Below, in pieces: positions 1 through 37,101 of a DNA stretch of 37,101 nt. A program made the position numbers and the translations under genes. Origin of the DNA: Fragilaria crotonensis (Eukaryota; Bacillariophyta; Fragilariophyceae; Fragilariales; Fragilariaceae); NCBI GenBank assembly GCA_022925895.1, contig JAKSYS010000623.1, positions 1 through 37,101 on the forward strand, written 5' to 3'. The notes below the pieces were generated by a model. That model was not told where the DNA came from and made no database searches. It saw only the letters and a list, made by a program, of their open reading frames with translations. Within the stretch, counting starts at the first letter, position 1, and every line of letters starts with the position of its first letter.

Positions 1-2480
1 TGACTGATGATGACTGATGATCTGATGATTTTATAATCCACGGAGCCCTTCCAATTGCACAGATTTTGTAGTAGTAGTAGATAGTAGGTAGTAGCAGTAC
101 TTGTAGGAGCAACTGAAAATATTGGGAATCAGTCCTGATAAGCGGAGGAAATCATACACCTAAGGTATGACTGTGAAAAGGTACGTAAATGGTATAAGGA
201 AGTGAAGTTATCCAATGTTAGTTATATTGAAACTGGAACCATGAAGTATCAATAGACAGGAATGTGTGTATCGCTTTACGTAGGGCATTACGTAGGACGT
301 TACATAGTACATAATACTCGAGTACTCCATTACGTAGTGCAATACATTGTACTCCGAGTACCAGGTACAGTACAAGTACATTACGTTCATCACTATCATA
401 TGTCATACGTAACTCGGTACGCACATGATTTCCGTAGTAAATTCAGTACAGTAGTACTCCATTTCATAGTACTAAGTACATTCCGTATTTAATTCAGTAG
501 TACATTCCGTAGTACAGTAGGGCTTTTGGTTCTAGCAGTACAGTACTTACAACTTGTACTACAGAGTCCAGATACACTCTCAGCAGAGTATTACCAGCGA
601 TTCACAGCTCTGAGGGATTGTTCTCATGTTTCCTTTAGCTAGAGTCCATTGATTCCTCCCAATTGGAGCATCACTGTGGATTCACAAACTTCTGTTCATG
701 GGGCATTTGCCAAAACATTTGACAAAAGAATGCATGGAATCTGTCTTCCCTTAAATTGATCAACTGGGAAGCTCATTCTAGTAAAGTGAGTCTTTTTGTC
801 CAGGTCATCCACTCAAGAATGCACAAGCATCATCACTTCTAGCCTCAGCATTAGGCTACTAGTACTAGTACTAGTACTAGCTACTATATGATGTGCTGAG
901 CTTAGCAATTGCATAGAATGGCACAATCAGTTCTTGACTGGACTTAAATTGCAATTTCTTTCTTCAGCCAAACACCTTCCTGCTGCTTTGTGCTGCTGCT
1001 CTATTGTTGGATGGGTTATGCCAGGCAGTGCTGGTTCTGCTCCTGAACTGATATTGAGAACTACTATCACCCCACAGTGCAACACATAATCATACAACAA
1101 AACAGGATTGGATGGGCTCCATTATTTTGGAGGAGATTTAGCATGGGCAACACCAGCAATGCTACTACTACTCATCTCCTCAATGAGATGACAATGATGA
1201 CCTCAATCAATATACTAGCTTGGCATGGCAGGCAAATTTAATCCAACTCATATGTTGGGAACAATGGTGTAAGCTTTAGAAACATCAGAATCAAGGGACA
1301 CACGGGCACTACAATCACACCCAAGCAGAGGCCTCAAAATGCAAAATGCGCCAGCAATTAACGGAGGTCTAGTAGTAGTACTGATGTCCTCATACAATGC
1401 AGTACGAGGTGAAAGTACAGAAGCTGTCACATCAAGACGTTTCTGATCATGACCAACATCCCCTAGTAGGAGTCACCAAATTGCTCGCGATTCATGTGTC
1501 TATCTTTCGGAAAAGTTATCGACTCATCAGAGAAGCAATACTTTAATTTGCCATTGTCATGATGTCACCTACTGAAAATGATTGCAGATCCCACAGGAGT
1601 GTTGTGCCTATCCATGTGAGTCAAATACCTTCATCTTAGGCATAGTGGTAGCAGGTATAATAGACTTGCTATTATTTAATAGCTATTTCTCAGCATGCAT
1701 AGTTGTTCTTAGTACAACACAAACTGCAACGACACGACGCTGGATATATAGGTATTGTACTACTGTAGTACTGCTCTATTGTCGTTCATTTTCTTATGTA
1801 CTGTACTTCGAGTACTGTCGTACAAATCTCGATTAGTGCGCGAAATTCAAAATGTCGAAGCAAGTACAGGGGAATAACCATTCTTTAACTGTCAACGCTC
1901 GTCAAAACACGGACGTGAATTGGATTAGGGCCGCTCGGAAAGTCATACAGCTAGATGTATGATTTTCGACGTTTGCCCTTGTTCCTACGTGTCGTTTGTA
2001 CCAGAACGTACGCACAACTGGACCTTTAGGGCAGGTCGGAAAGTATACTTTAATTGTATGACTCTCGGGAAAATCCTTGTACTGCAGTGTATACTCCGCT
2101 CAGGTCCTGGTCTGACAGTTCAGTTTTGTGGGTCATTGGTTGATAATCATTGGTGGGATTGACATCACGAACTTCAGAAGAGTTGTCAACCTCCGAGTTT
2201 TGTTTGGGGTGTCGCAGTGATACCTGTGACGCGCTCCAACCTTCGAAAACTAAAAAAAACTATACGTATCTGTATACCTGAATGAAATCCTTGGACACCC
2301 AATTGCCTCGGACGCAGAGTGTTCCCTTCCATCCAACGAGTTTCGAAACAGCCGAACGAATCAAGGAAGAATTCGGAGCAGAAATTCTAAAGGAGGCGAC
2401 GTGCTAAATTCTGTCAATAACTTCCACTGCTGGTTTTCTATTGAATGTTGATGTTGGATGGCCGTGAGAGGAAGTAGCTC
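1..2480. other. Gene-poor 5' spacer rich in GTAC/AGTACT motifs
   Basis: No convincing gene is seen. Short open frames here have no recognisable domain and consist of tyrosine/valine-rich translations of GTA-type simple sequence. The stretch holds TGA(C/T)GATGA-type repeats at the left edge (1-30), GTA/TAG repeats (about 69-100), an ACTAGT run (about 859-882), and dense GTAC-containing palindromes at 262-530 (for example GTACTCCGAGTAC at 349-361). The last ~200 bases presumably hold the promoter and 5' UTR of the Myb gene; no clear TATA box was identified. Confidence 0.6.
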
Positions 2481-3935
2481 ATGAGCAACACCGAACCATC
2501 CGACACAATTCAACCATCGAACAAAAATAAACCCTTTTCGGATCAGGACCAAAAGAAGAACGAAGTGACTAACTCGAGGATGGCGGTTCTCCCCATTCCC
2601 GAACCCACTAACCGCGCACACCCTTTTTCTGGGAGTGGAAGGGAAATGCCTCCCGGTAATTTTTCCTGTTTGGGGGCACAGACAGACGTTTGCGTACACC
2701 CCACAAATGACACATCAAGTGCTATTAGCCACCACGTCCCAAACCACATCAGAACAAACTTGGCAGCAGCACCTCCTACGCCCACTGGTTCAACAGCTCA
2801 GCAGGGATGTTCTACTATGGGCCTGCCATCAGCCACGAGTACGACCGAAAGTGACACAAGTCAAATATTGATGGACGTGAAGCAGCCGTCGGCTCTTGAC
2901 GAATCAATTGAAGTAATGTCAATCGGAGACCATGGCAACGAGAGCGACTGCAATATCCCTTCGGGCGCACCAGATTCAGGTCGCACAGAGCGAACGGTTG
3001 ATGATCAGTCGGTGAGTTCTTCCAATGGAGGATCGCGAAAACGCCGTGACAAGTCACGAGGCGACCAAACGGCTGGTCGATGGACCCCGGAAGAGCACCA
3101 AGACTTCCTTGAAGGTCTCAAGATCTTTGGACGCGAATGGAAGAAGGTTGCCGAGAGAATTCCAACCAGAACCTCCGCGCAGATTCGATCTCATGCTCAA
3201 AAATACTTCGCAAAACTGGCGAGAGACGAGTCGACTATTTTGCATGATCAGGCAACAGCTGCAGCTATGGTAGCTAGTCGCCAGCAGCCCTCTATCGAGC
3301 ATGAGGTCGTTCCACAGAAGGCTACAGTGTTGTCGGAGTCTGTGCAACGAAACGTAAAACGTATCCTTGCTGATCCTAGCAGCTTAGAAAAGGAAGTCGA
3401 AGATACCCTCAACGCGTTGCGTGAGCGTTACAAGCAGCTCCAAATACGTTTGGAAGAGGCGAACCGACGACGCCATTCTGGCAGGACACAATCCCCACAG
3501 CGAAGTCACGTTGTTGAAAACGAAGACAACCACCTACCTGACATTCCGAGACAACCCAGACCAATCCTCGACAGTAGGAAGCGCACTTTTGAAGAGTGGA
3601 CTGATCGACCTGCGCAACGACACTCCTACGAGGACATGTCGTCCGTCTCATCTGCTTGTTTTTCACCAACCAGGGAACTGGTTGACGAAGAACTTATTGC
3701 CCTCTCCGTGCTTGGCGGCTCCCTTTCCCGCAGTACTAGCCAGCAGGAGCTACCACAGGCTGCCTCGTCTGATGAAAGCAGCCGCGAAGATGCCCTGCGC
3801 CAAGCTCAGAATGCCTCCCCGACCTCAAGCATCGGTAGCCACCGTGCGCGAGAGGATGATTTGGACGACAGGTCCGATCAAGCCAAAAAACTCAAACTCT
3901 CTGACGAAGAAACCGAAACCACCACTAACGAATGA
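2481..3935 (+). CDS. SHAQKYF-class single-repeat Myb transcription factor
   Basis: This single-exon gene encodes 484 residues. One Myb/SANT repeat lies at about residues 199-250. It begins GRWTPEEH, has the spaced tryptophans of the family (RWTPEE, REWKKVA) and ends with the diagnostic SHAQKYF motif in the third helix. Family knowledge: SHAQKYF (CCA1/REVEILLE-like) Myb proteins bind DNA through this repeat and act as nuclear transcription factors in plants and stramenopiles. A basic stretch (KRRDKSRG) just before the repeat is a likely nuclear localisation signal. A short charged helix (about residues 305-335, LRERYKQLQIRLEEA) could be a coiled coil. The rest is Ser/Gln/acidic and probably disordered. 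The ATG at 2481 is the first in frame and gives an uninterrupted frame. It converges with the membrane protein gene downstream. Target genes cannot be inferred. Confidence 0.9.
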   Translation: MSNTEPSDTIQPSNKNKPFSDQDQKKNEVTNSRMAVLPIPEPTNRAHPFSGSGREMPPGNFSCLGAQTDVCVHPTNDTSSAISHHVPNHIRTNLAAAPPTPTGSTAQQGCSTMGLPSATSTTESDTSQILMDVKQPSALDESIEVMSIGDHGNESDCNIPSGAPDSGRTERTVDDQSVSSSNGGSRKRRDKSRGDQTAGRWTPEEHQDFLEGLKIFGREWKKVAERIPTRTSAQIRSHAQKYFAKLARDESTILHDQATAAAMVASRQQPSIEHEVVPQKATVLSESVQRNVKRILADPSSLEKEVEDTLNALRERYKQLQIRLEEANRRRHSGRTQSPQRSHVVENEDNHLPDIPRQPRPILDSRKRTFEEWTDRPAQRHSYEDMSSVSSACFSPTRELVDEELIALSVLGGSLSRSTSQQELPQAASSDESSREDALRQAQNASPTSSIGSHRAREDDLDDRSDQAKKLKLSDEETETTTNE

Positions 3936-4364
3936 AGCGGTGAAGATGCGACTCTTTGAATTGAGATGACAGGATCTCAGCGAGCCGGGAATCTGCTTGT
4001 GCCGTTTGTACACTGAATTGCCGCACACTCTCCCGATTCCCTCCTGACTTGTATGTACGAATGCTGGTTGTATTGGGCCTGTACGAACAACTAGACTGCA
4101 CACGCCAAATACCTCAACTCCCCAATACGCAGCATTCGACCCCTCCGGACACTACCCATGCAATCTTTTGTCCATGCACATCTAGACCCACGACCCTTGT
4201 AACAGTTGTAGACCCGTAATATTTGATATAGTCAATTCAGACACTGTTATCTAACGACTCGCAGGAAAGCATGTTGCGCCCATTGACATATGAAGAAACT
4301 AGTAACTGTAAGGTATTAACCATTTCCACAACATTAGAATAGCACTCGTGCGCACACTACAAGG
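3936..4364. other. Convergent intergenic spacer
   Basis: About 430 bases between the stop codon of the Myb gene and the stop codon of the opposite-strand membrane protein gene. It should contain both 3' UTRs. No gene, RNA or repeat was recognised. Confidence 0.6.
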
Positions 4365-7300
4365 TTAAACACTTTTACCACTATCAGCACTGCCTTCATC
4401 TGAATCTTGCTTTTCTAATTCGCCCTTGGCTTCCGCTGATTTCAGTGCTGACAAACTTCTCGCAATGGCCCAATCTGCAGCTTCGCTCGCCGCAGCGTCT
4501 GAAAATGTGCAAGGAAGGTGAGTTGAAAAGGTAAGGGAAAAAATCATCGCAATCCAAATTTCACATACCTGTCGAGCCTTCAAGTTTGCTCTGCTGCGCA
4601 ATTTCCATCCATAGATCCGCTTGCGCGAGCGCATCTTGTTCTTCCCGAAGTCGTTTCTCCTTTTCTGCCGCGGCGATGCCTTCCGGGGTACTGGGATCTC
4701 CTACTCCACGAGTAGGGCTATCTCGAGCGGGCGGACTGACCTCCGTGGTTCCAAATCGACTTGCAGCTGCCACGACACCCGTCCAATCACCTCGATCAAT
4801 CATTTCATCAAGTTCAGCAGCACGTTCTGCGTTGGCTTGAGAATGTTCAGAAATACTACCATCACCTGCAGCAAACCTGTTGATTTCTCCGGTTGAGGCA
4901 CTGTTCACGCTTGCGTCACTCATCATTGCAGCTGCCTCACCAACTGCCTCCCAATCCCCGGCTTCAATTGCAAGCTCTAACGCTGTTCGTCGTTTCGCTA
5001 GATAGCTCGTCCACTTCATCATCATCACCAGATGAAATTGGTGACCCGTCGAGTTTTGAGCCTGATTCTCCAAGGATCGACGGCACCGAGGTGGGACTGG
5101 CAAAGAAACTCTCGGAAGCGTCTGAGCTTGAACCTGACGCTGAGGAAGCATGGTCAGAATCGTCTTGTTGTGACGACCCTATTCCTACGGCAGCGGCAAT
5201 TCCAGCAGCTGCGGCTACCCCTACACCGACACCAGCAGCGGCAGCTGCGCTTATTCCTCCTGTGAAACCCCCACTGCTTGTAGCCGGAGCAGCCGCTGCC
5301 GCAGATGCCGTTGGTGGAACTGGGAGCGAAATACCTCCTTCATTCGCTGCTCGCCGAGCATCGCGCTTGGCTTGCTTTTGGCCTTGAACGCGAGCTTTTT
5401 GAGCCACTAGCCTTTCTTGCATTGTACGCAATGTCTCAACAAGTTCTTCTTCCCTGCCCTTGAATTGCAGCATCATTTCATCGACATTGTCAATCTCTTC
5501 GGGTACCACACGGCGAACAAGGTTTTCAACCTCCTCGCGAATTTCATCTCGCTTCGCAGTTTTACTAGGACTGTCACTCAGCGTTGTACTTGCGCCTGAA
5601 AACGCCGACGACCCTCCTCCGGTTCTTGACGTCTGGGAGGCAGACGACTTCGAAGCGGATTGATCTTCGGCTGACTCAAATTTAGCGGCGGCAACCACCA
5701 CCCCTCCCAATCACCAGCGTCAACCAAGTGATCAAGCTCAGCTGCACGCGCTGCATCAAGGGAAGAGATGGAAGATCCTCCGCGCGACATGCTAGTTCTG
5801 CTTCTTGAAGACACTGACTGTGAATCGGAGGCAGCAGCAAGCAACGCGGCGGTGGCGCCGACGGCAGCCCAGTCACCTGCTTCAATAGCCAAGTCAAGGT
5901 CCCTACGTGTCACCTCGGGCACGACAGGCACGCCACTGTCGACGAAAAAGTGAAATGTTAGCCATGCATAACGCCAACAATGAAATAGCAAACCAAGACT
6001 TACGTGGCATCCTTGCTTCCACTGGTGGCGGCAAGCGCACTGGCAGCACCAATCGCAGCCAGACTTGATCCTGTCACCTCGTCCATCCCGTCGATGCTCT
6101 CAGAGTTGAGCGTGGAATTCCCAACGCTTGATGACCATCCACTGGAACCAGCATTGGACGACGAATCGGCGCCCTTCTCGTCTTGCGGTACAGCATTATC
6201 CGCTATCTCTCCTTCCACCAAGGCAGCAGCAGATGCCTTGCTCTTCACCCGGTAGTCGGCCTGGCCAGCACCCAATGTTCCGTCTCCTCCAAGATCTCCC
6301 TCCACATCTTGCGCAGCAGACAAAGTTTGCGAGGCAGTAATTGCCCCTGGGAAGTATGTGTCGCCACCCTCCTTGTTTTCGTCGCGACGGCGCTTCAACA
6401 ACAGCGCTGCACCAACAAGGATACCAACCCCAGCCAACGCACCAATTACTATACCAATTGTTTGGCCCGAGCTCAAACTGCCGGTAGCAGCCTCGGTTGG
6501 CGACGGAGTCGGCGGAACAGCGAGGCCCGTGACTATGAACACATTGCTATTCGCGTCGACAGAATCCAAGCTTCCCTGTAACCGTCCTTCCAAAATGGCA
6601 AGATTCAATTGCGTGAGGAAATCCTGCTTAATAACCGTCGTATCATCCTCATCAACGATGTTCAATGTGATGGAATGTACAATGGTCTGACACGTATCTT
6701 TTGAATTCAAGTTGGAGGGGCATGCTGAATAAAGAAAGCAACAGGTTAGACCTCAGGCAAACTCATACCACACAAGTACACCGGAGTATATCATAATTGT
6801 CACTCACCCTTGGCAGGAAATCCACCCGTCACTTTGGTGGATTCCACACTTACGGTCAATCGTCTCCGCTGCGCAATGAGACGACGCCCGCGAGGATCGG
6901 GAAAAGTTTCGGCAGCGACTTGACTCGCCAAGACATCCATGGCGGCATTCAAGTCCGCGTCCGCACCCGCAGAATTTCCCATTCGATACGCCACCTCGTA
7001 CTCAACAACTACGGGAAATACCACATTCGACGGAGAAGCCGAGGCGGTTGTTGGCGCCGTCGGTACCGCCGGAGCAGTTGGTGCCGTAGTCGAAGACGGT
7101 GCAACAGGAGGACCAGTGGGTACGGTACTCACGGGGAAAAATGAAATCGGTGGAATAAATGTTGGTCCGAAACTTATTGGCACGGCAGTGACTGGCAAGG
7201 CAGTCGGTGGAGAGCTGATAGGCTGCATCGTTGTAGGTGATAACGAAGCCGGCTGCAAAGTCGTTGGTGGTACGGTAGTCGGTTTGGTTGTTGTTGGTGA

Positions 7301-8077
7301 CGACGTAACGGGCGGCACCCTTGTTGGTGACGACGTAACGGGCGGCACCGTTGTTGGTGACGACGTAACGGGCGGCACCGTTGTTGGTGGTGATGTGATG
7401 GGCTGTACCGTTGTTGGTGGCGATGTAATGGGCTGTACCGTTGTTGGGGACAAAGTAATGGGCTGCGCCGTTGTTGGGGACAAAGAAACTGGTGTGCTTG
7501 TCGACGGAGCAGGGGTTGTCGGTGACAAACTTGTTGGCGATTTCGAGGGAACAGAGGTGGGCAAGGCCGGAGAGGACGGTGCCACGGTGGTCGGAGAGGA
7601 TGTTCCAATAGTTCGGTCGATCGCATTTATGGTGGTGAGACACACCGAACGTAGGTAAACCTCCTGGTCAGGATCGGGGGTCTCTTCTGGTCCCGTACCT
7701 TCATTGTTGATATGGGCATTGTCTCCGATACAACATTGTTGGTCGGTCTGATTAATTGTACAAAGGCATGCCAGTAAGTTGAAAGACAGTCGAAGAGTCC
7801 TGGAAAGGTCTTCTATTGAGGTTGCATTTTCTGCAAATCCGTCAGGGCCAAGAGCTTGAACCACAGTCACGTATTCAGTACCGTCAATTTTCCGGTCTCC
7901 GTTTGCATCAGCGTCATACAACGCGGCATAGCATTTGTCAAGATCCTCATCACTGATATAACTATTTCTCTGACCAAGTCGCGCAGTTATTTCTTCTGAC
8001 AAATAACTTCCCTGAGACAGATTGAGCAAGCAACAGAGAAAAATCAAAAGCCTGACATAACCTCGTGAGACAATCAT
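4365..8077 (-). CDS. Secreted/single-pass membrane protein with EF-hand loop, PTS-rich stalk and cytoplasmic GDW repeats
   Basis: Four exons are inferred, all with GT-AG borders in phase: 8077-6808, 6724-6004, 5935-4569, 4498-4365 (introns of 83, 68 and 70 nt). Together they give about 1,163 residues. The N-terminus is a signal peptide (LLIFLCCLLNLSQG). An EF-hand-like loop follows (DANGDRKIDGTE; position 6 is Arg rather than Gly). Next is a long Pro/Thr/Ser stalk built on a decapeptide repeat (PPVTSSPTTV type), then a cysteine-containing globular region spanning exons 1-2. A transmembrane helix (IGIVIGALAGVGILVGAALLL) is followed by basic residues (KRRRDE). The cytoplasmic tail has two paired repeats, an AIEAGDWxAVG unit followed by a D.GDWxGVV unit, separated by a charged coiled-coil-like segment. 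Two compensating single-base frame breaks in exon 3 (near 5700 and near 4990-5010) interrupt the frame as assembled. I do not recognise the family; a surface or wall-linked receptor-like role is only a guess. Confidence 0.75.
7291..7500 (-). repeat. In-frame 30-bp minisatellite coding the Pro/Thr/Ser stalk
   Basis: Seven consecutive 30-bp units (starts 7291, 7321, 7351, 7381, 7411, 7441, 7471) lie inside exon 1 of the membrane protein gene. On the minus strand each codes ten residues of the VPPVTSSPTT type. Units 1-3 are almost identical; later units diverge. The period is a multiple of three, so copy-number change keeps the frame. The product resembles mucin-like O-glycosylated stalks. Confidence 0.9.
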
Positions 8078-9954
8078 CTTCAGTCGTTTTCAAAGCGGCA
8101 GGAGCAGGATTCGGCTTGTGATGAAGTACTACGTTGCTCGAATATTCTGTGGGTTGCTGTGCTCACGGCACTGCTGGTGTGTGGCAAAATCAGATTTGTG
8201 AGTTGGCCATCGGCCTGTTGAAAAATTCATCACCGGAAAGCCTCACTCGACGAAAGTTTCAACGTTGGAGAAAAATTTGGATCGAGACCCCCGCCAGGCG
8301 CAGTGGGATGCTTACCTAGTGAAAAATGAGGCTTTTCTCTCAATCTACACACCGACAGACACGAGTCAACGCGAACGATTGTTCGTCCTATACAATAAGA
8401 GTAACAACAGGAGTGGCCCAGGCAAGCACCTTCAAATGAGATTCTGATTTTTGTTTGCGACCTTGCGAGGCGTGATGAGGGACTCGGGCAAACGAACCTG
8501 ATGCGAGAGTGAGAACCCCTGCGTGCCCTTGTCCTATGAATACCGAAGTAGGGGTCGTTGCTCGTTGCTCCACAGCGTGTTCTCCAGTTGCATTTCGTAT
8601 GATAGAGGCGACTCTGGACTGTATACAGGGAGCCTGCGTAGCTCCCTACTTATTTCAAGTTACGAAATATTGGTATGGACAAAATTCAGCTAATTGGAAC
8701 TGGCCCGCAATCTACAACGGAAAGAAGGTATTTGAGCATATACCGTCTTAATAAGGCACGGTATATAAATATATCGATGGCACACAGGTTCAAATTTTGA
8801 ATGTCATGACGTGTCGTCGGCAGCGTTCTACGTGCTTTTTACTTTTTTAACAGAACTGCTGTGTGCAAAAGACAAATCCAACTGAAATGCGTTTCACCTG
8901 AAAGTCTCTGCACCCCCCCTTACCCCCCACACCCCAACCCCTGTCTGACCTTCCTGTTATGAGTCGTGAGTTACCCTCCCCCAAGCTGTGTGACTCCCCT
9001 TCCCTTTCGAATGCACAAACTGTCGGATTTAACCGTCAAGCAACACTCATTCGACTGGTTGAATCGCGACATCTCGATCCGTGCGTTCTATCCCGGGTGC
9101 AACGCAGGATTCATAACCAACCAAATCCCGGATTGCGAACGTATGCTGTGTGCCATACTTGAGAGGGGAGAGCTAAGGTGAAATCTCCTGTAGACATGGA
9201 ATTCTTTCCAATCTTGCATCGTTTGCTCGCTCCAGAAGTCTTACAATACGTAGCAGGGGTGTCATCCACGTTAGTTTGGGTCTTGTCTAGTAGGGAGCAC
9301 GTTCAAGGTAGTTAGTATTTCACATGTTATGTCTAATCTACTACCCATCCTGGCGCATTGCCTAGAAGTCGGCTGGCTGGTTGCAAACGCGCGTTGTTGT
9401 CGTGAGAGGTGTTCGCTACTACTGTCGTAGTGGTAACAACTAAAACGTATGCGAGAGCTCAGTTATAGCAGTGCTATAGCATGACTAATGAGGAGGTAAT
9501 TTCCCTAGTTGCAAACACCCTTAGAACCTATAGCAGTATGAGCAGGATCGTAATTGCCTCAAGTCGCTCAAGAGTTTTGCTGCTTCGTACCAAGAGCCTA
9601 CCTTCCAGCAACCGAACTATCGCCTTCTAATAAGCCCTAGTTCAAACTCCCTTCTGGATCTTTAACATGCGCTGTGTGTCCCGGATAATCATTGCGACGT
9701 GGTCGACACCGTATTGTGTGCAATCATCGAAGCTCAGTCCGTGGAGTCGAAAACTAAGCAGTGCAGTCAGACTTTGTCAATGCATGTCAGTAGCAATATG
9801 ACGAACATGTTGCCCCTCTACAGAGTGATCTTGGGTCGACAGATCCAGGATCCACGAGAAACGTGAACCGCTCCGTTTCTGAGAAATTCTCTAGAATTTG
9901 AATTTTGAAGCTAATGGCGAGTACTGTAGTTGTTTTGTAATGTGATCTCGCTTT
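8078..9954. other. Gene-free spacer
   Basis: About 1.9 kb separates the membrane protein gene from the kinase-phosphatase gene. Both are on the minus strand, so the left part should hold the promoter of the former and the right part the 3' UTR of the latter. Short open frames here carry no recognisable domain. A C-rich tract lies at 8913-8941 (listed separately). A small palindrome around TATAGCAGTGCTATA occurs near 9464-9478. No tRNA or other RNA gene was recognised. Confidence 0.6.
8913..8941 (-). other. Potential G-quadruplex tract
   Basis: Four C-runs on the plus strand (8913-8919, 8923-8928, 8932-8935, 8938-8941) are separated by 2-3 bases. The minus strand therefore has four G-runs of 4-7 bases with very short loops, a textbook intramolecular G-quadruplex pattern. 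Any function is unknown. Confidence 0.7.
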
Positions 9955-12557
9955 CTATTCCAGGTAGATTAGGACAACACTAACATTGTCTGTCGATCCA
10001 CTTTGAACAGCCTTGGAACACAGTTGTTTCGCGGCGTCACTGGCATCCATGCCGTCTCGCCGCATCCTGGTCACGTCTTTAGCAACTTCCTCGTTCCCAC
10101 TGACTTCCCAAAGTCCATCCGAAGCTATCAACACTACTCCTGGAATGGGGCGGAGACTGGTCACATCTGGGGTACTCACTATTCCTTTGGAGGTGGCGGA
10201 GGGTCCTTCGAGAGACCGCGCAACTGCGTATTGCATGTCACCACATTGCAGCCACCACTTGGAAAGAGAGCATTCTGGAAGGGAGTAGTCAAGCCCATGT
10301 TCCTTCCCCCGTTTCAAACGGGCTGCTTCTGTTTCAGGTGAATGATCAGTTGTCTCGAATACAACTCCACCATCAGTGTCAATGAGTAGTGTCCTCGAGT
10401 CCCCACAATTTAGGACTGTCAGTTCGTTCTCATTCAACGCCACAACAGATGCTGTTGTTCCAGCAATGAGGTCTTCAGAACCAGTGCTAGCCAGCAGAAC
10501 CCCATCTTGAGCATCATATTCTGCGACGCATTCTCCCATTTCATCGCAGGCGTTGCGGTACGAATCGCAAGTGTTCTGCCATGCAAGGTCAAGCGCTTGT
10601 CTAGAAGTGATTGCTCCTTTTGTCATGTGTTCTGTAAACAGCGATGGCATCAGCTGAGATGCGCTCTGAGCAGCGGCCTTCCTCCGTGTCCATCAAAGAC
10701 ACCAGCGATGAGCATGTCTTTGTCCAGCTGTATGTCATGAAGGACAAAGAAATCTTCGTTCGCTCGCCGCCTTCCAAGAGACGACCAGGCGCCTTCGTCA
10801 ACAATTCGCACTGGCGATGAGATTGCGTCGTTGGGCGGTTCAGGACGGCGACGAACTGACCGTCGGTCAAATTGCAATTTGATAAAATTGTTTGACTTTG
10901 GAGCTCCTTGTATCATCGCAACAACTTTCTCGAATCCGCCATCGCCCACTGGAACATCACCAACAGCCTGCAACTGATCTCCAATTTCAAAGACTCCGAT
11001 ATTATCGGCTTGACTTCCTGCGACGATATCCATGACGAAGACATCACCCAGGTTCGCATCCTTTGTTGCTTCATTCCATTTCAACAGCTTGTCACCGTCC
11101 AGCTCCACGTCTCCAGCTTCCGATAGAACTAATCCCAATGGCTCACCTCGACGGAAGCTTGCCGCAAAGTGTAGCGGGCGCGGAGCAACAAAGTCCATGT
11201 CTGGCTCCTCCACGTGACATTGGTCCAGGGCTCGCAAGACCGATTCAAAGAATAGACCATCATCATGAGCGCTACCTTCGAGCTGCTTGTTCTCCAAAAT
11301 CTGGTTTGCCTTCACTAATGCTTCACCCGACGAGATTCGTTGTTCAGGATCTGCCCGAAACATGCTGCGCAAGAGCCCCCACAAACCTGGTCGTTGTTCC
11401 AAGTAATCAAGGGCATCCTCGAACCCGGCTGGTCGTACCTTGGACGATAATTCCCGCGACAACCACGCGTCCAAATCATAATTTGCATCCTGAATTTGTT
11501 GATGAAACGCTGCATCGGTCCGAATATCAAGATAGTTGAACAGGACCTGACAAAATATGAGCGCAGCGCTAAAGACGTCAAACGCAAATGGCGCTCGGTC
11601 CGGTTTGACAAACAATTCTGGTGCGGCGTAAATGGGAGAAATTGCAACGCTGTCGTCCTCCAAGCCGATTCGTCGCTTCCCAAAGGAAAATGGATTTCCC
11701 GAGGAGGACGACGATGACAACGACGACGATACTGGGTCCATGTCGGCGGCAGATCCAAAATCAATCAAGACCAAGGAACGGTGCGTTGCTGAAACGAGCA
11801 GATTGGCAGGTTTCAAATCGCGATGGACAATGCCTTGGGAGTGAATAAACGAAATGGCTTCCAGCAAGGATATCAATACGACATCCAGAGTATCCACCTC
11901 TGTCGCATCTGCAGTGTCCAACCCGAGTGCTTCTCGGAGTCGATGTAAGGGAGCATGATGAGACTGTTCTTGTTCTGCGGGTTCTTGTCCTTGTCGCCGT
12001 TGTTGTCGGTGCTGTTCTTGCCAATCAAACTCCATGACTTGTTCCAGTGTCGGTGCTGGTTTTCCGTCCGCACCCGTTAGCAATGAAAATGTCATCCATA
12101 CATGTTCACCAGCATCATCCGGAAATGTACCAATATAGTTGGAAAGGTGTTTTGGCGACTGCTTCATCTTTCGAAAGCAGTGCTCTTCCACGTGAAAGTA
12201 GTGCACGCATCGGTCGGACGAGCGGGTGGAGGATATCTTTGCCAATTCTTCCTTGGTCCAGGGTCTTTTGCATATTAGACTTTGGTCTGTCGAAGACGAC
12301 GATGATGATGCCAAATGAACCGTGCCATAGGATCCGCTTCCCACGCGATCACCAATCTGTACAGATGTTATAATCGTCAATGGCGACGACGCTGTTGATG
12401 ATGCTGCAGACGATGATGCAGCAGCATGAAATAAACGACGATCGGATCGGAATGTTGGTAATTGTTGCGGCCGGTGTGTGATGGAAAAGGAAGATACGTA
12501 TGAAAGGTGTAAGTGGATACTGACAATGATTAAGCCCAGTCGTAGTGTGTGTGCCAT
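9955..12557 (-). CDS. Protein kinase-PDZ-PP2C phosphatase fusion protein, probably plastid- or secretory-targeted
   Basis: Single exon, about 867 residues after allowing one frame break. The frame is open to 12644, but the ATG at 12557 is preferred because it directly starts a signal peptide (MAHTLRLGLIIVSIHLHL) ending in VSSF, which resembles a diatom plastid presequence cleavage site. The kinase domain shows a Gly-rich loop (GSGSYGTV), HRDLKPANLL, DFGSA and an APE motif (YAAPELF). A PDZ-like domain follows (PLGLVL ... GVFEIGDQLQAVG). The C-terminus is PP2C: RRANEDFF, VFDGHGG, AGTTASVV, CGDSRTLL, TTDHSP, ASDGLWE and STDNVSVV. The metal-binding acidic residues of PP2C are all present. A single-base deletion-type frame break falls right after VFDGHGG (10676-10684, GGAGGAAGGCC on the minus strand). 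One extra A there restores the expected continuation K-A-A-A. Substrates are unknown. Opposing kinase and phosphatase activities in one chain suggest a self-contained signalling switch. Confidence 0.85.
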
Positions 12558-12985
12558 GGTTGTCTGTGTGAATGTCAACGTGAGCTGTGAATGACAATTG
12601 TTGACTTCGATGAATCCTGCTCCGGTCGACTCGATAACTTTCAATTAGTTGGAACTTGTAGCAGTTGCTGGAGGCTGGAGGTATCCAGACAATGGAAAAA
12701 TTCAAAGGTTGTGTGTATCAGCAATCAGCAATCAAGCATCGCATTGAGAATTGTGACTGCAGATTTGGTGAACGTATCCATCTGTCCGTGTGATGCCGAA
12801 ATGATGGAAGTCAAGTTGAAGATCGTTGATGGTGTGCAGGTGTGTTCTTGGTTCTTGTTTTGTTCTTTCGATGTCAAGAGTCATAAGGTCAAGTACTAGC
12901 TACGTACCGTATTTCTTAATTAGTGTACTGGAGTACGAGTGCTACTTGTATTACTAGCTTCGAATGCAGTGCAAGGGTGCAAAGA
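12558..12985. other. Spacer between kinase gene start and the transposon
   Basis: This should contain the promoter and 5' UTR of the minus-strand kinase-phosphatase gene. A GTACTGGAGTAC palindrome occurs at 12925-12936. No gene was seen. Confidence 0.55.
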
Positions 12986-12993
12986 CATCAAAG
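12986..12993 (+). repeat. Left 8-bp target site duplication (CATCAAAG)
   Basis: CATCAAAG directly precedes the left terminal inverted repeat and is found again, identical and in the same orientation, at 18212-18219 directly after the right one. Eight-base duplications are the hallmark of hAT-superfamily insertion. Confidence 0.93.
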
Positions 12994-13012
12994 CAGAGTC
13001 CTGCACTGGGTA
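12994..13012 (+). repeat. Left terminal inverted repeat of the hAT element
   Basis: The sequence CAGAGTCCTGCACTGGGTA is the exact reverse complement of 18193-18211. The match stops at the next base on both sides, so the repeat is 19 bp. Confidence 0.94.
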
Positions 13013-13165
13013 CCCATACCCAGTACCCACCCAGTACCCACCCATACCCATGGATAATGGGTGGGTATGGGCACGCCCAACCAGTGGGTGGGTGGGTATG
13101 GGTGGTCCAAACTCCACTGCGCAAATCGTGGGTGGGTAATGGGTAATGGGTGGTCTAACCTGCCC
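13013..13165 (+). repeat. Left G-rich subterminal module
   Basis: A block of CCCATACCCAGTACCCACC units is followed by GGGTGGGTATGGG/GGGTAATGGG units, so the block is partly palindromic. It ends with a GGGTGGTCC...GGGTGGGTAATGGG segment that recurs, diverged, in the right module. 13086-13102 (four GGG runs with loops T, T, TAT) is a strong G-quadruplex motif. Subterminal short repeats are common transposase-binding sites in hAT elements; that role here is inferred. Confidence 0.8.
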
Positions 13166-13259
13166 ACACGAATCGACCATTGGGGCACTCCATTTCTCCA
13201 AGTATCCTGTATCCTGTAGCTAGTAGCCATAGGGCACTCCAGTACCATTTCCTAGTGTG

Positions 13260-14990
13260 GTGCAAGGCGCAAATCAATGTTGATTGTCACAATCCCCAAT
13301 TTAATTCATATTCTGTGTTCAGACTTGGAGTTGCAGAAAATAGTCCTATCAATGCTTCATTGGTGATATTGATGGCACCCTTGGATTGTATGTACTAAGC
13401 TTACTCATAGACTAGTACACAAATCAATGTGCCTCAATCCCAAAGAACAGCTTGTCCTGGGTGCCAAATTCCTTTGTAAATGCAAAATGAGGGCTGAAAT
13501 GGAGATGCAAAAATGCAACTGTCAGGAATTATGAAGATTTTTGGTCGTAGTACTGACGGCAGCCATTGATTGCAATGGATATGCAAACTGATTGACTAGT
13601 GGGCAATTCAATGAGCAATTTGCAACTATAGCACATTTGATGCTTTCCATTAAATGGATGATATTCAGTAGGCAGACAGTGAGATAAAACAAAATTGTAC
13701 TGGTGTGGGTTGCTTGGTGTGCATTGATTGTATTGCTTGATGGCATCCTTGGAAGCGCTTCACTTTCCAAGCTCATTGACTTCTTGAACAAGATTCAATG
13801 CATGATCCCAGAATGCAATAAAAATACTATGCAGAAATTCTCATTTTGGAAATGAAAAACTAGCTGTCATCATGATGGTTTCTTAAGTGTGTATTGGGTG
13901 TATTGACAGCACCCTTTGATTGTCAGTACTATCCATGCCCATCAACACTTGTTGAATTCAATGCACAAATCAACACTTTGGGTGTGGGATCCTAGTTAAA
14001 GAGGTGCAAAATCTGTGGTCAACCTGGGAATTGGAAAGTTTTGGTCAATATTTGTTGAGTTTTTATTATGTGTGGTATTGATGACACCCATTGATGGTAA
14101 CTGACTTCTGGTAAACTCAGTGCACAAGCAAATCCAGCACACTTGTTTACTTGGTGTAGGATCCGTGCTCAAATGCAAAAACTGCGGTCAGCTATGGGCA
14201 TGGAGAAATTATTCTGTCAGTGTTTGTTGTATTTTCTTCGGTTGTTTTGTTGACCCTTCTTGATTCTAACAACTTTCAATACAAACTGACTGTTGCGCAA
14301 ACAAGTATGCAAAACCCTGAGAGTACACAACTTTTGCAGATTGGGGGTTCCCACTTCAATTCATATTCTGTGGTCAGACTTGGAGATGCGGAAGATGGTC
14401 CTGTCAAAGTCTCTTTCAGTTGCATTGGTGATAATCATGACACCCTGGATTTTGTAGTGAGCTTACTTATTGGTTGAATCACAAGGCGATGCACAGCCAA
14501 GCCCCAAATATACAGGGTGCAGAGTCCCCATTGTAATGAAAAATCTGAGGGCTGCATTGGAGATGCAGAACAAATCTTCTGTCAAGGAATGTTGAGGGTG
14601 TATCAGAAATGTTTTTGACACCCTAGGATTTTTGTAGTGAGCTTACTTGTTGAAAGGCAAGTCAGTGCACAAGCCCCAAATATACAGGGTGCAGGGTCCC
14701 CATTGTAATGCAATCTGAGGGCTGCATTGGAGATGCAGAACAAATCTTCTGTCAAGGATTGTTATGTATCAGAAATGTTTTGACACCCTAGGTTTTTTGT
14801 AGTGAGCTTACTTATTGGTTGAAAGACAAGATAGTGCACAAGCCCCAAATATACAGGGGACCCTTTGTAATGCAAAATCTGAGGGCTGAATGAAAGATGC
14901 AGAAAAATGTTCTGCCAGAGTTTGTCAAGTTTGCATTGATGATACCGACGGCATCCTTTGATTGGAGTGGGTATATATACCCATTGACTA
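13260..14990 (+). repeat. Diverged tandem array of ~170-190-bp units
   Basis: Recurring landmarks appear in the same order: an ATTCTGTGGTCAGAC/TCTGAGGGCTG segment, GGAGATGCAGAA, TTCTGTCA, TTGTTGA, a TGACACCCTTGGATT segment, TAGTGAGCTTACTTATTGG, and AAGCCCCAAATATACAGGGTG. The last three copies are spaced about 172 and 169 bp apart (14499, 14671, 14840). Copies before 14330 are much more diverged. No coding potential was seen. Confidence 0.75.
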
Positions 14991-15318
14991 GTGTGCAATT
15001 CAGTGGGTAATTTGCCACAATTGCCGATACAGGGTTTTTTGATTAATGAATATTCTGCAGTCAGACATTAATATTCTGCAGAATTGTACTGTTGTATTTT
15101 GTTGAGTGTGTATGGATTGTATTGATGGCATCCTGAGATCCTTTCAACCTTTTTTGCTCATTGACTTCTTGAAGATTCAATTATGATGCCAAAATGCGAA
15201 CAAAAAAATACACAAAAATGATCAATACTCAATGGATTTTGGATTTTTAAAAAATCAAAAACTGGCATTTACTCCATCATCAAAAGCCTGAGACTCATTG
15301 GCTGAAGCTCCCGCAACA
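14490..15318 (+). repeat. Left arm of a very long palindrome
   Basis: Read on the opposite strand, 15482-16305 repeats this arm almost completely. Both arms contain three AAGCCCCAAATATACAGGG units, the TATATACCC segment, the CTGCAGAATATTAATG segment and the terminal GGCATTTACTCCATCATCAAA segment. Differences are mostly single-base run-length changes and a few short gaps. Confidence 0.9.
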
Positions 15319-15481
15319 ATATTTGCTTTGGGAGTTAGTGTTGGTGTTAGCGACATAAGTTAATGTGAAATTTAGGATGCGATCACATGTTATCTACTAG
15401 TGTTGTAGTCACACAAATCAGAAGTACTTTATGTTCTGAGCTTGTCAGTTGCACTATAACAACCCTAGCATTGACTTTCGT
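15319..15481. other. Spacer (loop) of the palindrome
   Basis: About 160 bp of unique sequence lies between the two inverted arms. It contains no recognisable gene or motif. Confidence 0.75.
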
Positions 15482-16305
15482 TGCTGGAGCTTCTGTAAAT
15501 GAGTCTCAGGCATTTGATGATGGAGTAAATGCCAGTTTTGATTTTTTAAAATCCAAAATCCAATGAGTATTGATCATTTTGTGTATTTTTTGTTCGCATT
15601 TTGGCATCATAATTGAATCTTCAAGAAGTCAATGAGCAAAAGGTTGAAAGGATCTCAGGATGCCATCAATACAATCCATACACACTCAACAAAATACAAC
15701 AGTACAATTCTGCAGAATATTAATGTCTGACTGCAGAATATTCATTAATAAAAACCCTGTATCAGCAATTGTGGCAAATTACCCACTGAATTGCACACTA
15801 GTCAATGGGTATATATACCCACTCCAATCAAAGGATGCCGTCGGTATCATCAATGCAAACTTGACAAACTCTGGCAGAACATTTTTTCTGCATCTTTCAT
15901 TCAGCCCTCAGATTTTGCATTACAAAGGGTCCCCGCACCCTGTATATTTGGGGCTTGTGCACTAACTTGTCTTTCAACCAATAAGTAAGCTCACTACAAA
16001 AACCTAGGTGTCAAAAACATTTCTGATACACCCTTAACAATCCTTGACAGAAGATTTGTTCTGCATCTCCAATGCAGCCCTCAGATTTTGCATTACAATG
16101 GGGACCCTGCACCCTGTATATTTGGGGCTTGTGCACTGACTTGCCTTTCAACCAACAAGTAAGCTCACTACAAAATCCTAGGTGTCAAAACATTTCTGAT
16201 ACACCTCAACATTCCTTGACAGAAGATTTGTTCTGCATCTCCAATGCAGCCCTCAGTTTTTCATTACAATGGGGACCCTGCACCCTGTATATTTGGGGCT
16301 TTGCA
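15482..16305 (-). repeat. Right arm of the very long palindrome
   Basis: This is the inverted copy of 14490-15318. On the plus strand its tandem unit reads as GCACCCTGTATATTTGGGGC, at about 15936, 16109 and 16279. The spacing again is about 170 bp. Confidence 0.9.
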
Positions 16306-16920
16306 TTGACTATCATACTAGCTAGTCAGCATTGAATAAAGGGATACAAAATCCATGGGTAGAACAGTGAGAAAACCTTTAAGAATTATGTTTTGTATCT
16401 CTAACTCAGACTTCAGATTATGAACGAAAGCAACGTGTAGTAAAAGACTGTGTACTGGTTACTGGTGTACTGAAATCGCTGAACACCGGAGGTAGACTAA
16501 GGTGCTACGGTAGTACACCAAGTACAATGATTACGATTTGCCGACAACTGAGTAAATTGATTTGACTTTACAACAATAAGAATTTGTACAAACACCAGGA
16601 CCATTTTGTAGTAGTAACTGAGAAGCCCTGATGGCATTAGATGTATTGCTACTACTAGCTACTAGTATGCAAAGTTTAGTACCTAGTACTACATAGATAG
16701 GATGGGGATCGGAAGAGCACTGCCAAGTTCTAGTATACCTGCTGCTACCATAATGATTTTACTGTACTTCCATCAAATACATTTAGCTGCTGTTTTCTCT
16801 GTCTGCCAAAGCCAAGATATCTTCATCAGCAATCATGTCGACTCCACCAGTCAGATTCCGCGTCAGGCATTGTCATCGTTCTCCTCTTCAATCATCAGGT
16901 TCTGGCATGCAAGATTGTCT

Positions 16921-17915
16921 TCAGCAGCAGCCAGCAAGAAATGGAGATCCAAGATGTTGCAGCCACCACTTGCAGAATTGAGAACTTGTTGTGTCCATTT
17001 TACGGAGAAGAAGAAGGTGCTTTGCATTAAAATGTATCGCAGTCCCGGCCCCTGTCTCAACCTTTGCAGCACCTAACCGGGCACACAAGCAACTGTGCAC
17101 ATGTTTTGGCGACTTGTGGTTTCTCTCTCGCCCACTTGCTCCAGCTACATTGCGGTGTACTGCAGACAGCAGGTGTTTGATTGAACTGTAGTCAGAGTCG
17201 TCGGACAACATCCGCAGCTCTGACGGTTTCATCATTGTATCCTTGAAGTTGCAAAACATCTCTTCATTTGAATTGTCGTGCTTGGACCTTGTAATGTAAG
17301 TGGCGAACTCACCGAACATTTTCTGATGACGGTCATCATTGCCATTTGCAAGACAAGCGAGAGCAATCTTGGCTTGTTGATTAATTGACGGCTTCCCCAG
17401 TTGAAGGAACTCTTCTCCGAATTCACCTGCAATCCTTGTCCGCCTCTCAGTATACATTGGATGAGTTGCAAAGGCAAGTGCATGTGCTTCTGTGTAGATG
17501 GTTGCAAGACAATGGTCTGTTAGAATTGTCATTCAAAACAATATCATCATTATTCAGGTTCAAGCCTTACTTGACAGCACCATCAAGCTTCTTCAGGTGA
17601 TATTTTATTGCAACAAAGCAAGCATAAACAGACAAGAAGGCAGAAGGTAGCATCCTTGCCTTCAAAATAGGTGGGACAGGAACTGATTGTTCGAAAAAGG
17701 ACTTCGAAAGCGGCGACGCCCTTCCAATACGCTGGATCTGCGACAAGCTGCTTCAGCTTGTGCAGCTTGTCACACATGTCATGTCAAGAGAGGGGAGTAA
17801 GGGGTTGCTGTTTGATGGACAGCACGTGCAAAAAGCATGTTTAACTTCTGCATTTCATCTGCCTTGAGAGAATCAAAGTGTTGCCAACCGCCAGAAAAGA
17901 ATGATGAAATATTAT
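16921..17915 (-). pseudogene. Broken hAT transposase, C-terminal part
   Basis: Conserved hAT pieces occur in the right order on the minus strand. First is a segment with LNMLFARAVHQTATPYS (about 17780-17910), like the DUF659-type 'ARA...PF' motif. Next comes CDKLHKLKQLVADPAYWKGVAAFEVL (17777 downward) and FLSVYACFVAIKYHLKKLDGAVK in a shifted frame. A likely 54-nt intron follows (GTAAGG...AACAG near 17529-17582). Then come EAHALAFATHPMY and the C-terminal dimerisation segment (ASGRERNHKSPKHVHSCLCARLGAAKVE), which corresponds to the family's 'S..ERN.S...H...R.RL' pattern. Stops and frame changes interrupt it, and the N-terminal half, including the BED zinc finger and most of the catalytic core, is absent. 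It lies within the hAT element, which agrees with the family call. Confidence 0.75.
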
Positions 17916-18034
17916 ACAGGTGTTGTAACAGCGTGTATTAAACAGCAATTAAACAAACACATCCATAGTTATAGTTCGCGGAGTGCGTACTACAGTGTGC
18001 TCTCGTTTTGTGTCGAACAGGGACTTTTACGCGC

Positions 18035-18185
18035 GGACAACGGGTAATGGGTAATGGGTGGGTATGGGTACGACCTAGTGGGCGTGGGTGGGTAATGGGT
18101 GGTCCGAGCTTGACCGTGCGAAGAGTGGGTGGGTCATGGGTGGTCCAAGCCTGCGTACCGGCTGCCTTGGGTACCCATGGGCACA
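18035..18185 (+). repeat. Right G-rich subterminal module
   Basis: GGGTAATGGGTAATGGGTGGGTATGGG-type repeats are followed by two GGGTGGTCC...GTGGGTGGGT segments. These match the left module in the same (direct) orientation, whereas the terminal repeats are inverted. The module ends with GGGTACCCATGGGCAC next to the right terminal repeat. Confidence 0.8.
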
Positions 18186-18192
18186 GGCGTCA

Positions 18193-18211
18193 TACCCAGT
18201 GCAGGACTCTG
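18193..18211 (-). repeat. Right terminal inverted repeat of the hAT element
   Basis: TACCCAGTGCAGGACTCTG is the perfect 19-bp reverse complement of the left end. Confidence 0.94.
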
Positions 18212-18219
18212 CATCAAAG
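18212..18219 (+). repeat. Right 8-bp target site duplication (CATCAAAG)
   Basis: Identical to 12986-12993 and directly abutting the right terminal repeat. Confidence 0.93.
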
Positions 18220-18525
18220 AGAGCATGCTAGTCTAATGTGTACTCAGTAAGCACTAAGCACATTTCTTTACAGTAGCGCTGTAGACTGGGCACTCCAGTA
18301 CATGTACTAGTACCACGTTGTACACCAATAGCACATGTTATACAAGTACAATTGGCTACACACAGGTACATACCGGAGAGCTCTACTAAGGTGCCAAACA
18401 ACTATTTCTACTGGTAGATTGACCATGATCGCTAGAACGCATCACTCATGGCCGAGCACAACAGCACATGCCTAGCCATTAAATCGAACACGGCCAATCA
18501 TTCTTTAGAACTGTACTACTAGAAT
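18220..18525. other. Spacer between the transposon and eL36
   Basis: About 300 bases, rich in AGTAC/GTAC motifs at 18290-18370. It should include the 3' UTR of eL36 on the minus strand. No gene was seen. Confidence 0.55.
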
Positions 18526-19055
18526 TTACGCTCCAGCCTGGCGGGCACGCTGTTGGGCGTTGACTTCTTTAATGTCCTCACGTTTGGCCAGGGCGCGCTT
18601 GTGGGATCCGAGGCGTCTCTTGGCGAACTTGTAAATGCGCTTGTCGGCAGCCGAACCTCCAGTCTTGATCATATCGAGGATGCGACGCTCGTACGGGGAC
18701 AGGCCAACAACCTCGCGGGCAATCGCACGGCACATTTTGGTTTTTGCGGATGCGACCTGTAGGGAGAGAAGGATGTGAGTAAAAGTGAATTTTGTGTACC
18801 ATGATCAATCCTCAAAATGAAGAGAGATGGACAGCAACAGGATTATTCCTCGAATCAAGTGGAGTGCAAGGTAAGCTCAATGGACTGAGTCCACACAGCA
18901 TGGACATCGCGACCGAACGCAAACTGATCTACTGCCTACAGAACATGCCTTCACATTCGACATACCATCTTCTTCGCATCTGGCCGAGCAGGTCGTGCTC
19001 TTTCTGTGGTGACATGACCCTTGTTGATTCCCTTTGCAAGTCCTGATTTCGCCAT
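18526..19055 (-). CDS. RPL36: Cytosolic 60S ribosomal protein eL36
   Basis: Two exons, 19055-18966 and 18756-18526, with a 209-nt GT-AG intron in phase 0, give 106 residues, the usual length for eL36. Exon 1 encodes MAKSGLAKGINKGHVTTE, the family's N-terminal 'G...GINKGH.VT' pattern. Exon 2 carries REVVGLSPYERRILDMIK, DKRIYKFAKRRLGSH and KREDI, the conserved core of eL36, a structural protein of the large subunit. The gene lies head to head with eL34, with 474 bp between the start codons, so the two may share a promoter. Confidence 0.95.
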
Positions 19056-19529
19056 GGTGAATTACTGTTTCAGAGATGTATTCTAATCGTCGTAATTTAC
19101 GACGGGGTCGGGTGTGCTGGGTCGCAAGAAACGGAGGAAATTTCTGTACGCCCAGTTCTACACATTCTATATACTGTTACCTCTTTACTAAGTTTAGAAA
19201 TTGGACTGACGGACAGACGCTCACCCTACGAGGTTGGCCACTTGCCCCTAACAATAACGTTCGGTAAGTTGACGATGTCGCTCAACGTCATGGCGCTGCG
19301 TTTTCTTTCGTCAAAAGCTAGAGCGTAGTGCCGTTTAGTTGGCATCATGCCTAAATGGTACCATGGCAAAGGTGGTGGAGAAAACGGGGTTTGGATCGAG
19401 CGCTGAACTGGAAATAAACCTCAGAACGACACTGCGTTTCCATCAAGTCCAAGCTCTCTTGCACTAATGTTGATTCCCTCTCCCGCTCTACTCGACTGTC
19501 TGCAGAATTCTTCTACATAAATTTCCATC
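19056..19529. promoter_or_regulatory. Shared divergent promoter region of eL36 and eL34
   Basis: 474 bp separate the start codons of two ribosomal protein genes transcribed away from each other. Co-regulation of both from this stretch is inferred from the arrangement. I could not identify a specific shared motif or TATA box. Confidence 0.5.
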
Positions 19530-19871
19530 ATGGGTGACAATCGCTACACACGTCCCGCTCGTCATTCGTACAACACCAAGTCCAACAAGGTCCGCGCGAC
19601 GCGTACTCCTGGTGGCAAATTGACGGCCGGAAAGATCCACAAGACTACCAAGGGCCCCAAGTGTTCTGATTGCAAAATGTCCCTTCCCGGCATTAAGCAC
19701 CTCAAAAAGGCTGTCTACCCTAATTTGAAAAAGAGGGAGCGAACTGTATCCCGGGCCTACGGAGGCAGCTGCTGCGCCGGATGCCTCAAACAACGCATCG
19801 TTAGAGCCTTTTTGCTGGAGGAACAGAAGGCTGTCAAGAAGGTGTTGGCAGAACGTCAGGGAAAGAAATAG
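19530..19871 (+). CDS. RPL34: Cytosolic 60S ribosomal protein eL34
   Basis: Single exon, 113 residues, matching the family length. It begins MGDNRYTRPARHSYNTKSN and has the RxxRTPGGKL segment. Its zinc-ribbon cysteines are visible as KCSDCK and GSCCAGCLKQRI, followed by the conserved RIVRAFLLEEQ. eL34 is a structural protein of the large cytosolic ribosomal subunit. The gene is divergent from eL36 and ends only 103 bp before the stop codon of the opposite-strand MLO-like gene. Confidence 0.96.
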   Translation: MGDNRYTRPARHSYNTKSNKVRATRTPGGKLTAGKIHKTTKGPKCSDCKMSLPGIKHLKKAVYPNLKKRERTVSRAYGGSCCAGCLKQRIVRAFLLEEQKAVKKVLAERQGKK

Positions 19872-19974
19872 AGCGTACGAGTTGTAATTAATTCAATATT
19901 GACTATTGCGCCCTTACTCTTTTACATATGTCACTCGATTTAATTCCGGGTTAATCGTGTGATGAACTCGACTC

Positions 19975-22394
19975 TCAACGCAACGATCGTAGCGCCTTTG
20001 GATGATACTTGTGGAGCAAATGCGCAAACTCATGTTGGGAGATCGTGCCGCTGTTGTCCATGTCTAACTCATTCACGATCGCGCTGATCTCATTAACGGT
20101 AAATCCTACCTTCAGTGAGTCGAGCTTGTCCTTGAATTCTGCAATCGTAATATCACCAGTGTTGTCCGAGTCGAAGATTCCGAACAGAAGATGCGCTCGC
20201 TCCATTTCCGACAAATTGTCATCTCCAGCATTTTTGGCATACCACTCGATGAACTCTTCCTTCGACACACCTCCACTATCATCCTCGTCCAGCCTCTTAA
20301 CCAACTGTGACAAGCCTTCATCGGACACCCCCGAACCCAGGTGCCGCATAAGCCTTTCAAACTCCTCACGCGCAATAGTTCCGCATCCCTCATGGTCCAA
20401 TAAATCAAATGCCTTGGCCACCTCTCGCCGTTCTGCCTCACTCAATGGCCGAATTCCTGCTGGATGGCCGCCGTGCCGTTGGTGTTGTTGGTCACGTCCC
20501 GTGCTCCTTGTTGCAGCCGACTTACGCCTACCACCACCGCTCCCGCGCATTAGAATCAAAAACGTTCCAACCGCACGGGCTGTCTTTTCTTCTCGCAACA
20601 CACGATCCACCACATTGGGACGACGATGAGCTCCCATGCAGCAAACTTGAGACAAGACGGCAACCGTGTGCTTTTTGGTCAAGAGGATTGACAGAAAGGG
20701 GTATCCGGCCAAGAGAACGTAGGTCAAAAACACAGGAGGCGATGTACTGGTATGATACATGTGTTGGAAGAAGCTCAGAAAGTTCATGGCAGCATAGATT
20801 CCAAGGAACAACAAGTTGGCCTGAAGGATGTGTAAATACAACCACGGACCACGTCGGTCAAGCCAGTAAATTGCGTGCTGCCGATTGGCCTCCTCCTCCT
20901 GCCAGAACTCTGGCCAACCATGATCGATTTTGGTGATAATCATCGATATCAATGTCGGACCATTGAGGAAGAGTTTGGTTATCAGCGATGTTGTTGCTGC
21001 TAACAATCGAATTAAGGTAGGTGGTCTCGAGAGGAGTGAGTAACGAACCATCATTCTCCTTGGTGTTGTCAACCTTGGTACTGAGATATAGTTCCTTTCT
21101 GAGAAACATCCTTCTGACCTGAATCAGGTGACGTTCGAAGAAGACGTGGAACGCATATACCATCCAACCTACTGCAACCCACGACCAAGCCAAGGTCTAC
21201 CGGAAAGGGTTGTGTCAGTTTCTTCGCTCAATCACTCAATGATCGAATCATCACAAGCAAGGGGCGACGTACCGTAACATTCCCATTGACAGCAATCACG
21301 AAAAAGAAGTAAATGACAGTAAGAAATCCGAAGAAAGTCCATGTAATGATACTGACTTCAACAACATGAGCCAACAGACTTCCTTGGTTAATCCCCAAGT
21401 ATCGACCAAAATTGAAATCGTCAACAACCCTAATTTCTTCCGGTGCCGGGTGGAAGGGATAGTGGGGACTGCGTTCCAACAAAAATTCATTACGCAGTGC
21501 TTGAAAGAGGAGAAAATCTTCTTTCCGTTGTGCCGTCCCATTGCGAAAGCAGGGCAAGAGCCCGACGAAATCTCCAAACGGTCGAATTCGTGGCTCGGAA
21601 TTCTGGGACAATTTGTCACCATGGGTTCGTTGATTCGTATTCTCAGTATCCCTGGCTGCTTGGTCCATATCCAGCCACTCTTGCTCTGTCTCCATGGCAG
21701 CCGCCACAAGCACCAGAACTTGTAGGACAAAGGATATCATGATGAAAAAGATGGTAAAGTGGACAAATTCGAAAATCTCCAACAGTTCGTTGTCTTCTCC
21801 AAACAATTTTTCGCTCAGCACCGTGAACCAACCAGCCTGAGTAATGCAAAAGGTCACGACAGAAAGGAATCCGAGGACAGTCATTTCTCCAAACAACTTG
21901 TCCACGAGTGGTCTCAAGTTGCGTGTCGCGTGCTCTTCCAGATGTTCCTTGCTGAATTCAAAGACAATTGTCAAGACAATGAGCAGCAAGACGATGCATG
22001 TGACCGTAGCGTCGCTGATTTCCTATTTTGAGTGTATTAAACGAAGCAAGTAGGTGTGAATTGCAGGGTGAGTAAGGCACGTTTTAAGGGTGGTAAGAAG
22101 TGTGTACGACAGACTCCATTGATTTTGTGTTGCTCATTTTTGTTTTTAGCACGATGAGCAGAAAGAGTGACCCTACGCACGTACCGACGAACTACCATGG
22201 TCTCCTGTTTCCTTCGTATCAACATCGTTGCTAGTATCCTCCAGCCTTCTACTAGTCGCAATGTTCTCCACCGATGGATGGCCTTTGCCCGACAATGTAC
22301 CAAGGATATATCCGGAGATTCCAATTAGCAGATATTGGACCAGTATGGTGCGTCGTTTTCCTTGGGGGGAAGTGTAGGCGAGGCGATCATTCAT
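19975..22394 (-). CDS. MLO-like multi-pass membrane protein with C-terminal four-EF-hand module
   Basis: Three exons are inferred: 22394-22185, 22022-21273 and 21196-19975 (introns of 162 and 76 nt, both phase 0), about 726 residues. After an N-terminal hydrophobic segment (LVQYLLIGISGYILGTL) comes an MLO-type order of helices. LLLIVLTIVFEFSKEHLEEH and the following EMTVLGFLSVVTF match the 'EH.....ELM.LGFISLLLT' region. A DFNFGRYL segment corresponds to the family's conserved 'DF..Y' stretch. The last helices are followed by HTVAVLSQVCCMG, which resembles 'Y.LV.QMG'. The final ~150 residues hold four EF-hand loops (DHEGCGTIAREE, DEDDSGGVSKEE, DSDNTGDITIAE, DMDNSGTISQHE); loop 1 is non-canonical. 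Plant MLO proteins bind calmodulin near this point; here a calmodulin-like module is built in. Exon 3 has one extra base: a frame change in the GGAGGAGGAGG run (20889-20901) joins the two reading frames. MLO assignment is by pattern only. Confidence 0.78.
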
Positions 22395-23025
22395 GGTCGC
22401 TTATGTCTGTGTTCGGAGTCAAATAGATGTAGAATCGAGTGTGATGCGATTGACATGAAGGACTTTGACAACAGCATCTCTCTCCATGTCTTATCGCTTA
22501 TCGCTCATCTTGTTTGGATCCGCGGAGTATCTGAAGTTGATTTTTGATAATCCGGATCGTCGTTCACGTTACTGGAGTACTAAACCGAGAATATAGTGAC
22601 ATGTACAGTAGGACAGGAGACAGGAGTCGTGGTTAGAAAAAAAAACCGTACATTGGTGACTACAGTAGTATGTCGACGTCGGTAAAGTTGACCTTCGGGA
22701 TTCGGGATACGGGGTTTCTTCATCTACCAGTTACTTTTATGCTCGTAGCGCAATACCACGAGATAGGTAGGCTGACCACCGCGTACTGGAAGCAGAAAGC
22801 AAACGTTTCGTAAAAAGAGTAAGTGGTCTCGCTTGACCATGGTGCATGAGACTCGTGCGCTTGCATTACGGGAGCATTGCTTGACATTGATATCGCCATT
22901 TGATTTACGATTTCATTTTGATAGGGCATTGCTATCACTAGTTGGTCTAAACACATACACACGCATAGCATAGTCTCACAAGTTGTTTTTCTGCCCTTCC
23001 TTTCAGTTCCAGACTCTTTGCCGTC
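22395..23025. promoter_or_regulatory. Divergent promoter region of the MLO-like gene and uS3
   Basis: 631 bp lie between two start codons pointing away from each other. A pyrimidine-rich TGCCCTTCCTTTCAG directly upstream of the uS3 start looks like a 3' splice site, so uS3 may have an intron in its 5' UTR. A TACTGGAGTAC motif is at about 22570. Confidence 0.45.
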
Positions 23026-23835
23026 ATGTCTCTCGCCCGCCGTAGCCGTTTGTCCACAAAGCGCAAGTTCGTCGCGGACGGAGTATTCTACTCCGAACTC
23101 AACGAGTTGTTGACCCGTGAATTGGCCGAAGATGGCTATGCTGGAGTTGAAGTCCGCACCACGCCCCACCGTACCGAAATCATCATCCGGGCCACCCGCA
23201 CCCAAAGCGTCTTGGGTGAGAAGGGACAGCGCATCCGCGAACTCACCTCGGTTGTGCAGAAGCGTTTCGACTTTGCCGACGGTGCCGTCGAACTCTACGC
23301 CGAACGCGTCCAGAACAGAGGACTCTGCGCCCAGGCCCAGGCAGAATCCCTCAAATTCAAGCTCTTGGGAGGACTCGCCGTTCGTCGTGCTTGCTATGGT
23401 GTCGTGCGTTTCGTCATGGAGGCATCTGCCAAGGGATGTGAAGTTGTCGTTTCCGGTAAGCTGCGTGGACAGCGTGCCAAGGCTATGAAGTTTGGTGACG
23501 GTTACATGATCAAGACTGGTCACGCTGGTCAGGTCTACACCGATACCGCCGTCCGTCACGTCATGATGAGACAGGGTGTCGTCGGAATTAAGGTGCAAAT
23601 CATGCTCCCACACGATCCCAAGGGAGTCATCGGACCTAAGATCCCTCTCGATGATGTTGTTGTTATTTTGGAACCGAAGGAAGAGATTGACCCAGCCGCC
23701 TTGTTGGCTCGACAACAGGCTGCTGCGGCCGCTGCCCTTGCAGCGGCCGCCCAGGTTCCATTGATGCCTGCTCCTCTGGATGCCCCAGTGGCTGAAGATG
23801 CAGCTGAAGACCCCAACGTCGCTGCTGGATTTTAA
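23026..23835 (+). CDS. RPS3: Cytosolic 40S ribosomal protein uS3
   Basis: Single coding exon, 269 residues. The N-terminal region [21 protein letters not shown] and a type-2 KH domain with the GxxG-type loop [11 protein letters not shown] are visible. The conserved core follows ([42 protein letters not shown] type), including [14 protein letters not shown] and the C-terminal [16 protein letters not shown]. The tail is alanine-rich. uS3 lines the mRNA entry channel of the small subunit. It converges with the Sel1-repeat gene, with 151 bp between stop codons. Confidence 0.97.
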
Positions 23836-23986
23836 TCTAATCTCATATGTAGGACTACTTGGAACTTACTTCTATTTCCTTAACATTTTCTTCATTCATA
23901 CGATGGCTACTGCTTCTACTAGTGGTTAGTCTTCGCGGTGCAGTTGAGCAAGGCTATTCAGCAATTACCCTTCCGACATTATTCTT

Positions 23987-25243
23987 TTAAGTCTCTGATG
24001 GATGCTCCTCCGCTTCATGGGGCTCTTCTCGACTCTCCGACACGACACTCTTTCGTCGCTCCAAAATCACGGGGTTGCGAGTTCCACCCCCAATTGTGTA
24101 CTGTTTCTCCAATGTCACAAGACGCTTCAAATCTTCTTCCGTCCACTTCTTCTCCTCGGGCACGACATCCGTAGCTCGTCGTTGGAACGATTGTCGGCTC
24201 CCATCCGTAAACACCCCACTCTCATCCGCCGTGTTTTCCAAAACAGCCAACACTCTCGACCTCGCCCCGCGATGTCCCATTTCACCCGCCGCCACAAGCC
24301 ATTCCAACGCTTCTGCCCGATCCCGAATCACGCCCACTCCATCCAAAAGGCAATCTCCCAACATGTACGCCGCGGCCGCATGTCCCAGGGACGCGGCCCT
24401 TTCAAAGTATTCCACTGCTTTTCCCTCTTGTTCCGGCACACCACCCTCTCCTGTATACAAGGCAACTCCCATTTCATAACATGCTTGAGCATGATTGCCA
24501 GATCCGGCAGCACGTTGGAACCACACGAGTGCCTTGACGGGATCGGGATCAATGTCGGCCGTGCCTTCACGAAAAATAATGCCAAGCATGCACTGGGCAT
24601 CGGAATGTCCTGCGAGTGCAAGTTCTTGCAGCGATCGGAGGGCGCGACGAGAATCAGAATGATCCAATGTGGATGAATCAGTATTTGTGGGCGAACTATT
24701 CATGTAGTAGACTGCAATTCGGAATTGCAAGTCGTCGCGGTATTTGCCTGGAGCGGCGTATTTCAAATCATATTCCAAGATTTTGACTTGTTCCGGAGTG
24801 GTGGGGACGGCCTTGGGCCAGGGGTTGAAGGAAGTTGGAGTTGACGTGGAACGATTGACACTACCAGTGCCGTTGCCGCCATTGCTGTTTGTGTCGGGAA
24901 CGTACTCCCATTTCGAGCGATATTCGTCCAACAAGGAACGGTGAAAGGCCAGGGATTGTTCGTATCGGGCGGGCTCGGAAAAGTCGTCATGATCCGAGTC
25001 TTCTTGTTCAGGAGCACTGCAAGTCGAGGTCGGGAGACTGGTGTACAGGAGAGATGTTGTTCTGTGATTCGAATCGGATTTCGGAAGGTATCTTCGGTTA
25101 TGCTTGTCGGAAGACAACGACCAAAGGGTGTATCCCGCAGCTGCTGCTGCTGTTACAGATGCAACAATTGGAGGATTCGTAGAGGAGAGCCGCTGCTGCG
25201 CCCCCAGAAAGCTTCGAAGGGATATTCGGTGCATGCGGTACAT
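23987..25243 (-). CDS. Sel1-repeat protein with N-terminal membrane/organelle-targeting segment
   Basis: Single exon, 418 residues. The N-terminus is basic and serine-rich without acidic residues (MYRMHRISLRSFLGAQQRLSS), followed by a hydrophobic stretch (PIVASVTAAAAAGYTLWSL); this fits a mitochondrial presequence plus membrane anchor. Three tandem Sel1-like repeats lie at about residues 215-330. Their pattern is clear: ALVWFQRAAGSGNHAQACYEMG, AVEYFERAASLGHAAAAYMLG, and ALEWLVAAGEMGHRGARS. The repeats form alpha-alpha superhelices that act as protein-interaction scaffolds. The C-terminal ~80 residues are charged and polar. The partner is unknown. The promoter should lie in the 1.26-kb spacer shared with the plastid gene at 26502. 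Confidence 0.85.
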   Translation of the reverse strand: MYRMHRISLRSFLGAQQRLSSTNPPIVASVTAAAAAGYTLWSLSSDKHNRRYLPKSDSNHRTTSLLYTSLPTSTCSAPEQEDSDHDDFSEPARYEQSLAFHRSLLDEYRSKWEYVPDTNSNGGNGTGSVNRSTSTPTSFNPWPKAVPTTPEQVKILEYDLKYAAPGKYRDDLQFRIAVYYMNSSPTNTDSSTLDHSDSRRALRSLQELALAGHSDAQCMLGIIFREGTADIDPDPVKALVWFQRAAGSGNHAQACYEMGVALYTGEGGVPEQEGKAVEYFERAASLGHAAAAYMLGDCLLDGVGVIRDRAEALEWLVAAGEMGHRGARSRVLAVLENTADESGVFTDGSRQSFQRRATDVVPEEKKWTEEDLKRLVTLEKQYTIGGGTRNPVILERRKSVVSESREEPHEAEEHPSET

Positions 25244-25600
25244 TCTGAACTCTGAACTTATTCGAAGAACTCGGACGACTGATACCGGCGAAAAGAAAGA
25301 AGAGATCTTTATGATACGTTACGGTATCGTGTTCTTGTGATCAATACTGTTCCCTGTCAAGGCTGAAGGCCGTACTCGAATTGTGCAGATAGCTGAGAGT
25401 AGTGCTTGCACTCTCTAACTCCTTGGACCTCTGCGTCAAAGTATCGATGATACAAGTTATGGATGTTCCTTATTGCTGATCCGTATGATGTATGATGTTG
25501 TTCACGGATCAGTTCTCTCCGTGACATGCGTAGAGAGAAGGGGAAATGTGTAGATGCATCGAGTTGATGGGTGAAAAGGAAGAAGAGGATGTCGAATGGG

Positions 25601-25631
25601 TGTGCACTGTGCACTGTGCACTGTGCACTGT
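25601..25631. repeat. 7-bp microsatellite (TGTGCAC)n
   Basis: Four full tandem copies of TGTGCAC plus a partial copy. Confidence 0.9.
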
Positions 25632-25770
25632 CGCTGGATTGAGAAATGATAAATATATGTATACTAGTGGGTACCTCCCAATTGGTCGGACTTTTGGAAT
25701 ACGTGTACGGTATGGGTTGTGCACGGTTGTGTGTACTGTTTGTACAGTTCAGTACTATACGCAAGTAGTG

Positions 25771-25955
25771 CAGTACCCCAGAGTGGTCATACTCCGTAAC
25801 AGACGCACGCACTGACGCAACTACGTATATGCAAATCTTACCGACATCGCTTACGGAGTACTCCAGTATGCATGTATGACATATATCATACTCCGAGTAT
25901 GAGACAGTATTCATTTGATCCAGTACCCCAGAGTGGTCATACTCCGTAACAGACG
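25771..25955 (+). repeat. Pair of identical 35-bp direct repeats 150 bp apart
   Basis: 25771-25805 and 25921-25955 are identical over 35 bases, beginning CAGTACCCCAGAGTGGTCAT. Each is followed by an ACGC-rich run. The 115-bp segment between them contains GTACTCC palindromes. Confidence 0.92.
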
Positions 25956-26501
25956 GACGCACGCACGCACACACGCACACAATTAATTTATAATATAGTA
26001 GGATATGCTTTGAATGTATGCATAAAGCGAAAAACTCAGTTATGTTGTAAAATGTCAACATCCACTTGCTACTGTACCACAGTATTTGTTCTACTACTGC
26101 AGTACAGTACTGGAGTTCAACTCCGGTATGGGTACTAGTAGCTAGTAGTGGGTGTTCTCGGCAAGTGTCGAATCATTTTTGTTTTTTTGGGCAGTTTTGT
26201 TTTTGTGATTGGAAGTTTGAAAGTTGCTTCAGTTCGATGTTCGATCGCAATTAAAATTTTAAAAAATCATTTCCGAAAAAGTTGAAGACGAGAAAAATAT
26301 CCCTACCCTGCATTTGGGAGGCCATTCGTTTTATCCTGCTCCCTTTCCAAGAAGTTGGATCGCGTACGTGGCGTATTGACCTCGCCTCCTAAGGAATAAA
26401 AACTCCAAACGCAAACGCATGTGGTGTGTGTGTGCTTGTTGAACCAAGGATACCGGTGCCACAGATCAGCGTACAGTAGACTTACTGGAAGCTAATTGAC
26501 A

Positions 26502-27350
26502 ATGATGACGCAACGTATCCTCGCACTGCTTTCCATCTTTGCGGCGTCGGCGTCTGCCTTTACAGTCGTGCAATCGAGCATCGCTCGTCCATCGACGACT
26601 GCTCTTTCGGAATCCTTTGGATTTGAGTTCGCTGAAGACAGTTACGAGAATACTCCGGAAGTTATCCTTGGGGAGGCCAACTACAAGCAATGGGTCGCCA
26701 AGGTTGACAAGAACTCCTTCTTGAACCGTCAAGTACGTGCATGCTTTATTTTCGTTAAGCTTATGAGTGAATGTCGTGCGATGTTGCGCTGGTTCACTCT
26801 TCTTGTTGTTATGCGTCAATGAACGTACCCAGTGTTGCCCACTTTATGTTTGCATCTTGATTCGCTAGTCACTCTCTCACCATGACTCTCTTTCTTTATT
26901 CTTGCGCTACAAACACAACTAATAAAGTACAATGTCATTCGCCGCGTCCGCGAACTCAACCTCCTCGGCGCGACTGCCGAATCCGGCCTTCTCTCCAGTT
27001 TGGAAGCCAACGGCGTGGACCTTGCCACCATTGAAAAATTGTTGCCCTTGGCGGAAGACCTCGGTCTCTTGTCTGCCGCTGCTAACAACCAGCAGCTCTT
27101 GGTCAATCTTGTGGCATTCTTCCTCGTCGAGGGTGCTCCCTTTTTGCTTCCCGTCTTGGCGGGGGCCCTCAAGGTGGGCCCACCTGCCTTTATGCGGCGG
27201 CCGTGGGAGCCCTTGGATTGATGCGGCACTGTTGGCCAACAACGGAAATTCCATTCGTGGGATTGTCGGCAGGATTCTACTTGGGACTACTTGGTTCCGT
27301 TGGGAGTGGCATCCGAGCGGCCGGAATCATTGGCGGGGCTCAAGAAATAA
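26502..27350 (+). CDS. Plastid-targeted DUF1118-like protein, frame broken as assembled
   Basis: Two exons are inferred, 26502-26732 and 26928-27350, with a 195-nt GT-AG intron in phase 0. The frame is open five bases upstream from a TTG, but the tandem ATG at 26502 is chosen. The presequence MMTQRILALLSIFAASASAF has the ASA|F cleavage motif of diatom plastid proteins. The mature part has VRELNLLGATAESGLL, LATIEKLLPLAEDLGLLSAA and a hydrophobic C-terminal region, resembling the chloroplast DUF1118 family of unknown function. In exon 2 four single-base frame changes (near 27190, 27220, 27243 and 27293; two missing, two extra, net zero) are needed to read a continuous hydrophobic C-terminus ending SLAGLKK and the stop at 27348. 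Uncorrected, the frame stops at 27219. It could be a recent pseudogene or an assembly problem. Confidence 0.65.
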
Positions 27351-29103
27351 GAAAAGTTCCTTGAGAGAGATGTCGATGCTCTGTAGAATGATATAGGAAG
27401 CATGTCCAAGTACGAATGTGTTTTTTCTTCATATACAGGTTGGAAGCTTTTTGAGTTGGGTAATTCAACAACTAACTATACATCCACTACTAGTAATGCA
27501 CAATGGTCTGTCTCTTGTTTGTGTACTCATTGCTTGGTGAACGCAACAAGTCTTACAACTTCGTTGTGCTACATGCCGCGGACTGGAGAAACAATCAAAA
27601 GTCTGAGACGTTTGAAGGTCTGGCATGTAAATTGGTGGATGCTGGTGATGTTTGATGTCTCGGCGGCGACAAGTAAATGATGCGTTGGTGCTTCCTGTGG
27701 GTACTACCATTATCAGCCAGCCAATCAGTCAACCAACCAACAGGTGGTCAAGTGCTTCTCAGATCGTCATTGCTAACGACAAGAGTGTGGCTTCATAATG
27801 AGTGTCAACACCGGATACTGTGCTTCTATTCCAACGAGACATGGTAAAAAAAGTGTGTGTGAGTGCATCATAAAGTAGGTAAAATCTGAGGGCAGGACTC
27901 AAACGCAGTAATGTACGGGAAGATGGCGACCATACACAAAGGGTAAGATGCACCTTGCATTCGGTTGTGTACCAATCAATCCAAAATATTTTGCCGGTGC
28001 GTCGATCCAGCAACACCCATCGAGTGTAGGGTTCACTGGTAACGTGCATATCAACACCGGGGAGGGGAGCGTCCATCACGTAACAAATGTCAATTCGAGG
28101 AACATGGAACACGATGGCGGACGGGCGAGCGAGCAAGCGAGGGAATGAGGGGAGAGAGGCAAGAGTGCGTACCTGATACCACATTACTGTGTCAACGGCC
28201 ATGTGAGTTTCTAATCATACATCAGCCATCATTCATAATCCACCATCCATCCTCGCAACACTCACTCATACGTGGAGAATATTCGTCACAAGGATTGATC
28301 CAAGAACATGGTGATGCTTTGTGCAGGGGTGACTACAGGGTTCAGAAGAGCACTACATAGCCGTAGTTCCAACCTGGACAGTCAATGGCAATAAACATGT
28401 CAGAAAACGAAACAGACAGTTTGTTCTTGACGGAGCGACCATGTAGTTTTGTATGCATATCTGGTTCGTTGGAGTATGTTGTACTGTACCAGGTACAACA
28501 TACAGTACGTCGTACCAGTAAAACCTTCTTGTACTCGGAGTATAAAACTGCGGCACTATATAGTTCTATAACGCGTCTACTGTAAACATTGTACACAGGA
28601 CTCGTACGAGGTACGTTTCCCTGTACTGCTGTACTGGATTTCCTTGTACTACTACTCTATGCTGTACTTGTACTCCAGTACTCCAGTACAACAGTACAAG
28701 TACACATTCATTCAATGAGCATCGGCCCTGCTGGCATTTCGTCAGCTGCTCCAGTCCTTCAACGTTTGACGGTCCGACAGCTGATTGGTGGCGGGCACAG
28801 TTTCCCTTGAAGATTCGTCGCATAAAACCGACACAAACTGGATGACAAACAGCTTGCGAACGGCAGTGTTGGTTGAATGGACGGTACTCCATTGTACCGG
28901 AGTACTATACAGTGTACTCCATTACTCGGAGTGGAAGTTACTTTCGCATACGAACTTCGGATCTGTGCGAACTCCGAGTTAACCATCGCACTTGGTCACA
29001 CAACATACAAATCAACGAAGAGATTAGTTGAAGACAAGCATCTGCATCGTTGTCCTGTTCCTCAAAACAATCATCAATACAATCAATAAATAATCAAAGC
29101 ACT
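27351..29103. other. Gene-poor spacer with GTAC-rich segments
   Basis: 1.75 kb without a gene I can support. A minus-strand open frame at 27759-28202 (147 codons, starting MAVDTVMWYQ) is unassigned. GTAC-type palindromes cluster at 28475-28545 and 28670-28930 (for example GTACTCGGAGTA at 28531 and GTACCGGAGTAC at 28894). The last ~200 bases should hold the promoter of the CP12-like gene. Confidence 0.55.
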
Positions 29104-29882
29104 ATGAAGTTCTTGTTGTTTCTCCTTCCGCTATCTATTGATGCCTTTACGGCTCCCACGTACCATTTCCGTCGTGTCGAGTCGCGGCTCTTTGCCGAAC
29201 GCCCTGACGCGTCGGCATTGATCCAGGAAGCCATGGCTGCGGCAAAGCAGTTTGGAGCCACCTCGAAGGAGGCTCGCTTGGCATGGGAAGCTGTGGAAGA
29301 GTTGTCAGCATCGACCAGGACCAGGTGAGTCATGCTAACTGCTTGGCGGTATCCCGTATCCTGAGCAATCGATTCAAACTTGCAATCTCTACCCATATCC
29401 TTGTCCAAATCATATACTCACAAACACACATCAAACGCACATCGTCATTCAACAGCGACGCCATGGCCCTCGGCGAAGACTTGGAAGAATGCGACGTGGA
29501 AGCCACATCAGCCGAATGCATCGAGTACGGTGCCAAATTGGATGCCCTCGCCACTCTCATTGCCGAAACGACTCCCCAGGTGAATCGCGTCAAGAACTTG
29601 GCGGCTGAAATCAAGGCCATCAAGTTAACGCCAGTCGCCATGATGCCAACCGGCGCCGATTCTCCGGCAATCCGCGCGGCCTTGGCCGCGGCCAAGGCCG
29701 CCACGGCTGAATTCGGACCCACCTCTTCGCAGGCGGCCCTCGCGTGGGAAGAATTGGAAGAGATTGCCAGTGCGACGGAAATTTCGGGAGCTTTGGGGGT
29801 GCTCACGGATGAGTGCTTGACAGACATGGTGGAGGCATGTGAAGCCTTGGAAGAGCTTGACAGAGTCTTGGATTTGAAGTAG
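29104..29882 (+). CDS. Plastid CP12-like protein with duplicated domain
   Basis: Two exons, 29104-29324 and 29456-29882, with a 131-nt GT-AG intron, give 215 residues. MKFLLFLLPLSIDAF is a signal peptide ending in a DAF|TAP-type plastid cleavage motif. The first domain has ALIQEAMAAAKQFGATSKEARLAWEAVEEL, which carries the CP12 core AW(D/E)xVEEL. It continues to a cysteine pair CDVEATSAEC, with the C-x8-C spacing of the CP12 C-terminal pair. A second copy follows: AALAAAKAATAEFG...ALAWEELEEI and a looser pair CLTDMVEAC (C-x7-C). The N-terminal cysteine pair of canonical CP12 is not seen. CP12 proteins are redox-sensitive, partly disordered linkers that inactivate GAPDH and phosphoribulokinase in the dark; whether this divergent double version does so is unproven. 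Confidence 0.75.
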
Positions 29883-30277
29883 AAGGTTTGCCGTCTTTTC
29901 GTCACGTTTTTTGTCTTCAGAAACCACGCTCGCTGCGCATATGCAACAGCGGATTGAAGGAGCTAGTTCCTAATTTCTTAGCTTTACGTCATTATTTCCA
30001 CCTACCTGGAGGTCGATTGACTTGGTACGCTACGTCGTGCTTTGCTGTGGATACCGAGCCGTGCATTGCTACAAATGCGCCATCAGAAAGTCCAGCGTTC
30101 CACTTGGATAGCACCGTACAAGTCCTAAGACAGGGAAACCTCGAGCATGCTCGTATGCATATGCACATGCGAACGGAATGCCGAAGAGTATTGATTAGTA
30201 AACTTGCGAAATGACGTACACGATCTGTAAGTTTGAAGAGGATGGCACGAGACAAGTGCACTCTTTGGTCTTCGTTC
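29883..30277. other. Convergent spacer
   Basis: About 395 bases between the stop codons of the CP12-like gene (+) and the gene ending at 30278 (-). No gene, RNA or repeat was recognised. Confidence 0.55.
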
Positions 30278-32051
30278 TCAAACCTCTGGTCGGACCATCT
30301 CCCAACTTGTTCGCTGAAACACTGCATCTGATAATTTTCCGCACTGTTGTGTGTAATGTTTTCTCAGGTATTTGAACGTTTTCTGATTTGGTAGTCGCAA
30401 GATTTCAGCACTATCGCCATTCACAGCTTCCATAACTTCGTGCGACAACGTGACTTCTTCGCCGTAGACGTCCATGGCGATTTCATCCCGAACCTTGTAG
30501 TGCAATTCGCCTTCGGCAATGGGAAGGCCCGAAAAGAAACAAAACTTGACAAAGAGGCGCCAGCAATGAGGAGATCGCACTTGGACTGGCAAGGTTTCAA
30601 ACTGATCCGGGTAGCGCAGGCTCATTTCATCCAGCAGGTCCTTGGAGGGGTCTGGAAGGTTCTTCAAGAGATAGTCTCGGTCCAAATCCCAATTGGGATC
30701 AAGTTCCTCTTCGAGGAACGACAAGTCGTCCACAGATGTGGACTTGACACACTCGTACTTCGATTACTACTGGTGCCCATAGTGCTGACCCTTTTCAAAG
30801 CACTTCCGGCTTGCACATATTCTCGGGAAGTGGAATGACCCCCTGCGAAGACGCATTACTTCGCTTTGTCAAGCTCGTCAAGTCACTACTTTGCTTCTGC
30901 AGCACTCGTTCTGTGGCGTCCTTGGGGAGCCCAAGAGCACTTGGCAAGCAAAATACCACTAGCGTTCGCAAACCCTGCTGAACCGATCCGGCATAGAATG
31001 GCGCTCCTCCCAAGATCAATTTTCCTGTAAAGTAACACCGTCGATTTCCGCCTCGTCCACTGTTTTTGTGGTGTTTGCCCACCGCATAGTAGGCCATGCG
31101 CCGACTTTCTGCCACTTTAAAAGTATGCTCCCCGTGCGATGACTTCATGGTCAATTCTGATATCGATCGAGAAATGTCGTATTTTGGATCGACTTTGAAG
31201 GCTAATGTTTTCATGGGGAAATCAGCGGGATTCGCAGATTTCTTGCTTCTTCCCTCGAGAACCGATGTTCGTTGCCCCGAAGGAGAATCGTCGCCAGTGT
31301 CATCGATATCCGACAAATCCACCGACACGCCGATCCGAATCCTATTCTCATTTTCCAACATACGAGATGACGATTTGCCAGGACTTACCAAAGGAACAAT
31401 ACCCAATGGTGTTTGTCGTCCTTGTGCGTTCTCGTCACCATTTCCTACCGTTGCTGATAAGAATCGACGAGGTGGCGAATCACCCACATGACGGGCACCT
31501 GAACAAGGACTGGTACAGGCTTCTTCCACGAACACTTCAAAGGCAGTAGGTACACGTTGTCGTGTCTGTTGTTGTTGCTGCAATTGTGGCGGTGACGGTG
31601 TTTCCGCCACGGTCGTCCGGGTCGCATCCGGAGAGGGTGTTAAGATGCCACCACCACTCGCCACAGCAGAGGCAGCCGACTTGACTAAACTTTCCACGGC
31701 TGCAGATGCCGTTTCGAACATTCGTTCCAATTTCAGGGCGGCAATTGACATGGGGGTAGATGGAGAAGAAGAAGCATTCGGTTGTGTATTCGATGACGTT
31801 GTAGGGTCTGAAGAGGTGTCGCTGGTCTTGGTTGTCTGTGTTCCACCGTTGGGAAGTTGAGCGTTCCGATTGGAATTGAGTTTTGCGCTTTGGAGCATTT
31901 GTGCAGGGAAAGATGCGTCGTCTGATTCGTAAGAGTTGGTAGGCCCCCAGACACCAATCTTCTTTGATGTAGTTTGAGTTTCTATCGCCATCTCAAATTT
32001 ATTACTCGTCGTGGACGCAGTTGCAGCGGACCTGCCGCTAGAAGGTGTCAT
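30278..32051 (-). CDS. Unrecognised protein with disordered N-terminus and conserved-looking C-terminal half
   Basis: Two exons are inferred, 32051-30804 and 30742-30278, joined by a short 61-nt GT-AG intron in phase 0. An alternative 3' splice site 15 nt upstream (46-nt intron) is possible. The product is about 570 residues. The first ~270 residues are Ser/Thr/Pro/Gln-rich and probably disordered. The later part is compact and well composed: MAYYAVGKHH, GGNRRCYFTGKLILGGAPFYAG, LRTLVVFCLPSALGLP. After the splice it continues FLEEELDPNWDLDRDYLLKNLPDP, LRYPDQFETLPVQVRSPHCWRLFVKFCFFSGLPIAEGELHYKV, DVYGEEVTLSHEVMEAVNG and TFKYLRKHYTQQC. The C-terminal part has no ATG of its own and an in-frame stop just upstream, so it belongs to the first exon. 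No named domain was recognised. It seems to be a stramenopile-type conserved protein of unknown function. Confidence 0.75.
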
Positions 32052-32655
32052 GACAACAACAACAATGGCGAAAGACGTATGTGCCCTATTGGCTGAGACC
32101 TATTGGCGGAAAGACAAGGATCACAATCAATCGCTTACAGTGGCCTTAATTCAAGGATTACTTTCGCAATCGCTGTTTCAGCGTGCAACGTCGGTGCTCT
32201 CGTGTTTTATATTTCTTGTTGTGCAACAGGGCGTGGTCCAGCAAAGTCGTCGACCACTCTAGCTAGTATAGGACTGGATTATTCTTTTTGGGTGTTGCTA
32301 AATCGAAAAATGAAAGCCCTCTAAGTACATGTTTCATAAATTCCTAATTTACGTATATGATTCATGGTTCGACACGTCTTACTTTTGACTCCATTTAGGT
32401 AAACTTTCCGTTTCTATTCGTCATCTTTGTTGACATAAAATTTGCCGCCATTTTTCAATGCGTTCCCTTCTTCGCCAGCGCGTCCACTACCAGGTTACCG
32501 ATACTTTTTCCACGACATCGCGGAGTATACGTTCATGCAACTCGCCACGGTGTAGGGACTGATGCAAGTAGAAGCTCGTAACGAAACACGAAAAACACCC
32601 GACGCCACTATTTTCATGTGCAACGGCGCAACCGTCAGTATTTTTGCCCTACGAT

Positions 32656-32685
32656 TCGCATCTCGCATCTCGCATCTCGCATCAT
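32656..32685. repeat. 7-bp microsatellite (CATCTCG)n
   Basis: Tandem copies of GCATCTC/CATCTCG, about four units. Confidence 0.85.
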
Positions 32686-35600
32686 GGATGGGCAAAACTA
32701 CATGTACCGTACTCCGTACTTTTCAAATCCGTGTAGTGTTTGCTTGAGCTTAAACCACCGAGAACAACTGTGCTGCGCTCAAAAACCACTTTGCAATAAA
32801 GTGGTTAATTCCTTTTCGAATTGGACTTCGTACAAAACCACAAGAAATGACAGCAACTATGCATAGACTTGCTACCAGGTATTATATAGGCCGACTCGCT
32901 CCTTCAGTGGATTGGAAGAAAACAACTCCTGGGACCGATAACCAAGTACTGATGGTATTTTTTACTGTACCACATCTACTGGGATGTTTGAAATGCCCAA
33001 AAACTACACCAATTACTAAACTAATTGTGTGGATCAGACCTCTGATGAACACATGCATTTTTGGAACATGCACAAGTATAACTGTGGTCAGTGAAATCTC
33101 CTGCAAATGCAGCAAAACTGCCATTGCCAGATATTCTTGACTCCAATCAGGATAACAATCGCTGTTATCAAAATGGACCGTATTCACTTTACGGATACAC
33201 GAAAGATCAGTTGTGAGTTGAGTAAGCAGGGGGGGGGTTCTACTCCTAATTCAAATACTATTCACTCATGCACACTTGAAAGTTTTGCATGTATTTCTTT
33301 GATGTCATATGCTCCCTGACTTTCAGTGCAAGAGCCAAAATGACGTAGACTTGATGGTGTTTTTGATGTTGTTCTTGATTTACCTACTTTCCACATGTGA
33401 CAGTATCGAACAACACCAGTCTAACAGTAATAAGACATGTACTACTGTCACACATCCCCTGATAGTGCTGTACCACATTACACTGTCATACTCTACTGTG
33501 TAATTAGATTGTGTAATCTAGTTACTCATACCATTTATGTATTGTCCATACAGGTACAAGAATGGATTTGGCCTGTTCTTGCTTCAGAAGAACACAGCAT
33601 TGGGGTTGAGATTCCCCCTTTAGTCTCTTGGAAACTAATCATGGGCACCTGCAAGACATTCTCAATGTTTGTGTTGAGTTTGTAATCAAACCAGGTGTCT
33701 AACTGCATAGGTCCCTTTGCATTGTGAAGAAGTTATGGCAGCCATTTGGATTCACACTTGTTGCATTGTCTGCTCAACACTCCAGCATTTTGCTGAGTCA
33801 TTGTGATACCCACTTTAGGTCATCGTGGGTCTGGCTTCACTTCCGACTTCTGAGGTGTCATGGGAATTCATGCCTGAGGCTTACGTATTCAGTGGCCCCG
33901 AGGAATTTACATCACTACCAGCAGACACAAACACCAAGACATTCCAAGCATCAGTGTTTCCTAGAACGCATTTCAGAATTCCAAATCCAATTTCCGTTGA
34001 AGTGGTACAAATGCATTCCTCAAGAGCTTTCCAGAGGTCTCAGAGAGCATTGCAAAGCATCATTGTTGCTTATTGAATCCTCAAGCAGATGCAATGACAA
34101 GTTGCAGTTACAACAGGACAAAGGCAAAAAGGTTGAATGGACTCAGACCTTGACAATCAATTTCCTGAGGACACAGGTGTTCCATTCAAATGTTGATGGC
34201 ACCCAACCAATTTCATCAACGGTATTGTTGTAATAGTATGCACTTTTCATTGTTGGATGTAAAAGGGGGGACCAAAAGAAGGGAAAGAAACTCAAGCCTT
34301 CATATTCACCGTAAAAGTCGGAGATAAAGGCACGGTGTTGGCAGCAGCATGTTGCTGCCCTTGTTGAAGGGATGAGATTGGCATGACCTTTTTGACTTGG
34401 TGGATGGCACCAGTAGCAAAAACGACAGCCAAGTTGCCTCATGGAGTTGATACTTGGAATTGTCCAGGAATTGGTCGTTTCTTAATTATACTGAGCATAA
34501 CGCATCTCACCACCAAATGCCAAAATGAAATTCTGACTGATGTGATCATATCTCTACAAATCTCCACTGCTCATGCATTTCAATTTTACCATTCATGTGA
34601 ATTCAAGCAGATCAATTGGAAAAAGGAAATAACAGAGAATTGCTGCCCAAGTTGCTTTGCAATTTGACCTGGGCAAGGCATTTTGTTCTGTGCAGATGAT
34701 GTTACATTTAGGGAATTGCCCATGGTAAACCCAGGCTTTGATTGTCTGACGAAATGGTTCTGTAAAGATTACAGGTGATTTGAGCAAACACAGGTCATTC
34801 CCTGTCCCTGAGGATGTTTGATCAATCCAATGTATGATATGTACAAGCAGTTGATGAGTGGGATTGGTAATTTGTTGATTGTAGGTATATTGTAGTAGAC
34901 ATCATGTTCTGAGGATGCTTCTCCCAATTTTCCATCTGGACTTTCATATGGAACCAGTGGATGTTAAAGGTCTAACACCACATAAATCCTGGATCATTAT
35001 GTTACAAATGGAACACAATGACTGGCAATAGTGGCCCATGCAGACATAATACTGTCACAACAAAGGGTATGAGCTAAGTTGTATTTGAAGTTGATTTTGA
35101 TAACAGTTTTACATTTAGCAATTGATTGAGACCATTTTGTGGGTGAAAAGAATACTCCTCTGCACTAGCGGCGACTCTTGCTGATGCTACGATGGACCCG
35201 AAGGCATAATCTGGTGCATTGAAATTGTTAAGGACTTTGACAAGTGCAACAGTCCATTTTGGGTCAATGGTATGCATGAAATCAACAGCGGAAGCAATGA
35301 AGCTTGACACTTGGCTATGGGTATCAACAGGGACTGTATGCGCAACATTCAAATTATCTGTTGCATCAAAATGGACAAGTACTTTATATGTAGCTACTTC
35401 AAAATTGAGATCACGATGTTCTTTGATGCATTCAGCAGCGCGCGACAATGGCAGGTGAAAGTTCGTTTGGAACAAGAGTCTCTTTCAAAAAAAGCGCGCC
35501 AAAGCACGGGTGCACTGCATAAAGCAACCAATTTTGCTGTGGGTGTTTGCACTACGTTTTCTTGTGCGTTTGTTTGTAATGCTTGGTGGACAATTGATCC

Positions 35601-36249
35601 AGATTGAATGGCATGTATGATAGGAACATGCTGATCATGATTCCGGAATATTATGAGGAAGAACCAACGGGGATTGCAACAATGTGTTGCAATAGCAATA
35701 TACTATTCTACCAAGAACATGAGGACTGAAACACCAATTTCAATGTGGCATGGTATTTTCGAACCCCGCCTGCTCTGTACTACAATTTCTCTGAATCGTA
35801 TACTGTCCTAGCGTCCACATTTCTACCATTCCGTGTAACACCACGTAGAAATCACTGTAACATGATGGAATAAGGTTTGGGATGTGATGACATGTCATCC
35901 CTTAGAGCATTCCCACAACCACAACAAAATCTGACTAGTGACCCAATTGGACCATTTGGGTCAAATATTTTGCCCAAATGTATGACAATGCAAAGGCTCA
36001 ACATCTTACACCTTTTGCTCAAAATCTGATTTGGGGTGCAAGAATTCACCAAAATTGATGAATTCTTCATCTGGTTCCAAATTCTCATGACCCTCCTTTT
36101 GACATGATTGGCCTATTCTCAAATTAAATATTAGCTTGTACTGTAGAAGCGTGTTATCACAGATGCTGTTTGAATAGATTATGACCGACATAATGTTTCA
36201 GTGATTGGCATACATCAATTTAGAATTTGATTTCAAACAATTGTCATCT

Positions 36250-36272
36250 GTAACAACAACAACAACAACAAC
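36250..36272. repeat. (AAC)n microsatellite
   Basis: Seven or so consecutive AAC trinucleotides. Confidence 0.9.
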
Positions 36273-37101
36273 ATTTGTATGGACTACCTTCATCCCTGGC
36301 TGCTTCTGAGGTTGATGAGTTCACTGGTGAAGCCACCATTTTGATTCTCAACAACCATTCAGCCCATATCAGGTGTCAGCTCAGTCCATCACAATGATAA
36401 ATATTGTATGCAGCATAAACAGGCTTGGCAGCCTTCACACACTTCGGTCATTCAGTCATTAAAGTGCAAGGCTACAAAGCAGTCCATCGCCCAAATGCTT
36501 TGATTGAAGATCGAAATGGATGTCGGCAGGAGACTAATTTTGCTTTTTGTACTATTGTCTCTTTGGATTCGCTCCAGAGTGATTGATGACTGACTTAGGT
36601 GGACTGATTTGCTGCAATAAGCAAATGAAGATGTCAAAGTAAGGAATCACGTTAAACAGCACTTGATGTTCTCCTCTAGTAAGGGGTCAGCCACTGAGAC
36701 ATAAGGAGGCAAAATCCCAACCCCACTTCGTCACGGCCCAACCTCTTTAGGCGGTGTTGATCGTTACAACATGTTGACAGAAGTCGGTATCGAGCAACTC
36801 AAGCTCCTCCGTGACTCACTCTTCTTAGATTCGGCAACAGGCAAGTTAATCATGATCAACCTTCAAGCCCTCCAGCAAGTGGAGGCAGGAGTGTGATTTA
36901 CTTGGTGTCGTGCTAGCAACAAGTGATACCAAACTGCGAAGTAAAGGGCTTTTGATAAAAGTAGGTTCTTAGATATTGTGATTAGATGGTGTCATGGGAT
37001 TGTCGACTCGGAAATCGTGTTCCCGTGTTTTCATACGGGAATGACCGTAATTTACGATGCGCGACTGCAACCGCGACTCAGCACGAATGTTAGTTTCCGC
37101 G

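Follow-up and report, generated by a model that had tools for sequence, protein, structure and literature searches.

Plant MLO proteins have been reported to be Ca2+ channels (PMC9810639), and they carry a C-terminal calmodulin-binding domain (PMC13360292). Conserved features of these proteins are described as including four extracellular or luminal cysteines and the C-terminal calmodulin-binding domain, with its crucial tryptophan (PMC13418360). A 2026 paper that cites Kusch et al. 2016 confines the family to plants and certain algae (PMC13360292). In the calcium-dependent protein kinases (CDPKs or CPKs), an effector is linked through a junction segment to a calmodulin-like domain within one chain (PMC5354511).

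Here we describe a gene from the diatom Fragilaria crotonensis whose predicted product, like a CDPK, tethers a calmodulin-like domain to an effector; unlike in a CDPK, the effector is a seven-transmembrane (7TM) protein rather than a kinase. The gene lies in the window, by which we mean the whole stretch of DNA that was analyzed (37,101 nucleotides, contig C584). We lean toward the view that it encodes a divergent MLO-like 7TM protein that may be a Ca2+ channel and that carries a complete calmodulin-like domain, which would act on the segment just after the seventh transmembrane helix (TM7).

The gene, its second copy, and its paralog

This is a real gene, located on the minus strand at 22394-19975 (ATG at 22394-22392 and stop codon at 19977-19975), with three exons and two GT..AG introns (162 and 76 bases). 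The predicted product of about 727 residues has a hydrophobic segment near its N-terminus, then seven predicted transmembrane (TM) helices, and finally a tail with four EF-hands, of which three have canonical loops. (The 727-residue reading uses the exons from the window, with exon 3 taken from the haplotig C9, which is described below.) All of the gene's features are on the minus strand. Exon 1 (22185-22394), which was identified from its translation, a GT donor, and hydropathy, contains the start codon and a hydrophobic segment at residues 16-34 that may be a signal peptide or an anchor; the N-terminus is presumed to be luminal. Intron 1 (22023-22184) is identical in haplotig C9. Exon 2 (21273-22022) is a 250-codon open frame that encodes TM1-TM4 and a presumed second cytosolic loop of ~107 amino acids. 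After intron 2 (21197-21272), exon 3 (19975-21196) encodes TM5, the presumed third cytosolic loop, TM6, TM7, the post-TM7 segment, the EF-hand domain, and the stop codon.

The hydropathy of the window protein shows the N-terminal stretch and then seven peaks within residues 75-494. TM1 (residues 74-95; 21948-22013) and TM3 (residues 159-180; 21693-21758) were placed by hydropathy and by alignment to plant MLO proteins, and TM2 (residues 113-133; 21834-21896) by the alignment. TM4 (residues 288-314; 21291-21371), TM5 (residues 321-342; 21131-21196), and TM7 (residues 474-495; 20674-20739) were placed by hydropathy and by comparing the loops. TM6 (residues 439-461; 20776-20844) comes after YWLDRRGP; the plant FW-x-x-[RK]-P stretch aligns to this sequence if a gap of two residues is allowed. 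These boundaries, as well as those of HvMLO (a plant MLO that we used for comparison), were set partly by hand, and a stricter automatic count gives six peaks for both the window protein and its paralog. Overall, the window protein has seven peaks after the N-terminal one and its basic residues are mostly on the inside loops, which is the pattern of a 7TM protein with a cytosolic C-terminus. From this topology, we infer that the N-terminus is luminal or extracellular and that the C-terminus is cytosolic.

If read literally, the window copy does not encode a single polypeptide: exon 3 opens in one frame, and the part from TM6 to the fourth EF-hand is in another. Alignment to haplotig C9 places a two-base frame break at 20890-20902 (near 20893), inside a short repeat where the exact base is ambiguous. 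The haplotig (C9:20200-22950) contains a second copy of the gene, which is colinear and nearly identical over the aligned part. It has the two extra bases near 20893, and its exon 3 is one frame of 407 codons plus the stop codon. The haplotig also has breaks of its own: it is one base short in exon 2 and has an extra C in the C run of exon 1. In the window itself, TM6, TM7, and all four EF-hands are within one 305-codon open stretch from 20892, so the last two helices are joined to the EF-hands without any correction.

The two-base break in the window copy, together with the haplotig's own single-base breaks (exons 1 and 2), might mean that the copy in the window represents a pseudogene or a truncated allele and does not give rise to the fusion protein. 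We consider this very improbable. The sites of the breaks differ between the two haplotigs. Furthermore, only 22 of 723 compared codons differ between the copies (9 synonymous and 13 non-synonymous), and three frame-breaking indels alongside so few differences would be implausible for real alleles. Assembly errors are therefore the likelier explanation for the frame breaks, rather than a dead gene. The paralog, which likewise needs two frame joins, also points to assembly error.

This paralog was found by searching the genome (62.1 Mb in 881 contigs) with the exons of the window gene. (Of the 61 light-harvesting matches listed for this genome, the strongest has its closest PDB counterparts in the fucoxanthin-chlorophyll proteins FCPI-7 and Lhcr11, whose structures are from a diatom.) It has the same layout and is located at C306:48340-50360, and we joined its sequence over two apparent frame breaks. 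It is 55% and 36% identical to the window gene over two membrane stretches and 40% identical from TM6 to the fourth EF-hand, and it has one extra hydrophobic peak at residues 267-285 (eight peaks versus seven). Because the layout is the same in the paralog, the fusion is older than that duplication. At the level of the sequence, the fusion, the topology pattern, and a similarly built paralog are established. Among the best candidates from the searches with the window exons, the membrane part had no match elsewhere in the genome; the other matches were to EF-hand and linker residues alone. The original prediction had placed the EF-hands after the position of the plant calmodulin site and in one polypeptide. 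That order holds in the gene, in the haplotig, and in the paralog, but the claim of a single polypeptide does not hold for the window copy as assembled, whose frame is broken near 20893.

The calmodulin-like tail

Using Pfam and the EF-hand loop pattern, we located the loops of EF-hands 1 to 4 at 20362-20397, 20254-20289, 20137-20172, and 20029-20064, respectively (all on the minus strand). In the 727-residue reading, they start at residues 588, 624, 663, and 699, for a spacing of 36, 39, and 36. EF-hands 2, 3, and 4 are canonical, and EF-hand 1, which has a cysteine at loop position 5, does not fit the canonical pattern. The expectation from the first look at the sequence, that the tail would have four EF-hands and that three would be canonical, was borne out: the canonical loop pattern occurs three times in the tail, as compared to 0.008 times per shuffled sequence (2000 shuffles), and the translation of the window itself matches Pfam's EF-hand_7 at 76.2 bits.

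Sequence matches in the PDB that extend over all four hands include centrin (71.1 bits) and calmodulin (68.6 bits), and the best PDB match for the tail is a calmodulin-calcineurin construct (73.9 bits). The two pairs of EF-hands in the tail are colinear with calmodulin according to Pfam, the PDB alignment, and the loop pattern. Like calmodulin and centrin, the tail has four EF-hands in two pairs, with similarity over the whole domain; unlike in those proteins, the domain is covalently attached and the first EF-hand is non-canonical. The three canonical loops only suggest that the tail binds Ca2+. In the paralog, the strict loop pattern fits EF-hand 4 only; by eye, EF-hand 2 is near-canonical and EF-hands 1 and 3 are degenerate.

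Resemblance of the membrane part to plant MLO proteins

We compared the two diatom proteins to three plant MLO proteins (HvMLO, AtMLO1, and AtMLO2; Pfam PF03094), all of which score on Pfam's Mlo family. The plant and diatom proteins share seven TM helices and the N-out/C-in pattern. Three of the loops have lengths in the window protein and the paralog that are similar to those in HvMLO: TM3-4 (107 and 109 residues versus 100), TM4-5 (6 and 6 versus 7), and TM6-7 (12 and 11 versus 17). The other three loops differ: TM1-2 (17 and 17 versus 25), TM2-3 (25 and 28 versus 47), and TM5-6 (96 and 85 versus 36). The diatom and plant proteins also have a series of colinear motifs in common: E-x3-[LV]-GF-x-S (in TM2), [LV]H-x-x-IF (at the start of TM3), W, LR-x-x-F, F-x-[KR]-Y, VV-x-[IV], [YF]W, and [MV]G[SA]. 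The E-x-T that follows [MV]G[SA] is common to the diatom proteins and HvMLO only. The outside loops of both diatom paralogs have no cysteines, versus 3 + 1 luminal cysteines in HvMLO. As compared to plant MLOs, the diatom proteins also have the extra N-terminal hydrophobic segment and have the EF-hand domain in the same chain.

The post-TM7 segment (residues 506-540; 20539-20643) aligns with the calmodulin-binding region of the plant proteins. Where the three plant MLOs have the tryptophan of the calmodulin site, both diatom paralogs have phenylalanine. This segment retains [MV]G[SA] and a pair of hydrophobic residues three apart, which are V..F in the diatom proteins and L..W in all three plant MLOs. 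Its hydrophobic moment reaches 0.47 (in 18-residue windows), as compared to 0.44 for HvMLO.

A search with the MLO family profile had been proposed as the check on an MLO-like identity, and it gave no significant match. Given a cut-off of 24 bits, Pfam's Mlo scored 8.6 bits on the N-terminal 409 residues of the window protein, 12.8 bits on exon 2 (where the match falls on TM1-TM2), and 7.7 bits on the joined 568-residue part. A Pfam scan of the paralog gave no match to Mlo, and HvMLO, as a control, scored 695 bits. Comparisons of diatom to plant MLO profiles with hhalign, which used shallow profiles of two and three sequences, gave probabilities of <1%. Searching the whole genome with Pfam's Mlo and with HvMLO found nothing and missed even these two genes, so it is not sensitive enough to exclude further MLO genes. 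Viral contigs that were scanned with two diatom profiles and the plant MLO profile contained no relative (with two short peptide patterns per scan), and neither did prokaryote contigs in one profile scan (with two short peptide patterns).

The negative results from Pfam and hhalign would be expected if the membrane part belonged to a diatom-specific 7TM family that is unrelated to MLO and shares its topology by chance, with EF-hands that serve some other Ca2+-dependent function. For exon 2 by itself, Mlo is outscored by Yip1 (20.0 bits) and Ctr (15.3 bits), although both are under their own cut-offs. The missing luminal cysteines and the three of six loops that differ in length also favor an unrelated family, as does the lack of a relative of the diatom profile in the PDB, where the one match was to a MtN3/saliva protein (10.7 bits, E = 1.1). 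(HvMLO, searched with 452 residues, had no match in the PDB at E up to 1.) Nevertheless, we think that an unrelated family is unlikely. When the joined membrane part is scanned with Pfam, Mlo ranks first and Yip1 and Ctr do not appear. The three loops of matching length and the colinear motifs also argue for a relationship to MLO, and so do alignments that were controlled with shuffles and decoys.

For these alignments, we used column shuffles that preserve local hydropathy. When the two diatom proteins were aligned globally, as a profile, to the three plant MLOs, none of 400 shuffles reached the actual score in any of nine settings (z = 3.7-5.6), and in a rerun, none of 1500 shuffles did (z = 4.25). 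Single global alignments gave z = 2.84 for the window protein (2 of 400 shuffles reached its score) and z = 3.38 for the paralog (1 of 400). As decoys, we used 23 polytopic proteins from E. coli K-12 (open reading frames of 350-560 amino acids with at least six hydrophobic peaks, from five 49-kb stretches, taken irrespective of annotation). In the same alignment, all 23 of the decoys had z of at most 1.99. The raw scores were 122 for the window protein and 132 for the paralog, versus 63 for the best decoy, but the means for the diatom proteins' own shuffles were already 74 and 70. The bacterial decoys differ in composition, with shuffle means of 22-34 for the four best. Because the raw excess of the diatom proteins comes partly from composition, z is the fair measure, rather than the raw score.

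Other kinds of alignment were less informative. Simple pairwise alignments to plant MLO were weak (z = 1.6-3.2), and some shuffles beat the real score. A semi-global profile alignment collapsed to overlaps at the ends, with a score of 5.0 that was reached by 85 to 135 of 150 shuffles across three settings, and was replaced by the global alignment.

Overall, the membrane part's similarity to plant MLO over the 7TM core goes beyond shared hydropathy, as judged by shuffles and decoys, though hhalign was negative. The proposal that the membrane part is MLO-like is partly supported by these sequence comparisons: it agrees with the controlled global alignment and with the pattern of some of the loops, and it does not agree with Pfam's Mlo and hhalign.

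Possible function and neighboring genes

If it functions like plant MLOs, the diatom MLO-like protein would conduct or control the entry of Ca2+. A rise in cytosolic Ca2+ would then load the tethered EF-hands with Ca2+, and the loaded EF-hands would clamp residues about 506-540, beside TM7, which would change the activity of the membrane part. Such autoregulation seems the likeliest mechanism and would be a built-in feedback that operates without free calmodulin, as in the CDPKs. We infer Ca2+ binding, docking of the tail, and channel function, as well as, from the topology, the cytosolic side of the tail. The original prediction also allowed that such a tethered sensor might be an ancestral or alternative way of regulating MLO in ochrophytes.

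It is also conceivable, but rather unlikely, that the protein is a true relative of MLO but that its MLO part is not the target of the EF-hand tail. Instead, the tail might serve other proteins as a docking site or relay, or it might buffer Ca2+ at the membrane. Consistent with such a role, a linker of 55 residues lies between position 533 and the first EF-hand loop and is divergent between the paralogs, and EF-hand 1 is non-canonical in both of them. A single-sequence structure model of the C-terminal exon had a mean pLDDT of 53.0, which is too low for docking to be assessed. However, neither paralog has lost the fusion, and both EF-hand lobes persist next to the stretch that aligns with the plant calmodulin site, which is itself retained. 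We continue to prefer a tail that would act on the post-TM7 segment.

More broadly, we tentatively suggest that diatoms may have a class of self-sensing MLO-type Ca2+ channels, with calmodulin built in beside a retained binding segment, as the channel counterpart of CDPKs; we regard this generalization as possible but doubtful. Plant MLOs bind separate calmodulins, and in a one-chain version, the ratio of sensor to target would be fixed at 1:1. With the one-chain version, a single construct should suffice to test how Ca2+ sensing affects an MLO-like protein. If this is correct, a candidate Ca2+ pathway would be added to those of diatoms. Kusch et al. 2016 reportedly described MLO-like proteins outside of plants (in algae and chromalveolates), as well as several MLO fusion proteins. 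Among the matches listed in our literature search, no MLO/EF-hand fusion was apparent from the title or the start of the abstract, and the fusion may already be published. In a 2024 survey of the Ca2+ channel families of diatoms, MLO does not occur in the main text (PMC11085791).

The window contains several other genes. Those for the ribosomal proteins L34e (19530-19868, plus strand) and S3 (23026-23832, plus strand) flank the gene at 22394-19975. A Sel1-repeat protein (94.9 bits, with three repeats above the threshold) is encoded at 23990-25315 (minus strand). At 9955-12644 (minus strand), a protein kinase domain (78.6 bits) shares one frame with a PDZ-like stretch, whose 24.3 bits fall narrowly short of the cut-off, and an overlapping frame encodes most of a PP2C phosphatase (78.7 bits). 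By eye, the kinase/PDZ frame ends in the start of the PP2C domain, and this may be a kinase-PDZ-phosphatase fusion with an intron or a frame break. The protein encoded at 6803-8086 (minus strand) has low-complexity repeats that are rich in Ser, Thr, and Pro and looks like a cell-surface or wall protein (Extensin_1 scores 26.2 bits, versus a cut-off of 105). Finally, the protein encoded at 2481-3932 (plus strand) has a single Myb-like domain (55.2 bits) and is likely a transcription factor; it contains a SHAQKYF motif.
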